The translations under genes were made by a program, and so were the position numbers. Source: Thermomicrobium sp. (GTDB lineage Bacteria; Chloroflexota; Chloroflexia; Thermomicrobiales; Thermomicrobiaceae). Taken from it: a stretch of 64,000 bases of DNA. This document shows, piece after piece, positions 1 to 64,000 of this stretch. Below the pieces are notes generated by a model. The model saw nothing but the letters and a program-made list of their open reading frames with translations, searched no databases and was not told where the DNA came from. Location of the stretch: positions 62,001 to 126,000 of the forward strand of contig JANXBE010000001.1 of assembly GCA_025060175.1 (NCBI GenBank). The letters are read 5' to 3'. How positions within the stretch are numbered: the stretch's first letter is position 1; each line of letters starts with the position of its first letter.

Positions 1-851
1 CGGAACTCTTGCGACAACGGGAACGGTTGGAGCGAGCGCGTGAAGAGGTACGGGTAGGGAAGATCTCCGGTGCCGTCGGAACGCATGCCCACGTGCCACC
101 GGAGATCGAAGAGGCGGTCCTGACCCGACTCGGGTTGCGCGTCGACCCTGTCTCGACGCAAGTCGTCGGCCGCGACCGGCATGCGGCATTCGTCGCCACG
201 TTGGCAGGCATCGGTGCCACGCTCGATCGATTCGCCACCGAAATCCGACACTTGCAGCGAACCGAAGTGCGCGAGGTGGAAGAGCCGTTCGATCCGAGCA
301 ACATGGGTTCCTCCGCCATGCCGCACAAGCGGAACCCGCACGAAAGCGAACGGATCACTGGCCTGGCGCGGTTGCTCCGGAGCTATGTGCACGCCGCGTT
401 GGAGAACGTGGTGCTGTGGCACGAGCGGGACATCAGTCACAGCTCGGTCGAGCGGGTGATCCTCCCGGATGCGTGCATCGCACTGGACTTCATGCTGACC
501 TCGATGACGGAGATCGTCCGCGACTGGGTGGTCTACCCGGAGCGTATGCGGGCCAATCTGGATGCGACGTATGGTGCGATCTTCTCCCAACGCGCGATGC
601 TGACGCTCGTCGAGGCTGGGATGGATCGACAACGGGCATATCGCTTGGTGCAGCGCTTGACTCGTGAGGCTTGGGAACGCGCGGTTCCGTTGCGCGACCT
701 TCTCCGGGCGGATCCGGAGGTCCAGCTGGTGCTCTCCCCGGATCGGATCGATGAGATCTTCGACCTGGAGCCCTATCTCCGCTACGTGAACCAAGCGTTC
801 GAGCGTGTCGGTTTGCCGGTTGATGAGAAGGTAAGGGTTGCCGATTCGTGA
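1..851 (+). CDS. purB: Adenylosuccinate lyase, C-terminal part (5' end outside window)
   Basis: Adenylosuccinate lyase splits succinyl-AMP and SAICAR to release fumarate in purine synthesis. The reading frame is open from the first full codon at position 3 and no start is visible, so the gene begins upstream. About 282 residues are present. The fumarase/aspartase superfamily signature GSSAMPHKRNP lies at about 306-338; it forms the flexible substrate loop. The helical C-terminal lyase domain is complete. Its TGA overlaps the GTG of purC by four bases, so the two are translationally coupled at the head of the purine operon. Confidence 0.95.
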   Translation, partial: ELLRQRERLERAREEVRVGKISGAVGTHAHVPPEIEEAVLTRLGLRVDPVSTQVVGRDRHAAFVATLAGIGATLDRFATEIRHLQRTEVREVEEPFDPSNMGSSAMPHKRNPHESERITGLARLLRSYVHAALENVVLWHERDISHSSVERVILPDACIALDFMLTSMTEIVRDWVVYPERMRANLDATYGAIFSQRAMLTLVEAGMDRQRAYRLVQRLTREAWERAVPLRDLLRADPEVQLVLSPDRIDEIFDLEPYLRYVNQAFERVGLPVDEKVRVADS

Positions 852-1759
852 CGACGGACGTGCCGGTCGTCCTGACCGTCGAATTGCCGCAGCTTCCGGT
901 TTTTCGTCGTGGTAAGGTGCGGGAGGCCTTCGATCTCGGTGACCGCCTGCTCTTGGTCGCGACGGACCGCATTTCGGCGTTCGACGTCGTTCTCCCGACG
1001 GGGATTCCTGGCAAGGGAATCGTTCTGACCCAGCTCTCCGCCTTCTGGTTCGAGTGGTTCGGGGGGCGTGTCCGTACGCACTATCTGACCACTCGGCTGC
1101 CTGAGTCGTTCCGACCGTACCGCGCTCTACTGGAGGGTCGGTCGATGCTCGTCCAGAAGGCGGAGCGGATTCCGATCGAGTGTGTCGCGCGCGGGTATCT
1201 GGCAGGCTCGGCGTGGGTGGAATACCAGGAGCGCGGCGAGGTCAGTGGCATCCGCTTGCCAGCCGGCCTGCGGGAGAGCGATCGGTTACCGGAACCGCTC
1301 TTTACCCCGGCGATCAAGTCGGATACCGGACACGACGAGAACATCACCTTCGAGGAGCTGGTCGCGCGGGTGGGACCAGGACTCGCTGCCCGGTTGCGGG
1401 AGCAGACGCTTGCGATCTATGTCGCGGCGGAGGCGTATGCACGCGAGCGCGGCGTCATCATCGCGGACACCAAATTGGAGTTCGGTTGGATCGGTGGAGA
1501 GCTCGCTGTCATCGACGAGCTGCTCACTCCGGACAGTTCGCGCTTCTGGGACGCTGAACGGTACGAGCCGGGGCGCTCCCAGCCGTCCTTCGACAAGCAG
1601 TTCGTGCGCGACTGGTTGATGGCAAGCGGTTGGAACAAGCAGCCACCAGGGCCACCCTTACCGCCGGACGTCGTCGAAAAGACAGCGCAGAAGTATCGAG
1701 AGGCATACCGGCGTTTGACGGGACGGCCGGTGCCGTATCTCGAGGTCGATGTCGAGTGA
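848..1759 (+). CDS. purC: Phosphoribosylaminoimidazole-succinocarboxamide synthase (SAICAR synthetase)
   Basis: PurC joins CAIR with aspartate using ATP, the step immediately before PurB in IMP synthesis. It is 303 residues from a GTG start at 848 that overlaps the purB stop (GTGA). The N-terminal part has the glycine-rich nucleotide region with TDRISAFDVVLP. The later DTKLEFGW segment and DELLTPDSSRFW, typical of this family, are also present. Length is slightly over that of compact bacterial PurC (about 240) and matches the longer yeast-like type near 300. It is immediately followed by purS. Confidence 0.95.
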   Translation: MTTDVPVVLTVELPQLPVFRRGKVREAFDLGDRLLLVATDRISAFDVVLPTGIPGKGIVLTQLSAFWFEWFGGRVRTHYLTTRLPESFRPYRALLEGRSMLVQKAERIPIECVARGYLAGSAWVEYQERGEVSGIRLPAGLRESDRLPEPLFTPAIKSDTGHDENITFEELVARVGPGLAARLREQTLAIYVAAEAYARERGVIIADTKLEFGWIGGELAVIDELLTPDSSRFWDAERYEPGRSQPSFDKQFVRDWLMASGWNKQPPGPPLPPDVVEKTAQKYREAYRRLTGRPVPYLEVDVE

Positions 1760-1769
1760 GGAGGTCTGT

Positions 1770-2033
1770 GTGAAGGAGACAGGACGCTGGCGAGCCGAAG
1801 TCTTCGTCTCTTTGCGGCCGAGCGTGAACGATCCGCAAGGGCTCGCGGTCCGAGACGGATTACGACGGCTCGGGTATGACGAGGTCGAAGACGTCCGGGT
1901 GGGGCGGTACGTGCAACTGTGGTTGCGGGCCGCTGACGCCGAAACGGCCGAGCGGCGGGTGGCCTCGATGTGCGAGCAGCTCCTCGCCAATCCGGTCGTT
2001 GAAGACTATCGGTTCGTCATCGAGCCGGCCTGA
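1770..2033 (+). CDS. purS: FGAM synthase, PurS subunit
   Basis: PurS is the small bridging subunit of three-part formylglycinamidine ribonucleotide synthase (PurS-PurQ-PurL). It helps pass ammonia from PurQ to PurL. The GTG at 1770 was chosen because a strong GAGGAGG ribosome site (1758-1764) lies five bases upstream and it gives 87 residues, the usual family size. An ATG at 1749 is possible but would overlap purC and has no comparable site. The compact alpha/beta sequence has the typical RDGLRRLGYDEVEDVRVGR segment. Confidence 0.92.
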   Translation: MKETGRWRAEVFVSLRPSVNDPQGLAVRDGLRRLGYDEVEDVRVGRYVQLWLRAADAETAERRVASMCEQLLANPVVEDYRFVIEPA

Positions 2034-2053
2034 GGGTGTCAGGGGGATCCGTC

Positions 2054-2770
2054 ATGCGTTTCGGAATCGTGACTTTCCCCGGAAGCAATGGGGACCACGA
2101 CGCGCTCATGGCGGTCCGCATGGGGCTCGGCCAGCCGGCGGAACTCGTCTGGCATACGGAGACCGACCTGTCGTCCTATGACTGTTTGCTGATTCCCGGT
2201 GGCTTCTCGTACGGTGATTACCTCCGCGCGGGCGCGATCGCTCGCTTCGCGCCGGTAATGGAAGCCGTTGCGCGGGAAGCGGAAGCAGGGAAACCGGTGC
2301 TCGGGATCTGTAACGGGTTCCAGATCCTGACGGAAGCCCACCTCCTCCCTGGCGCTCTCTTGCGCAATGCCTCGCTGGAGTTCGTTTGCGACTGGGTCTG
2401 GGTACGGGTGGAACAGACGCGGACACCGTGGACACAGCGGCTCGTCCCCGGAGAACTCCTGCGATTGCCGATCGCGCACGGGGAGGGGCGGTATTACGTC
2501 GATGAGACGACACTCAAGGAACTGGAGCGCGCTGGCCAGATCGTCTTTCGGTACGTCACCGCTGATGGGCGCGTCACGGCGGACGCGAACCCGAACGGAT
2601 CGATCGCCAACATCGCCGGTGTCTGCAACGGGCGGGGGAACGTGGTGGGTCTGATGCCGCATCCCGAGCGCGCCTTCGATCGATTGGTCGGTGGCGACGA
2701 TGGATTGCGGATCCTCGCATCGGTGCTCGATGTCGGACTGACATTGGCGCGCAGTCGCGGTGTCCGTTGA
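2054..2770 (+). CDS. purQ: FGAM synthase, PurQ glutaminase subunit
   Basis: Class I glutamine amidotransferase subunit that releases ammonia for PurL. The start ATG at 2054 follows an AGGGGG ribosome site; an upstream in-frame GTG at 2036 lacks one. The 238 residues contain the nucleophile motif GICNGFQ and the C-terminal MPHPER segment carrying the catalytic His and Glu. The N-terminal FPGSNGDHD is typical of PurQ. It sits between purS and purL with only about 20 bases on the 5' side and 3 on the 3' side, an ordinary purSQL arrangement. Confidence 0.95.
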   Translation: MRFGIVTFPGSNGDHDALMAVRMGLGQPAELVWHTETDLSSYDCLLIPGGFSYGDYLRAGAIARFAPVMEAVAREAEAGKPVLGICNGFQILTEAHLLPGALLRNASLEFVCDWVWVRVEQTRTPWTQRLVPGELLRLPIAHGEGRYYVDETTLKELERAGQIVFRYVTADGRVTADANPNGSIANIAGVCNGRGNVVGLMPHPERAFDRLVGGDDGLRILASVLDVGLTLARSRGVR

Positions 2771-2773
2771 AGC

Positions 2774-4990
2774 ATGGGGATCGGTGCACGGATGACAGTC
2801 ACACCCGAACTGCTGCGTGAAGTCGCACTGACTGCGGAAGAGTACCGCCGAGCGGTCGAGTTGCTCGGTCGGGAGCCGAATCGCTTGGAACTCGGGATGA
2901 TCGGTGCGCTGTGGAGCGAGCACTGCGGGTACAAGCACTCGCGCCCGCTGTTACGTCGGTTTCCGACGAGCGGTCCGCACGTTGTCCAGGGACCAGGTGA
3001 GAATGCTGGTGCTGTGGAACTCGGTGACGGCTTGGTCGTCGTCCTGAAGATCGAGTCGCACAACCATCCCAGCGCGGTGGAGCCGTTCCAAGGGGCGGCT
3101 ACCGGTGTGGGCGGGATCGTGCGCGACATCTTCGCGATGGGAGCGCGGCCGATCGCCCTGGTGGATTCGCTTCGGTTCGGACCGCTGGAGGAGGCGCGAC
3201 AGCAATATCTCTTCCATGGGGTCGTCGGGGGCATCGGTTGGTACGGCAACTGCCTCGGGATTCCGACCGTCGCGGGAGACGTCTTTTTCATGTCGGAGTA
3301 TCGGCAGAATCCGCTCGTGAATGCGATGTGCGTCGGGATCGCCCAGCGCGAGGCGCTCGTTCGTGCGAGAGCCTCGGGCGTGGGAAACCTCGTGGTGCTG
3401 GTTGGGGCCGATACCGGCCGCGACGGCATCCACGGTGCGACATTCGCGTCAGTGGAGGATCCAGAACGATCGCATCGTGGAGTAGTGCAAGTGGGGAACC
3501 CGTTCCTGGAGAAGTTATTGCTGGAAGCGTGTCTCGAGGTACTGGGCACCGGGGTGGTCGTGGCGATGCAAGACCTCGGGGCCGCCGGCTTGACGAGCGC
3601 GAGTGCTGAGATCGCTGCGCGTGGTGGCACTGGGATCGAGCTGGAGGTCACAGCGGTGCCGCGACGCGAAGCGGGGATGACGCCCTACGAGGTGATGCTC
3701 TCGGAGAGCCAAGAGCGGATGCTGCTCGTCGTTCGTCCGGAGGGACTGGAACGGGTGCTCGCGATCTTTCACCGCTGGGATCTCCATGCGGTCGTCGTGG
3801 GACGCGTGACGGACGATGGCTGCTTGCGAGTGCTCGAGGACGGGAAGACGGTCGCCGAACTCCCGGTGCAGCTCCTGACGGACTGGTGTCCGACGTACGT
3901 TCGCGAGGCTCGCGAGGCAGACGAGATCCGCGCTCGGCGCTCGTTCGATCCGAGGAGCTTGCCGGATCTCGAGGCACGCGACGTCGGTGCCGTCTTGGAG
4001 CAGCTGTTGCGTTCACCGAATATCGCGTCCCGCCAACCGATTTACCGAACGTACGATCATACGATCATGACCAATACGGTGCTGGCGCCTGGGCAGGGCG
4101 AAGCAGCGGTGCTGCGCGTGAAAGGGCATCGTTTCGGGATCGCGGTCAAGACTGACTGCAACCCACGCTATTGCTTGCTCGATCCTCGTCTCGGGGCGCA
4201 GCATGCGGTGGCGGAGGCGACGCGGAACGTGAGCTGCGTGGGAGCGGAGCCGCTGGCGATCACCGACTGTTTGAATTTCGGGAATCCGGAACGGCCCGAA
4301 GTCTACTACCAGTTGGTGCAAGCGATCGAGGGCATGGCTGAAGCGTGTGAGGCTCTCGGGGTGCCGGTGGTCAGCGGCAACGTCAGTCTCTACAACGAAA
4401 CAGAGGGACGATCGATCCCACCGACGCCGGTCGTGGGGGTCGTCGGCAGACTGGAAGACGTGCACCGGCGCGTCGGCATGGGTTTTGCCGGGGAAGGCGT
4501 GGTCTTTCTCCTGGGGCCACAGCGAGCGACGCTGGGAGCGAGCGAGTATCTCGCTCACCGCTTCGGCATCGTGGGTGGTACACCGCCTGCCTTGGACTTG
4601 GAACTCGAGCGACGTGTCCAGGTGCTGGTGCGGGATGCGATCCACCGTGGGATCGTGCTTGCGGCCCACGATTGCAGTGAAGGCGGGTTGCTCGTGGCGG
4701 TCGCCGAGAGTTGCATAGTGGGTGGGATCGGCGGGCGGTTCCGGATCGACCCGTTGTTGGAGGCAAACGGTCGGCTCGATGAGACGGTGTTCGGGGAGGC
4801 TGCCTCGCGCGTGCTCGTTCAGGTGCCGTTCGGCGCCGAGGGCACGCTCCTCGCGTTGGCGCACGCCCATGGCGTGCCGATCTACGAGTTCGGCCGTCTC
4901 GGTGGGGAGCGATTGGTCGTGGACGGACTCCTCGATCATCCACTCGGTGCGCTCGCGGAGGCGTGGCGGAGGGGTCTCCGTCGGATGTGA
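2774..4990 (+). CDS. purL: FGAM synthase, PurL large subunit (small-type PurL)
   Basis: ATP-dependent synthetase subunit that converts FGAR to FGAM with ammonia from PurQ. About 738 residues, the size of the small PurL that needs PurS and PurQ. SEHCGYKHS lies near residue 48, and the HNHPSAVEPFQGAATG ATP/Mg-binding stretch is at about residues 96-112. There are two AIRS-type halves; the second includes TDCLNFGNPE and SGNVSLYNE. An ATG at 2792 (MTVTPELL) is an equally plausible start. The next gene, purF, starts about 68 bases after its stop. Confidence 0.95.
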   Translation: MGIGARMTVTPELLREVALTAEEYRRAVELLGREPNRLELGMIGALWSEHCGYKHSRPLLRRFPTSGPHVVQGPGENAGAVELGDGLVVVLKIESHNHPSAVEPFQGAATGVGGIVRDIFAMGARPIALVDSLRFGPLEEARQQYLFHGVVGGIGWYGNCLGIPTVAGDVFFMSEYRQNPLVNAMCVGIAQREALVRARASGVGNLVVLVGADTGRDGIHGATFASVEDPERSHRGVVQVGNPFLEKLLLEACLEVLGTGVVVAMQDLGAAGLTSASAEIAARGGTGIELEVTAVPRREAGMTPYEVMLSESQERMLLVVRPEGLERVLAIFHRWDLHAVVVGRVTDDGCLRVLEDGKTVAELPVQLLTDWCPTYVREAREADEIRARRSFDPRSLPDLEARDVGAVLEQLLRSPNIASRQPIYRTYDHTIMTNTVLAPGQGEAAVLRVKGHRFGIAVKTDCNPRYCLLDPRLGAQHAVAEATRNVSCVGAEPLAITDCLNFGNPERPEVYYQLVQAIEGMAEACEALGVPVVSGNVSLYNETEGRSIPPTPVVGVVGRLEDVHRRVGMGFAGEGVVFLLGPQRATLGASEYLAHRFGIVGGTPPALDLELERRVQVLVRDAIHRGIVLAAHDCSEGGLLVAVAESCIVGGIGGRFRIDPLLEANGRLDETVFGEAASRVLVQVPFGAEGTLLALAHAHGVPIYEFGRLGGERLVVDGLLDHPLGALAEAWRRGLRRM

Positions 4991-5058
4991 GACAGTGTCC
5001 GTACGACGACGTGGTAGACTCGGAGCGTGAGGGTGGATCAGAACGGGCGAGGTGCTGT

Positions 5059-6492
5059 GTGACTGATGGCGGTGGTCCGCGTGAAGCCTGCGGCGTCTTC
5101 GGCATCTACGCCCCCGGTGAGGACGTGGCGCGCCTGACGTTCTTCGGTCTGTACGCGTTGCAGCATCGTGGCCAGGAGAGCGCGGGTATCGCGACGAGCG
5201 ATGGGCGATCGTTTTTCCTCAGCCGTCGGATGGGGTTGGTCAGTAGCGCTTTCACGGAGGAGGACTTACGTCGGTTGCAGGGATTTGTGGCCATCGGCCA
5301 TACCCGGTACTCGACGACAGGAAGCAGCATCCCAGTCAACGCGGGACCGTTTCTGGTCCGTTGGGGAGACGAGGCGATCGCCGTCTCGCACAACGGGAAC
5401 CTGGTGAATGGTGACGACCTGCGGCGGGAGCTGCTCGAGGCTGGAATCCCGCTCGAGAGTACCACAGACACGGAAGCGCTGGCGTGGACCATTCTCCGCT
5501 CGACGGGGCGCGATTGGGCGGAACGCATCCGCACTGCTATGGCACGAATGGTGGGCGCTTACAGCTTGGCGATCCTCACGCAGGACGCGTTGATCGGGGT
5601 GCGGGATCCGTTAGGCATCCGGCCGCTCTGTCTCGGGCGGCTGGATACTGGCTGGGTGATCGCGTCCGAGACGTGCGCGCTCGCCACCATCGGGGCCGAG
5701 TTCGTGCGCGAGATCGAACCGGGTGAGATCGTCGTGATCGATCGGGAGGGTGTTGCGGCGTACCCCGATCCCGTCCCACGACCGGAACACGCGATGTGCG
5801 TCTTCGAGTTCATCTACTTCGCCCGTCCAGACAGCGCGATCATGGGGCAGCGCCTGCACGTGGTGCGGCAGCGGATGGGCGCAGAGCTCTGGCGAGAGCA
5901 TCCGGCGGATGCCGATCTCATCGTTCCCCTTCCGGACTCGGCGGTGCCAGCCGCGATCGGCTACTCCCTGGCGTCAGGCATCCCGTATGCCGAAGCGTTG
6001 ATCAAGAACCGGTACATCGGACGAACGTTCATTCAGCCGGATCAACGCTTGCGCGAGCAAGGAGTGAAACTGAAGTTCAACGCGCTCCCCGAGGTGCTGG
6101 AGGGCAAGCGGGTCGTTCTGGTGGACGACACGATCGTGCGTGGAACCACCAGTCGGCCCATCGTCGAACTTCTGCGCCAGAACGGGGCGCGTGAAGTGCA
6201 CATGCGGGTCCACTCACCACCGATCCGATGGCCCTGCTATCTGGGGGTCGATATGGCGACCCGGGACGAATTGATCGCGGCGCGACTGTCGGTCGAGGAG
6301 ATCGGCCGAGCGATCGGTGCGGATTCGATCGGCTACCTCTCGCTGGACGGGCTGTTCCGAGCCATCGGATTACCACGTCAGCGCTTCTGTGCGGCGTGTT
6401 TGACGGGGCGCTACCCGGTCCCTGTTCCACCGGAGCGGCTCCTACGGCGGGGAAGTCGAGTGCAGGAACTTGCCAGCGTGCGCTCATCTTGA
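5059..6492 (+). CDS. purF: Amidophosphoribosyltransferase (4Fe-4S type)
   Basis: PurF makes phosphoribosylamine from PRPP and glutamine, the first committed purine step. The GTG at 5059 (GAGG six bases upstream) gives 477 residues and a 10-residue propeptide before the nucleophile Cys11 (EACGVFGIY), as in the Bacillus-type enzyme. An in-frame ATG at 4963 inside purL would leave an unlikely long leader. The PRPP loop VVLVDDTIVRGTT is intact. Cysteines in CVFEFIYFARPDS, PPIRWPCY and FCAACLTGRYP match the [4Fe-4S] ligand pattern of Bacillus PurF, implying an iron-sulfur, oxygen-sensitive enzyme. Confidence 0.95.
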   Translation: MTDGGGPREACGVFGIYAPGEDVARLTFFGLYALQHRGQESAGIATSDGRSFFLSRRMGLVSSAFTEEDLRRLQGFVAIGHTRYSTTGSSIPVNAGPFLVRWGDEAIAVSHNGNLVNGDDLRRELLEAGIPLESTTDTEALAWTILRSTGRDWAERIRTAMARMVGAYSLAILTQDALIGVRDPLGIRPLCLGRLDTGWVIASETCALATIGAEFVREIEPGEIVVIDREGVAAYPDPVPRPEHAMCVFEFIYFARPDSAIMGQRLHVVRQRMGAELWREHPADADLIVPLPDSAVPAAIGYSLASGIPYAEALIKNRYIGRTFIQPDQRLREQGVKLKFNALPEVLEGKRVVLVDDTIVRGTTSRPIVELLRQNGAREVHMRVHSPPIRWPCYLGVDMATRDELIAARLSVEEIGRAIGADSIGYLSLDGLFRAIGLPRQRFCAACLTGRYPVPVPPERLLRRGSRVQELASVRSS

Positions 6493-6587
6493 GAGACTGC
6501 AGGGCGCATGGCCGACGGTGCGACCGAAAGGGGCGACGGTCAACGATCCGACTGTGCGCGACCGCAGCCGAAGGGAGCGCAAGACCG

Positions 6588-7718
6588 GTGGCACCGCGAG
6601 TAACGGTTCTCATCGAACGACACCGTGCGCTCGGGGCGAGGTTCATCGAGTTCGCCGGTTGGCTGATGCCGGTTCAATACGAGGGAATCGTCGCTGAGCA
6701 TCGAGCAGTCCGTCAACGGGCGGGGCTGTTCGACCTCGGGCACATGGGACAGATCGTCGTGCGTGGCGCGGAGGCGGAGGCGTTTCTCCAGCACGTGACC
6801 GTCAACGATGTCGGTACTCTCCGTCCAGGTCGTGCGCAGTACTCAATGCTGCTGTATCCCCACGGCGGCGTCGTTGACGACGTCATGCTCTATCGATGGC
6901 CCGACGAGGACGGCTACCTCGTCGTCGTCAACGCGGCGAATGTGGACAAGGACGTGGAGTGGCTCACTCGGCAGCGGACCGAGGGCCGGCGGTGGGCGGT
7001 CGAGATCGAGGACATATCCCCGCGGACCGGCATGCTGGCTGTGCAGGGACCACGAGCAGAGGCAGTCCTGCAAAGCGAAACGGCAACCGACTTGTCGACG
7101 GTGCGGTCGTTTGACGTCGTGCGGACCACGGTCGCTGGAGTGCCGACGCTCGTCGCTCGAACCGGGTATACCGGTGAAGATGGTTTCGAGTTGTATTGTC
7201 CACTCGAGGCGACGGTCACGTTGTGGGATCGTCTTCTCGAGGCTGGTCGACCGCACGGTGTGGTTCCAGTGGGTCTCGGCGCTCGGGATACCCTTCGTCT
7301 CGAGGCAGGTCTTCCGTTGTATGGGCACGAACTCGGACCTGACATTACGCCGCTCGAGGCGGGGCTCGGGTGGGTGGTCAAATTCGAGAAGGGGCCGTTC
7401 ATCGGGCGTGAAGCGTTGGAGCAGCAGCGGCGGATGGGAATCCCGCGGAAATTGGTTGGTTTCCAAGTCATCGAGCGCGGGGGGATTCCCCGGCACGGGT
7501 ACGAAGTACGCTTGGCCGGTCGGGTCATCGGAACGGTGACTAGCGGAACCGCCTCGCCGACGCTCGGCACGGTGATCGGGATGGCGCTGGTCGAGAGCGC
7601 GGCGGTCGGTATCGGTCGCGAGTTCGAGGTCGTCATCCGCGGCAGGGGTGTCCGCGCCATCCAGGTCCCGTTGCCGTTCTATCGACGCGGTGCGTGGCCG
7701 AGCCGCGAAGGGCAGTAG
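6588..7718 (+). CDS. gcvT: Glycine cleavage system T protein (aminomethyltransferase)
   Basis: GcvT transfers the methylene carbon from aminomethyl-lipoyl GcvH to tetrahydrofolate, yielding methylene-THF and ammonia. The GTG at 6588 follows a GGGAG site and gives 376 residues, normal for the family; the open frame runs further upstream without homology. Typical segments are EFAGWLMPVQY, AGLFDLGHMGQ, GYTGEDGFELY and the C-terminal beta-barrel. It lies 95 bases after purF, so one-carbon supply is probably co-transcribed with purine synthesis. Confidence 0.95.
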   Translation: MAPRVTVLIERHRALGARFIEFAGWLMPVQYEGIVAEHRAVRQRAGLFDLGHMGQIVVRGAEAEAFLQHVTVNDVGTLRPGRAQYSMLLYPHGGVVDDVMLYRWPDEDGYLVVVNAANVDKDVEWLTRQRTEGRRWAVEIEDISPRTGMLAVQGPRAEAVLQSETATDLSTVRSFDVVRTTVAGVPTLVARTGYTGEDGFELYCPLEATVTLWDRLLEAGRPHGVVPVGLGARDTLRLEAGLPLYGHELGPDITPLEAGLGWVVKFEKGPFIGREALEQQRRMGIPRKLVGFQVIERGGIPRHGYEVRLAGRVIGTVTSGTASPTLGTVIGMALVESAAVGIGREFEVVIRGRGVRAIQVPLPFYRRGAWPSREGQ

Positions 7719-7746
7719 GGATCAACTGGAAAGGAAGGAATGATCG

Positions 7747-8145
7747 ATGGTGGAGGTACGGGACGGGTTGCGGTACACGCGGACGCACGAATGGGTGCGT
7801 GTGGAGGGAGACATCGCGGTCGTTGGTGTTACCGATTTCGCGCAGTCGGAACTCGGTGATATCACGTATTTGGAACTTCCGGAACCGGGGACGAGTGTCA
7901 CGGCTGGGGAATCGATGGGCGTCATCGAGTCGGTCAAGGCAGCATCGGACATCTATGCACCGGTCACGGGCGAGGTGGTCGAGGCGAACAAACCAGTGGT
8001 GAACGCTCCTGAACTGGTCAACAAGAGCCCGTACGACGAGGCGTGGTTCGTCAAGATCAAATTGGCAGATCCGAGCGAGGTCGACCGGTTGATGGATGCC
8101 GAGGCGTACCGCGCGTATCTCGCGGAGACTGCCGCGATGGCCTGA
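7747..8145 (+). CDS. gcvH: Glycine cleavage system H protein
   Basis: Lipoyl carrier that shuttles the aminomethyl group between the P, T and L proteins. It has 132 residues with the hybrid-motif fold: N-terminal LRYTRTHEWVRVE, then GDITYLELPEPG. The lipoylated lysine is Lys64 in the segment ESVKAASDIY. It starts with ATG 28 bases after gcvT, with an AAGGAAGG ribosome site a few bases before it. The only other glycine cleavage gene next to it is gcvPA. Confidence 0.96.
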   Translation: MVEVRDGLRYTRTHEWVRVEGDIAVVGVTDFAQSELGDITYLELPEPGTSVTAGESMGVIESVKAASDIYAPVTGEVVEANKPVVNAPELVNKSPYDEAWFVKIKLADPSEVDRLMDAEAYRAYLAETAAMA

Positions 8146-8166
8146 TCAACTGACGAGGGGGCCGGG

Positions 8167-9513
8167 ATGGTCTTTTCACCGCATACGCCGGAAGACCGGG
8201 ATGCGATGCTCCGGGCTATCGGTGTCGACAGCGTCGAACGATTGTTCGACACGATCCCGGCATCCTATCGGTTCCCGGAACTCCGGCTCCCGGCTGCGGT
8301 CGGGGAAGCGGAGGTCTTCCAGGAACTACTGGCACTCTCGCTCCGCAACCGGTCGTTAGCGACGACGCCGACCTTTCTCGGAGCAGGATCGTATAACCAT
8401 TACGTCCCGGCAGTGGTCGAACAGATCCTGTGGCGTGGGGAGTTCTATACAGCCTACACGCCGTATCAGCCCGAGGTTTCCCAGGGCACGCTGCAGGCGA
8501 TCTATGAGTTCCAATCACTGGTCTGTGCACTGACCGGGATGGAGGTCGCGAACGCGTCCATGTACGACGGTGCGACCGCGCTGGCGGAGGGCGCGCTCCT
8601 GTGCGTGTCACCGCCGCGTGGTCGTACGACGGTCGTGGTGAGTGGTACTGTCCATCCGCACTACCGCAGCGTGTTACGGACCTACACCCGCGGCCTCCCG
8701 GTCGTTGTGCGCGAGGTGCCTGTACCGGCGAGCCTGCGGACGACGCCGCAGGAGGTGGAGCCGTTCCTGGACGAATCGACCGCGTGTCTGGTCGTGCAGT
8801 ATCCGAACTTCTATGGTCGGATCGAGGACTTGGCAGCGCTGGCTGCAGGTGCGCACGCGGTGGGCGCGCGGCTCGTGGTGTCGACCTATCCCATCGCGCT
8901 CGGCTTGCTGCGGCCACCGGGGGAGTTGGGCGCGGATGTCGTGACGGGTGAAGGGCAGTGCCTCGGAATTCCACAGTCGTTCGGCGGACCGGCGCTCGGT
9001 CTGCTCGCGACCCGAATGGAGTTGGTGCGGCATTTGCCCGGGCGACTCATCGGTGCAACGGTCGACCGTGAGGGGAAGCGTGGCTTCGTGATGGTGTTGC
9101 AGACCCGCGAGCAACATATCCGTCGGGAGAAGGCGACGTCGAACATTTGCACGAACCAAGGATTGATGGCGCTCGCGGCGACCGTGTATCTCTCGACGAT
9201 GGGGAAGTCCGGTTTGCGGACCGTGGCGACGCTCTGCTATCACAAGGCACACTATCTCGCACGACAGGTGACGTCCTTACCGGGTTGGCATCTCGTTGGC
9301 GAAGGGCCGTTCTTCAACGAGTTCGTCGTCCGTTGTCCTCACGATCCGCATGCGATCAACGCGTTTCTCTTGGAGCGCGGGATCATCGGTGGCTTAGCGC
9401 TCGGCGACGTGGTGCCGGGGCAGGACGATTTGCTGTTGCTCTGCGCGACGGAGTTGACGACTCGCGCGCACATCGACGCACTCGTGGATGCACTACGGGA
9501 CTACGGCAGTTGA
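8167..9513 (+). CDS. gcvPA: Glycine dehydrogenase (decarboxylating) subunit 1
   Basis: N-terminal half of a two-part P protein, which decarboxylates glycine on PLP together with subunit 2 (GcvPB). It has 448 residues, the usual GcvPA length. Characteristic stretches include NHYVPAVVEQI, YTPYQPEVSQGTLQAIYEFQS, YDGATALAEGA and the C-terminal REKATSNICTNQGL. The PLP lysine belongs to subunit 2, so this protein alone should be inactive. No gcvPB follows; the operon ends at the terminator at 9549-9579. Confidence 0.95.
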   Translation: MVFSPHTPEDRDAMLRAIGVDSVERLFDTIPASYRFPELRLPAAVGEAEVFQELLALSLRNRSLATTPTFLGAGSYNHYVPAVVEQILWRGEFYTAYTPYQPEVSQGTLQAIYEFQSLVCALTGMEVANASMYDGATALAEGALLCVSPPRGRTTVVVSGTVHPHYRSVLRTYTRGLPVVVREVPVPASLRTTPQEVEPFLDESTACLVVQYPNFYGRIEDLAALAAGAHAVGARLVVSTYPIALGLLRPPGELGADVVTGEGQCLGIPQSFGGPALGLLATRMELVRHLPGRLIGATVDREGKRGFVMVLQTREQHIRREKATSNICTNQGLMALAATVYLSTMGKSGLRTVATLCYHKAHYLARQVTSLPGWHLVGEGPFFNEFVVRCPHDPHAINAFLLERGIIGGLALGDVVPGQDDLLLLCATELTTRAHIDALVDALRDYGS

Positions 9514-9548
9514 GTCGGCGTGCGTCTGGTTGGTAAGGCACAATGGGA

Positions 9549-9579
9549 CCCGGATGCGCACGGCGTGCATCCGGGTTTT
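9549..9579 (+). terminator. Intrinsic terminator after gcvPA
   Basis: CCCGGATGC (9549-9557) pairs perfectly with GCATCCGGG (9567-9575) around a nine-base loop, followed by TTTT. It lies 36 bases after gcvPA and 22 bases before der, so it should end the purine/glycine-cleavage transcript. Confidence 0.8.
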
Positions 9580-9600
9580 CTCTGTGTGGAGAAGGGGTCG

Positions 9601-10968
9601 ATGGCACTGCCGCAGGTCGCGATCGTTGGGCGTCCGAACGTCGGAAAGTCGACACTGTTCAACCGCCTCTTGCGACAGCGGCGGGCCGTCGTCGAGGCGG
9701 TTCCCGGGACGACGCGTGACCGGTTGTATGGGGTCGTCGAGTGGAACGGACTGCGGTTCGGGCTCTTCGATACGGGTGGGCTCCTGACCGAAGAGGAGAT
9801 CGCACGGTCGTCCGAGCGCGAACTCGTCGAGGCGATTCGGGCGCAAGCGGAGTTAGCGATCCAGGAAGCGGACGTCGTCATTTTCGTCGTCGATGCCGCG
9901 ACGGGCTCGACAGCGGGAGACTGGGAGGTTGCTGAATTCCTTCGCCGATCCGCGAAGCCGGTGGTGCTCGTCGCCAACAAAGTCGACTCACCCGCACAGG
10001 AGCTGCAGGCGCTGCAGTTCTACGAGTTCGGACTCGGTGATCCCATTCCGATCTCTGCATTCCACGGACGCGGCATTGCAGACCTGCTCGACGCGATCGC
10101 GGCGCTGTTACCGAGTCGGGAAAGCGAGCGCGCACCGATCGCGGCCGAAGCGCCCAAAATCGCGATCGTTGGTCGACCGAACGTGGGGAAGTCCGCCTTG
10201 CTGAACGCAATCCTCGGTCAGCCACGGCAAATCGTCTCCCCCATACCGGGGACGACTCGCGATGCGGTCGATACCGAGGTGGTTTGGAAAGGACAACCGA
10301 TCGTGCTGATCGATACCGCCGGGATACGGCGACCTGGAAGAATCGAACGCGGTATCGAGCGGTACAGTGTGTTGCGAGCGGAACGGGCCTTGGAACGGGC
10401 AGATGTGGCCATCCTCGTGATCGACGCGAGTGAACCATTCACGCATCAGGACCAGGCCGTCGCCGGCAAAGTGCTGGATGCAAAGAAGGGGATCGTCATC
10501 GCGGTCAACAAATGGGACTTGTTCGAACACATGGAAGGCGCCCGCGAGGCGTTCGAGGAAGACGCCCGAAGTTTCCTGGACTTCGTCTCGTGGGCGCCCC
10601 TCGTTTTCGTCTCCGCTCTGACGGGCAAGAACGTCGAACAAGTCGTCGACCTCGCCTTGATCGTCGTTGCGGAGCGATCGCGAAGGATCCCAACGGCGGA
10701 GCTGAACGAGTTTCTCCGCGAGGCGGTTGCGCACCATCCACCGCCGACGAAACCGGGAAAGTGGGTGAAGTTCTACTATGTGACCCAGCCAGCGGTGCAT
10801 CCACCGACGTTCGTGTTCTTCTGTAACCGTCCGGAGCTCGTGCACTTTTCCTATCGGCGGTACTTGGAAAACCGCCTGCGCGCGCGGTACGGGTTCTTGG
10901 GTACCCCGATCGAATTGGTTTTTCGGGAACGGAAACGTTCCGCCCCGGCGTGGGAGCGGGAGTCCTGA
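9601..10968 (+). CDS. der: Ribosome biogenesis GTPase Der (EngA)
   Basis: Essential double-GTPase that assists 50S subunit assembly. Start ATG 9601, with a purine-rich GAGAAGGGG site before it, gives 455 residues; the frame extends upstream through the terminator and is not coding there. Domain 1 has [13 protein letters not shown] and NKVD. Domain 2 has [14 protein letters not shown] and NKWD. The KH-like C-terminal domain closes with [13 protein letters not shown] and FFCNRPEL. Its own promoter probably lies between the terminator and the start or overlaps it; none is clear. Confidence 0.95.
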
Positions 10969-11008
10969 GTTCGGGGGTCGATCGCGACGGGTGAGGCGTG
11001 AGGGGAGA

Positions 11009-12298
11009 ATGGCCCAGATGGACGAGCGTCTGTGGGATTGGGATCCGGAAGTTGCGGCTGCGATCGCGTGCGAGGAACGACGTCAGAGTCGAACGATCGA
11101 GCTGATCGCCTCGGAGAACTTCACGAGTCCGGCAGTCCTGGCTGCTGTCGGTTCGGTGCTGACGAACAAATATGCGGAGGGATACCCAGCTCGTCGGTAC
11201 TACGGTGGCTGCGAGTGCGTCGATCGCGTGGAGGAATTGGCCATCGAGCGAGCGAAGCGCCTCTTCGGGGCCGCGCACGTGAACGTCCAACCGCACTCCG
11301 GAGCACAGGCGAACCTGGCGGCGATGTTCGCCGTGTTGAAGCCCGGAGACCGAATCCTGGGCATGAATCTGCAGCATGGGGGTCATCTCTCCCATGGCGC
11401 GAAGGTCAACGTCTCCGGACGATGGTTCGCGGCATTCTCGTACGGCGTCGACAGTGCGACGGAGCGGATCGATTACGACGCCGTCTGGCGGATCGCTCGC
11501 GAGGTGCGGCCGCGTCTCATCATCACTGGCGCGAGTGCCTATCCACGGGTCATCGATTTCGCGCGGTTTCGCGAGATCGCCGACACGGTCGGCGCGTTGG
11601 TGCTCGCTGACATCGCCCACATCGCCGGGATCGTCGCCGTCGGTCTCCATCCCACTCCCGTCGGCGTCGCCCAGCTGGTCACCACGACGACGCACAAGAC
11701 GCTGCGTGGGCCACGGGGAGGCATGATTCTCTGCGATGCCGAGTTCGCGGAGGCCGTCGACAAGGCTGTATTTCCCGGGACTCAAGGTGGGCCGCTCATG
11801 CATGTGATCGCCGGGAAAGCGGTCGCGTTCGGTGAGGCACTCGAGCCCTCCTTCCGTGTGTACATCGAGCGAGTGCTCGAGAATGCGCGCGTTCTGGCGG
11901 AGACGCTCGAAACGGAAGGTCTCCGGCTCGTGTCCGGAGGGACGGACAATCATCTTCTGCTCGTCGATCTCCGACCCCTCGGGATCAGCGGTCGGAAGGC
12001 TGAGCAGGCGCTCGACGAGGTCGGTATTACCGTCAACAAGAATGCGATTCCGAACGATGAGCGACCGGCGACGCAGACCAGCGGTATCCGGATTGGAACG
12101 CCGGCGATGACGACTCGCGGCTTCGGTCCTGACGAGATGCGTCTCACGGCTCGGTTGATCGCGCAGGTACTGCGTGCACCGGATGATCCGGTCGTCAAGG
12201 AGCGGGTCCGCGCGCAAGTAGCAGAGCTGGCTTCACAGTTCCCGGTGCCGGGAGTTACGATCGGCGTGACGACCGCTGCAGATGACGTGGGCGCGTGA
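11009..12298 (+). CDS. glyA: Serine hydroxymethyltransferase
   Basis: PLP enzyme interconverting serine and glycine with transfer of a one-carbon unit to THF. The ATG at 11009 gives 429 residues; ATG 11018 lies at a better distance from the GAGGGGAG ribosome site and is a real alternative. [20 protein letters not shown], and the PLP lysine Lys230 in [14 protein letters not shown] are intact. It fits the glycine/one-carbon theme of the upstream purine and gcv genes, though der lies between. Confidence 0.96.
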
Positions 12299-12328
12299 AC
12301 GAGTGGGGGCGCGGATCCGAGGGAACCC

Positions 12329-13435
12329 ATGATCCTCGAGCGAGCAGCGATCGCCGTTGCGACGTTCGCCGTCGCGGGGTTCGTCACTGCAGCCCTCATC
12401 CCGCGCGTGATCGTGGTCGCGCGAAAATTCGATCTCTTGGCGTATCCCACCGAGCCACGATGGGTGCACACGAAACCGGTTCCGCGAATCGGCGGGTTGG
12501 CCATGTTCGTCGGTTTTCTGAGTGGGCTCGCGGTGACGTTCGCCCTCCCTGTCGAACGTTTTCCGGTCGAGGTGGAACGGATTCTGCTGCTGGTCCTCGG
12601 TGCCTCGTTGATTCTGGCGGCGCATCTCTACGACGATCTCATCGGTCTCTCGCCGCGGGCGAAGCTCGCGTGGCAGATCGTGGGCGCGTCCGTGGCGGTA
12701 CTGCCGCGACTGCGCGGTCCGGACCACGGGCTGGTGATCGAACAGTTCAATAGTCCCTTCGGCGGGGTCGTGGTTCTGCCGCTGCTGATCGCGATTCCAG
12801 CGACGATCTTCTGGATCGTCGGGATGATGAACACGGTCAACTTTCTCGACGGACTTGACGGTCTGGCCGGCTCGGTCACGCTGATTGCAGCGCTCGTTCT
12901 GTTCGTGCACACGTTTTTCCGTCCTCCTGGTAATCCACAGTTCACGATCTCCTTGCTGGCAGCTGCGTTACTCGGCGCAGTCGGCGGGTTCCTGCTGTTC
13001 AATTGGCATCCAGCGCGGATCATGATGGGTGACTCGGGTGCGATGCTGCTCGGGTATACGCTTGCGATCTTGGCTATCATCGGCGGCGCGAAGATCGCTA
13101 CTGCACTCCTGGTGCTCTGGGTGCCGATTCTCGACGTCGCCTGGCTGATCGTGTATCGACTGTGGAATGGGCGCTCACCGATGGAGGCGGACCGAGGTCA
13201 CCTGCACCATCGGCTGCTCGACCTCGGTTGGTCCCAGCGACGCATCGTCGGGGCGTTCGTCGTCATCTCCTCGGTCTTCGGTGCCTTGTCATTGCTGATG
13301 CCGGCACCCGTGTACAAGTTCGTCACCCTCATGGTGGCGGGTGTTGCAGGGTTGGTCGTTCTCTCATGGCTGGCACGCGCGAGGCCGCTCTCGACAGGGG
13401 CCCAGCGTGGGCATGAGGAACCCCATCTTCCCTGA
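12329..13435 (+). CDS. Undecaprenyl-phosphate sugar-1-phosphate transferase (WecA/TagO/MraY family)
   Basis: Polytopic membrane enzyme of glycosyltransferase-4 (PNPT) type that loads a sugar phosphate, usually GlcNAc-1-P, onto undecaprenyl phosphate to begin a surface polymer. It has 368 residues with about ten hydrophobic segments. Family signatures are PRIGGLAMF near residue 52, the Asp pair in LYDDLIGL (102-103), NFLDGLDGLAG (171-181) and the loop GHLHHRLLDLG that distinguishes WecA/TagO from MraY. Acceptor sugar and final polymer cannot be told from the sequence. Confidence 0.9.
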   Translation: MILERAAIAVATFAVAGFVTAALIPRVIVVARKFDLLAYPTEPRWVHTKPVPRIGGLAMFVGFLSGLAVTFALPVERFPVEVERILLLVLGASLILAAHLYDDLIGLSPRAKLAWQIVGASVAVLPRLRGPDHGLVIEQFNSPFGGVVVLPLLIAIPATIFWIVGMMNTVNFLDGLDGLAGSVTLIAALVLFVHTFFRPPGNPQFTISLLAAALLGAVGGFLLFNWHPARIMMGDSGAMLLGYTLAILAIIGGAKIATALLVLWVPILDVAWLIVYRLWNGRSPMEADRGHLHHRLLDLGWSQRRIVGAFVVISSVFGALSLLMPAPVYKFVTLMVAGVAGLVVLSWLARARPLSTGAQRGHEEPHLP

Positions 13436-13471
13436 GACGATTCGCCAGGTTCAGCACGGAGGAGTCGGACG

Positions 13472-13939
13472 ATGCCACTCTACGAGTATCGGTGTCGGTC
13501 GTGCCGACGTCGCTTTACCCGCTTCTTCCGCTCGATCCAGTCCGCTCGTGATCCGGAGAGCTGTCCGCAGTGCGGGGCCAGCGAAGTGGATCGACTCGTC
13601 TCGCGCGTCGTCGTGCGCCGGTCGGGCCGGGAAGCGGGTTCGGGCCTGACCGATTGGGATGAGAGCGACGGGGGAGGTTTGTCGGAGGATGCGGAACGCT
13701 GGGGTGATGAGGACGATGCGGAGCTGCCTGATCTTCCAGAGACAGAGGACCCACGCGAGTTGGCGCGGTGGATGCGACAGATGAGCGCAGAAACCGGCGA
13801 GCCGCTCGACGAACCATTGGAACGGGCGATCCAGGATTTGGAGCGTGGCGAGGACCCGGAGCGGGTATTGGAACGACTCGGCGAAGAGGCGGGGGAGCCC
13901 CGCGAGGATGTTGACGGGCAGAACGAGGATGTGATCTAA
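13472..13939 (+). CDS. FmdB-family zinc ribbon protein
   Basis: Small putative regulatory protein of 155 residues. The N-terminal zinc ribbon has Cys8-x2-Cys11 and Cys31-x2-Cys34 after the typical MPLYEYRC start. The remaining two thirds are acidic and low in complexity (Glu/Asp rich) and resemble nothing specific. Function of the family is unknown beyond metal binding. Its TAA stop overlaps the stop of the convergent UbiB-like gene inside a shared CTAA. Confidence 0.8.
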   Translation: MPLYEYRCRSCRRRFTRFFRSIQSARDPESCPQCGASEVDRLVSRVVVRRSGREAGSGLTDWDESDGGGLSEDAERWGDEDDAELPDLPETEDPRELARWMRQMSAETGEPLDEPLERAIQDLERGEDPERVLERLGEEAGEPREDVDGQNEDVI

Positions 13940-15651
13940 CGATTTCGCCACAACTGCCAGGCCACGACGAGGGTCGCGATCACGATACTGGCTAATCCCA
14001 GTGCGAGCAACGGACCAGCCCAGCTGACGAACCACGCTGGATGCCAGACATTCAGGAGCAGACTGAAACTGATGGCTGCGGCGGCGAGTAGGATGGCGAT
14101 GATGAGTCGATTGACGAGCGCGTTGAGCTGGTGAGTCGCCTCCGGTAATTCCGCGAGGTGCATAGTGACTTCCAGTTCAGCCTGTTCGATCCGCCGCAAG
14201 AGACGGTCGACGCGGCGCGGCAGCTCGACGGCCTGTCGCGCTCCGTCTTCTGCCATGCGCAGCAGATGCGGGAACCAGGACGCAGGGAGGTACCGCTCGA
14301 CAATCAACCTGCGGACGTATGGTTCTGCGATCTGGAAAGGGCGGAACTGGGGATCGAGTCGTTGGCCAACTCCCTCATGCATGGAGAGCGTCTTCATGAG
14401 CAGACTCAGTTCCGGCGGTAGCGTGAGGCGCCACCGACGGATCAGGCGGAAGAAATCCTCGGCGATTTCCCCCATGCGGTATTCGCCGAGCGAGAGGCCG
14501 AGATAGCGATCGACGAGGTGTTGCAGCTCGCGGCGGAGGGCGGGGCGGTCGGCTTCGTGACGGACGATGCCGAGTCGGCTGAGGCTATCGATCAGCGCAT
14601 CTAGGTCGTTTCTCACCAATGCGATCAAGGCGTCGAGCAGTTCCGCACGGTACCCGGGGTCGAGTCGACCGACCATGCCGAAGTCATAGACCACGATGCG
14701 CCCGTCGGGCAGGACAGCGAAGTTCCCCGGATGTGGATCGGCGTGAAAGAAGCCATGGACCAGCACGCAATCGAGGACGAACCGTGCTGCGCGGAGCGCG
14801 AGATCCGTGCGGTCGATCCCGGCACGGTCGAGTTCATCGACACGATCGATCGGAATGCCCTCGATCCGACGCATGGTGAGCACCGTGTCCGTGGTGCGGT
14901 GCCAGAAGACGCGCGGGATGACGATGTCGGGACGATCGCGGAGTAGGATGCGAAAACGGTCCGCATTGCGTCCCTCTCGGCGATAGTCGAGTTCGCTCCG
15001 GATCGTCCACGCGAACTCGTCGACGAGTCCCGTGAGGTCGTAGAGGCGGGCGAGTTGACTGCGGCGAGTGGCAGTAGCGGCGAGGTCGCGCAGGAGCGCG
15101 AGATCTTCCTCGATGACGTCGGCGATCCCGGGCTTCCGCACTTTCACGATCACCGACGTGCCGGTCGGAAGCGTTGCGGCATGGACTTGCCCGATCGACG
15201 CGGACGCGATCGGTACGGGATCGAAGCGTGTGTAGAGTTCCTCGAGCGGGCGTCCGAAGCTCCGTTCGATTTCAGCGATGATTTGCTCGACCGGAACCGG
15301 TGGAAGGCGATCACGGAGCAAGGCGAGCTGTTCGATGTAGGGAGGGGGCAGCAGGTCGGGGCGGGTAGAGAGGATTTGGCCCAGCTTGATGAAGGTCGGG
15401 CCGAGTTCTTCCAGTGCGAGGCGCAGTCGGACCGGTACCGGTACGGGATGGGAGCCGGGTGCGTGCTTCGGGCGAGGCTGGAGTGGTATGCCGAGCTGGT
15501 CAAGCAGCCAGGCGAGTCCGTGTCGGGAGAGGATGCCGGCGATCTCGGTCACACGGCGTCGGTGGACGAGCAGCTGTCGCGGCCACGAGGAGCGCGGTGT
15601 CACCAACGATCTGCCACCTCCGAAGTGGTGCCAGCACGAACTGGCGTCCAT
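13936..15651 (-). CDS. UbiB/ABC1-type atypical kinase
   Basis: Member of the ABC1/UbiB protein-kinase-like ATPases, linked in other organisms to isoprenoid-quinone and membrane lipid homeostasis. Seen are GPTFIKLGQILSTRPDLLP, the Ala-rich nucleotide loop SASIGQVHAA, the catalytic block FFHADPHPGN, the metal-binding DFGMVG and two C-terminal transmembrane helices in the last 60 residues. The frame stays open far upstream antisense to htpX, which is not coding. ATG 15651 (571 residues) sits 8 bases after a minus-strand TATACT, suggesting a leaderless message. TTG/GTG near 15602-15605, behind a GGAGG, is an alternative start. Confidence 0.88.
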   Translation of the reverse strand: MDASSCWHHFGGGRSLVTPRSSWPRQLLVHRRRVTEIAGILSRHGLAWLLDQLGIPLQPRPKHAPGSHPVPVPVRLRLALEELGPTFIKLGQILSTRPDLLPPPYIEQLALLRDRLPPVPVEQIIAEIERSFGRPLEELYTRFDPVPIASASIGQVHAATLPTGTSVIVKVRKPGIADVIEEDLALLRDLAATATRRSQLARLYDLTGLVDEFAWTIRSELDYRREGRNADRFRILLRDRPDIVIPRVFWHRTTDTVLTMRRIEGIPIDRVDELDRAGIDRTDLALRAARFVLDCVLVHGFFHADPHPGNFAVLPDGRIVVYDFGMVGRLDPGYRAELLDALIALVRNDLDALIDSLSRLGIVRHEADRPALRRELQHLVDRYLGLSLGEYRMGEIAEDFFRLIRRWRLTLPPELSLLMKTLSMHEGVGQRLDPQFRPFQIAEPYVRRLIVERYLPASWFPHLLRMAEDGARQAVELPRRVDRLLRRIEQAELEVTMHLAELPEATHQLNALVNRLIIAILLAAAAISFSLLLNVWHPAWFVSWAGPLLALGLASIVIATLVVAWQLWRNR

Positions 15652-15659
15652 CAGGGAGC

Positions 15660-15667
15660 AGTATAAT
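15660..15667. promoter_or_regulatory. Overlapping divergent -10 elements for ubiB-like and htpX genes
   Basis: Plus-strand TATAAT (15662-15667) precedes htpX, and minus-strand TATACT (complement of 15660-15665) precedes the UbiB-like gene. They share four base pairs. No good -35 hexamers were found for either. Opposite transcription should be mutually exclusive if both are used. Confidence 0.55.
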
Positions 15668-15702
15668 CGCCTCCGCGGGTCGACAGGCGGGAGGACGAAA
15701 CC

Positions 15703-16611
15703 GTGTACTCGGTGCGGCGGATCGAAAAATGGGTGCACGATCCCGGTTTGACCACACGAATGGTGCTGGTCCTCGGGGGACTGGTTCTCCTGTATGTCGT
15801 ATTTCTGACCGCCATGATCTGGAGCGGAGTCGATGCTGTCACGGTCCTGGTCGTCGCGGTTACCTTCGCGGTGTTTCAGTTGTTGCTCGCTGAGCCACTG
15901 GCGTTGCGGAGTGTCGGGGCCCGGATTCTGCAGCCGGATGAACTTCCACGGGTCCAGGATCTCGTCGAACGGGTAGCTGCCTTGGCCGGCATTCCGCGCG
16001 TGCGTGTCGGTCTTATCGAGACACCGATGCCCAATGCGTTCGCGATCGGGAGGGGGATCCGGTCGTCGACGGTAGTGGTCACCCGTGGACTGCTCGAACT
16101 CCTCGGAGACGAGGAGCTGGAGGCGGTATTGGCACACGAGATCGCCCACGTGCGCAATCGTGACGTACTGGTGATGACGATCGCGGGTTTTTTCGTCGTG
16201 GTGGCGCAGCTCGTGTTTCGCATGCTGCTCTGGGGCGGGAGTGGCCGATCGAGTCGCGATCGCCGCGGTGGTGGTCTCGCTCTCGCGTTCCTCGTTTCGC
16301 TGGTCGTGTGGGTGGTCGGGCAGTTGCTTCTGCTCGCGCTCTCGCGCTATCGGGAGTACGTCGCGGATCGGATGGCCGGCATCCTGACTGGGCGACCACT
16401 CGCACTCGCGTCTGCGCTGCTGAAGATCAGCGGGCAGATCAGCCGAATTCCGAGTCGCGATCTCCGCGAAGTGGAGGAGATGGCGGCCTTCTTCATCATC
16501 CCGCCAGTGCGTACGGAGAGCCTCTTGGCACTCTTGTCCACGCATCCTCCAGTTGCCGAGCGGGTACGTCGACTCGAACAACTGCAGCGGCAACTGGAGG
16601 GGCTCGCATGA
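15703..16611 (+). CDS. htpX: HtpX-like M48 membrane zinc metalloprotease
   Basis: Membrane quality-control protease that degrades damaged membrane proteins. GTG start at 15703 with GGGAGG nine bases upstream, 302 residues. Transmembrane segments lie at about 18-40, 44-62, 164-182 and 203-222. The HEIAH zinc motif is His145-Glu146-x2-His149, and the third ligand is expected in the REYVADRMAG segment. Its TGA overlaps the ATG of PspAB, and the pairing of HtpX with PspAB is a known gene neighbourhood in envelope-stress loci. Confidence 0.9.
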   Translation: MYSVRRIEKWVHDPGLTTRMVLVLGGLVLLYVVFLTAMIWSGVDAVTVLVVAVTFAVFQLLLAEPLALRSVGARILQPDELPRVQDLVERVAALAGIPRVRVGLIETPMPNAFAIGRGIRSSTVVVTRGLLELLGDEELEAVLAHEIAHVRNRDVLVMTIAGFFVVVAQLVFRMLLWGGSGRSSRDRRGGGLALAFLVSLVVWVVGQLLLLALSRYREYVADRMAGILTGRPLALASALLKISGQISRIPSRDLREVEEMAAFFIIPPVRTESLLALLSTHPPVAERVRRLEQLQRQLEGLA

Positions 16612-17183
16612 AGCGCCTCCTCGACATTCTCCTCGGTCGTGCGGCCCAGCCAGCCCCATCGCGAATCGATGGGCTGATCGCGATTAGCACGGCGGCTGTC
16701 ACGATGGAGGCGCAGCTCGGTCTTGCTCCGCGGCCGATCGCGGGACTCGTCTTCAAGCCGATGGAGTCGGTCTATTTCGAGCGAGCGCAGGAGGAGCTGC
16801 AGGGGATTCTCGAGATCGCCGTGGCTGAAACGAAGAGTTCCTACCGGCTCTGGACAGACGCGTACCGCTATCGGTGGGTCATCCTGGAAGATCCGGATTT
16901 TGCGGATCTCGTCACGACGCTCCATGGTGCGAGCCAAATCTTGATCGAGCACGGCTTCGGGGAGCAGTTGCTGGCAGCGGTGTTTCGCTTCGATGATCGT
17001 GAGGGGCGGCCCTTCTACTGGGTCTATCAGTTCAAACTGGGCAAATTCACGCCGTTCGCTCCGCAGGGTGGTCGGCGACGAGACGAGGCCATGGAAATGC
17101 GGATGGTCGCGGTGCTGGAGCGCGAACTGCCAGTAGAGCGCCGACCCGAAATGTGGTACGCGTTGTGGGATCTACCACTGTAA
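16608..17183 (+). CDS. pspAB: PspA-associated protein PspAB
   Basis: 191-residue protein matching the PspAB family, found beside HtpX and PspA in Actinobacteria, Chloroflexota and archaea. The ATG at 16608 overlaps the htpX stop (ATGA), so they are translationally coupled. The opening MKRLLDILLGR, the central FERAQEELQGIL and the late FRFDDREGRPFYWVYQFKLGKF fit the family. No catalytic motif is evident. A role in sensing or adjusting membrane stress is inferred from context only. Confidence 0.8.
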   Translation: MKRLLDILLGRAAQPAPSRIDGLIAISTAAVTMEAQLGLAPRPIAGLVFKPMESVYFERAQEELQGILEIAVAETKSSYRLWTDAYRYRWVILEDPDFADLVTTLHGASQILIEHGFGEQLLAAVFRFDDREGRPFYWVYQFKLGKFTPFAPQGGRRRDEAMEMRMVAVLERELPVERRPEMWYALWDLPL

Positions 17184-17335
17184 ATCGGTGCTCGGCCGCA
17201 CCGCTGGACTCCGGGGGGACGGGGAAACTGCTTACCGGTGTCCCACGACGAACCTGCTGCTGCGCACGTGAAGTGCCGCTCGGGCCGCGTCTGGAGGGTT
17301 CGATACTCTGCTACCCGGCGGCACGCACGAGGGCG

Positions 17336-17353
17336 GAGCGGACCCGTCCGCTC
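17336..17353. terminator. Hairpin between convergent pspAB and pspAA
   Basis: GAGCGGAC (17336-17343) and GTCCGCTC (17346-17353) are perfect complements separated by two bases; the real loop would open further. No T-run follows on either strand, so a termination role for the two convergent transcripts is only plausible. The rest of the 218-base gap shows nothing else convincing. Confidence 0.35.
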
Positions 17354-17401
17354 CACGCTGATGACGTCGTTCAACCCGTCGAACACCGATCCACAGCGGG
17401 G

Positions 17402-17680
17402 TCAGCCCGGGATCAACCCTTCACCCGCGAAGAGGTGACGCGCTTCCTCGAGCGTCGTATCGGGAGGAGGCAAGATGACGTCCGATTCGACGAACTCGTC
17501 CGGTGAAACAGGGATTCCGTGACGGCGTACGAGGTCCAGCAGTTCGGTGAGGAGCGCCTGGAAACGCGCCTCGTCGCTGGCAGCGACTGCTTCGACGAGT
17601 GTGTTGTCGAGTGCATTGAGACGGTCGTACAAACTGCTCTCGACGCGATACTGTCCTTCGGTGAGGATCCGCACGATCAT
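17402..17680 (-). CDS. pspAA: PspA-associated protein PspAA
   Basis: 92-residue protein of the PspAA family, encoded directly after pspA. Its ATG overlaps the pspA stop by four bases. It begins MIVRILTEGQYRV, has a helical middle (LYDRLNALDNTLVEAV) and ends with ESDVILPPPDTTLEEARHLF, the usual family layout. It is a soluble protein without a membrane segment. PspAA is known as a genetic partner of PspA; its biochemical role is not established. Confidence 0.85.
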   Translation of the reverse strand: MIVRILTEGQYRVESSLYDRLNALDNTLVEAVAASDEARFQALLTELLDLVRRHGIPVSPDEFVESDVILPPPDTTLEEARHLFAGEGLIPG

Positions 17681-18417
17681 CGCTGGCCTCCTTCAGGAAG
17701 CGGCTGTGGATTCTCCCCGCGGCCTAGCTGCGCCCGAAGTGCGGCGAGTTCTGCTTCGACCGACTCGCTGACGCTGATGCGGGCGAGCTCACGCTCGACC
17801 ACGTCTTGACGGGTACCGGTGAGATCCTCCAACGCGCCGGACGCGAGCAGCTCGTCGATGGCGGAGGCACGCGCTTGCATCTGCTCCGTCTTCTGCTCGG
17901 CTCGCTCGATCGCGAGACCGACGTCGGCCAGTTCTTCGGAGATCCCCGTGACTGCTTCGTTGATCCGTACCTGCGCTTCCGCAGCGGAATACTGGGCCTT
18001 GATGACTTCCTTCCGCGTTCGGAACGCCTCGACCTTGGCACGCAGACGCATCTCGGCTTGCTCGAGTTTCGCCTGTTCCTGCTCGAGCGTCTGGATCTGC
18101 CTGTCCAAGTCGTTCACTTGTTGCTGGGCGAGTGCCTTCCGCTCGAGCGCGAGACGCGCCAGATCCTCGCGACCCATGCTCACCGCTTGACGAGCCTGTT
18201 CGGTCAGTCGATCGAGCGATTCTTGCAGCTTCGCACGCTGTAATTCGAGGCGCCGTTTGGAGGTTGTCACGTCGACGATGCCGCGTCGGACTTCCTGCAG
18301 GAGTTGAAGCTGTCGCTCGTAGGCGTACTCGAGTGTCTCACGGGGGTCTTCGGCACGATCGAGGAGACGACTGAGCTTGACCTTGACGAAGGTGGTCATC
18401 CGCGAAATCAGGCCCAT
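17677..18417 (-). CDS. pspA: PspA/IM30/Vipp1-family membrane-remodelling protein
   Basis: Peripheral inner-membrane protein that assembles into ESCRT-III-like rods and rings and protects a leaking membrane. It has 246 residues, almost entirely coiled coil. The N-terminal amphipathic helix MGLISRMTTFVKVKLSRLL is the membrane-binding element, followed by AEDPRETLEYAYERQ. ATG 18417 has an AAGGGAG site seven bases upstream. A clear promoter lies at 18452-18480. Downstream it overlaps pspAA. Confidence 0.93.
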   Translation of the reverse strand: MGLISRMTTFVKVKLSRLLDRAEDPRETLEYAYERQLQLLQEVRRGIVDVTTSKRRLELQRAKLQESLDRLTEQARQAVSMGREDLARLALERKALAQQQVNDLDRQIQTLEQEQAKLEQAEMRLRAKVEAFRTRKEVIKAQYSAAEAQVRINEAVTGISEELADVGLAIERAEQKTEQMQARASAIDELLASGALEDLTGTRQDVVERELARISVSESVEAELAALRAQLGRGENPQPLPEGGQR

Positions 18418-18451
18418 CGCGAGCTCCCTTCGGTGGCGCGTACCTGCTGCT

Positions 18452-18480
18452 AGTATAGGTGGGAGGGGACACTGGTACAA
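18452..18480 (-). promoter_or_regulatory. Promoter of pspA-pspAA
   Basis: On the minus strand, TTGTAC (complement of 18475-18480) and TATACT (complement of 18452-18457) are separated by exactly 17 bp. The transcript would start about 28 bases before pspA. A plus-strand TACAAT (18476-18481) overlaps its -35 and could serve the divergent SDH protease gene. No sigma-54 type element is seen. Confidence 0.65.
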
Positions 18481-18510
18481 TCGAACGACTCACGCGTGGG
18501 GAGGAGCGCA

Positions 18511-19365
18511 ATGCCTGCTGATGTAACGGGATTGTTGTTTTGGATCCTGCTGTTGTTTTCCGTGCTGTCTCCGGTCCTGCAGCGACGGCTGTTGGAGTCC
18601 AGTCGTCTGCGGTTGATCCATCAGCTGGAACAGCGTCGAGGGACACGCGTGATCACGCTCATTCATCGCCAAGAAGCCGTCTCGTTTCTGGGTATCCCGT
18701 TGGCTCGCTACATCGACATCGACGATGCGGAGGCCGTGTTACGTGCGATCCGCCTGACGCCGGACGAGATGCCGATCGATTTCATCGTCCATACACCTGG
18801 CGGGCTCGTTTTGGCGGCGGAACAGATCGCCTCAGCATTGGTTCGCCATCGCGGGAAGGTGACCGTTTTTGTTCCGCACTATGCGATGTCCGGGGGCACG
18901 TTGATCGCGTTGGCTGCGGACGAGATCGTCATGGACGAGAACGCGGTGCTCGGCCCGGTCGATCCGCAGATCGGTCAGTATCCAGCAGCGTCGGTCTTGC
19001 GGGTGGTGCGGGAGAAGCCGATCCAGGAGATCGACGATCAGACGCTGATCCTCGCTGATATGAGCGAGAAGGCGATGCGCCAGGTCACTACGACGGTCCG
19101 GAACATCCTCGTGGCGAACGGTCTCCCGGAGAGCGAGGCGCAACGGATCGCCGAGACACTGACGTGTGGTCAATGGACGCACGACTATCCGATCGACGCG
19201 GATGAAGCGCGCCAGCTCGGCCTACCCGTCACGGTCGGCGTACCAGAAGAGGTCTACCAACTGATGGAGCTGTATCCGCAAGCGATGCAACGACGTCCGT
19301 CCGTGCAGTACATTCCGGTTCCGTATGAGGCCCCACGACCGCGCGAGGGGCAACAACGGCGATGA
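18511..19365 (+). CDS. SDH-family Clp-fold serine protease, membrane-anchored
   Basis: 284-residue member of the serine dehydrogenase proteinase/SppA-like group with the ClpP-crotonase fold. ATG 18511 follows GGGGAGG. Residues 5-22 form one N-terminal transmembrane helix. The probable nucleophile Ser is in YAMSGGT, and HTPGGLV forms the oxyanion-side loop; ENAVLGPVDPQIGQ is typical of the family. It is divergent from pspA. Related membrane ClpP-class proteases cut membrane or membrane-associated substrates; the substrate here is unknown. Confidence 0.85.
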   Translation: MPADVTGLLFWILLLFSVLSPVLQRRLLESSRLRLIHQLEQRRGTRVITLIHRQEAVSFLGIPLARYIDIDDAEAVLRAIRLTPDEMPIDFIVHTPGGLVLAAEQIASALVRHRGKVTVFVPHYAMSGGTLIALAADEIVMDENAVLGPVDPQIGQYPAASVLRVVREKPIQEIDDQTLILADMSEKAMRQVTTTVRNILVANGLPESEAQRIAETLTCGQWTHDYPIDADEARQLGLPVTVGVPEEVYQLMELYPQAMQRRPSVQYIPVPYEAPRPREGQQRR

Positions 19366-19563
19366 GGTAGTGCCGCACGGCGACGGACCCTCGACGAGGT
19401 CGAACGGGCGCGTTCGGTGCGCCTCGACTGCCTGGAGGCCGTCGAGCGTCGGCATGCCTGCGCCCACCGAAGACCCACGGGATAGTGCGTGACGGAACGA
19501 CGAGTGGTGTTCGGTTGGACGGGCGACGAGCGCGTGCGCAACCGAGGCAGCGTTGAATCGTCC

Positions 19564-19594
19564 TGGACAGGCGTCCGATCAGTCGTGCTATACT
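19564..19594 (+). promoter_or_regulatory. Promoter for the tRNA-Pro/tRNA-Gly pair
   Basis: TGGACA (19564-19569) and TATACT (19589-19594) with a 19-bp spacer, 19 bases ahead of the tRNA-Pro 5' end. The spacer is longer than ideal. The 198 bases between the SDH protease gene and this promoter show no other feature. Confidence 0.5.
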
Positions 19595-19612
19595 ATGGTA
19601 CTGGAAGCAGAG

Positions 19613-19685
19613 CGGGGTGTGGCGCAGTTGGTAGCGCGCGGCGTTTGGGACGCTGAGGTCGGAGGTTCGAGTCCTCTCACCCCGA
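19613..19685 (+). tRNA. tRNA-Pro(TGG)
   Basis: Cloverleaf visible: acceptor CGGGGTG pairs with CACCCCG, the D-arm holds AGTTGGTAG, the anticodon loop TTTGGGA gives TGG, and the T-arm is GGTTCGAGTCC. 73 nt with discriminator A; CCA is not encoded. It is four bases from the following tRNA-Gly, so both are likely on one transcript. Confidence 0.93.
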
Positions 19686-19689
19686 CTCC

Positions 19690-19765
19690 GCGGGAGTAAC
19701 TCAGCTGGTAGAGTGCCGGCCTTCCAAGCCGGTTGTCGCGGGTTCGAATCCCGTCTCCCGCTCCA
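19690..19765 (+). tRNA. tRNA-Gly(TCC)
   Basis: Acceptor GCGGGAG pairs with CTCCCGC, the anticodon loop CTTCCAA gives TCC, and the T-arm is GGGTTCGAATCCC. The mature body ends at 19762 and CCA (19763-19765) is encoded, unlike the neighbouring tRNA-Pro. Confidence 0.95.
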
Positions 19766-19768
19766 TCG

Positions 19769-19800
19769 GATCCCCGAGGCAAAGGCTCGCCTCGGGGATC
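19769..19800 (+). terminator. Stem-loop after tRNA-Gly
   Basis: GATCCCCGAGGC (19769-19780) and GCCTCGGGGATC (19789-19800) form a perfect 12-bp stem with an eight-base loop, three bases after the CCA. No T-run follows, so it may act as a terminator or as a 3' processing barrier for the tRNA transcript. Confidence 0.6.
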
Positions 19801-19843
19801 GATCATTCCGCGTGAGCCTCATCGATCATTCCGCGAGAGCCTC
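19798..19843. repeat. Tandem 23-bp direct repeat next to tRNA-Gly
   Basis: Two head-to-tail copies, 19798-19820 and 19821-19843, differ at a single base (T or A in the GCGxGAGCC part). The first copy begins inside the last bases of the preceding stem-loop. No further copy was noticed in the window. Confidence 0.75.
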
Positions 19844-19994
19844 CCTGGATGCGATCGTGTCTCCCAGCCGGTGATGCAGCGCCATTCTGGGGTTCCCTGC
19901 TGGACGGTTGTGATGGTGCTCTTCCTGCGACACCGATGGCAAGCGGGGTGTGGGCACGCTGCGCCTCGGTGGACGCGGTTGGCCGTTCCCCACA

Positions 19995-20024
19995 TTGACC
20001 GAGTTGGGCACCGCGAGCGATACT
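19995..20024 (+). promoter_or_regulatory. Candidate promoter of alcohol dehydrogenase gene
   Basis: TTGACC (19995-20000) and GATACT (20019-20024), 18-bp spacer, about 30 bases before the GTG start of the dehydrogenase. The 150 bases between the tandem repeat and this promoter show nothing else. Confidence 0.5.
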
Positions 20025-20056
20025 CGTGCCGGTCGCGTAGCGGAAGGAGTACGGCT

Positions 20057-21175
20057 GTGCGGGCTCGGGCTGCGGTACTCACCGAGGTGCGGAAGCCGCT
20101 CGAGATCTGGGAGGTTGACGTTGATCCGCCGAAGCACGGTGAAGTGCTCGTGCGCGTCGTGGCTGCCGGGTTGTGCCATAGCGACCTGCACTACATGCAG
20201 GGGGACCTCGAGGCAGTGCTTCCGGCCGTGCCCGGTCACGAGGGGGCGGGGGTGGTCGAGGCGGTGGGGCCGGGCGTGACACGGTTTCAACCTGGGGACC
20301 CGGTTCTCTTCGTCTTTCGCGCCTTCTGTGGTCACTGCTTCTACTGTCTGGAGGGACGCCCCGCACTGTGCGATTTCAGCAACCCACTCCGTCGAACCGG
20401 GCGAATGTTCGATGGAACGACACGGTTTCACCGGGATGGCCAGGACGTCCATCACATTCTCGGTGTTTCGTGCTTTGCCGAGTATACGGTGGTACCCGAG
20501 CAGGGGCTCTTGAAGCTACCGAGTGACGTTCCGCTCGACCGCGCTGCGCTCGTTGGCTGTGGTGTCACGACCGGGGTCGGTGCAGCGTTGTTCGCTGCGG
20601 GCGTCGAAGTCGGCGACACGGTCCTCGTGATCGGCTGCGGCGGGGTCGGTCTCAATGTGATTCAGGGGGCGGCGCTCGCTGGAGCTCGCCTGATCATCGG
20701 GGCTGACGTCGTCGCGCAGAAGCTCGAGTGGGCGCGGCAATTCGGGGCGACGCATACCGTGAACCCGCGAGAGCAGGATCTCCTGGAGGTCGTTCGTTCC
20801 CTCACGCAGGGTCGAGGGGTGGATCACGCGTTCGAAGTCATCGGGAGGGCGGACACGATCCAGCAGGCGTATGCGGCTACACGGAAAGGGGGGACGACGG
20901 TCGTCGTTGGATTGGCACCGATGGGCACGACGATTCCGCTCGATCCTCTCGATCTTCTCCGGAGCGAAAAGACGATCAAAGGAACCGTCTATGGGACAGC
21001 GAACCTCCCGCGTGACATTCCCCGCCTGCTGGACCTCTATCGGGCCGGTCGTCTGAAGCTGGACGAACTGATCTCGCGGCGTCTCCGGCTCGAGGAGATC
21101 AACGAGGGGTTCGAGGCGATGCTGGCCGGAAGCGTCGCGCGGAGCGTGGTCGTCTTCGATGCGTCGTCCGACTAA
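20057..21175 (+). CDS. Zinc-dependent alcohol dehydrogenase (NAD-type MDR family)
   Basis: Medium-chain dehydrogenase/reductase of 372 residues. GTG 20057 has AAGGAG seven bases upstream. Catalytic zinc ligands are Cys40 (GLCHSDLH) and the His61-Glu62 pair (GHEGAG). Structural zinc ligands are Cys91, Cys94, Cys97 and Cys105. The Rossmann motif is GCGGVGLNV, and the Asp after strand two (IGADV) suggests NAD over NADP. Sequence style is near the class III-like enzymes acting on alcohols or formaldehyde adducts; substrate unknown. The TAA overlaps the tyrS stop (CTAA). Confidence 0.88.
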   Translation: MRARAAVLTEVRKPLEIWEVDVDPPKHGEVLVRVVAAGLCHSDLHYMQGDLEAVLPAVPGHEGAGVVEAVGPGVTRFQPGDPVLFVFRAFCGHCFYCLEGRPALCDFSNPLRRTGRMFDGTTRFHRDGQDVHHILGVSCFAEYTVVPEQGLLKLPSDVPLDRAALVGCGVTTGVGAALFAAGVEVGDTVLVIGCGGVGLNVIQGAALAGARLIIGADVVAQKLEWARQFGATHTVNPREQDLLEVVRSLTQGRGVDHAFEVIGRADTIQQAYAATRKGGTTVVVGLAPMGTTIPLDPLDLLRSEKTIKGTVYGTANLPRDIPRLLDLYRAGRLKLDELISRRLRLEEINEGFEAMLAGSVARSVVVFDASSD

Positions 21176-22389
21176 CTGTCCTGCGCCGAGGGGAGGAGCC
21201 GGGCGAACCGTCGCTTACCGACTTGGAGGATCGCCGGTCCGAACAGCTCCATCACCGCCTCGGGATCGTCGAGACGCTCTCCGTCCAAGCGCACGCCGCC
21301 TTGCATGATGAGGCGGCGTGCTTCGTTGTTGGAGCGGGCAAAGCCAGCGCGGACGATGAAGTCGATGACCCGAGCGCGCGGTGGTACCGGAACCTCCGGG
21401 AGTTCCTCGGGCACCTCCCGCAGGCGATGGACTCGATGAAAGTACTCCCGAGCGCGCTCCGCGGCTTGCGGCGAGTGCAGGTCGCTCACGATGATGAGGG
21501 CGAGCCGTTCTTTGACGTCGCGGGGATTGAGCGTCCCTGCGGCCATCTCGTCGAGCCACTGCGCGATCTGCTCGTCAGGGAGGTCGGTGAGTAGCCGGAG
21601 ATAGTCGCCGAGGACGTGATCAGGCACGGACATGATTTTGCCGAACATTTCCTCCGGGGGCTCGCTGACCCCGATGTAGTTTCCGTAGCTCTTGCTCATC
21701 TTGAGGTAGCCATCGGTTCCGACGAGGAGCGGTACCGTCAAGACGTCTTGCGGCTCGAGGCCGTATTCGCGCATGATATCGCGCCCGACGAGTAAGTTGA
21801 ACAACTGGTCGGTGCCCCCGATCTCGACATCGGCCTGAATCGCGACTGAGTCATATGCTTGCAGGAGCGGATAGAGAAGTTCAGTGATGCTGATAGGAGA
21901 TCCTTCTTCATAGCGCTTGGCAAAATCTTCTCTGGTGAGGAGTTTGGCCACCGTATACTTGCTCGTCAGGCGAATGACGTCCTCGAGATTGAATTTCCCG
22001 AACCAAGTACTTTGCCAGACGATTTCGGCTCGGTTGACATCGACGACTTTGAAAAACTGGTCGAGATAGGTCTGTGCATTGGCAGCGACCTCTTGGGCCG
22101 TCAACATCGGACGCTGCGTCGAGCGACCGGACGGATCGCCGATACGGGCCGTCCAGTCGCCAATGATGACGACAACGTGGTGCCCGAGCGCCTGAAATTC
22201 GCGCAGCTTGCGGAAGCAGACGTAATGGCCGAGATGGATATCTGGACGCGTCGGATCGACTCCGAGCTTGACGCGCAGCGGACGGTCACCCAACAGCCGT
22301 GCACGGAGTCGCTCGCGGACGACGACATCGACGGTGCCGCGGGTCAGCAGACGGTCGACGAGTACTTCACGCTCGCTCTGGTGTTCCAT
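21172..22389 (-). CDS. tyrS: Tyrosyl-tRNA synthetase
   Basis: Class I synthetase of 405 residues charging tRNA-Tyr. The HIGH-type motif is HLGH (52-55), KMSKS is present, and the last 60 residues form an S4 RNA-binding domain (FARSNNEARRLIMQGGVRLDGE). ATG 22389 lies inside the 3' end of ribF (23-base overlap), so it is the distal gene of the nusA operon. It ends head-to-head with the alcohol dehydrogenase stop. Confidence 0.95.
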   Translation of the reverse strand: MEHQSEREVLVDRLLTRGTVDVVVRERLRARLLGDRPLRVKLGVDPTRPDIHLGHYVCFRKLREFQALGHHVVVIIGDWTARIGDPSGRSTQRPMLTAQEVAANAQTYLDQFFKVVDVNRAEIVWQSTWFGKFNLEDVIRLTSKYTVAKLLTREDFAKRYEEGSPISITELLYPLLQAYDSVAIQADVEIGGTDQLFNLLVGRDIMREYGLEPQDVLTVPLLVGTDGYLKMSKSYGNYIGVSEPPEEMFGKIMSVPDHVLGDYLRLLTDLPDEQIAQWLDEMAAGTLNPRDVKERLALIIVSDLHSPQAAERAREYFHRVHRLREVPEELPEVPVPPRARVIDFIVRAGFARSNNEARRLIMQGGVRLDGERLDDPEAVMELFGPAILQVGKRRFARLLPSAQDS

Positions 22390-23380
22390 CGATCGGCAAC
22401 TCCTCGTCCGAGGGCTCATGCAAGGCCGAGACTGCGGGTGGTGGCCAGACTGCCATGATGGACGCGAGTCGCTGGCGGGCTCGGCGCTCATCCTCCTGCA
22501 TCTGCTCGATGAGGTCGTGGACGGACGAGAACGCCTGATCCGGACGCAAGCGGTCGACGAGGTAAACCGTGAGTGTCTCGTCCCGCAGGGGCGGGACGGC
22601 ATCGGCCAGCAGATACACCTCGGTCGCGTGGCCAGCTCCGGGAAAAGTGGGTCGACTCCCCACGTACGTGATCGCGGGATACCAGGTCGAACGGACTCGC
22701 GCGACGGTGGCATAGATTCCGTCAGCGGGGAGAATGAGGCGATCGAACACCGCGAGATTCGCGGTCGGGAAGCCGAGTTGAGACCCGCGACCTGCACCCG
22801 GGATGACGCTCCCGATCAAGGCATGGGGCCGTCCGAGGAGTTCCCAGGCCGTGCGGACGTCGCCCGCCGCGATGGCGCGGCGGATGGCGGTGGAGGAGAT
22901 CGTCGTCGACTCCTGGCCCACCCGACTGACGACTGACACCTGAAATCCGTAGCGTGGGGCTTGGTGACGCAGAAGGGTCGGATTGCCCGAACGGTTACGA
23001 CCGAAGTGGAAATCGTCACCGACGACGATCTCGACCGGATGGGTGGCAGTCGCCAATCGTTCGATGAAGTCCTCTGCACTGAGCGAGGCGAAGGCGAGAT
23101 CGAAACGGACCAGGAGCACGCGCTCGATACCGCACTGCCTGATCAACCGTACACGGTGCTCGGTGAGCGTCAACCGTCGTGGCGCCCGATCCGGTGCGAG
23201 AACTTCTGGCGGCAGCGGGTCGAAGGTGATCACCAGGCTGTGCGCGTGCAGGTCACGAGCGCGAGCCTTGACCGCTTCGAGGAGATACTGGTGTCCACGG
23301 TGTACCCCATCGAAGTTCCCGATGGTCACGACATGGGGCTGCGGCGGTACCTGAGACCACTCGGTGAGGATCCAATGCAT
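22367..23380 (-). CDS. ribF: Bifunctional riboflavin kinase/FAD synthetase
   Basis: Makes FMN and then FAD. 337 residues from ATG 23380. The N-terminal nucleotidyltransferase domain has GNFDGVHRGHQ and GDDFHFGRNRSG. The C-terminal flavokinase domain has GRGSQLGFPTANL and the DGIYA/EVYLL barrel segments. The SSTAIRRAIAAGD link is typical. The final ~25 residues (PPPAVSALHEPSDEE) are an extra tail. It follows truB by 20 bases, the common truB-ribF pairing. Confidence 0.95.
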   Translation of the reverse strand: MHWILTEWSQVPPQPHVVTIGNFDGVHRGHQYLLEAVKARARDLHAHSLVITFDPLPPEVLAPDRAPRRLTLTEHRVRLIRQCGIERVLLVRFDLAFASLSAEDFIERLATATHPVEIVVGDDFHFGRNRSGNPTLLRHQAPRYGFQVSVVSRVGQESTTISSTAIRRAIAAGDVRTAWELLGRPHALIGSVIPGAGRGSQLGFPTANLAVFDRLILPADGIYATVARVRSTWYPAITYVGSRPTFPGAGHATEVYLLADAVPPLRDETLTVYLVDRLRPDQAFSSVHDLIEQMQEDERRARQRLASIMAVWPPPAVSALHEPSDEELPIDGTPERA

Positions 23381-23400
23381 GGAGCGGCACGTCTCCTCGA

Positions 23401-24291
23401 TCAAGCTCGGTGAACGAGAACGGGACGCCATTGAGCCAGCTCGACATCGTAGCGTGCGAGCCCGATCCAGAGACCATCGGGCGCATAAGCACGGGCGATC
23501 ACCTCTGCATCGGTCGGTGCAGCTGACCGCACCGGAGCGCCATGATACCATGCCGGAAGTTGAGACTCGGGGACGACGATGAGCGGCAAATGTCCGACCA
23601 ACGTGTCGGGATGGAGTGCGACGAGCGACCACGTTTCCGGATACAGCCATTCTTCGAGATCTCGGATGGTCCAGGCCTGGTCGAGTCCGAAGGCTCCGAT
23701 GCGGGTGCGAACGAGTCCGTGCACATATCCCTGTGTCCCGAGGCGTTGACCGAGATCGCGCGCGAACGATCGAACGTAGAAGCCCTTGCGACAGTCGATC
23801 GCCACGACGAGATCCGGATAGGTGTAGCGAAGCAGCTCGATCCGCTGTACCTCGACGGTTCTCGGTGGCAACTCTGGCTGCTGACCTGCTCGAGTCTTGC
23901 GGTGGGCCGGTGTGCCACGGACTTTGATGGACGAGTACAGCGGGGGACGTTGCGCTACGACACCGTGAAACTCGGCGAGCGCCAGGCGGATCGCCTCGAC
24001 GCTCGGCGGCGACGTCTCGGGCACGTCACCCAACAGTTCCCCTTCCAGGTCGTCGGTCGTGGTCGCGGCGCCGAGGACGATGTGGGCGACGTATGACTTG
24101 TCGGCCTCGAGCGCATATTGTAGCAGTCGCGTCGCCACGCCGACCGCCAGGAGGAGCACGCCTTCGGCAGCAGGGTCGAGTGTTCCGCCGTGTCCGACTG
24201 CACGTGTGTGCAGCCGGCGTCGCACCCACGCGACGGCGTCATGCGATGTCCAACCGCGGGGCTTGTCGAGCAATAGGACGCCGTGCACCAT
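23401..24291 (-). CDS. truB: tRNA pseudouridine-55 synthase
   Basis: Isomerises U55 in the T-arm of tRNAs. 296 residues. GVLLLDKPRGWTSHDAV opens the catalytic domain, and GHGGTLDPAAEGVL carries the catalytic Asp. The C-terminal part contains a PUA-like region. The ATG directly abuts the nrnA stop (TGAATG), implying reinitiation. Confidence 0.95.
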   Translation of the reverse strand: MVHGVLLLDKPRGWTSHDAVAWVRRRLHTRAVGHGGTLDPAAEGVLLLAVGVATRLLQYALEADKSYVAHIVLGAATTTDDLEGELLGDVPETSPPSVEAIRLALAEFHGVVAQRPPLYSSIKVRGTPAHRKTRAGQQPELPPRTVEVQRIELLRYTYPDLVVAIDCRKGFYVRSFARDLGQRLGTQGYVHGLVRTRIGAFGLDQAWTIRDLEEWLYPETWSLVALHPDTLVGHLPLIVVPESQLPAWYHGAPVRSAAPTDAEVIARAYAPDGLWIGLARYDVELAQWRPVLVHRA

Positions 24292-25323
24292 TCAACGACC
24301 TGCCGGGGAACCTTCGGCGAGGAGTTCAGCCACGCGGTGACGGAGTTCATCGAGGAACAAGCGTCGGGCAGACGCTCCCGGTGGTAACCGGCAGCCAGCC
24401 GCCCGTGGATGTCCTCCGCCGCCGTACCGTTGACACAGTCGCGCCACATCGACGGCCGCGTCAGCGGAGCGCAGACTGACTCGCCATCCATCCAGTTGCT
24501 CGTAGAAGAGCAGGGCGACTACCGTGCCTTCTGCTCCGGTCAAGAAATTGACGATCCCCTCTCCCTCGTGAGGACTCGCACCGGTCTGGCGGAGCATTTC
24601 CTGGGTGACTTCCGTCCAAACCAACGGCGGCTCGATGCGGACGCGACTCAATGCAGCGCCCCACAGGCGAATGGTCGAGGATGGCTTCCGGCGGAACAGG
24701 TGGTCGACGATCCGTTCGTGCTCCGCTCCGAGCCCTAAGAGGAGCGCGGCGAGTTCCAAGGTCCGCGGGGTGGTACTGGTCGTCTGAAAACTGAGCGTGT
24801 CACCGTAGATGCCGGTCAACAAACAGGTGGCCATGGCAGGGGTCACGCGAATTCCGAGCGTCACAAACCAGCGTGTGAGAATCTCGGTCGTCGACGCTGC
24901 AGTGCTATCGATCACGTCGACGTGTCCAAATCGGCTGTTCGTGACGTGATGATCGACATTGACCAGAGGAATCCGCCCGTCGAACCAATCGCAGCGCAGG
25001 CGATAGAAAGGACCGAGACGGCTGGGATCGGCGCAATCGACGAGCACAATGCAATCCGGTCGCTCCGCGACCGTGCTCAGGTCGCGGAGCAGCGTCTCTG
25101 CGTCGGGCAGGAAGAGAAGGTTGCCCGGGACCGACCCGTCGCCAGTCAGGCACAGGCGTTGCGGCGTCGTGTCCGCGAGTGCCAAGCGGAGCGCCAACAC
25201 CGAAGCGACGGCATCGGCGTCCGGGTTCGCGTGGGTCGCGATCAGGAGAGTCCGTGCGTTCGTGAGTAGCTCCCAGGCGTCGTGAAAGCAGACGGGATGG
25301 ACATCAACCGCGTTCGTCGTCAT
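24292..25323 (-). CDS. nrnA: DHH-family phosphoesterase (NrnA-type nanoRNase/pAp phosphatase)
   Basis: 343-residue DHH/DHHA1 protein that degrades short oligoribonucleotides and 3'-phosphoadenosine-5'-phosphate. Motifs: THANPDADAVAS (metal site), LVDCADPSRLG, the DHH triad in NVDHHVTNSRFG, and the DHHA1 glycine motif YGGGGHPRAAGC. ATG 25323 overlaps rbfA by about 20 bases. NrnA commonly lies between rbfA and truB, as here. Confidence 0.92.
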   Translation of the reverse strand: MTTNAVDVHPVCFHDAWELLTNARTLLIATHANPDADAVASVLALRLALADTTPQRLCLTGDGSVPGNLLFLPDAETLLRDLSTVAERPDCIVLVDCADPSRLGPFYRLRCDWFDGRIPLVNVDHHVTNSRFGHVDVIDSTAASTTEILTRWFVTLGIRVTPAMATCLLTGIYGDTLSFQTTSTTPRTLELAALLLGLGAEHERIVDHLFRRKPSSTIRLWGAALSRVRIEPPLVWTEVTQEMLRQTGASPHEGEGIVNFLTGAEGTVVALLFYEQLDGWRVSLRSADAAVDVARLCQRYGGGGHPRAAGCRLPPGASARRLFLDELRHRVAELLAEGSPAGR

Positions 25324-25693
25324 GACTCGTTCCTGTCGCCTCCGCTTGGCGTTCGCGTTCGATCTGATACAGCAGACGTGCCACTCGCTCGGCATGCTCA
25401 AGCGACCGGTCCAGTTTGAAGTGCAGTTCGGGAATGTGTCGGGTGTGTAGGTGCGGCGCGAGGAGGCGTTTGATGAAGCCAGCTGCGCCTTGCAGTGCCC
25501 GCACCGCCGTCTCTTGCTCCTCGGCACTACCGAGAACCGAGACGAACACCCGCGCATGACGTAGGTCTGGACTCATCTCGACGCGCGTGACGCTGACGAA
25601 CCCGAGTCGCGGATCCCGGAGTTCGCGCTGAATGATGGAGCTGATCTCGTCCCGCAAGAATTCAGCGAGTCGTTCTTGCCGGTAACTGGGCAT
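25304..25693 (-). CDS. rbfA: Ribosome-binding factor A
   Basis: KH-fold protein required for late 16S rRNA processing and 30S maturation. 129 residues. Typical features are ERLAEFLRDEISSIIQRELRDPRLGFVSVTRVEMSPDLRHARVFVS split over the first half and the PELHFKLDRSLEHA segment. GGAAGGAGGT precedes it in the 45-base gap after infB. The last 15 residues are polar and unstructured. Confidence 0.95.
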   Translation of the reverse strand: MPSYRQERLAEFLRDEISSIIQRELRDPRLGFVSVTRVEMSPDLRHARVFVSVLGSAEEQETAVRALQGAAGFIKRLLAPHLHTRHIPELHFKLDRSLEHAERVARLLYQIERERQAEATGTSHDDERG

Positions 25694-25738
25694 CCGGGAC
25701 GACCTCCTTCCCGCGGCGCCGCCGGTGCGGAGGGGACC

Positions 25739-27601
25739 TCAGCGCCCGCGCGGTACGTGCTCGAGGTGATAGAACTCGATCTGATCACCGACCCGGATGT
25801 CGTTGAAGTTCTCGATGGTCAAACCGCATTCGTAGCCGGCAGCGACTTCCCGGACGTCTTCCTTGAACCGGCGCAACGAGGCGACGGTACCCTCGTGAAT
25901 GACCTTCCCGTCGCGGATGACGCGCAATCGGGCATTGCGCGCCGCCTTTCCGGTCAGGACGTACAGCCCTGCAGCGACCGTGCGGTTGGGAAGCCGGAAG
26001 ACGTCACGGACCTCGGCGACACCGTCGACGACCTCCCGCGTCTCCGGTGCCAGCAAACCGGCTACTGCTGCTCGGACGTCCTCCAGCAGCTGATAAATGA
26101 TATTGTAATACCGAATTTCGACGCCGGTCGCCTCTGCCGCTCGTCGTGCGGCGACATCCGGGCGAACGTTGAAGCCGATGACGATCGCTCCGGTCGTGGC
26201 TGCGAGCATCACATCGGACTCCGAGATCGCGCCCGTCGCGGCGTGGACGACGTGGATACCCACGTCCTGGAGTTCCTCGTTCACCTTCGCCAACGCGTTC
26301 TGGATCGCCTCCAAGCTGCCCTGTACGTCGGTCTTGAGGATGAGTCGCAGTTCTCGCGTTTCTCCAGCCTGCAGCCCGCGCTGAAGCTCGTCCAGCTTCA
26401 CGACTCGGGCTTCGGTCAACGCCTCAGCGCGGCGCTTCAGCGCCCGCTGGCTGGCGATTTCTTTGGCGGTTCGTTCGTCTTCGACGACCTGAAGGTAGTC
26501 TCCCGCCTCCGGGACTTCCTCCAACCCGAGAATCTCGACCGGCATCGATGGTTCGGCGCGCCGGACCTTGCGGCCGCGATCGTCGAACATCGCGCGAATG
26601 CGGCCCCAGGTTGCCCCCGTGACCACGACGTCGTTGAGCTTCAACGTTCCTGTCTGGACCAGTACGGTGGCGACCGGGCCCCGCTTCTGATCGATTTTCG
26701 CCTCGATGATGACACCGATAGCTGGGCGGTGGGGGTTCGCCTTCAGTTCGTGCAGATCGGCGACCAAGAGGATCATTTCGAGGAGATCCTCGATGCCGAG
26801 CCGCTGCTTCGCCGACACTTCGACGACAGGAACGTCGCCGCCGTACTCTTCTGGGATGACTCCGATCTCGGCCAACTGCTGCTTGACGCGCGCAGGATTG
26901 GCAGTCGGGAGATCGATCTTGTTGATGGCGACGATGATCGGGACGTTCGCGGCGCGGGCATGGGCGACAGCCTCGCGTGTCTGTGGCATCACCCCGTCGT
27001 CCGCAGCCACGACGAGCACAGCGATGTCGGTGACCTGGGCGCCCCGGGCACGCATCGCCGTGAAGGCTTCGTGCCCGGGCGTATCGAGGAAAGTGATCTT
27101 CCTCCCCTGGACCTCGACCTGGTAGGCACCGATGTGCTGTGTGATGCCGCCCGCTTCGCCTTCAGCGACGTTCGTGTGGCGAATCGCGTCCAAGAGCTTC
27201 GTCTTTCCGTGGTCTACATGTCCCATGATCGTGACCACCGGCGGTCGTGGGACGGCGTTCGGATCGCGCGCACTCAGCTGGACGATTTCGGCAAGCGACT
27301 TCTCCTGCTGCACGGCCTCTGGAGTGCGCTCGACGAGTTCGACGCCGAACTGGGCGGCGACCGCTGCCGCTGTCTCGAAGTCGATCTGCTGATTGATGTT
27401 CGCCATCACGCCGCGCTGGATGAGCGCTTTGATGAGTTCGATTGGGCTGACCCCGAGGGCTTCGGCAAGTTCACCGACAGTGACGACACTGCCGATCTCG
27501 ACCGAACCGCGGATGGAGGTCGCAGCTCCAGCGGTGCGGCTAACCGGCGATGGGCGGCGGTCGCTTCTCGGGGTAGGATGCTTCTTTGCCTTCGTGCTCA
27601 T
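25739..27601 (-). CDS. infB: Translation initiation factor IF-2 (short form)
   Basis: GTPase delivering initiator fMet-tRNA. 620 residues from ATG 27601; the long variable N-terminal extension of many IF-2s is reduced to about 30 residues. An IF2N-like domain is at 35-85. The G domain has GHVDHGKT from about 127, DTPGHE and NKID, followed by domains II-IV with the C-terminal [16 protein letters not shown]. It overlaps rnpM by four bases. Confidence 0.96.
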
Positions 27602-27957
27602 GCTGGTTCCTCCTTGTCGCATGGTTGGTCATGGGCGGGCGACTCGTCCCGGCGGATGTGTAGATCGGCCCAACGGAGGAGCTCGACGCGGAAGGTTTCC
27701 GGCACGGGAAGGCGCAGGGCACGATCCAGGACATCGGTGTGCGCAGCGCGTTCCCAGCAACTGAACCGCCGGCAGAGATAGGCGCCGCGGCCACTTCGCT
27801 TGCCGGTCGGATCGATGGCGAGCGTCCCGTCGGGGGTACGAACGATCCGCACGAACGAACGCTTGAAGTCCTGGGCACGGCAGGCGACGCAGGTTCGCAC
27901 TGGCAGATGCTTCAAGCGTGGACCGCGCCGCTTCGTCCCGTGGGGACGCTCGCTCAT
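27598..27957 (-). CDS. rnpM: YlxR/RnpM-family RNA-binding protein
   Basis: 119 residues from ATG 27957 (GAGAGGAG nine bases upstream; a GTG two codons earlier is too close). The family core is RTCVACRAQDFKRSFVRIVR and GKRSGRGAYLCRRFSCWERA. In Bacillus the family member binds RNase P RNA and modulates its activity, giving the name RnpM. The extended hydrophilic C-terminus after residue 100 is variable. It lies between nusA and infB as usual. Confidence 0.9.
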   Translation of the reverse strand: MSERPHGTKRRGPRLKHLPVRTCVACRAQDFKRSFVRIVRTPDGTLAIDPTGKRSGRGAYLCRRFSCWERAAHTDVLDRALRLPVPETFRVELLRWADLHIRRDESPAHDQPCDKEEPA

Positions 27958-27984
27958 GGCCACGGTCTCCTCTCCGGTCGCCCG

Positions 27985-29304
<1,320 letters not shown>

Positions 29305-29364
29305 GGTCGCTTGCCCCCTTTCCTCCGCGCTCCGGTGCGCTGACCGGTGGGCCGCCGATCAGGC

Positions 29365-29391
29365 AAAAATTAAAGTGGGCACTGCCCACTT
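29365..29391 (-). terminator. Terminator-like hairpin in the nusA leader (candidate attenuator)
   Basis: Read on the minus strand: an 8-bp perfect stem (complement of 29384-29391 with 29373-29380), a three-base loop, then TAATTTTT. It lies between the nusA promoter (about 50 bases upstream) and the nusA start (about 60 bases downstream). No gene on either strand ends here, so a simple end-of-gene terminator is not the explanation. Confidence 0.7.
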
Positions 29392-29418
29392 GTCCGGGGC
29401 GCTCCGTTTACCATAGAG

Positions 29419-29447
29419 AGTATAGCAGTCAGCAGCGCGGGACGCAA
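29419..29447 (-). promoter_or_regulatory. Promoter of the nusA operon
   Basis: TTGCGT (complement of 29442-29447) and TATACT (complement of 29419-29424), exactly 17 bp apart. Transcription would start near 29412, giving a leader of about 108 bases. Confidence 0.7.
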
Positions 29448-29482
29448 GAACTGCTGGCGTGTCCGTTCGGGGGCGGCCAGCT

Positions 29483-29491
29483 TGTTATACT
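29483..29491 (+). promoter_or_regulatory. Extended -10 promoter of yvcK-gap-pgk-tpiA-secG
   Basis: TG at 29483-29484 one base before TATACT (29486-29491), an extended -10, with no recognisable -35. It lies 35 bases before yvcK. The same nine-base string occurs at 52818-52826 before the second tatA. Confidence 0.55.
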
Positions 29492-29525
29492 GGGGCGGGG
29501 CTGCGGGACGGGAAACGGGGGATCG

Positions 29526-31966
<2,441 letters not shown>

Positions 31967-31991
31967 GGACGCGGAAGGCAGGTCAGGCTGG

Positions 31992-33185
31992 ATGGCACGA
32001 CGCGTGCGCACGGTACGTGATCTCGATGTCTGGGAGCGGCGCGTCCTAGTGCGCGTCGATTACAACGTGCCCCTGAAGGATGGACGGGTCCTGGACGATA
32101 CCCGGATCCGCGCATCGGTGGACACGATCCACTGGCTTCTCGACCAGCGCGCCCGCGTCATCCTGTGCACCCATTTGGGGCGCCCGAAGGGTCAAGTGCG
32201 AGAGGAGCTCCGCCTCGGTCCGGTCGCGGCTGCGCTCAGCGCGATCGTGGGGCGATCCGTGCGCTACGTGCGGGACATCATCGGGCCGGAAGCACAGGAG
32301 ATGGCGCGTCGGCTCCAGCCAGGGGAAATTGGCCTTTTAGAAAACGTTCGTTTCGATCCACGTGAGGAGCAGAACGATCCGGAATTTGCAGCGGCGCTGG
32401 CTGCACTGGCAGAGCGCTACGTCAATGATGCGTTCGGCGCCGCGCACCGAGCGCACGCGTCGGTGGTCGGTGTCGCCAAACAGCTGCCGTCTGCTGCGGG
32501 TTTCCTCATGGAACGCGAGGTACAGGCGCTGCAGCGCGTCTTGGAGAGTGTGGAGCAGCCCTTCGTGGTCGTTCTGGGTGGCGCGAAGATCTCCGACAAG
32601 ATCGGAGTCATCGAGAATTTGCTCCCCCGTGCCGACGCGCTACTGCTCGGAGGGGGTATGGCCAACACGTTTCTTCGGGCACAGGGGCTGGAAACCGGGC
32701 GATCGCTCGTCGAAGAGGACAAAGTGGACGAAGCGCGGCGCCTGCTCGTCGCGGCAGCCCAACGCGGAGTTCGGGTGGAATTGCCGGTCGATGTCGTCGT
32801 TGCGCCAGCATTGAGTGCGGTCAATGAGCGGCGGGTCGTTGCGGTGACTGCGATTCCCCCCGAGCAAGCCGTCTACGACATCGGTCCCGAGACGGTTCAG
32901 CGGTATGCGTCGGTCATCCGCGAAGCCAGGCTGCTGGTATGGAACGGCCCGATGGGGGTCTACGAGGTTCCCGAGTTTCGGGAGGGAACACGCGGTGTCG
33001 CCGAAGCGGTGGCTGCGTGTGCCGGCTTCACCCTCGTCGGTGGTGGTGACTCCGTGGCGGCACTCCAGGAACTCGAGCTCGCCGACCGTGTCAGTCACTT
33101 GTCGACTGGTGGCGGTGCCACACTCGAATTTCTGGAGGGCCGCGAACTCCCCGGGGTGGCGATACTCATGGAGGAGAGCAGGTGA
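31992..33185 (+). CDS. pgk: Phosphoglycerate kinase
   Basis: Transfers the acyl phosphate of 1,3-bisphosphoglycerate to ADP. 397 residues, ATG start. The N-terminal domain has RVDYNVPLKDGRVLDDTRI and THLGRPKG. The C-terminal nucleotide domain has VLGGAKISDKI, NGPMGVYE and VGGGDSVAAL. The stop overlaps the GTG of tpiA. Confidence 0.97.
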   Translation: MARRVRTVRDLDVWERRVLVRVDYNVPLKDGRVLDDTRIRASVDTIHWLLDQRARVILCTHLGRPKGQVREELRLGPVAAALSAIVGRSVRYVRDIIGPEAQEMARRLQPGEIGLLENVRFDPREEQNDPEFAAALAALAERYVNDAFGAAHRAHASVVGVAKQLPSAAGFLMEREVQALQRVLESVEQPFVVVLGGAKISDKIGVIENLLPRADALLLGGGMANTFLRAQGLETGRSLVEEDKVDEARRLLVAAAQRGVRVELPVDVVVAPALSAVNERRVVAVTAIPPEQAVYDIGPETVQRYASVIREARLLVWNGPMGVYEVPEFREGTRGVAEAVAACAGFTLVGGGDSVAALQELELADRVSHLSTGGGATLEFLEGRELPGVAILMEESR

Positions 33186-33967
33186 TCGGGCGGGCGCGTC
33201 GGCGGCTCGTCGCCGGAAACTGGAAAATGCATACGACCTACGCGGAGGCGCTGGAACTCGCGGAGCAGATCCGTCGCACCTGCAGCGAAGTGACGGAGGT
33301 GGAGGTCGCTTTGCTCCCTCCCTTTCCGTGGATCGTGCCGCTCGCCGAGCGACTGCAGGGATCCGCAATCATTCTCGGAGCCCAAAACTGTTCCGCCTAC
33401 GAGCAGGGGGCGTACACCGGCGAGGTGTCGGCATGCATGATCGCGCCCTTCTGTCGTTACGTGATCGTGGGGCACAGCGAACGGCGGCGATTGTTCGGGG
33501 AAACGGACGATGTCGTGGCAGCGAAGGTGTCCGTCGCGCTGCGGCATGGATTGCGTCCGATTCTCTGTGTCGGGGAGCTGCTGGAGGAACGAGAGGCGGG
33601 AGCGACACTCGACGTGATCGAGCGACAGTTGCGGATGGCGTGTGCGCCGCTGTCAGCGGATACCTGCCGCGAGCTCGTCATCGCCTATGAACCAGTCTGG
33701 GCTATCGGTACGGGGAGGGCGGCTCTTCCGCTGGACGCACAGCTGGTGTCGGCCTGGATCAGACGCTGGTTGGTCGAGCGCTTCGGGGCGGTCGCGACGG
33801 ACATCCGAATTCTTTACGGTGGCAGCGTGACAGCGCAGAATGCACCCGCGTTCTTCGCGGAACCTGCCATCGACGGCGCGCTCGTCGGCGGTGCGAGCTT
33901 GAATGCGGAACAATTCTGTGCGATCGTGCGAGCGGCGAGCCGTGTGGAGACCGGTTCGCTGCAGTAG
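33182..33967 (+). CDS. tpiA: Triosephosphate isomerase
   Basis: Interconverts dihydroxyacetone phosphate and glyceraldehyde-3-phosphate. 261 residues from GTG 33182, overlapping the pgk TGA by four bases. NWKMH is the substrate-binding Lys region, VGHSERR holds the catalytic His, and AYEPVWAIGTG holds the catalytic Glu. The phosphate loop ILYGGSV is intact. Confidence 0.97.
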   Translation: MIGRARRRLVAGNWKMHTTYAEALELAEQIRRTCSEVTEVEVALLPPFPWIVPLAERLQGSAIILGAQNCSAYEQGAYTGEVSACMIAPFCRYVIVGHSERRRLFGETDDVVAAKVSVALRHGLRPILCVGELLEEREAGATLDVIERQLRMACAPLSADTCRELVIAYEPVWAIGTGRAALPLDAQLVSAWIRRWLVERFGAVATDIRILYGGSVTAQNAPAFFAEPAIDGALVGGASLNAEQFCAIVRAASRVETGSLQ

Positions 33968-33989
33968 CGGATCAGTCAGGAGGCGATAG

Positions 33990-34211
33990 ATGGAGACGGC
34001 CTTCTACCTAGCGATCATCCTCGTCTCCTTGGTGTTGATGGCGGTCATTCTCTTGCAGAGCAAGGCATCGGGCTTTAGCGGTGCCTTCGGTGGGGATACC
34101 TCGGCCATCTATCGAACGAGACGTGGCCTCGAACGGACGCTGTTTCAACTGGCGATCGGCGTTGCGTTCGTTTTCGTCGTCCTGTCGATCATCGGTCAGT
34201 GGCTGCTCTAG
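33990..34211 (+). CDS. secG: Preprotein translocase subunit SecG
   Basis: Small inner-membrane subunit assisting SecYEG export. 73 residues with two transmembrane helices (about 4-22 and 51-71) and the family loop AVILLQSKASGFSGAFGGD between them. AGGAGG lies before the ATG. secG after tpiA is a widespread arrangement. Confidence 0.93.
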   Translation: METAFYLAIILVSLVLMAVILLQSKASGFSGAFGGDTSAIYRTRRGLERTLFQLAIGVAFVFVVLSIIGQWLL

Positions 34212-34235
34212 GGCAAGAGGCAGAGGATCGGGCGG

Positions 34236-35954
34236 TTGGTCCGGACACCGTCTCGCCAGCCGACGACGCGCTGGCTGCATCGGGGTCGGTGGCCAGTGTG
34301 GCTCGTGACCTCGCTCGTTCTCGTGATCGCCAGTGTCGGGATCGCTCTTTTTCGCTGGTATCCCGTCGGAGAAGCGACTCGTACCACGCCGACGGGTGCA
34401 GTCCAACCATCTGCCGTGCCCGCGACGGAACCTCGTGCCGTGTCGACTGGAGGGACGTTCCGGCAAGGGCTCATCGGCACCGTCACAACGCTCGATCCGC
34501 TGCTCGTGCACACGACGGCCGAACGGGCTCTCACCGTCCTGCTGTTCGAGGGACTCGTGTGGGTCGACGGTAGCGGCGTTCCCCAGCCGGCACTCGCGGA
34601 CAGTTGGCACGTGAGCGAGGACGGGCTCGAGTACACGATACGGTTGCGTCGCGATGCTGTGTGGCATGACGGACGACCGGTCACGGCACGCGATGTGCTC
34701 TTTACCATCAGGCTCGTACAGGATCCGGATTTCCCCGGTGATCCGGCACTCGCTGACTTCTGGAGAAGCGTCCGGGTCGAGGTGATCGACGCACGGACCG
34801 TTCGTTTCCGGTTGACCGAGCCGTACGCTCCATTCCTGACCGCTCTGGCACTGCCTATCGTGCCGGAGCATGTCCTCGCCGGAACGCTGCCGGTGGATGT
34901 GCCGAGCAGCCCATTCGCTACCCGGCCGATCGGGACAGGACCGTACCGAGTCGACCGCTTCGATCCACAGGGCGGAGTCATCGAGCTCGTCCGTTTCGAC
35001 GGGTACCACCGTCCGACGCCGCTCTTCGATCGCATCACGATCCATCTCTTCGATTCGGTCGAAGAGGCACTTGCCGCCTTTCGGCGGGGAGCGCTCGATG
35101 CGGTGGAGCCTATTCCGTGGGGTGCTGTACCGAACCGGCAGCTTCTCGGAACCCATGCGCGTGTGTACGCGCCTCTTCTGGCGAGCTTCACTGCGTTGTT
35201 TCTGAATGGGCAAGCGCAGTTTTTCGCCGATGTGCGTGTCCGACAAGCGATCTCCCTCGCGATCGACCGCGAGGGTCTGGTGCGTGACGTCTTGCGGGGA
35301 GGGGCCGAGCCGGGGAATGGTCCGATTCCTCCCACGTCGTGGGCCTATCAGGCGCAGGAGTACCGGACCGATCCCGAGATGGCCAAACGGTTGCTGCGCG
35401 ACGCGGGTTGGGAGGATCGAGACGGCGACGGGGTCGTGGATCGGGATGGGTTGAACTTTCGCTTCACGCTGTTGGTCAACGTCGATGACCCCCAGCGCGT
35501 CGCCGTCGCTCAGACGGTGGCACAGCAACTGAGTGCCATCGGGCTCGCGGTGACAGTTCAACCAGTGCCGGCGTCGACCCTGGAACGGCAGCTGCTCGAT
35601 CGGGAGTTCACTGCTGCGATCTACGGCTGGATGTCGACGTCAGGTGATCCAGACTCGTTCGAACTGTGGCATTCCTCCCAGGCGGAGAGCGGCGCGAACG
35701 TCACGGGCTTCCGGAGTCGGACGGTGGACGTGTTGCTCGAACAGGCCCGTCGCTCCGTGGATCGCGCCGAACGCCGATCGCTCTATGTCGAGTTCCAGCG
35801 CCTCTTCGCCGACTACGTCCCGGCGATCGTCCTGTATTACCCGCGATATTGTTTCGTCGTCAGTGATCGCATCGGCGGTATCGATGCCTCACCGTTGATC
35901 GCTCCCGAGGACCACTTTCGGCAGCTTCCTCGTTGGTATCGTCTCGAAGGGTAG
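34236..35954 (+). CDS. ABC transporter family 5 (oligopeptide/dipeptide type) substrate-binding protein
   Basis: 572 residues from TTG 34236. The N-terminal cytosolic tail and transmembrane helix (about 21-40) act as an uncleaved anchor or signal; no lipobox Cys is visible. A Thr/Pro-rich linker leads to the SBP_bac_5 domain, with GTFRQGLIGTVTTLDPLL, the family signature LADSWHVSEDGLEYTIRLRR, and AISLAIDREGLVRDVLRGGA near the hinge. No permease or ATPase genes are adjacent, so it is an orphan binding protein; ligand unknown. Confidence 0.88.
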   Translation: MVRTPSRQPTTRWLHRGRWPVWLVTSLVLVIASVGIALFRWYPVGEATRTTPTGAVQPSAVPATEPRAVSTGGTFRQGLIGTVTTLDPLLVHTTAERALTVLLFEGLVWVDGSGVPQPALADSWHVSEDGLEYTIRLRRDAVWHDGRPVTARDVLFTIRLVQDPDFPGDPALADFWRSVRVEVIDARTVRFRLTEPYAPFLTALALPIVPEHVLAGTLPVDVPSSPFATRPIGTGPYRVDRFDPQGGVIELVRFDGYHRPTPLFDRITIHLFDSVEEALAAFRRGALDAVEPIPWGAVPNRQLLGTHARVYAPLLASFTALFLNGQAQFFADVRVRQAISLAIDREGLVRDVLRGGAEPGNGPIPPTSWAYQAQEYRTDPEMAKRLLRDAGWEDRDGDGVVDRDGLNFRFTLLVNVDDPQRVAVAQTVAQQLSAIGLAVTVQPVPASTLERQLLDREFTAAIYGWMSTSGDPDSFELWHSSQAESGANVTGFRSRTVDVLLEQARRSVDRAERRSLYVEFQRLFADYVPAIVLYYPRYCFVVSDRIGGIDASPLIAPEDHFRQLPRWYRLEG

Positions 35955-35974
35955 CGAGGGTCGGGACAGGCCGG

Positions 35975-35980
35975 TATACT
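35975..35980 (+). promoter_or_regulatory. -10 element before tatA
   Basis: TATACT, 40 bases before the tatA start, without a convincing -35. It suggests tatA is transcribed separately from the binding-protein gene. Confidence 0.4.
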
Positions 35981-36019
35981 CCAGCTCATGTGCCGTGTCC
36001 CTCAACGAGGAGGACGTTG

Positions 36020-36208
36020 ATGTCTCCCTTGTTGCTCCCGTCGTTCGGGTGGCAGGAACTCGTTCTCGTTCTGCTCATCGTCGTCCTGGTGTTCGGTGCC
36101 GGTCGCCTGCCCGAAATCGGCAGTGCCATCGGGCGCACGATTCGAGAGTTTCGCGCAGCGACTCGTGACGTGTCGGTCGACGCCTCGGTCGAAGAGCGAG
36201 GCGGATGA
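36020..36208 (+). CDS. tatA: Sec-independent translocase protein TatA
   Basis: 62-residue single-span protein that forms the twin-arginine translocation pore. The start at ATG 36020 has GAGGAGG before it; the frame is open further upstream but without homology. The pattern is a short periplasmic N-terminus, a hydrophobic helix ELVLVLLIVVLVFGAGRLPEIG, then an amphipathic helix IGRTIREFRAATRD. The tail is very short. No tatC is in the window; a second TatA/B-type gene lies at 52909. Confidence 0.88.
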   Translation: MSPLLLPSFGWQELVLVLLIVVLVFGAGRLPEIGSAIGRTIREFRAATRDVSVDASVEERGG

Positions 36209-37040
36209 AGCAGTGGTGTCCCTCCGTGTCACCCGTAACGAAGACCCGAGACGAGCGGTGACGACCAGCGCGGTGGCGTTGTCCACGGCGAGCGGTCGTC
36301 AGCGATAGGGGGCCACGTTCCCAGTGGCGGTGATCCCGTCGTGTACGGTAAGGGCACTGGCCGCCGGCCCGTGTCTCACGCGCGGGCAGCTGCCGCTGCG
36401 TCACCTGAGCTTGACGAGGGAAGGGGGCGCGAAGTATGCCCGAAGGGCCGGTGGTGCCTGACCGCGACGGCGCGTCCTCTCTCGTCCGGCGTTGTGCAGC
36501 GATTGCCTCCGTGCGGTGGGCGCAGTGATCGCGACAGCCGTCGGGTCGGTGCTCGCGCCTGGGCGGATCACTCACCGGGACAAGATCGCGATGAAGAAGC
36601 GGTGTTCGTGATCCGTACTCCGGCGAGAACCAGCTGCTTGCTCCTCGTGGTTCCCAGTGGGAGGCGAACGAGGAACCCCCGTGCGCTGGGGTTGTGCAGG
36701 TCTGTTCCCTTCCATCGATGTCACGACGAAAGGCTCGCTGGGCCGGGTCGCCGCATCAGAATCGGGTCACTCGATGCGATGAGCGGACACCGCCGGCGAA
36801 CGCGGGCGGCGTGACCGGCCGCGGCCACACTCCTCGGCGTGCAATCCTAACTGTCGAGAAGGACGGACCGTCCAGCGGTGGTCGAGTCGAGGGCCGCTGC
36901 TGCTCGATCGGAAAAACGGGCACGGCTCTCGCGGTGGTGGTGCTCATCGTCCCGGTCGACGATCGATCATCACGATGGTCGATCGGGATATAATCGGCGC
37001 CCAGGTGACTGCGAGAGGACGTACTGGCAGGATCAGCGTG
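36209..37040. other. 830-bp stretch without a recognisable gene
   Basis: Open frames on both strands here have shadow-like composition (Arg, Pro, Ser rich) and no motifs, ribosome sites or homology that I recognise. Short hairpins are visible, e.g. an AACCCC/GGGGTT stem near 36674-36692. GTTCCCAGTGG occurs twice (near 36319 and 36649). None of the conserved cores of RNase P RNA, tmRNA, 6S or SRP RNA were found. A degraded gene or an unrecognised RNA is possible. Confidence 0.5.
36989..36994 (+). promoter_or_regulatory. -10 element of lepB
   Basis: Perfect TATAAT, 46 bases before the lepB ATG at 37041. No clear -35. Its position makes the upstream in-frame start at 36975 unlikely. Confidence 0.45.
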
Positions 37041-37712
37041 ATGAAGCATCTCATCGGCGAGTCCGATCGCTCGGGAACGGATGAACGGGAGCAGCCGACG
37101 CGGCGCCGCTCGTTGTGGTGGGATATCGCCGAGACACTCCTGATCGCGCTCGTCTTGTTCGTGGTCATCCGGGGGATCGTTCTGAATTATCGCGTCGACG
37201 GTTCGAGCATGGAGCCCACGCTGCACAACGGAGAAATGTTGTTGGTGAACCGTCGGGCATACATGGCGGTTCCGATCGGACGGTGGTTGAGTGCTCTGCC
37301 GATGGTGCACGTGGATGCGCAGTGGGTCTGGTACCCGTTTGGGGAACCCTCGCGTGGCGATATCGTGGTGTTTCGACCGCCGAGTGGGGGTAGCGAACCG
37401 TACGTGAAGCGGATCATCGGGTTACCGGGCGAGCATGTGGAGATACGCAACGGATCGGTGTACATCAATGGGAAGCGCTTGATCGAGCCGTACCTGACCG
37501 AACCGACCATGTGGCGCGGCATGACACTGAATCACGAGTACGTGGTGGAGCCAGGGCACGTCTTCGTGATGGGAGACAACCGCAACAATTCGAGCGACTC
37601 TCGTGTGTTCGGTGCGGTGCCGATGTCGGCGATCATCGGGAAGGCTTGGTTGACGTACTGGCCGCCGGACGAGGCGAAGTTGCTGAGTACGCCCGCATAT
37701 GCCTTGGAGTAG
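37041..37712 (+). CDS. lepB: Signal peptidase I
   Basis: Cleaves signal peptides of exported proteins at the outer face of the membrane. 223 residues from ATG 37041. A charged N-terminal segment is followed by one transmembrane helix (about 33-53). The Ser nucleophile is in DGSSMEPTL, the general-base Lys is in YVKRIIGLPGE, and GDNRNNSSDSR is the conserved box E. Confidence 0.95.
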   Translation: MKHLIGESDRSGTDEREQPTRRRSLWWDIAETLLIALVLFVVIRGIVLNYRVDGSSMEPTLHNGEMLLVNRRAYMAVPIGRWLSALPMVHVDAQWVWYPFGEPSRGDIVVFRPPSGGSEPYVKRIIGLPGEHVEIRNGSVYINGKRLIEPYLTEPTMWRGMTLNHEYVVEPGHVFVMGDNRNNSSDSRVFGAVPMSAIIGKAWLTYWPPDEAKLLSTPAYALE

Positions 37713-37733
37713 CGAGGCGGCAGGTGTAGAATC
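37705..37733 (+). promoter_or_regulatory. Promoter of BFN-domain gene, inside lepB 3' end
   Basis: TTGGAG (37705-37710) and TAGAAT (37728-37733), 17-bp spacer. The -35 overlaps the last codons of lepB. Confidence 0.6.
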
Positions 37734-37813
37734 GAGTGGACGCAGTTGAACAACGGGTGCGGTGGGAGGGGCCCTGTACGGAGATCGGAGTCCGCTGGAG
37801 GAAGGTGCAGGGT

Positions 37814-38359
37814 ATGATCGAGACGGTCGTGGACAGCATCCGAGTCAGCCTCGTGACCCAGCATCGGGTGGTCCTGTTGAAGGAAGTCCACGGTGATCGA
37901 CACCTGCCGATTTGGATCGGGCCATTCGAGGCTGAGGCGATCGCGATGGCCATCCAGGGGATGACGCCGGCACGCCCCTTACCGTACGACCTGCTGCGAA
38001 CGGTCATCAGTGAACTGGGTGCGGAAGTGCGGGAGGTGGCAGTGACAGATCTCTCGCAAGAAATCTTCTACGCGAGGATTGTCCTCTCGGTGAACGGCCG
38101 TCGGATCGAGATCGATAGCCGACCGAGCGATGCGATTGCGCTGGCGGTACGCGCCAAAGTGCCGATCTACGTCGACGAGTCGGTCATGGACCGCGCGGGT
38201 GTGCGGCTCGAAAGCGACGAAGAGGCGGAAGGCGAGAGCGAACTCGAACCGCCAGCGATCGAGCGCGTCGAGCCGGAAGAGACGATCTCCGAGGCAGATC
38301 TCTCCGTGTTTCGCGAAGTGATCGAGTCCTTGGACCTCGACGACCTAGATAAGAAGTAG
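37814..38359 (+). CDS. Bifunctional nuclease (BFN/DUF151) family protein
   Basis: 181 residues. ATG 37814 follows GGAGGAAGG at a good distance; the frame upstream runs back over the promoter and is not coding. The BFN domain (about 1-130) has VVLLKEVHGDRHLPIWIGPFEA split over its first part and RPSDAIALAVRAKVPIYVDE. The C-terminal 50 residues are acidic and contain no UVR motif. Some relatives have nuclease activity; the role in this organism is unknown. Confidence 0.85.
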   Translation: MIETVVDSIRVSLVTQHRVVLLKEVHGDRHLPIWIGPFEAEAIAMAIQGMTPARPLPYDLLRTVISELGAEVREVAVTDLSQEIFYARIVLSVNGRRIEIDSRPSDAIALAVRAKVPIYVDESVMDRAGVRLESDEEAEGESELEPPAIERVEPEETISEADLSVFREVIESLDLDDLDKK

Positions 38360-38366
38360 GCTGCCG

Positions 38367-38690
38367 ATGGACCCTCGCTGGGATCGCGTCAGATCGATCG
38401 TGCGCAACCTGATCGACCGGTGCGCGGTGTGCGGCGAGCGTTTCGAGGACGATGATTTGCAGGCGCTCGGTCGTACGCGGACGACCTGGGCGTTTCGCCT
38501 CACTTGTCGGCGCTGCGGGGCGGCGAGCCTCGTCGCCGCGGTCATCGGCGAGGAGCAGCTGCATGACGTCGTCGATACCCGGTCGAGTGCGCCAGTCTCC
38601 GAGCGAGACGTCGAAGAAATGCGTGCCTTTCTCGAACAGTTCGACGGTGACTTCCAACGCCTCTTCGGTTACACACCTGGACGCAGCTGA
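38367..38690 (+). CDS. Small four-cysteine (zinc-ribbon-like) protein
   Basis: 107 residues beginning seven bases after the BFN gene, so probably co-transcribed. Cys19-x2-Cys22 and Cys47-x2-Cys50 suggest a zinc ribbon; the rest has a helical tail (RDVEEMRAFLEQFDGDFQRLF). I do not recognise a named family. The frame uses typical local codons and is conserved-looking rather than a shadow. Confidence 0.65.
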   Translation: MDPRWDRVRSIVRNLIDRCAVCGERFEDDDLQALGRTRTTWAFRLTCRRCGAASLVAAVIGEEQLHDVVDTRSSAPVSERDVEEMRAFLEQFDGDFQRLFGYTPGRS

Positions 38691-38701
38691 TCCCGGAGCG
38701 G

Positions 38702-39163
38702 TTACCTGGTGGATGGGTCGGGGGGATTGAGACCCCGGCGGCGCCATTCGCGTTCGATCATGTCCTCAGGGAACCGCACGAGTTCATGCGCCATGGAAGG
38801 GCAGCGGAGATTGTGCTCGTCGATCTTCCGGTTGAGGGCTCGTGCGAGTTCACGGTACCGCCACGCGAGGCGCCGCAGGAGCGCGCGGTTGGCCGGATCG
38901 TTCCAATCGCGCTCTTCGACCGCGCGCCAGTATTCGTCCCACGCTGCCCGGACGAGCGGTCGCTCCGCAGAGATCTCCTTGCGCAGTTGCAGCCAATCGG
39001 GAAGCAGTCCGTGCTTCTTCAGCACTCGAAGTGCCGCCCACGCTTCGTTGGGGGAACCTGGCTCATCGGGTAGCGGTTGGCCTTCGCCGCGCAAGTTTCG
39101 GAAGGCACCTTGTTCCTGGGCCGCGCGAATGCGCTCCTCGATGAGACGATCGAGCCAGAACAC
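38702..39163 (-). CDS. DUF1992 (DnaJ-homologue C28-like) protein
   Basis: 153 residues from GTG 39163, which has GGAGGGAG nine bases upstream. The N-terminal LIEERIRAAQEQGAFRNLRGEGQPLP is the family hallmark (an Ile/Glu-rich helix followed by the small loop GEGQPL). The C-terminal half is basic and helical with Trp residues. Function is unknown in bacteria. It is divergent from nuoE. Confidence 0.8.
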   Translation of the reverse strand: MFWLDRLIEERIRAAQEQGAFRNLRGEGQPLPDEPGSPNEAWAALRVLKKHGLLPDWLQLRKEISAERPLVRAAWDEYWRAVEERDWNDPANRALLRRLAWRYRELARALNRKIDEHNLRCPSMAHELVRFPEDMIEREWRRRGLNPPDPSTR

Positions 39164-39192
39164 CGTGACGCACTCCCTCCAGCTCCTCCACG

Positions 39193-39236
39193 AGTATAAA
39201 CTGCCGAGAATCCCCGGGAATTCGGCGCGGTATACT
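39193..39236. promoter_or_regulatory. Divergent -10 elements for DUF1992 gene and nuoE
   Basis: Minus-strand TATACT (complement of 39193-39198) and plus-strand TATACT (39231-39236) point outwards. No -35 better than random was found for either. The plus element lies 33 bases before nuoE. Confidence 0.45.
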
Positions 39237-39268
39237 GGCTCCCGTGGCGAGGGGCGAGGAGGACGCTG

Positions 39269-39814
39269 ATGGAGCTGATCGAGCACGGGTGGACGGGTCC
39301 CGATCTGGAACCGCTGCGACGCATTCTGGAGGAACGGTATCGACCGCGCGACTATCGGGAAGCGCAAGAGTTGATCGTCGGTGCTTGTCAGGAAGCCCAA
39401 CGGCTCTACGGGTGGGTTCCGCCCTCAGCTGCACAGCTGATTGCGGATCACCTCGGTGTGACGGCCAACCGTGTTTACGGCCTGCTGACGTTCTATGCGG
39501 ATTTTCAAACGGAACCGCCAGGGAGACACTTTCTGTGGCTCTGTCATGGTGCGGCATGCCACGTGGCGGGAGCGGGGAAGATCGTCGAGTACCTGCAGCG
39601 GGAACGTGGGATCGTTGGGCGCGGGACGTTGCCGGACCGTTCCGTGACGATCCACGTGTTCAACGGATGTCTCGGCGTCTGTGACTTGGCTCCCGCCGCG
39701 CAGTTGGATCACCATGAGTATCTGGCGCATCTGACGCAGGAACGTTTCGAGCATCTGCTCCATGACTTGCAGAACGATGGAGCGGCGGGAGGCGCCGATG
39801 GGGCGGTTGACTGA
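39269..39814 (+). CDS. nuoE: NuoE-like 2Fe-2S subunit (24-kDa type)
   Basis: Thioredoxin-fold subunit carrying one [2Fe-2S] cluster on Cys92, Cys97 (LCHGAAC), Cys134 and Cys138 (NGCLGVC). 181 residues with an N-terminal helical bundle. ATG 39269 has GGAGG before it. Such subunits pair with NuoF-type flavoproteins in complex I, NAD-dependent formate dehydrogenases and bidirectional hydrogenases; the partner nuoF overlaps its 3' end. Confidence 0.9.
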   Translation: MELIEHGWTGPDLEPLRRILEERYRPRDYREAQELIVGACQEAQRLYGWVPPSAAQLIADHLGVTANRVYGLLTFYADFQTEPPGRHFLWLCHGAACHVAGAGKIVEYLQRERGIVGRGTLPDRSVTIHVFNGCLGVCDLAPAAQLDHHEYLAHLTQERFEHLLHDLQNDGAAGGADGAVD

Positions 39815-41516
39815 CCGAGCGGCGTTCGAAACCTACGCAGCCAATGCGCAGCGGCGATGGGAAGCATTATGGGAGGACCGCAGCTGGGTCATCTCGGTCG
39901 GTATCAGCGGATGTAGCATCGCGAAGGGGGCTGAGCAGACGTTTCAGCATCTTGCCCTGCTCCTCGCGGATGGACATATCCCAACTGTGCTGCGACGAGT
40001 CGGCTGCATGGGACTCTGTTTCGCCGAACCGTTGGTGGAGGTCAAGCGGCCCGGGGAACCCCCGGTCTTGTATGGCTGGGTGACGACCGACCGCGTTCCG
40101 GAGTTCGTCGATACTCTCCGCCGCGGCGAGTTGCCGACGGAGGGAGTACTCGGTGTCCGAGCGTTCGAGGAATGGCAGGGGATCGCCCCGTTACAGCAGC
40201 ATCCGTTTCTGCGTCACCAGCGTCGGTTGTTGCTCGAACACGCGGGGGTGATCGACCCCGAGTCGATCGACGACTACATCGCGACCGGCGGGTATCGTGC
40301 CCTGCTGAAGGCGTTGTTCGAGATGACCCCCGAGGAAGTCGTCGACGAAGTGAAGCGATCGAACCTGCGTGGTCGCGGCGGAGCAGGCTTCCCGACGGGG
40401 ATCAAGTGGGAGAGTGGTCGTCGCACTCCTGCCTGGCCGAAGTACGTCGTCGTCAACAGTCACGAGGGAGAGCCGAACGTCTTCAAGGATCGACGGTTGT
40501 TGGAAGCCAATCCACATCTCGTGCTCGAGGGGTTGATCATCGGTTGCTACGCGCTCGAAACACCATTCGGGTACAACTACATCGGTGGTGAGCATGCGCT
40601 GGCTCTCCGACGGTTTCAGCTGGCGGTGGAGCAAGCCTACGCGCTCGGTCTTCTGGGTGACGATATCCTCGGGAGCGGCTTTTCCTGCCACGTGCGTGTC
40701 CGAACCGGAGGGGGCGCATACATCTGCGGTGAAGGTTCCGCGTTGATGTATGCGATCATGGGACAGCGCGGGCAGCCACGCACCAAGCCTCCGCGGTCGG
40801 TCGAAGAGGGGCTGTGGAAGCGACCGACCGTCCTCAATAACACCGAGACGTTCGCGTCGGTCCCACTGATCGTTCGGAACGGCGGCTCGTGGTACGCGAC
40901 GCTGGGCACGAAGGACAGCACTGGAACCAAACTGGTGACGATGCAAGGACCGGTACGGTTTCTCGGTGTTGCCGAGATCGAACTGGGGATGTCGATGCAT
41001 CGGCTCGTCTTCGATGTCTTCGGCGGCGTCCGGGAGGGCTACCGGTTCAAAGGCGTCCAGACCGGGGGTGTCTCCGCCGGCCCGCTCCGCGAGGACGAAC
41101 TGGACATTCCGGTCGATTTCGACGCGCTGACTCCAGCGGGAGCCATGCTGGGCTCGGGTGGCTTCGTCGTCTTCGACGAGTCGGTCTGTGCCGTCGATTT
41201 CGCGCGCTATCTGGTTGCCTTCAGTCGTTACGAGTCGTGTGGAAAATGCACCCCGTGTCGGCTGGGTACTCCGGCGCTGGTGGAGATCCTCGACCGCATC
41301 CGGTACGGCTTTGGTCGTCCGGACGATCTCGAGGTGATCCAGTACGCGAGCAAGCAGATCATCGAACTGTCGCTGTGTGGACTCGGTCAGGTGGCGCCGA
41401 TGCCGCTCCTCGGGATGCTCGAGCGGTTCCGCGATGAGTTCATCGAGCACATTACGGAACAGCGTTGTCGGGCTGGTGTCTGTCCTATGACGGCATCCGT
41501 CTCGGCGATACCGTAA
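39798..41516 (+). CDS. nuoF: NuoF-like NADH-binding flavoprotein (51-kDa type)
   Basis: 572 residues from ATG 39798, with GGGAGG before it. The N-terminal thioredoxin-like ferredoxin domain keeps Cys39, Cys70 and Cys74. The FMN/NAD core has NLRGRGGAGFPTG and SHEGEPNVFKDRRLL. The N3-type [4Fe-4S] motif is ESCGKCTPCR. The C-terminus is EQRCRAGVCPM, which in HydB-like proteins begins a two-cluster ferredoxin, but here the protein stops ten residues later. The N-terminal domain makes it closer to hydrogenase or formate dehydrogenase beta subunits than to complex I NuoF. Confidence 0.9.
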   Translation: MGRLTDRAAFETYAANAQRRWEALWEDRSWVISVGISGCSIAKGAEQTFQHLALLLADGHIPTVLRRVGCMGLCFAEPLVEVKRPGEPPVLYGWVTTDRVPEFVDTLRRGELPTEGVLGVRAFEEWQGIAPLQQHPFLRHQRRLLLEHAGVIDPESIDDYIATGGYRALLKALFEMTPEEVVDEVKRSNLRGRGGAGFPTGIKWESGRRTPAWPKYVVVNSHEGEPNVFKDRRLLEANPHLVLEGLIIGCYALETPFGYNYIGGEHALALRRFQLAVEQAYALGLLGDDILGSGFSCHVRVRTGGGAYICGEGSALMYAIMGQRGQPRTKPPRSVEEGLWKRPTVLNNTETFASVPLIVRNGGSWYATLGTKDSTGTKLVTMQGPVRFLGVAEIELGMSMHRLVFDVFGGVREGYRFKGVQTGGVSAGPLREDELDIPVDFDALTPAGAMLGSGGFVVFDESVCAVDFARYLVAFSRYESCGKCTPCRLGTPALVEILDRIRYGFGRPDDLEVIQYASKQIIELSLCGLGQVAPMPLLGMLERFRDEFIEHITEQRCRAGVCPMTASVSAIP

Positions 41517-41577
41517 GAGACGAGCCGCACAATGGCCTGGCAAACCGGGGCATCGGCTGTCGGTCGTTGCCGCGACG

Positions 41578-42567
41578 TCAGAGCGTGATCTCTGTTCCGA
41601 CGCCGCTCGCGCGAGCTCGGCGAACCGCCTCGGACGCCACCGCTACGTCTTGCACGGCGTTGCCGACCGATTTGAAGAGTGTGATCTGGGTGGGAGCGGT
41701 ACGACCCGGCTTCGCGCCGCTGACGATCTGACCGAGCTCCGTTTCGACATGCGACCGGTCGATCAGTCCCGCTCGCAGCGGTTTGATGAGGTCACCGGCC
41801 TCGGCGAGGGCCGCGGCGACGGAATCGACGACGACGTAGGCCCGTGCGACGGTCTCCGGCGGGATCTCCTGCATCTCGTCGGTAAACGCTCCGATAGCGT
41901 TGATGTGTACTCCTGCCGGAACGAGTTCGTCGGCAAAGAGGGGTTCACGAGCGGTCGTGGCGGTACAGATCACATCGACGTTCGGCAGGACCCGTGCGAG
42001 ATCATCGACAGCAACGAACTCAGCTCGGACGTCTGGGACCAACGACCGTACGCGATCAGGGAAGGTCGCCACCTGACTCGGATCGCGATCGTACACGAAA
42101 ATCTTCTCGATCGGACGCACGGTGAGTACGGCCCAGGCCTGGGTAGGCCCCTGGGCGCCGGCGCCGATGACGAGGAGAGTCCGTGCATCGGGGCGGGCCA
42201 GAAGATCAGTGGCAGCTCCTGACGCAGCGCCGGTGCGAAGCGCGGTCAAATACGTTCCATCGAGGAGGGCCAACGGTTCACCGGTCTCGGGTGCGAGCGT
42301 GAGGACTGCGGCGTGGATCGTCGGTTTCGCGTGGCGGCTCGGATTGTCCGGGAAGACCGAAACGACCTTGAGGCCGAGCCCACCGGATGAAGGCACATAG
42401 GCTGGCATCACCAAGGTGGTACCTCGGTACTCGGCGACCTCGAGCGGGACTCGCAGGGGGACTTGCGCTCGTCCTGCGGACAGGTCGGCGAAGGCCTGCT
42501 TGACGAGTTGAATCGCCAAGGTCATCGGGACGAGGCGATAGATGTCCTGCTTCGTGAGCACGAGCAT
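41578..42567 (-). CDS. Ornithine cyclodeaminase/mu-crystallin family protein
   Basis: NAD(P)-binding protein of 329 residues. The N-terminal domain has GLKVVSVFPDNPSR and the catalytic-region GTYLTALRTGAASG. The Rossmann motif is VIGAGAQGPTQ. The family includes ornithine cyclodeaminase, alanine dehydrogenase and imine reductases; the substrate cannot be assigned. It is convergent with nuoF, 62 bases apart, with no obvious terminator. Confidence 0.88.
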   Translation of the reverse strand: MLVLTKQDIYRLVPMTLAIQLVKQAFADLSAGRAQVPLRVPLEVAEYRGTTLVMPAYVPSSGGLGLKVVSVFPDNPSRHAKPTIHAAVLTLAPETGEPLALLDGTYLTALRTGAASGAATDLLARPDARTLLVIGAGAQGPTQAWAVLTVRPIEKIFVYDRDPSQVATFPDRVRSLVPDVRAEFVAVDDLARVLPNVDVICTATTAREPLFADELVPAGVHINAIGAFTDEMQEIPPETVARAYVVVDSVAAALAEAGDLIKPLRAGLIDRSHVETELGQIVSGAKPGRTAPTQITLFKSVGNAVQDVAVASEAVRRARASGVGTEITL

Positions 42568-42808
42568 GCGCGCACCTTTCCCGCGAATTAGGACGAACCC
42601 ACGGAGCGCAGTGTATCACGAACCCGCGGTGGAATTTTCGACGCTGGATGGAGCAGTGAGCGAAGACTGGTCGTCCCAGCCGATGAGTGTGTCGGGCTGG
42701 GCGGAGAGCGAGGGAAACGGACGCCGGATGTCAGCCTGACTTGCGGTGCGACATATCCGTGTGGAACACCCGATGGATAGGGAGCCCGCAACGCAACGAC
42801 ACACGCCC
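42568..42808. other. Gap upstream of ornithine cyclodeaminase-family gene
   Basis: About 240 bases between the minus-strand dehydrogenase-like gene and the tRNA-Asn promoter. It must hold the promoter of the former, but no well-spaced hexamers were identified; the closest is a weak minus-strand TACACT near 42610. No coding frame convinces. Confidence 0.4.
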
Positions 42809-42838
42809 TTGACGCCACGACCGCACCTATGGCACAAT
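42809..42838 (+). promoter_or_regulatory. Promoter of tRNA-Asn
   Basis: TTGACG (42809-42814) and CACAAT (42833-42838) with 18-bp spacing, 24 bases before the tRNA. Confidence 0.55.
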
Positions 42839-42862
42839 CCGTGCGGAACAACCGAGAGGCGG

Positions 42863-42934
42863 TCCCCGATAGCTCAACGGTAGAGCAGGCGGCTGTTAAC
42901 CGCAAGGTTGCAGGTTCGAATCCTGCTCGGGGAG
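42863..42934 (+). tRNA. tRNA-Asn(GTT)
   Basis: Acceptor TCCCCGA pairs with TCGGGGA, the D-arm holds AGCTCAACGGTAGAGC, the anticodon loop CTGTTAA gives GTT, and the T-arm is CAGGTTCGAATCCTG. 72 nt with discriminator G; CCA is not encoded. Confidence 0.95.
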
Positions 42935-42942
42935 CTGCTCAC

Positions 42943-42970
42943 CAATGGCCACCTGTCGAGGTGGCCATTG
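42943..42970 (+). terminator. Stem-loop after tRNA-Asn
   Basis: CAATGGCCACCT (42943-42954) and AGGTGGCCATTG (42959-42970) form a perfect 12-bp stem with a four-base loop, eight bases past the tRNA. No T-run follows, as after tRNA-Gly. Confidence 0.6.
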
Positions 42971-43062
42971 TGCTACTCCTGGTCCGACGAGTTCCCCACG
43001 CAGCTGGTCGGACGCACGTCGGACGGATAGGACAGCCGGTTCAGGCGAAGAACTCCATCCGG

Positions 43063-43068
43063 TAGAAT
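43063..43068 (+). promoter_or_regulatory. -10 element before the hydroxyacid dehydrogenase gene
   Basis: TAGAAT 49 bases before the GTG start at 43118; TTCAGG 17 bp upstream is a poor -35. Confidence 0.35.
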
Positions 43069-43117
43069 GGGCCGCGGGTCACCCCGAGGCGTGTGGCAGG
43101 TGTGAAGGGGAAGCAAG

Positions 43118-44101
43118 GTGCGAGTCGCCGTCACTCGTCGGATACCCGAGGAGGGAATGCGCATCCTGGAGCGTGCTGGGCTCGACGTTACCGTATGGTC
43201 GCATGAGCTCCCTCCGACGCGCGAGGAGTTGGTCCACCTCGCAAGCGGCGCAGACGGCCTGCTGACGTTACTGACCGATCGTGTGGATTCCGCGTTGCTG
43301 GAAGCTCTCCCGAACCTCCGTGCGGTGAGCAACATGGCGGTCGGCTACGACAATATCGACGTGCACGCCTGCACAGCACGGGGTGTCGTCGTCTGCACCA
43401 CACCGGACGTCTTGACAGAAACGACGGCGGACTTCACCTGGGCGCTGATTTTCGCCGTCGCGCGACGGGTCTGTGAGGCGGCTGCCGACGTTCGAGCTGG
43501 CCGATGGCGGACTTGGGAACCCCTCGGTTATCTCGGCCTCGACATCGCCGGTAAGACGTTGGGTATCGTCGGTTTCGGTCGCATCGGCCAAGCAGTGGCG
43601 CGTCGCGCTCGCGGCTTTTCCATGCGAGTCCTCTACACCGACCGCGAACGTCGCCCTGCCGAAGTCGAGGAAGCAGTGCAGGCGACGTTCGTTCCTCTCG
43701 ACGACTTGCTGCGCGAGAGCGACGTTGTCACGCTCCACGTCCCCTTGACCCCAGCGACTCGCGGGTTGATCGGTGCGCCACAGCTGGCTCTCATGAAGCG
43801 CACCAGCATTCTGATCAACACGGCTCGAGGGGCCGTGGTGGACACCCAGGCGCTCGTTCGCGCGCTCGAGGAACGTCGCTTGTGGGGTGCCGGTCTCGAT
43901 GTCACCGACCCGGAACCCATTCCTCCGGAACATCCCTTACTCCGTTGTCCGAACGCTGTCGTCACACCCCATATCGCCAGTGCCAGTGAGCACACTCGGT
44001 CACGCATGGCTGAACTCGCGGCCGAGAACCTGGTCGCCGCGTTGCGCGGGGAGCGTCCGCCGAAGTCCCTCAACTGGGACCAGCTTTGGACGAAGGGTTG
44101 A
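43118..44101 (+). CDS. D-2-hydroxyacid dehydrogenase (glyoxylate/hydroxypyruvate reductase type)
   Basis: NAD(P)-linked reductase of 327 residues from GTG 43118. SNMAVGYDNIDVHACTARG is typical of the glyoxylate reductase branch, and the Rossmann motif is GIVGFGRIGQAVARRA. The catalytic Arg is in NTARGAVVD, with Glu in LDVTDPEPIP and His in VVTPHIASAS. It overlaps the region just before fabF, suggesting an operon. Exact substrate uncertain. Confidence 0.88.
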   Translation: MRVAVTRRIPEEGMRILERAGLDVTVWSHELPPTREELVHLASGADGLLTLLTDRVDSALLEALPNLRAVSNMAVGYDNIDVHACTARGVVVCTTPDVLTETTADFTWALIFAVARRVCEAAADVRAGRWRTWEPLGYLGLDIAGKTLGIVGFGRIGQAVARRARGFSMRVLYTDRERRPAEVEEAVQATFVPLDDLLRESDVVTLHVPLTPATRGLIGAPQLALMKRTSILINTARGAVVDTQALVRALEERRLWGAGLDVTDPEPIPPEHPLLRCPNAVVTPHIASASEHTRSRMAELAAENLVAALRGERPPKSLNWDQLWTKG

Positions 44102-44106
44102 CCGTG

Positions 44107-45357
44107 ATGCCACGCAGTGTCGTCGTCACGGGGCTCGGCCTCGTTACACCTATCGGCCACGATCCGGAGAGCGTGTGGAAATCGCTCTTGGAAGGGCGGT
44201 CCGGAACGTCGCTCCTGACTCGAGTCGATGCGAGCGATCTGCCGAGTCGTGTCGCCGGTGAAGTTCGCTCTTTCGAGCCCGAGCAGTTTCTCCCACCCAA
44301 GGAGGCACGGCGTACCGATCGGTTCATCCAGTTCGCTGTCGCGGCGACTCGACAGGCACTGGAGGGCGCAGCACTCGAGTTGACACCGGAACTTGGCGAC
44401 CGAACTGCCGTGCTGATCGGGTCAGCGCTCGGTGGGGTAGAAACGTTCGAGGCCGGAGTAGAGACGCTTCGGACCAGGGGTGCAGCCCGTGTGAGCCCCT
44501 TTCTGATTCCCATGTTCCTGGCTGACATGGCGAGCGGTTACGTGGCCATCTTGCAGGGTGCGCGCGGACCGAACTTCGCCACGCTCTCGGCCTGCGCCAG
44601 CGGCGCGACTGCGATCGGGGAGGCCGCGCGTATGATCCGAGATGGTCGAGTCGATCTCGCCATAGCAGGTGGAAGCGAGGCCCCGCTGACGCGAACGGTG
44701 ATCGCCGGTTTCGCGGCTTTGCAGGCACTGTCCAGACGGAACGACGAGCCGGCGACCGCGAGTCGTCCTTTCGACCGGACACGAGACGGCTTCGTCATCG
44801 CCGAGGGGGCTGCGGTTCTCGTGTTGGAGGCTGAGGATCACGCGCGGGAGCGTGGAGCTCGCATTCTCGCCGAGGTGCTCGGCTACGGCACGACAGCCGA
44901 CGCCTACCACATCGTCCAACCCTGCGCTGACGGAGCAGGAGCCACCGCTGCCATGCGTGCAGCGCTCGAGGATGCTGGTATCACGACGGCAGACATCGAC
45001 TACGTCAACGCGCACGGCACGGGCACCCCATTGAACGACAGCGCAGAGACGCTGGCCTTGAAGCGACTCTTCGGCAGCCGCAGCGCGGTACCGCCGGTCA
45101 GTTCCACGAAGGCACTCACCGGCCATCTTCTCGGTGCCGCTGGGGCGCTGGAAGCCGCGATCTGTGTCCTGGCGCTCCAGCACCAAGTCATACCGCCGAC
45201 GTGGCATCTGCGTGAGCCGGACCCGGAGTGCGACCTGGACTACGTACCGAATGAGCCGAGGGAGGCTTCGCTCCGGTGCGTCATGACGAACGCTTTCGGT
45301 TTCGGCGGTCACAACGCGGTGCTGATCTTCGGTCGCTACCACGCCAGGGCGAACTGA
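44107..45357 (+). CDS. fabF: 3-oxoacyl-ACP synthase II
   Basis: Condensing enzyme for fatty-acid chain elongation. ATG 44107, 416 residues. Nucleophile Cys163 is in SACASGATAI; catalytic His residues are in NAHGTGTPLNDS and KALTGHLLGAAGALE; NAFGFGGHN is the C-terminal gate loop. Start is six bases after the dehydrogenase stop. No other fab genes are adjacent; acpS is at 56964. Confidence 0.95.
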   Translation: MPRSVVVTGLGLVTPIGHDPESVWKSLLEGRSGTSLLTRVDASDLPSRVAGEVRSFEPEQFLPPKEARRTDRFIQFAVAATRQALEGAALELTPELGDRTAVLIGSALGGVETFEAGVETLRTRGAARVSPFLIPMFLADMASGYVAILQGARGPNFATLSACASGATAIGEAARMIRDGRVDLAIAGGSEAPLTRTVIAGFAALQALSRRNDEPATASRPFDRTRDGFVIAEGAAVLVLEAEDHARERGARILAEVLGYGTTADAYHIVQPCADGAGATAAMRAALEDAGITTADIDYVNAHGTGTPLNDSAETLALKRLFGSRSAVPPVSSTKALTGHLLGAAGALEAAICVLALQHQVIPPTWHLREPDPECDLDYVPNEPREASLRCVMTNAFGFGGHNAVLIFGRYHARAN

Positions 45358-45411
45358 CCGCGTGCATCGACCATCACTTGACACGACGGTCGAGGTGCTC
45401 CGCGCGCTCGG

Positions 45412-46536
45412 TCAATCGAGATAGCCGCGCAAGAGACGACTGCAACTCGGATGACGGAGCTTGCGGAGCGCCTTGGCTTCGATTTGCCGGATTCGTTCTC
45501 GCGTGATCCCGAACTCGCGGCCGACTTCTTCCAGCGTGCGGAACTGACCATCCTCGAGCCCGTAGCGTAGGACGATGATTCGTCGCTCACGCTCGGTGAG
45601 TCGGCTGAGGGCTTCCTCGAGTTGTTGGCGTAGGAGCTGCTGCGAGGCGATGTCGATGGGGGAGGGTTGCGCTTCGTCTTCAATGAAGTCACCGAGAAAG
45701 GCATCACCGTCTTGTCCGACCGGAGCCTCGAGCGAGACCGGCAAGCGCGCTGCCTCCAGGATCTGACGCACCTTCTCTTCTGGCATGTCGAGGGCGCGTG
45801 CGATCTCCAGCTGGGTCGGTTCTCGCTCGAAAATTTGCTGCAGACGATGACTCATCTTCTTGATGCGGTTGATCGTTTCACCGACGTGCACGGGCAGCCG
45901 AATCGTACGACTTTGATCGGAGATGGCGCGCGTGATCGCTTGCCGAATCCACCAGGTTGCGTAGGTGGAGAATTTGTAGCCCCGCCGATAGTCGAACTTT
46001 TCCGTGGCCTTCATGAGTCCGATATTGCCTTCTTGGATGAGGTCCAGGAACGAAAGACCGCGGCCGACGTACCGCTTGGCAACGCTCACCACCAACCGCA
46101 GGTTGGCCTGGATCAAGTGCGCCCGTGCTCGTTCCCCATCCTCCTTGTCGTGGAGCAGTGCCTGGCGTTCGTCTTCGGACAGGTAGTCGCCGCGATCCAG
46201 GCGAGCTTGGGCGATCTTTCCTCGCTCGATCCGCTGCGCGAGCCACACCTCCTCTTGCGGTGTCAAGAGCGCAGTTTCACCGATTTCCTGCAGATAGAGT
46301 CGAACGGTATCGCTGACGCCGATGCCATCATCGAGGTCGAGGCGATCTTGCGGGTCGCGGGTGCGGCGATGAAGCAGCGAGGTGCGGGAGGAGGACAGGG
46401 GTGCATCAGTTTCGAGGAGACCGAGGTGATCGTCCAGGGGCGAATCGTCGAAGTCAGTTAACGCGGAGAGTGCTTCATCGGAACTCACGAACGGTTCGGA
46501 GATTCCGTCAGCCGCATGGAGATCCATCGAATCCAT
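45412..46536 (-). CDS. rpoD: RNA polymerase primary-type sigma factor
   Basis: 374 residues from ATG 46536 (AGGGG seven bases upstream). Region 1.1 is absent; an acidic N-terminal leader of about 70 residues precedes region 1.2 ([22 protein letters not shown]). Region 2 has [15 protein letters not shown] and [11 protein letters not shown], region 3 has [12 protein letters not shown], and region 4.2 has [30 protein letters not shown]. These are group 1/2 features. It would recognise the TTGACA/TATAAT-type promoters seen in the window. Confidence 0.93.
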
Positions 46537-46701
46537 ACTTCGGCCCCTACTCACCGGTCGGCAGCAACGCAGCGTCGGCGCACAACACGATCGACGATAC
46601 CGGCCGTTCGCTGGCGAGCGGTCTCGGCGAGTCTCGTCCGCCGTTCACCCACGGTCCCTTCTCGAACTCGAAGCGGCGATCATGCGTATGCTCCAACGGT
46701 C

Positions 46702-46730
46702 AGTATACCGCGATTTTGCTATCATTTCAA
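46702..46730 (-). promoter_or_regulatory. Promoter of rpoD
   Basis: TTGAAA (complement of 46725-46730) and TATACT (complement of 46702-46707), 17-bp spacer. The leader to the chosen ATG is about 160 bases. Confidence 0.65.
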
Positions 46731-46810
46731 GCGATTGTCGACGGAGTGCAGTCGTTCCGATGTTCGAAATGCCGGAAACGGCAGACGACGTTGGGGAATC
46801 CACGAGCGTG

Positions 46811-47314
46811 ATGACCGTTCTCGGCATCGATCCCGGGATGGCGTTACTGGGGTATGGGCTTCTCGCCGATCCGGAGGCACCGCGGGCGATCACCTACGGT
46901 GTCATCCAGACGCCGGCGCAGTTGCCTCCAGAACGACGATTGGTTCTGCTCTACGAGGAGGTGCGTCACCTCCTGGCGTACTGGCGACCTGCTGTGGTCG
47001 TGCTCGAGCAGCTGTTCTTTGCCCGCAACGTCACGACGGCCATGGCTGTCGGTCAGGCGCGGGGAGTGGTGCTCCTGGCTTGCGGTCAAATGGCTCTACC
47101 AGTCATCGAATACACTCCCGCGCAAGTCAAGCAGGCCATCGGCGGTTACGGGCGGGCCGGGAAGCGCCAAGTCCAAGAGATGATCAAGCTTCTGTTGGGG
47201 CTGCCGTCAGTGCCGCAGCCAGACGACGCAGCCGATGCGCTTGCGATCGCGCTGTGCCATTGTCACCAGATCCGAAACCCGTGGGCAGAAGCGACAGGTC
47301 AGCAGCGGACATGA
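46811..47314 (+). CDS. ruvC: Crossover junction endodeoxyribonuclease RuvC
   Basis: Resolves Holliday junctions. ATG 46811 gives 167 residues, normal for RuvC; the frame is open upstream and ATG 46760 cannot be excluded, as the GGGGA ribosome site is rather distant. Catalytic acids are Asp7 in GIDPG, Glu in VVLEQLFFARN and the C-terminal Asp pair in PDDAADALAIALCH. ruvA and ruvB are not in the window. It is divergent from rpoD. Confidence 0.93.
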   Translation: MTVLGIDPGMALLGYGLLADPEAPRAITYGVIQTPAQLPPERRLVLLYEEVRHLLAYWRPAVVVLEQLFFARNVTTAMAVGQARGVVLLACGQMALPVIEYTPAQVKQAIGGYGRAGKRQVQEMIKLLLGLPSVPQPDDAADALAIALCHCHQIRNPWAEATGQQRT

Positions 47315-48114
47315 GCAAGCAACGATGTCGTGCTGACGAGTTGTTGGTCGTTCAAGGGCTGGCCGCAACGCGAAGTCAGGCACGTGCACTGATCATGGCT
47401 GGGCGAGTCTGGCTCGCCGATCGTCGTGTCGAAAAGCCCGGCGAGCTGCTTCCCCCCGATGCGGCTCTGCGGCTGACGCGCGAACCACGGTACGTCAGTC
47501 GCGGTGGCGAAAAGTTGGAGTTCGCACTCCGCGTCTTCGGTCTCGACGTCACCGATCTGGTATGCGCTGACTTCGGTGCTTCGACGGGTGGCTTCACCGA
47601 TGCCTTGCTGCAACACGGTGCACGGCGCGTCTACGCGATCGACGTGGGGTACGGCCAGCTCCACTACCGGTTGCGCAGCGACCCGCGCGTGATCGTCATG
47701 GAGCGGACCAACGTCCGGACGTTGGAGCGCTTACCCGAGCCGATCGATCTCGTAACCATCGACGTCTCGTTCATCTCGCTCCGGCTCGTCCTGCCTGCCG
47801 CACACCGGGTGCTCCGTCCTCACGGCCATGTGGTCGCACTCGTGAAACCGCAGTTCGAGGCCGGTCGCGGTCGTGTCGGGAAAGGCGGCATCGTCCGTGA
47901 CCCCGCTGTCCACCGACAGGTCTTGGAGCAGGTCATCGCTGGTGCGCTCGACCTCGGATTCGGGGTCGAGGGTCTCGTTCGATCTCCCATCACTGGTGCT
48001 GAGGGTAATGTCGAGTTCCTGTTACTCTTGCGTCGGGATGCTTCGACGACGCAGGACGTTGCAGCGTTGATCGCGAGCGTACTGGACGAAACAGAACAGG
48101 TTCGGTGCACATGA
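47311..48114 (+). CDS. tlyA: TlyA-family rRNA (cytidine-2'-O)-methyltransferase / RNA methyltransferase
   Basis: 267 residues; ATG overlaps the ruvC TGA. The N-terminal S4 domain (RADELLVVQGLAATRSQARALIMAG) is followed by an FtsJ-like methyltransferase with VCADFGASTGGFTDALLQHGA as SAM motif I, then DVSFISLRLVLP and LVKPQFEAGR. Relatives methylate 16S/23S rRNA; some were named hemolysins. Target here not determined. Confidence 0.9.
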   Translation: MSKQRCRADELLVVQGLAATRSQARALIMAGRVWLADRRVEKPGELLPPDAALRLTREPRYVSRGGEKLEFALRVFGLDVTDLVCADFGASTGGFTDALLQHGARRVYAIDVGYGQLHYRLRSDPRVIVMERTNVRTLERLPEPIDLVTIDVSFISLRLVLPAAHRVLRPHGHVVALVKPQFEAGRGRVGKGGIVRDPAVHRQVLEQVIAGALDLGFGVEGLVRSPITGAEGNVEFLLLLRRDASTTQDVAALIASVLDETEQVRCT

Positions 48115-48902
48115 AACGGCCATCGGATCCCTTTCGATCCCTGCGAGCCGCGCTGACGGGCGAGGCCGTCATGGGACGGTCGAATCCCGGTGTGTGGGTC
48201 GATCCCGAACGGTACGGAAGAACCGGTGTGCCAGAAATCGTTCTGGCTGAAGGGAAGTCCGACGACCAACTCATCGCCAGCGTCAGGACGCTCTTGGAAC
48301 GGCGAGGACGTGTCCTGGTGAGTCGAGTGGATGCGCGTCAGCGAGAGGTGCTCGCCTCCGCATATCCCCATCTCGAAACGCGGTGCGCTGCCTCCGGACG
48401 AACCTTAGTGCTCTTCCAGCAGCAGAGCGTTCCGGAATCTCATGGTGGACGCGTGGGAATTCTGACGGCCGGTGCATCGGATCGACCTGCAGCGGAGGAA
48501 GCGCAACTCGTCGCTGAAGAGCTCGGCTGTACGGTGCGCATGGTGCAGGATGTCGGTGTTGCCGGTCTCCACCGACTCGTCCCGGCCTTAGAGGAACTTG
48601 TAGTTCAGTGGGATGCGGACGTCCTGATCGTCGCCGCCGGGATGGACGGAGTCTTACCGAGCGTGGTTGCCGGGCTCGTCGAGGTGCCGGTCATCGGCCT
48701 GCCCACGCCAGTCGGCTATGGCTTCGGCGGAGCTGGGGTCGCGGCTCTGCAGAGCATGTTGCAGACCTGTGCGCCGGGGTTGGTCGTCGTCAATGTCGAT
48801 AACGGCATCGGCGCCGGCGCAGCGGCGGCGAAGATCGCGAGACGGTGCGCTGCTGAGCGGCGTTACGAACGCTCGGTTTCCATCGAGTCGGCCAATCGGT
48901 GA
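48111..48902 (+). CDS. larB: LarB-family nickel-pincer cofactor carboxylase
   Basis: LarB carboxylates and hydrolyses nicotinic acid adenine dinucleotide, the first step to the nickel-pincer nucleotide cofactor of lactate racemase. 263 residues with ATG at 48111 overlapping the tlyA stop. The C-terminal two thirds resemble PurE: RVGILTAGASDRPAAEEAQ, AAGMDGVLPSVVAGLV and GLPTPVGYGFGG. larC, larE and larA are not in the window. The 3' end overlaps the convergent meaB gene by 40 bases. Confidence 0.9.
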   Translation: MKRPSDPFRSLRAALTGEAVMGRSNPGVWVDPERYGRTGVPEIVLAEGKSDDQLIASVRTLLERRGRVLVSRVDARQREVLASAYPHLETRCAASGRTLVLFQQQSVPESHGGRVGILTAGASDRPAAEEAQLVAEELGCTVRMVQDVGVAGLHRLVPALEELVVQWDADVLIVAAGMDGVLPSVVAGLVEVPVIGLPTPVGYGFGGAGVAALQSMLQTCAPGLVVVNVDNGIGAGAAAAKIARRCAAERRYERSVSIESANR

Positions 48903-49831
48903 AGTCTTCTCGCCAGCTCGCGGTAGAGTTCTGGCTCCCGCCACGCCAGCGGGTCGGGCGCTTCTGCTGCACGCTCGCGGAGTACTTCCTCGAGAACGCG
49001 TTGGCAACGGGCGCTCAGAGCGATCTGCCAACAACGAACTGCGTGCTCCTGACGCCGTCGCTCGGTGATGCCGGTTTCGGCATAGCGTTGGCGAACCGCG
49101 AGCAGCGCGTCGGCCACTGCTGGGATCCCGACGTCTCGGGTCGCGATGACCTGGAGAATCGGCGGAACGAGGTCGGTCGGAGCGACGAGGCGGTAGTACG
49201 CGGACAAATCACGCACGAGGTCTTCGGCGTCAGGACGGTCCGCCTTGTTGACCACCAGGACATCGGCGAACTCGAGCACCCCGGCCTTGAGTGTTTGCAC
49301 CGAATCGCCCAGTCCCGGGACCAAAACCAGGAGGACCAGATCGGCAAGCAGGACGAGCGGCGAGGCTTCCTGCCCTGCGCCGACCGTTTCTAGAAAGATC
49401 AAGTCGAACCCGTACGTGTCGAGCAACGTGAGCAACGCTGGCAAGCGTGACGACCCGGCGCCGGAGGGGTCACGCGCCGCGAGCGAGCGAACGAACACAT
49501 TCGGAAGTTCCGCGCTCTCCAGCATGCGAACGCGATCCCCCAGAATCGCACCACCAGATCTCGGGCTCACCGGGTCGAAGGCGAGAATGGCGACCGAGAG
49601 TTCACGGTGCGCTAGTTCCTTCGCGAGAGCCCCGAGAAGCGTGCTCTTGCCTGCGCCAGGCGGACCGGCGACCGTAACGACCGTCGCGCGCCGGCTCCCG
49701 AGCGAGAGCAGACGCTCTGCCCGATGCTCTCGTTCGAGCACGGTGATCGCGCGCGCCAGAGCCGAACGGTCCTTCCGTCGCACGCGGTCCAGTAATCGAT
49801 CGAACGTCGTCTCTGTCGAGCTCTCAGCCAT
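48863..49831 (-). CDS. meaB: MeaB/ArgK-type G3E GTPase (methylmalonyl-CoA mutase chaperone)
   Basis: GTPase that protects and reloads adenosylcobalamin-dependent mutases. 322 residues from ATG 49831. The P-loop GPPGAGKST spans 56-64; [26 protein letters not shown] and the base-recognition NKAD are intact. The start overlaps the end of the B12-binding subunit gene by eight bases, consistent with function on that mutase. Confidence 0.93.
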
Positions 49832-50237
49832 GCTGCACCGCGAGTGGAACATGGGTGCGAATGAAGCGAATGATCTCGGCGAGGGCCGTTCCGGGCCCGA
49901 AAACTTCCGTGACTCCTTGCGCCTTGAGGAACGGCACATCCTCTTCCGGAATGATCCCGCCAACCAGAATCATCACGTCTGACTTCCCGTGCGCCCTCAA
50001 TGCGCGGATCACTTCCGGCACCAACTGGTTATGCGCGCCGGAAAGGATGCTCAGCCCGACCACATCGACATCTTCATCGACCGCCGTCCGCGCGATCGAC
50101 TCCGGCGTCTGGAACAAGCCAGTGTAGATGACCTCCATGCCAGCGTCCCGGAGTGCCCGGGCTAGTACTTTCGCCCCTCGATCATGTCCGTCGAGACCAG
50201 GCTTCGCGATGAGGACGCGGATCGGTCGCTCGTGCAT
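49824..50237 (-). CDS. Cobalamin-binding small subunit of a methylmalonyl-CoA-type mutase
   Basis: 137 residues forming a stand-alone B12-binding domain of the mutase C-terminal type. The cobalt-ligating motif LDGHDRG has His18; [14 protein letters not shown] and [12 protein letters not shown] complete the fold. It needs a separate catalytic large subunit, which is not in the window. Its operon partners are meaB downstream and a BtuR-like gene 18 bases upstream. Confidence 0.92.
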
Positions 50238-50255
50238 ACTCGGAGGCCTCCCCCT

Positions 50256-50801
50256 TCAGTAGTGCAGGCCGCGACGCAACGGTTCGTGCTCGCGTACCTT
50301 GACCACTTGCATCAGCGTGACGCTGTCAGCCGCTTCGTGGAGACTCGGTGTGGCTGCGCGTCCGGTCAGGACGATGTCAGTCCAGGGAGCAGCCCGCTCG
50401 ACGAACTCCAGGATCGCCGTGTCCTCTACCATCCCTTCGTCGACCAGTGTCAGAAGCCCATCGAGAATCAGAATGTTCGTGACCCGCCGCGTCACATGCT
50501 CGCGCGCTTCGCGCAACGCGGCTTGCAATCGATCCGGAGAGATCGCTGGGCCGCGCAGCTCCTCCGGTCGCGTTCGGATGTCGATCAGTCCGTATTGTGA
50601 CAAGGTGACTCCCGTCAAAAACGAGACGGCAGCAACTTCACCCCGTTCCCGCCCCGTCTTCAGAAATTCGATGATGTGGACGCGGAGGCCGTGTCCTGCT
50701 CCACGCAACGCGATTCCCAGCGCTGCATCGGAGGTCCGGCGCTCGTCGCCAATCAACAGCATCAGGTAGCCGCGCTCGTTCTGCGTCTGATCCATCCCCA
50801 T
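50256..50801 (-). CDS. Degenerate CobA/BtuR-type corrinoid adenosyltransferase homologue
   Basis: 181 residues; ATG 50801 has GGAGG five bases upstream (ATG 50813 has none). The chain follows CobA/CobO/BtuR: LRGAGHGLRVHIIEFLKTG, then ILDGLLTLVDEGM and VLTGRAATPSLHEAADSVTLMQVVK. The nucleotide site is altered. Where the family has G-x-G-K-G-K-T-T, this reads G18-D-E-R-R-T-S-D, without the Walker lysine, and the Walker-B Asp-Glu is Asp-Gly. It may therefore bind cobalamin without ATP-dependent adenosylation. Located upstream of the mutase B12 subunit and meaB. Confidence 0.8.
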   Translation of the reverse strand: MGMDQTQNERGYLMLLIGDERRTSDAALGIALRGAGHGLRVHIIEFLKTGRERGEVAAVSFLTGVTLSQYGLIDIRTRPEELRGPAISPDRLQAALREAREHVTRRVTNILILDGLLTLVDEGMVEDTAILEFVERAAPWTDIVLTGRAATPSLHEAADSVTLMQVVKVREHEPLRRGLHY

Positions 50802-50946
50802 CCGTTCCTCCATGGTCCGTCTTCGGCCGATCCTCTTCGACGTCGATCGTCGACGACCCGCCGTGCCGTAGTGGAGGTATCGCGATCGACGCGCCTACCG
50901 TCGCTTCGCGTTGACTCTCGCATCGATCTCGTCTCCGAGCGGTGGC

Positions 50947-50971
50947 GACCGAAGATCTTCTTCGGTCGCGC
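50947..50971. terminator. 11-bp stem-loop between pth and the BtuR-like gene
   Basis: GCGACCGAAGA (50947-50957) and TCTTCGGTCGC (50961-50971) are perfect complements around a three-base loop, 59 bases past the pth stop on the minus strand. No T-run follows. It may end the glycosyltransferase-pth transcript. The rest of this 228-base gap must include the promoter of the BtuR-like operon, not identified. Confidence 0.45.
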
Positions 50972-51029
50972 CGCGTGCTCCCGACGGTACGACAGCCCCG
51001 AGCAGACCGATCCCATCGTATTGTCGCGG

Positions 51030-51647
51030 TCAGGCACGCCCATCAGCAAGTGATGAGGGTGTCTCCCCGAGACGAAGCCCATTGAAGCGGTTCATCGCGG
51101 TGACGAGTCCATCGCGATGCCAAACGAGGACCGCCTGGGCAGCTACCCGCGTGACTGCCTCGGCGAGCGGTCGTTCGGATGTGGCGAATGGACTCAACAC
51201 ATAGGTGCGACCTTCCTGTCGTTCGGCCGGTCGCCCGATCCCGATCCGGAGACGGACGAACCGATCGTTGCCCAATTCGTGGATGATCGACTCCACCCCG
51301 TGATGTCCAGCTGCACTTCCCCCGAGCCGTAGCCGGATGGTTCCAAGGGGCAAGTCCATGTCATCGTGGACGACCAGAAGCTGTTCCATCGGTACCTTGT
51401 ACCACTCAACAGCCTTGCGGACCGACCGGCCGCTCACGTTCATGTACGTCATCGGCTTCAAGAGCACGAGGAGGCCGCGCACCTCCTGTGTCGTCGCGAA
51501 CTCGCCGTCGAACCCCCGCTCGAATCGCGTTATGCCGAGCTCCTGAGCCACTGCATCGATGACCCAGAATCCGATATTGTGTCGCGTCTCAGCGTAACGC
51601 GGTCCCGGGTTACCGAGGCCGACCACCAACCACGCGTTCTGCGTCAT
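51030..51647 (-). CDS. pth: Peptidyl-tRNA hydrolase
   Basis: Frees tRNA from peptidyl-tRNAs dropped by ribosomes. ATG 51647 has AGGAGG nine bases upstream, 205 residues. Catalytic His is in NPGPRYAETRHNIGF; other hallmarks are KPMTYMNVSG, the catalytic Asp in VHDDMDLPLG and GGSAAGHHGVESII. It overlaps the end of the glycosyltransferase gene by 38 bases. Confidence 0.95.
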   Translation of the reverse strand: MTQNAWLVVGLGNPGPRYAETRHNIGFWVIDAVAQELGITRFERGFDGEFATTQEVRGLLVLLKPMTYMNVSGRSVRKAVEWYKVPMEQLLVVHDDMDLPLGTIRLRLGGSAAGHHGVESIIHELGNDRFVRLRIGIGRPAERQEGRTYVLSPFATSERPLAEAVTRVAAQAVLVWHRDGLVTAMNRFNGLRLGETPSSLADGRA

Positions 51648-52788
51648 CCGCGAGTGCCTCCTGGTAGACCGCGAGCGTTCGCTCTGCGGTCGTCCTCCAG
51701 TCATAGGTCCGTGCGCGTCGACGACCACGTTCGATCACGTCGCGCCGCCGCGAAACGTCGAGAACTGCTGTCTCGAGACCACGCGATAGCGCCCGAGGGG
51801 TTTGCTCTGCGACGAACAACGCTGCCTCGCCGAGGACTTCCGGCAGGGCACCAACCGGGAAGGCTACCACGGGCAGCCCCGCCGCGAGCGCTTCCAGCGC
51901 CGGCAAACAGAACCCTTCATCCCGACTCGTGATGACCAGCGCGGCGGCGACGGAGTACAGCGCGTGGAGCAGGTCATCGTCAGCATCGCTGAACCAGCGC
52001 ACGGACCCTCGTCGCTCGAGTTCGCGGATTCTCGAGATCGTGTTGCCGGCATTCCAGCCCTCTTGTCCAACGATCACGAGCAGCGGCCGAGCGGGCAGAA
52101 CAGGGACTGTCGCGAGAAACGCATCGAGGAGCAGATCGTAACGTTTGCGCGGTTCCACCGTGCCGACGGCGAGCAAGATATGGTGGGTCGACCGCTCGTG
52201 GAGCCACTGCGCACCGAGCAGCGGAGCGAGTCGGCGAGCGGGGTCTGGGTGAGCGGCGAACCAACGTGGCTCCACTCCGTGGTGGATGACCCGCACGCGA
52301 TCGACGACCTCCGGAGCATGGATCGCGATCCGATCGGCTGTCACGTGCGAGACCGCGATGATCCGATCTGCCTGCCGTAGACTCCAGAGCGTCTGCCGAT
52401 AATAGCGCTGCGCCTCCGGTGTCAACTCATGCGGAGCATCCAAGAAAGCCAGGTCGTGGACCGTCACGATGCGACGGATGAACCGGGGAAGGCGCGGCAG
52501 GACGAAGTCGGTCGCATGGAAGAGTCGGATCGACGCTCGAGTCAATTCCCAGCCGAGCGTCCAGCGCTCCCACCGGTAATGTGGAGGTGTCCGCACGCGC
52601 AGCACAGGAATCGGCGGATCCGGAAGCGGTCGATTGACGACGAGTCGAAAGAGCCTTCGGTGATCTGTCGAGGCCGTCGGCAGGAGTTGGGCGATCGCGT
52701 CGCTGAGACACCGGACGTAACGGCTGATCCCGCCACGTCGGTAGAGGAGTAACCGCGCGTCGATCGCGATCGTTCCGGTTCTCGCCAC
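51610..52788 (-). CDS. Glycosyltransferase family 4 (GT-B fold)
   Basis: 392 residues from GTG 52788 with GGGAGG five bases upstream. IDARLLLYRRGGISRYVR is the acceptor-side opening common to mannosyltransferase-like members. The nucleotide-sugar domain has AVGTVEPRKRYDLLLDAF and the EGFCLPALEALAAGLPVV motif with the conserved Glu. Donor and acceptor are unknown. It may act on exported polysaccharides with the WecA-like and Ugd enzymes elsewhere in the window, but this is only inference. Confidence 0.88.
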   Translation of the reverse strand: MARTGTIAIDARLLLYRRGGISRYVRCLSDAIAQLLPTASTDHRRLFRLVVNRPLPDPPIPVLRVRTPPHYRWERWTLGWELTRASIRLFHATDFVLPRLPRFIRRIVTVHDLAFLDAPHELTPEAQRYYRQTLWSLRQADRIIAVSHVTADRIAIHAPEVVDRVRVIHHGVEPRWFAAHPDPARRLAPLLGAQWLHERSTHHILLAVGTVEPRKRYDLLLDAFLATVPVLPARPLLVIVGQEGWNAGNTISRIRELERRGSVRWFSDADDDLLHALYSVAAALVITSRDEGFCLPALEALAAGLPVVAFPVGALPEVLGEAALFVAEQTPRALSRGLETAVLDVSRRRDVIERGRRRARTYDWRTTAERTLAVYQEALADDAERVVGGRPR

Positions 52789-52817
52789 GCCAGCCTCCCA
52801 AGCGGCGACGCCATGGC

Positions 52818-52826
52818 TGTTATACT
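52818..52826 (+). promoter_or_regulatory. Extended -10 promoter of second tatA/B gene
   Basis: TG (52818-52819), one base, then TATACT (52821-52826); same nine bases as before yvcK. About 82 bases before the ATG at 52909. Confidence 0.5.
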
Positions 52827-52908
52827 TCCGCAAGGCGTCCGATGCCTCTCTGCGGAGTGACGACACCGCTCGAGCGGACGACAGGGCGCGAGTCGACGAG
52901 GACGTGCC

Positions 52909-53409
52909 ATGGACATTTTTGGAATGGGCATACCAGAACTTCTGGTCATCATGATGCTGGCCCTGATCCTTTTCGGCCCAGGGAAGCTACCCGAGATCGC
53001 GATGACGATCGGCCGTGCCGTCCGCGAATTCCGTAACGCCACGCGCGAGCTGACCAGCGAATTCGAACAAGCGTTCCGAGAGGTCCAAACGAGCACGAGT
53101 GAAGTCGCAACGTCGGTGCTGAGTGTCCAACAAGAGACGCAGGCCGCACTGACGGAAGTTGCTACCGTGACCCAACAGAGCATCCACACCGCGACGTCCG
53201 ATCAACGGTTGGCGCCGGTCACGACCCCCGCGGTCGCCACGGTTCCCGCTCCAGCTGCTGATCCCACCCCGGCCGTCAGGCCGCCGGTGACGAACGGCAG
53301 ACGGGAGCCGACGAAAGATGATCCCTTGGCAGACCTCGTTGACATCGAAGAGCTGCTTCGGGACGAACGAGCGGCCGACGAGGTGCCAGAGACGCCGTGG
53401 GAACGCTGA
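52909..53409 (+). CDS. TatA/TatB-type twin-arginine translocase protein with long tail
   Basis: 166 residues. The helix IPELLVIMMLALILFGPGKLPEIA and the amphipathic IGRAVREFRNATREL are TatA/B-like; the FGPGKLPE hinge is typical. The following coiled-coil-like stretch (about 45-90) and a Pro/Ala/Thr-rich tail make it longer than TatA and closer to TatB in size. With the short TatA at 36020 it could supply the TatB role; TatC is not in the window. Confidence 0.85.
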   Translation: MDIFGMGIPELLVIMMLALILFGPGKLPEIAMTIGRAVREFRNATRELTSEFEQAFREVQTSTSEVATSVLSVQQETQAALTEVATVTQQSIHTATSDQRLAPVTTPAVATVPAPAADPTPAVRPPVTNGRREPTKDDPLADLVDIEELLRDERAADEVPETPWER

Positions 53410-53432
53410 GCCGCTGGTCGGACGAGGGACTT

Positions 53433-54098
53433 TCAACGAGCCTGGTACCAGCGCGCCGTTCGCTTCTCAGCCACCCAGATGGAGAGTACTCCGCACGGGT
53501 GTTCGAACTGAATCACTTGTCCGGTCAACGATGGCGGGTGCTGCGGTACAGGCACGCGGTTCGCGCTTTCCGGCGGCTGGCCTGCGAGCAGACCGCGCAA
53601 CAGTGGCATCCACGGTCGTATCCAGAGTGGCCACCGCCGTGGCCAGCCAGCGAGCACAGCGATGAGAAGCCCACCTTCTCGGAGTACACGCGCTATCTCG
53701 TGGCTGGTGCGATCATCCAGGAAGGCAGCCGTCGGAAACGTGGTGACGACCGTGTCGACCGTACTGTCCCCCACGGGAAGCCAGCGCATATCTGCGCGGA
53801 CGACCTGAACGCGTTGCGCTCCTTTCGTCCGGCGGCGGGCGAGCCGTGCCATCGCTGCCGAGCGATCCAGTGCGATCACCACGTGCCCCCGCTCCGCGAG
53901 GAACGCAGCGAGATCACCGGGACCGCACCCGAGTTCGAGGACCCGTCCAGCTGCGGGGATCCACCGGTGGATGGAGCGCTGCCATTCCTGCCACGCGTCA
54001 GCAAAAAGGAATTTGGTCAGCGCGGGGTAGAGCGGAGCGAGCGGCCCGTAGAAGAGTTCCAGGATGCTGGCGATGAGGCGTCGAACTGCGCGTCCCAA
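53433..54098 (-). CDS. Class I SAM-dependent methyltransferase
   Basis: 221 residues from TTG 54098 with CGGAGG six bases upstream; the frame continues upstream without support. Motif I is VLELGCGPGDLAAFLAERGH, followed by IALDRSAAMARLA and the YAFI-type ADMRWLPVGDSTVDTVVTTFPT. Small-molecule methyltransferase style (Methyltransf_11); substrate unknown. Divergent from tgt, convergent with the TatA/B gene. Confidence 0.82.
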   Translation of the reverse strand: MGRAVRRLIASILELFYGPLAPLYPALTKFLFADAWQEWQRSIHRWIPAAGRVLELGCGPGDLAAFLAERGHVVIALDRSAAMARLARRRTKGAQRVQVVRADMRWLPVGDSTVDTVVTTFPTAAFLDDRTSHEIARVLREGGLLIAVLAGWPRRWPLWIRPWMPLLRGLLAGQPPESANRVPVPQHPPSLTGQVIQFEHPCGVLSIWVAEKRTARWYQAR

Positions 54099-54179
54099 CC
54101 GTAGCCTCCGACCGGACGGGTGATCATGGTATACCCGATGCGATAGGCCTCGCGGTGCTGCGCGGCAGGGGGACGAACG

Positions 54180-55361
54180 ATGCATTCGTTCACCATCGTC
54201 GCTCGCGACCGAACCACGGAAGCCCGAGCAGGCATCCTACGCACTCGGCGTGGCATCGTCCAGACGCCTGCCTTCATGCCGGTCGGGACCCAAGCGACCG
54301 TCAAGTCGCTCTCCCCGGAGGAGGTTCGTGCCACCGGGGCCGAGATGATCCTGGCCAATACGTATCACTTACTGCTGCGACCGGGGCCTGACGTCATCGA
54401 CTTGTTCGGGGGACTGCATTCGTTCATGGGTTGGGACGGGCCGATCTTGACCGACTCCGGTGGTTTTCAAGTGTTCAGCTTGGCCAAGCTGCGTCGCGTG
54501 ACTGAACGGGGAGTCCTGTTTCGCTCGCACATCGATGGGAGCCTGCACGAGCTGACCCCAGAAAAGGTGATCGATCTCCAACTCGTCTTCGGGTCCGACA
54601 TCCTGATGCCGCTAGATGACGTCGTGGGATTCGGCGAACCAGAGGAGCGGCAACGTGAAGCGATGGATCGCACACATCGCTGGCTGGAGCGGAGTCTCGC
54701 GCAGTATCAGGAGCGTACCGCGTTGCTCCGCTCTGATGCGCGTCCCTTCTTGTTCGGGATCGCTCAGGGAGGTTTCGACACGCGTCGGAGACGCGCCAGT
54801 GCAGCCTTCGTTGCCTCGCTGCCGGTCGATGGGGTGGCGATCGGCGGTCTGAGCGTTGGAGAACCGCGGACGCTGTTCGACGCGATGCTGGCGGCGAGTC
54901 TCGCTGAGTTACCGGACGATCGCCCCCGGTACCTGATGGGGGTCGGAGCGCCGGATGACCTGTGGCGCGCGGTTGCCCTCGGGGTGGATCTGTTCGATTG
55001 TGTCCTGCCGACACGCTTGGCTCGTCATGGTGCGCTGTTCACTCGAGGGGGCCGCATCGATATCACCGCTGCGCGGTTCAAGCGCATGACGGCCCCGGTC
55101 GATGAACAGTGCGATTGCTATACCTGTCGACATTTTAGCGCCGCATACCTCCACCATCTCTTTCGAGCCCGGGAGCTGCTCGCGTATCGTTTGGCGAGCA
55201 TCCACAATCTGCGGTTCCTGCAGAACCTGATGGCGACGATGCGATCAGCCCTCGTCGAGGGAACGTTCGGCACGGCGTTGGAACGTTTCGTGGCGCATAC
55301 ACCGGGTGCGCGGGGAGGCGCGTGGGAAAGCGATGCGGTGAGGCGAGGGGAAGAGGGATGA
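54180..55361 (+). CDS. tgt: Queuine tRNA-ribosyltransferase
   Basis: Exchanges guanine-34 of GUN-anticodon tRNAs for preQ1 on the way to queuosine. 393 residues. Catalytic Asp in TDSGGFQVFS, IAQGGFDTRRR, IGGLSVGEP, nucleophile region GVDLFDCVLPTRLARHG and zinc site CDCYTCRHF plus a His in AAYLHHL. The tRNA-Asn(GTT) in this window is a natural substrate. The stop overlaps acyP. Confidence 0.95.
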   Translation: MHSFTIVARDRTTEARAGILRTRRGIVQTPAFMPVGTQATVKSLSPEEVRATGAEMILANTYHLLLRPGPDVIDLFGGLHSFMGWDGPILTDSGGFQVFSLAKLRRVTERGVLFRSHIDGSLHELTPEKVIDLQLVFGSDILMPLDDVVGFGEPEERQREAMDRTHRWLERSLAQYQERTALLRSDARPFLFGIAQGGFDTRRRRASAAFVASLPVDGVAIGGLSVGEPRTLFDAMLAASLAELPDDRPRYLMGVGAPDDLWRAVALGVDLFDCVLPTRLARHGALFTRGGRIDITAARFKRMTAPVDEQCDCYTCRHFSAAYLHHLFRARELLAYRLASIHNLRFLQNLMATMRSALVEGTFGTALERFVAHTPGARGGAWESDAVRRGEEG

Positions 55362-55642
55362 CCGACCGAGCAGCGCTGCACTGCGTCGTCTTCGGGCGTG
55401 TCCAAGGCGTCGGATTCCGGTTTTATGTGGTCGAGCACGCTGAACGCCTGCAGCTCGTCGGTTGGGTCCGCAACCGACCCGATGGGCGGTCGGTCGAGGT
55501 CTGGGCCGAGGGACCTCGAGACGCTCTCGGCATACTGCGGGAGCGGCTCCACGTCGGTCCACCGGGCGCGTGGGTCGAACGCGTGGAGTGCGCCTGGGTC
55601 GAGCCGACCGACAGCTACGAGGACTTCAGCATTCGACGTTGA
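55358..55642 (+). CDS. acyP: Acylphosphatase
   Basis: 94-residue alpha/beta sandwich hydrolysing acyl phosphates. ATG 55358 overlaps the tgt TGA. GRVQGVGFRFYV carries the catalytic Arg, and GWVRNRPDGRSVEVWAEGP carries the catalytic Asn. C-terminal YEDFSIRR is typical. Confidence 0.93.
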   Translation: MTDRAALHCVVFGRVQGVGFRFYVVEHAERLQLVGWVRNRPDGRSVEVWAEGPRDALGILRERLHVGPPGAWVERVECAWVEPTDSYEDFSIRR

Positions 55643-55675
55643 GGGAGGGCAAGGGAATCCGAAAGAGGAGTGACC

Positions 55676-56974
55676 GTGGCAACGATCACGATCGTTGGGC
55701 TCGGATACGTGGGTCTCGTCTACGGTGCTGCCTTCGCTGATCTCGGCAATACCGTGTGGGGCCTCGATATCGATACCGAAAAGATCGCCAAGCTTCGACG
55801 CGGGGTCGTACCGATTTACGAACCCGGATTGCACGAACTGGTGCGGCGCAACGTCGAAGCGGGGCGTTTGCGCTTCACGAGTGACTATGCGGAGGCGATC
55901 CCCGAAGCGGAGTTCGTCTTCATCTGTGTCGGTACGCCGTCGACGGTTGACGGCGATGCCGACATGCGAGCCGTGCGTGCGGCAGCAGAATCGATCGGCC
56001 GACATTTGCGTGGACAGACCATCATCGTGAACAAGAGTACGATGCCGATCGGCTCGGGTGATCTGGTTGCCATGTTGATCGAGCACGTCAAGCCGGCAGA
56101 CGCCTCGTTCGCTGTCGTGACGAACCCCGAATTCTTACGAGAAGGCTCAGCGCTTCACGACGTCTTCCATCCGAGTCGCATCGTTCTCGGGGCCGAGGAT
56201 CGCCAGGCAGCCGAGCGGGTCGCCGACCTTTATCGGGTGCTCAACGCGCCCGTGCTCATCACCGATCGCCGGAGCGCCGAGATGATCAAGTACGCCTCCA
56301 ACGCGATTCTGGCCACCCGCATCTCCTTCATCAATGAAATCGCCCAGATCTGCGAACAAGTCGGGGCGGACATCAAGGTGGTCGCCCAAGGAATGGGATA
56401 CGATCCGCGGATCGGACCATTGTTCCTGGAAGCCGGCATCGGTTTCGGTGGCAGTTGTTTCCCCAAAGACGTTCGTGCTTTGGCCTACATGGCCGAGGAA
56501 GTCGGGTGTCACCCGCAACTTCTGCACGCGGTCCTGGAAATCAATCAGGATCAGCGGCGACGGTTCGTGCGCAAACTGACGGAACTCTTGGGTGACCTGC
56601 ACGGTCGGCCGATCGCGCTTTGGGGGTTGGCCTTCAAGCAGGATACCGACGACGTGCGGGAATCACCGGCCCTCGACGTCTTGCGCATGCTCCTACAGCG
56701 TGGAGCCGTCGTGTCGGCTTATGATCCGGCAGCGATCGTGAACGCTGCTCGAGAGATCCCAGAAGCCCAATACGTCACGGATCCCTACGCTGCGGTCGCC
56801 GGCGCTGACGCACTCGTGATCGCCACGCCATGGAACGAGTTCAAGCAGGCCGACTTGCGACGGGTGCGGGATTTGATGCGGACTCCCATCATCCTCGACG
56901 GGCGCAATATCTACGAACCAGACGAGGTACGCAGCCTCGGTTTCACCTATGTGGGGGTCGGCCGTGGTCATTGA
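55676..56974 (+). CDS. ugd: UDP-glucose/GDP-mannose dehydrogenase family protein
   Basis: Oxidises a nucleotide sugar twice to the uronic acid. GTG 55676 has AGAGGAG five bases upstream, 432 residues. Rossmann motif IVGLGYVGLVYGAAFADLG, VGTPS, NPEFLREG, the catalytic Cys in GFGGSCFPKDV and the C-terminal GLAFKQDTDDVRESPA are all present. UDP-glucose is the likeliest substrate, for envelope polysaccharide, but GDP-mannose or UDP-ManNAc cannot be excluded. Confidence 0.9.
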   Translation: MATITIVGLGYVGLVYGAAFADLGNTVWGLDIDTEKIAKLRRGVVPIYEPGLHELVRRNVEAGRLRFTSDYAEAIPEAEFVFICVGTPSTVDGDADMRAVRAAAESIGRHLRGQTIIVNKSTMPIGSGDLVAMLIEHVKPADASFAVVTNPEFLREGSALHDVFHPSRIVLGAEDRQAAERVADLYRVLNAPVLITDRRSAEMIKYASNAILATRISFINEIAQICEQVGADIKVVAQGMGYDPRIGPLFLEAGIGFGGSCFPKDVRALAYMAEEVGCHPQLLHAVLEINQDQRRRFVRKLTELLGDLHGRPIALWGLAFKQDTDDVRESPALDVLRMLLQRGAVVSAYDPAAIVNAAREIPEAQYVTDPYAAVAGADALVIATPWNEFKQADLRRVRDLMRTPIILDGRNIYEPDEVRSLGFTYVGVGRGH

Positions 56975-57395
56975 GCCGCTGTGGGATCCAGATACAGCAG
57001 GGCCGATCGAAGTGGGAGTAGATGCGATCGAGATCCGGCGTATCGAGCGTGCACTCCACCGATTCGGTGAGCGTTTTCTGGCGCGCATTTACTCGCCAGC
57101 TGAGCGTGAACGGTACGCGGGACGAGTCAGTGAACTAGCGGCACGCTTCGCTGCCAAAGAGGCAACCATGAAGGCGCTCGGCACGGGTGTGCGCGGCATT
57201 CGCTGGCGGGATATCGAGGTGCTTCCCAATGCGCGAGGAAAGCCGGTCATTCGACTGCACGCCTCAGCCGCCGAACGGGCGCGTCTGTTGGGGCTCGTGC
57301 ATGTGGCGGTCTCGCTAACACACTCGCGCGACTTGGCGATCGCTGTCGTCGTGGCACGATTCGCCCCGTCGAGTGTGCCGCACCATGAAGCGTGA
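56964..57395 (+). CDS. acpS: Holo-[acyl-carrier-protein] synthase
   Basis: Attaches phosphopantetheine to ACP. 143 residues if started at GTG 56964; ATG 56949 is an alternative and both overlap ugd. Typical size is near 125, so the first 20 residues are an extension. VGVDAIEIRRIERAL and RFAAKEATMKALGTG hold the Mg- and CoA-binding Asp and Glu. Supports FabF-dependent fatty-acid synthesis. Confidence 0.9.
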   Translation: MVIEPLWDPDTAGPIEVGVDAIEIRRIERALHRFGERFLARIYSPAERERYAGRVSELAARFAAKEATMKALGTGVRGIRWRDIEVLPNARGKPVIRLHASAAERARLLGLVHVAVSLTHSRDLAIAVVVARFAPSSVPHHEA

Positions 57396-57413
57396 AGGGA
57401 AGGAGCGACCGCG

Positions 57414-59063
57414 ATGGACAGATTGTGCCGTGTCGCGGAGGTACGGCGCGCGGAAGAGGACGCTATCGGTCGGGGAACGACTCTCGCCGATTTGATGGCG
57501 CGGGCTGGCCGGGCAGTTGCCGAGGAGATCGATACGCTGGTTCGCGTGCCGGCCGACCGTCCGCGGCATGTCGTATTCTTGATCGGACCTGGCAACAACG
57601 GCGGCGATGGGCTCGTCGCGGCAGCTCATCTCGCTGCACGGGGCTGGGCCTGTTCGCTCTGGACTTGGAACCGGGCCGCAGTCGGAAGCGTCCCTGTCGA
57701 GGACGAGGCGCTCGCGCGCTGCCGCTGGCTCAGGAGTGAAGAACTGGACCAGGCGCTCGGCAGCGCCGACGTGATCGTTGACGCGATCTTCGGTCTCGGC
57801 GGTAAACCGGAGCTCCCCGAGGCGGTCGCGCAGGCCTTCGCGCTCGCCTGGCGGGCGCGACAGCACCACGGTGCACTCCTGGTTGCGGTCGACGTGCCGT
57901 CAGGAATCGACGCCGACACCGGCCAAGCCGACCCGAGAGCCTTTCGAGCAGACTTGACTCTCATGCTCGGTATGCCGAAGATCGGCGCCTATCTCCCCCC
58001 CGCCTTTCGGTACACCGGCGTGATCCGGATCGTCGACATCGGTCTTCCCACGCCGCCGTTCGAGGAGGGTGACATCGGCCTCCTCGCCGAGGATGACGTA
58101 CGGGAGTGGCTCCCGCGACGAGAGGCCGATACGCACAAGTGGGCAGTCGGCGCATTGCTGCTCGTCGGCGGTGCTCCCGGGTATTACGGAGCACCACGAC
58201 TGGCAGCTGCCGCTGCGTTGCGCGTCGGTGCCGGTCTCGTGACCCTCGCGGTGCCCCGGTCGCTCGTCGCAGCGATCGCGGCTGCCCAGCCGGAGGTCAC
58301 CTTTCTCCCAGCACCGGACGGAGACGTCGGTGCTGGACAACTCTGGGCGAATCTCGTCCGTGACGCCGCAGCGCGCTATCGCGCGTTGCTCGTGGGACCA
58401 GGGCTCGGGCAGGATCGGCCAGCCGAGGAACTGGTGCGGCATCTGTTCGCGCTCGGTCGCGTGCGACGCGGTGCGCTCGGCTTCGCCTCTGTCGTCGAAG
58501 AGACCCTCCCCGCACGCTTCGCAGGGTATGCCGTCGTCGATGCGGATGGCTTGAATTGGCTCGCGAAGACCGACACGTGGTGGGAAGAGCTGAAGGAGGC
58601 ACGGCTGATCCTTACTCCACATCCTGGTGAACTGGCTCGTCTCCTCAGGGTCGAGGTCGAGACGATTCTCAGAGATCCGTGGACATGGGCAAAGGAAGCT
58701 GCGACCACCTTCCAACAACACGTCGTCCTCAAGTACGGTCATACGGCGCTGGCCTGTCCAGACGGGACTGTGCTGATCGCGCCGCAGATCCATCCTGCGC
58801 TCGCGACGGCGGGGAGCGGAGACGTGCTCGCCGGGGTCATCGCCGGTCTGGCTGCGCAAGGATTGGATCCGCGCGCTGCGGCAGGTGCCGGTGTCTACAT
58901 CGCTGGCCAAGCTGCGCTCTCTGCTGTGGCCGAGAAGGGCACGTTACCGCTTCTCGCGAGCGACATCATCGCGGCCTTGCCTCGGGTGATGCGCACCCTC
59001 TATGATCCACGGTGGTCACCCGAGCGCACTCTCGTGTCGCACGTGGCCGGCTGGGATGCGTAA
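57414..59063 (+). CDS. nnrD: Bifunctional NAD(P)H-hydrate epimerase/dehydratase
   Basis: Repairs damaged NADH/NADPH hydrates. 549 residues: the YjeF_N epimerase domain (about 1-215) with GPGNNGGDGLVAA, then the ribokinase-like dehydratase domain with LLVGGAPGYYGAPRLAA, DADGLNW, LTPHPGELARLL and AGSGDVLAGVIAGL. The first domain corresponds to NnrE. acpS-nnrD adjacency is common. Confidence 0.95.
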   Translation: MDRLCRVAEVRRAEEDAIGRGTTLADLMARAGRAVAEEIDTLVRVPADRPRHVVFLIGPGNNGGDGLVAAAHLAARGWACSLWTWNRAAVGSVPVEDEALARCRWLRSEELDQALGSADVIVDAIFGLGGKPELPEAVAQAFALAWRARQHHGALLVAVDVPSGIDADTGQADPRAFRADLTLMLGMPKIGAYLPPAFRYTGVIRIVDIGLPTPPFEEGDIGLLAEDDVREWLPRREADTHKWAVGALLLVGGAPGYYGAPRLAAAAALRVGAGLVTLAVPRSLVAAIAAAQPEVTFLPAPDGDVGAGQLWANLVRDAAARYRALLVGPGLGQDRPAEELVRHLFALGRVRRGALGFASVVEETLPARFAGYAVVDADGLNWLAKTDTWWEELKEARLILTPHPGELARLLRVEVETILRDPWTWAKEAATTFQQHVVLKYGHTALACPDGTVLIAPQIHPALATAGSGDVLAGVIAGLAAQGLDPRAAAGAGVYIAGQAALSAVAEKGTLPLLASDIIAALPRVMRTLYDPRWSPERTLVSHVAGWDA

Positions 59064-59117
59064 CCAGGATGACGTTCCAGGGCGGGGTGTGCCCTGTGTT
59101 CGAAAGGGGTCACGGTG

Positions 59118-59618
59118 ATGGCGCAAGAACTCCGTGTCGCGGCACTCATGACACGGGACGTCGTCGCGGTCGGGCCGGACACGTCGATCGGAGAGATCGC
59201 GCGACTCCTGTGGGAACACGCGATCTCGGGGGTCCCGGTCATCGATGGACAACGGCGCGTCATCGGGATCGTCACGGAGTTCGATCTCATCGCGCGAGAG
59301 GCGAGCTTCAATGCACCGCTCTACGTTCCCTTTCTCGACGCGTTCTTCAAGCTGCCTGGGACTGGTGACGAGACGCAGCTGCGCAAGATCTTGGCGACCC
59401 GGGCAGCGGACATCATGTCGTCGCCGGCGTTGACTATCGAACCACAGGCCACCATCGAGGATCTCGCGACGCTCATGTACCGCAAACGTGTCAATCCCGT
59501 GCCGGTCGTCGATGACGAAGGAAAGTTGCTCGGCATCGTCTCCCGCTCTGACCTGATCTGGCTCATGACGCTCGAGGAGCGGGGAGAACTCCCGAGACTG
59601 CTCGCCAGTCGCGCGTGA
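59118..59618 (+). CDS. Tandem CBS-domain protein
   Basis: 166 residues with two CBS repeats: one opens VAALMTRDVVAVGPDTSIGEIARLLWE and contains GVPVID, the other has ADIMSSPALTIEPQATIEDLATLM and NPVPVVDDEGKLLGIVSRSDL. About 30 extra residues separate the halves of the first CBS. Such proteins bind adenosine nucleotides and act as sensors; no effector domain is present. Confidence 0.88.
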   Translation: MAQELRVAALMTRDVVAVGPDTSIGEIARLLWEHAISGVPVIDGQRRVIGIVTEFDLIAREASFNAPLYVPFLDAFFKLPGTGDETQLRKILATRAADIMSSPALTIEPQATIEDLATLMYRKRVNPVPVVDDEGKLLGIVSRSDLIWLMTLEERGELPRLLASRA

Positions 59619-59637
59619 CGGCAGTGCGACGAGTCGA

Positions 59638-60177
59638 TCAGGCCGACTCTTGGAGCTGGCGACGCAACTCTTCGACGTCGCGGCGGATGATGAACGTTCG
59701 CCCGGAGTGCTCGTCTCGGACATACTCCAGTTTTCGATCGTCCATCCAACGGTAGATGGTCGGGCGGGTGACGCCGAGGTCCTGTGCCGCCTTGCCGATG
59801 CTGACGAGTTCACTGGGCTCATAGGCTCGAAACTTGGCCTGGGAGAGGAGACGCCCGAGTTCGCCCTCCCAGAAGCTTCGGGGCACCGAGTAGTCCTCCG
59901 CGCCAGGGGCCCAGAACAGCAGTTGCAGGACGAGTTCGATGTTTTCAAGGATACGCTCCCGCTGCTCGACCAGCTTTCCCTGCGCCACCGCAGCGAGACG
60001 TTGCAACACCTGCCCGAGCGGGCTCTCCCGGAGTTCCGCCATCAGCGTCTCTTCACCGAAGTTCAGGCGCTCGAGTGTGCGGGGTAGCAGCCGAGACATC
60101 AGGCGATAATGATGGGTGTACAGCAGTCGGAGCGCCTCATCGATGACGCGCTGGTAATCCAGTGTCTGCGAGTCCAC
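59638..60177 (-). CDS. Helix-turn-helix (MerR/excisionase-like) DNA-binding protein
   Basis: 179 residues. The C-terminal ~55 residues hold a MerR-type HTH: SIGKAAQDLGVTRPTIYRWMDDRKLEY, followed by a wing-like GRTFIIRRDVEEL. The N-terminal 110 residues are helical and of no recognised family, with a Leu-rich stretch (ENIELVLQLLFWAPG). A strong promoter overlapped by an inverted repeat lies upstream, suggesting autoregulation. Targets unknown. Confidence 0.75.
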   Translation of the reverse strand: MDSQTLDYQRVIDEALRLLYTHHYRLMSRLLPRTLERLNFGEETLMAELRESPLGQVLQRLAAVAQGKLVEQRERILENIELVLQLLFWAPGAEDYSVPRSFWEGELGRLLSQAKFRAYEPSELVSIGKAAQDLGVTRPTIYRWMDDRKLEYVRDEHSGRTFIIRRDVEELRRQLQESA

Positions 60178-60215
60178 GGGCCCCCCTCTCGCCCAGCGAA
60201 CGGACTATCAGTGTA

Positions 60216-60251
60216 CGTACCCATTGTACGGAGACGGCGGCAGCTCGTCAA
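60216..60251 (-). promoter_or_regulatory. Promoter and candidate operator of the HTH gene
   Basis: TTGACG (complement of 60246-60251) and TACAAT (complement of 60223-60228), exactly 17 bp apart. CGTAC (60216-60220) and GTACG (60226-60230), five bases apart, form an inverted repeat covering the -10. Confidence 0.7.
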
Positions 60252-60312
60252 CTCGTAGTCGGCAACAGGGTGTTCGCGGGGAGTGTAGACCCTTCCCTGT
60301 GCCTCTGCGGCA

Positions 60313-61131
60313 CTACCCTGTCACCTCTTTGCGTGGAGAAGGCATCGGATACACGAGCGGTAGAGGACAAGAACTTGCCCCTGCCTTCCAGGTGACGAGC
60401 CCACGAGGGGGTAGCGGAAAGACCGGCACGCCGCCTGCGTCGCGCAGTCGTTCCCGCACGGTGCCGACCGCGAGCTCCGGACGGTTGTTCTCTTCCGAGA
60501 GGTGCGCGAGCCAAAGCATCTGAACGGCGGGACTGAGGTGGGCGGCAGCGTGCGCTGCTTGGTCGTTACTGAGGTGTCCGACCGGTGAGGCGATCCGCCG
60601 CTTGAGCCACGCCGGGTACGGTCCTGTCGCGAGCAGCATCGGGTCGTGATTCGCTTCCAGGACGACGAGTGTCGCCGTTTGGAGAGCGTCGATCACCTCC
60701 GGTGTCACCGATCCGAGATCGGTGAAGAGTGCCAGCGATGCCCGCGGTGCGGTGACCCGTAAACCGATCGGTTCGTTCGCATCGTGAGCGGTCGCGATCG
60801 GGAGGATGACGAGATCCCCGACCTCCAGACTCTGCCCGGCAACCAGTCGCGTTCGTCGCATCCAGTCGACTCGCAACGCGCGGAAGGTCCCGTCGGTTGC
60901 GAGAACCGGACACGAGTGCCAGCGCAAGAGGCCGGTCAGCCCGCGGACGTGGTCACGATGTTCGTGCGTGATGACGATGGCTGACAGTTCGTGATCACGC
61001 ACGCCACACGCGCGCAACGCTCGGCGAAGCATGCTCGGCGTGAACCCGGCGTCGACGAGGATGGCTGCCCGATCGGATCGAAGCAAAAAGGCGTTTCCGC
61101 CGCTTCCACTACCGAAGCAGTGCACCTCCAT
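60313..61131 (-). CDS. MBL-fold metallohydrolase (WalJ/YycJ-like)
   Basis: 272 residues. The di-metal motif THEHRDH gives His56, His58, Asp60 and His61. FGSGSGGNAFLL opens the fold, and GHLSNDQAAHAAAH is typical of the YycJ/WalJ group, thought to be a nuclease linked to replication/cell-wall signalling. The last ~35 residues are Pro-rich and extra. Fourth gene region of the pgeF-yggS unit, three bases after yggS. Confidence 0.88.
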   Translation of the reverse strand: MEVHCFGSGSGGNAFLLRSDRAAILVDAGFTPSMLRRALRACGVRDHELSAIVITHEHRDHVRGLTGLLRWHSCPVLATDGTFRALRVDWMRRTRLVAGQSLEVGDLVILPIATAHDANEPIGLRVTAPRASLALFTDLGSVTPEVIDALQTATLVVLEANHDPMLLATGPYPAWLKRRIASPVGHLSNDQAAHAAAHLSPAVQMLWLAHLSEENNRPELAVGTVRERLRDAGGVPVFPLPPRGLVTWKAGASSCPLPLVYPMPSPRKEVTG

Positions 61132-61134
61132 GGT

Positions 61135-61827
61135 TCACGCTCCGAAGAGTGCTCGGCCGATCCGTACCATAGTGGCACCTTCCTCGACAGCGATCTCGAA
61201 GTCGTTCGACATACCCATGGAGAGCTCCGGCAAGGAACACCCACATTGTTGCTGCAATTCGTCGCGCAAGACGCGTAGTCGGCGGAAGACCTGCCGGATT
61301 TCGTCCGCCGTCGATGTCAGTGGGCCGATCGTCATCAAACCGCGCAATTCCAAGTGCGGCGCTGCCAGCACGGCTCGAACGAGGGCGAGGGCTTCGTCGG
61401 GGCGACACCCGTGTTTCTGCGCTTCCCCGGCGACGTTGACCTGGACAAGCACTGGGAGACGCCGCTCCTCCTGCTCAGCCCGTCGGGCCAGTGCTTCGAC
61501 GAGGCGAAGACGGTCGACTGAATGAATCATGGAGAACAAGCGCACCGCTTGACGAACCTTGTTCGTCTGCAGGTGGCCGATCAGGTGCAGCTCCGCGTCC
61601 GAGGGTAGGGGAGCGGAGACGAATTTGTGCCACGCTTCTTGCACTCGGTTCTCTGCGAATGTCCGAAGTCCGAACTCGTACGCGAGCTGTACTGTCGCGC
61701 GATCGATCCCCTTGGTCACGGCGACGACAGTAACGGAACGCGGATCACGTCCGCCGCGGACTGCAGCACGCGCGATGCGGAGACGGATCGCTTCCAGATT
61801 GGCAGCCAAACGGTCTCGATCGATCAT
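61135..61827 (-). CDS. yggS: YggS-family PLP homeostasis protein
   Basis: Binds and buffers pyridoxal phosphate. 230 residues from ATG 61827, which overlaps the pgeF stop and follows a GGAG five bases upstream. The PLP lysine is in TVVAVTKGI; HLIGHLQTNKV, the HSVDR motif and LSMGMSNDFEIAVEEGATMVRIGRA (in parts) are conserved. Confidence 0.94.
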   Translation of the reverse strand: MIDRDRLAANLEAIRLRIARAAVRGGRDPRSVTVVAVTKGIDRATVQLAYEFGLRTFAENRVQEAWHKFVSAPLPSDAELHLIGHLQTNKVRQAVRLFSMIHSVDRLRLVEALARRAEQEERRLPVLVQVNVAGEAQKHGCRPDEALALVRAVLAAPHLELRGLMTIGPLTSTADEIRQVFRRLRVLRDELQQQCGCSLPELSMGMSNDFEIAVEEGATMVRIGRALFGA

Positions 61828-62621
61828 CGGTACTCCGTCTCGCTCCTTTCCGGGGGCAAGGCGATGACCGCGGCCTGCATCCCAGTACGCGGTCCATCGG
61901 CTCGATACGAAAACCATTCGCGTGGTCGACAGCGGGTACAGCGACCGGCCAGTTCGATGTTGTGCGGCGGGACACCGGCCTCCAGTACCAGCATCCGATT
62001 GGCTTCCCACAGGTCGAAATGCATCCGACCATTCCGGCGCACGATCGCCCGCTCGCCGATCGTCCCGACGGCGTGTCGCCAACGCTCGACGACGTCATCG
62101 CCGACCTCGTAGCAGCAGGGGCCGATCGAGGGGCCGATCGCAACTCGCAGCGCGACTGGTGACGCACCGAACTGGCGCACGAGAAGATCGATCGTTCGGA
62201 GCGCCACGAGGAGCGTCGTTCCGCGCCATCCAGCGTGAACCGCGCCGACCGCCGGGAGATCGGCTGCGTACAAAAGGAGCGGGACACAGTCGGCACACTG
62301 AACGACGACCGGCACGCCCGGTTCTGTCGTCACCAACGCATCGGTGTCCGGTAACGCTGTCTCCGGTACACAGGCACCGCGCCCGCGGTCGGCAGCAGTG
62401 ACCACCGAGATGGCGGCGCCGTGCACCTGACGAGCGAAGACGCTGAACGCTAAGGGCAGCCCGAGGCGACGCCACCAAACGACGCGGTTCCGCCGGGCGA
62501 CGTCCACCCCGACGTTCCAACCGATCGCACCGTCAGCGGGTAGCGACGCGTCGCGGCGCGTTACACCGTGCGGGACACCGGCGCTGTCCAACGACGCGAA
62601 TCGGTATGGCTGGACACGCAC
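61824..62621 (-). CDS. pgeF: Polyphenol oxidoreductase/YfiH-family (PgeF) protein
   Basis: 265 residues from GTG 62621, chosen for a GGAGG nine bases upstream. FARQVHG, ADCVPLLLYAAD, VHAGWRGT and GPCCYEVGDDV carry the His/Cys zinc ligands. The family is described as laccase-like purine nucleoside phosphorylase, and as a peptidoglycan-editing factor. The pgeF-yggS pair is common upstream of sepF/ftsZ-type genes; here an MBL hydrolase follows instead. Confidence 0.9.
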   Translation of the reverse strand: MRVQPYRFASLDSAGVPHGVTRRDASLPADGAIGWNVGVDVARRNRVVWWRRLGLPLAFSVFARQVHGAAISVVTAADRGRGACVPETALPDTDALVTTEPGVPVVVQCADCVPLLLYAADLPAVGAVHAGWRGTTLLVALRTIDLLVRQFGASPVALRVAIGPSIGPCCYEVGDDVVERWRHAVGTIGERAIVRRNGRMHFDLWEANRMLVLEAGVPPHNIELAGRCTRCRPREWFSYRADGPRTGMQAAVIALPPERSETEYR

Positions 62622-63680
62622 AGCCACTGTCCTCCGACGAGGTTCGTCCCAGCACGCTCGTCGCTGTCCGCTCGCTGAGCGGACGTCCGTCACCGGATGT
62701 CCGCCCCGTTTCCGGCGCGTCGCTCATACGATGGCGAACGAGCGAAGATCGCCGTGCCGGCACACCGGTGCGCCCCGATCGTCGGGCAGCCTCCGCACGC
62801 AGGACCGACCTCCCCAGTCGCCTGCGGCGATGACGCTGATCCGTCGGCATGGCCATCGGCGGCACGATCCTGCGCTCGTGCGCCGGGAACGCCCGCCTGC
62901 TGTCCCTGCCTCGAACGGCTCGGGCCAGTCGCTCGGCCACGGGACGTCGGCCGCACGCGCCATCGCAGCACGGGTTCGCTTCGTGCTGGTTCGCAGGCGA
63001 CAGAACATCAGTCGGCTGACTCCATCGGGTCGGCGTCGTGCGCCGGTACTACGGAACGCGCGTCGCGGCTGGTGGGTCACGCCGCGCGCTGGCGAACCGA
63101 TCCGTACCTAGTCGAGGGCGTCTCGGCCCTGGCATCCCACCGTCACGCGCGGTCGAGACGACCGTCGCCAGTCTAGGGTATCGCCGTCGGAACGGACAAC
63201 CGCCGGGACCCGCGGCACCGCCGCCACGCGGGTTCAGGAACTGGCGCGTTGCCCATCGGGGTCGCAGGTTGGGTAGCGATGTGTCGCCCCGCTGGATTCG
63301 CTCTTCGATGGAGGCAGAAGGGAGGCGTGGGCAGTGCTCTGCGCCGGCGTCCACCGCTATGCTGCGCATAAGGACTGTTATGCGCAGGACTTCAAGAGAC
63401 CGGATCGCGCCGCTCCGCTCCTGCCAGATCGCGCCGGAGCGACTCGTCGCGACGCGCTCGCTCTCGTCGTGGCGTCCTGCACTCGGGCAGCGCACTGCGC
63501 GCAAGCGTCCGATCGGGCGCCGGAAGGTATCGGAGGACAACCCGCTGATGGCTGCTCGGTGGCGCCGACGAGCTGCCTCGGATGGAGGCTGCGAACAGCG
63601 TGCGGCGGACCATGCTGATCGGACCGCTGGGATCCCGCCTCGGCCGCCCGCGCGTCCTCTTCCAGCGTGGCTTGCCCTGC
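62622..63680. other. 1-kb stretch without a recognisable gene
   Basis: Open frames exist on both strands but are Arg/Pro/Ser/Ala-rich, lack ribosome sites and show no motif. It lies upstream of pgeF and downstream of nfi (both minus). Features seen: a short GGACGTCC palindrome near 62680 and the dif-like dyad at 63361-63388. I found no tRNA, RNase P, tmRNA or riboswitch core. Confidence 0.5.
63361..63388. other. dif-like XerC/D-type recombination site (candidate)
   Basis: Architecture is 11-6-11: left arm GCTGCGCATAA (63361-63371), centre GGACTG (63372-63377), right arm TTATGCGCAGG (63378-63388). Ten bases of each arm are exact inverted repeats. The left arm matches the E. coli XerC-binding arm GGTGCGCATAA at 10 of 11 positions, and TTATG begins the right arm as in the XerD arm. 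It sits in a non-coding stretch. A transcription-factor operator is the alternative. Confidence 0.5.
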
Positions 63681-64000
63681 TTACGACGTCGCGTCGAGGT
63701 GGGCGACCGCTTCCTCCGCATAGCGGTGCGCCCAGCGTATCGGCTCGGGCAGTCGGTAGCGACTCAGTCGCACGACCCAAAGGATCGCCTCGGCCAGCGT
63801 GATGCGGTGTCCGACCGAGACAAAGATGGGTTTGGCCCCCACGCGCGTGCGCACCGCAGCTCCGACCACCTCGCTATCGGCGGTGAGCGGTGTCCACGCA
63901 CCGCGCACGTGCTCGGGTTCGCGATAGCGCCCGAAGAGGCGGGACTTGGCAACCCCGATCGTGGGCACGTCCAAGAGGATCCCGACATGGCTGGCCAGGC
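63681..64000 (-). CDS. nfi: Endonuclease V, C-terminal part (5' end outside window)
   Basis: Cuts DNA or RNA near deaminated bases (inosine). About 106 residues are visible and the frame runs off the right edge. HVGILLDVPTIGVAKSRLFGRY split over its N-terminal portion, EVVGAAVRTRVGAKPIFVSVGHRITL and the closing RLPEPIRWAHRYAEE match the family. Upstream catalytic residues are beyond the window. Confidence 0.92.
   Translation of the reverse strand, partial: LASHVGILLDVPTIGVAKSRLFGRYREPEHVRGAWTPLTADSEVVGAAVRTRVGAKPIFVSVGHRITLAEAILWVVRLSRYRLPEPIRWAHRYAEEAVAHLDATS

Follow-up and report, generated by a model that had tools for sequence, protein, structure and literature searches.

A probable dif site with nearly identical arms on the main chromosome of a Thermomicrobium-like bacterium

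The dif site, a well-known kind of site, is where bacteria resolve joined chromosomes once replication ends, and elements that hijack it are likewise well known. The site of E. coli is GGTGCGCATAATGTATATTATGTTAAAT as printed in PMC3025954. Vibrio cholerae has two sites, dif1 and dif2, with replicon-specific overlap regions and a shared recombinase set (PMC5357621). The key motif in the dif-binding region of these recombinases is RQX in XerD and XRX in XerC (PMC2958812). Elsewhere, the dif site of Legionella XerL has perfect 10-bp arms, while the Coxiella recombinase is plasmid-borne; Coxiella is, to the knowledge of the authors of that work, the first case in which a recombinase from a secondary replicon is needed for resolving the main chromosome (PMC9765430). 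A large published survey predicted dif in only three Chloroflexi, all of them Dehalococcoides, and among the papers that we searched there was no dif report for Thermomicrobia.

The window that we analysed is a stretch of 64,000 nucleotides (G000:C11:62001-126000) from a Thermomicrobium assembly of 711 kb that is 54% complete. At 63361-63388 it holds a 28-mer, GCTGCGCATAA-GGACTG-TTATGCGCAGG, with arms that are complementary at 10 of 11 positions. We read this element, with a probability of roughly 0.9, as the dif site that serves the main chromosome in a Thermomicrobium-like bacterium. It has the make-up of a bacterial dif: 28 bp, two 11-bp arms, a 6-bp centre and inner ATAA/TTAT ends, all of which it shares, together with a position at the terminus, with the sites of the XerCD systems of E. 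coli and V. cholerae. Unlike in the classical sites, both arms here are nearly identical and resemble the XerC arm. The features of the locus are as follows:

63361..63388, no strand: probable dif site, 11-6-11 (sequence; conservation in the family; skew maximum of its own contig)
63361..63371, no strand: predicted left recombinase-binding arm GCTGCGCATAA (10 of 11 bases shared with the XerC arm of E. coli)
63372..63377, no strand: predicted 6-bp centre (overlap region) GGACTG (by analogy; centre kept at both ends of the element in genome G006)
63378..63388, no strand: predicted right recombinase-binding arm TTATGCGCAGG (10/11 complementary to the left arm)
63681..64000, minus strand: nfi (endonuclease V), C-terminal part in the window (PF04493, 1.5e-33; synteny with the chromosomal dif holds in the family)
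61824..62693, minus strand: pgeF/yfiH-like gene for a laccase-like YfiH/PgeF protein (PF02578, 1.2e-61; start codon uncertain)

The element, with its 11-6-11 layout over 28 bp and ten paired arm bases, was found exactly as the original prediction had described it, and the 10/11 match claimed between its left arm and the E. coli XerC arm is correct against the sequence of PMC3025954, one base being different. The genes pgeF and nfi, both on the minus strand, flank it across a gap of about 1 kb, with the stop codon of nfi 292 bp upstream of the site. This gap had been called non-coding, and the long frames across it matched no Pfam family, unlike both neighbouring genes. At the site itself an Rfam search gave no match, and neither a promoter nor a T-tailed hairpin was found. 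A search of the gap for an integrase remnant was unconvincing, the best tblastn match (E 0.002) falling over the end of pgeF, away from the site. Symmetry was dropped as evidence for dif: the window holds four 11-6-11 palindromes with at least 10/11 symmetry, against 0-3 in simulations and about two expected. What is remarkable is the specific word and not its symmetry, the exact word TGCGCATAA-N6-TTATGCGCA having an expectation of about 2e-8 per 64 kb and 2e-7 per 711-kb genome.

The assignment to dif, and with it the placing of the element at a replication terminus, is supported by a single copy, a skew maximum and, in the relatives, mostly one copy per replicon. In its own, 54%-complete genome the site is the sole match, even with three mismatches allowed. 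Its contig of 204 kb has a positive GC skew up to about 110-120 kb, a skew near zero up to 150 kb and a negative one thereafter; the cumulative G-minus-C maximum falls at 122,813, 2.5 kb from the site at contig position 125,361.

Across the order, the pattern TRCGNAYAA-N6-TTRTNCGYA was recovered in 42 of 61 genomes, with 1-3 copies per genome and mostly two per genome within the family Thermomicrobiaceae, while the reversed control pattern matched in none of the 61. The copy linked to nfi and pgeF is syntenic over much of the family. In genomes with resolved replicons, both have a version of the site, and in the well-assembled relatives the expectation of one copy per replicon was mostly borne out, mostly at a skew switch. 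For instance, another Thermomicrobium (G001) shows a switch at the copy on both of its replicons (C1 195,791 and C6 839,491). On the T. roseum megaplasmid (NC_011961) a single good copy lies at 524,176, with a skew that is plus at 503,801-523,800 and minus from 549,601 on. In genome G007, which we take to be Sphaerobacter thermophilus DSM 20745 with two chromosomes, the chromosome 1 copy (G007:C1) is at 1,305,099, in the interval of 1.25-1.37 Mb over which the sampled skew turns from positive to negative. In all, four replicons of relatives have the site at a switch; replicon 2 of Sphaerobacter, on which the copy is away from any clean switch, is the exception. The sampled skew of that replicon (G007:C2) is positive, weakly negative at about 375-646 kb and positive again, with a dif-like site at 544 kb in the negative stretch, a pattern that suggests a rearranged replicon. 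Extra copies occur in G003 and in Sphaerobacter; the third Sphaerobacter copy (C1 1,627,740; L125:9739-12957) is about 1.5 kb from a large serine recombinase and is probably on a mobile element.

These relatives also bear on whether the element might be a palindromic operator or a transcription terminator between pgeF and nfi. Its palindromic form and its place 292 bp downstream of the nfi stop codon would suit such a role. However, the site lacks a T-run as well as a promoter, each genome has no more than 1-3 copies, and the megaplasmid copy stands among unrelated transporter genes; the site is not confined, as an operator would be, to the side of one regulator. By copy number, position and neighbours we reject this reading, which we regard as wholly improbable.

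The position of the predicted crossover is illuminated by genome G006, where the chromosomal site (G006:C4) is split by an element of 10,556 bp (L122:3438-14021). The left junction reads TATACGCATAAGGGTTC and then passes into foreign DNA, while the right junction is the full site TATGCGCATAAGGGTTCTTATGCGTATT; the element is bounded by the complete site on the right and by a half-site, consisting of one arm and the centre, on the left. The 1.5-kb flanks on both sides are 89-90% identical to those of the undivided site in the sister species G003, in which the element sequence itself has no match. Since the 6-bp centre is kept at both ends, exchange would have taken place within or at the edge of the centre, as predicted for a tyrosine-recombinase site. 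Elements inserted in dif are natural evidence of the crossover position, and the G006 insertion indirectly supports the view, drawn from the junction sequences, that the 28-mer is such a crossover site and a natural recombination target.

The G006 element encodes its own phage-type integrase (L122:12749-13960), the gene for which stops just short of the site, along with a PrimPol primase, SWIM and SprT-like proteins and other small genes. Its integrase sets it apart from the IMEX class, which encodes none and needs the host Xer proteins. In G004, G006, G008, G013 and G015, members of a single integrase family have their ends about 100-140 bp away from the sites. In four of these genomes (G004, G008, G013 and G015; L119, L128, L200 and L202), the contigs end inside presumed elements beside dif-like sites. 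The recurrent integrase family and the exact insertion in G006 might be taken to mean that the sequence is chiefly the attB of an integrative element family and does not serve dimer resolution. Yet in most genomes, the window included, the site is without an adjoining integrase, and a dif role explains why it lies at the skew switch and recurs on each replicon. Accordingly, we consider a primary role as attB very unlikely.

We also considered the proteins that might act on the probable dif site. The XerD-like protein, recombinase a (267 bits against a cut-off of 329.6), is encoded in the genome of the window at G000:C16:38990 and occurs in one copy in 40 of 41 genomes, the exception being G005, which is 62% complete; its scores against TIGR02225 range from 225 to 306 bits, all under 329.6. 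Family f4 and G030 apart, nearly every genome of the order has the XerC-like recombinase b, which was seen in relatives only and is far weaker elsewhere in the class; both proteins remain below their NCBIfam equivalog cut-offs. With the key motif placed by us before the HxxRH block, recombinase a has RQG at all 30 loci and recombinase b has PRT (24) or ART (1) at the 25 of 30 loci where the pattern matched. By scores and motif, a may be classified as XerD-like and b as XerC-like. A further recombinase, c, is more divergent and was set aside. FtsK with a gamma domain was found in 22 of 22 near-complete relatives but not in the 54%-complete genome of the window; the incompleteness of that assembly accounts for our not seeing FtsK, b or a second site there.

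The original prediction had held that two XerC-like arms would suit a single symmetric recombinase or a plasmid/replicon resolution site. Given the near-perfect arm symmetry, a dif worked by a or b alone on both identical arms, in the manner of archaeal XerA or Legionella XerL, deserves consideration. The perfect 10-bp arms of the XerL site (PMC9765430) are a precedent, and the dif-XerL system of Legionella and Coxiella resembles the present one in its highly symmetric arms, in being brought to light by mobile-element integration and, in Coxiella, in its plasmid-borne recombinase. The archaeal dif-XerA system likewise has a near-palindromic site of 28 bp in the terminus region, and b scores about equally well to archaeal XerA and to XerC. 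An orthologue of b in HOG57, moreover, has a palindrome 26 bp upstream. Against this, the class with a lone Xer recombinase (XerA, XerS, XerH and XerL) differs from our relatives, in which two Xer-type recombinases, with XerD-type and XerC-type motifs, are conserved nearly order-wide, and the XerD-like protein is also found in HOG57. Unlike in dif-XerL, the arm matches the bacterial XerC arm, and unlike in archaeal dif-XerA there is an FtsK with a gamma domain. Furthermore, asymmetry prevails among the sites of neighbouring genera and families, one arm usually having ACAA and the other ATAA. The suggestion of a single symmetric recombinase thus finds no support, and we hold it to be unlikely. 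As a and b are conserved in the relatives with these motifs, a two-recombinase system is the more likely arrangement, the allotment of each protein to a particular arm being presumptive.

Some palindromes near recombinase genes may be recorded here. At L006:6078-7141 of HOG57, a Chloroflexi MAG, a perfect palindrome lies 26 bp upstream of the start of the b-type gene; it is the sole copy in that genome and is not at a terminus-type skew switch. Within Thermomicrobiales, no dif-like palindrome was found upstream of b. The b promoters (L213, L215, L218, L222, L228, L230 and L231) have a GTACGTAC-type palindrome, possibly an operator.

The arms and centres were compared over 26 sites from 13 genomes. 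Neither arm varies at positions 5, 6 and 8-11, and the mean arm symmetry is 9.6/11. Among the sites listed for two genera (g5, g6) and two families (f2, f3), 30 of 41 have one ACAA and one ATAA arm, so that near-perfect symmetry is a trait of Thermomicrobium, Sphaerobacter and close genera in an order with a usually asymmetric site. Within one genome, the two sites are closer in their arms, with 3.0 differences versus 4.2 under shuffled pairing (p 0.002), a statistic that is weakened by the inclusion of related genomes. The centres of the two sites in one genome, on the other hand, differ in at least 2 of 6 bases in the 13 genomes, with a mean within-genome difference of 3.46 against a shuffled mean of 2.64. 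We did not accept this shuffle result as proof of centre avoidance, since it could arise from kinship among the genomes and a single swap between genera. Such a swap is seemingly visible in the centre types: the nfi-linked site is GGRTTC-like in g1 and GTGCGC-like in g2-g4, and the second replicon has the reverse. The pattern of arms and centres fits, by analogy with V. cholerae dif1/dif2, a shared recombinase set acting on replicon-specific overlap regions, with the kinship of the genomes weakening the statistics. Common to both are one site per replicon with differing centres, a XerD-like protein and the FtsK gamma domain.

A two-recombinase dif system would then operate as follows. The XerD-type recombinase a and its XerC-like partner b would bind one arm each, FtsK would pair two sites at the division septum and activate strand exchange across the 6-bp centre, and this exchange would turn a chromosome dimer back into two monomers. 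With unlike centres on the two replicons, the chromosome and the megaplasmid would be less able to recombine with each other. Five points count against the dif reading: the near-identical arms, a KOPS polarity that was not recovered, the Sphaerobacter replicon 2 site lying off a clean switch, the sub-cut-off scores of both recombinases and the 54% completeness of the genome of the window, in which a second site, FtsK and b are unseen. With regard to the second, our KOPS search gave skewed octamers that follow only the GC skew, with no polarity beyond it at the site, so that KOPS was not recovered here, unlike in dif/XerCD.

The locations of the recombinase genes set the system further apart from dif/XerCD, as the gene for the partner, a divergent XerC/XerA-like protein, is on the second replicon wherever genomes are resolved. 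In G001, G003, G006, G007 and G009, b shares a contig with the second site, whereas a is on a different one; b was also found on the megaplasmid of T. roseum. We tentatively raise the possibility, to which we give somewhat less than even odds, that dimer resolution is split: the chromosome would encode the sole XerD, while the XerC-like partner that it needs would come only from the megaplasmid or second chromosome, and with near-identical arms shared genome-wide only the differing 6-bp centres would decide which sites recombine. If so, each replicon would depend on the other for dimer resolution. Cultured species would allow tests of whether the second-replicon recombinase is needed to resolve the main chromosome and whether centre identity keeps the replicons apart. 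For Thermomicrobiales, the gain is a probable dif site and a terminus marker for two-replicon genomes; specialists may wish to test the second-replicon location of the partner recombinase, the centres specific to each replicon and the elements that sit in dif with an integrase.

Comparable palindromes were seen in two other MAGs. In the Acidobacteria MAG YS2.bin24 (L009:1699-6117), a perfect palindromic site (3269-3296) separates the first and second of three tandem tyrosine-recombinase genes, a locus that resembles a recombinase-in-trio element. A Myxococcales MAG (L011:2274-2406) has two dif-shaped palindromes 105 bp apart, with different arms.
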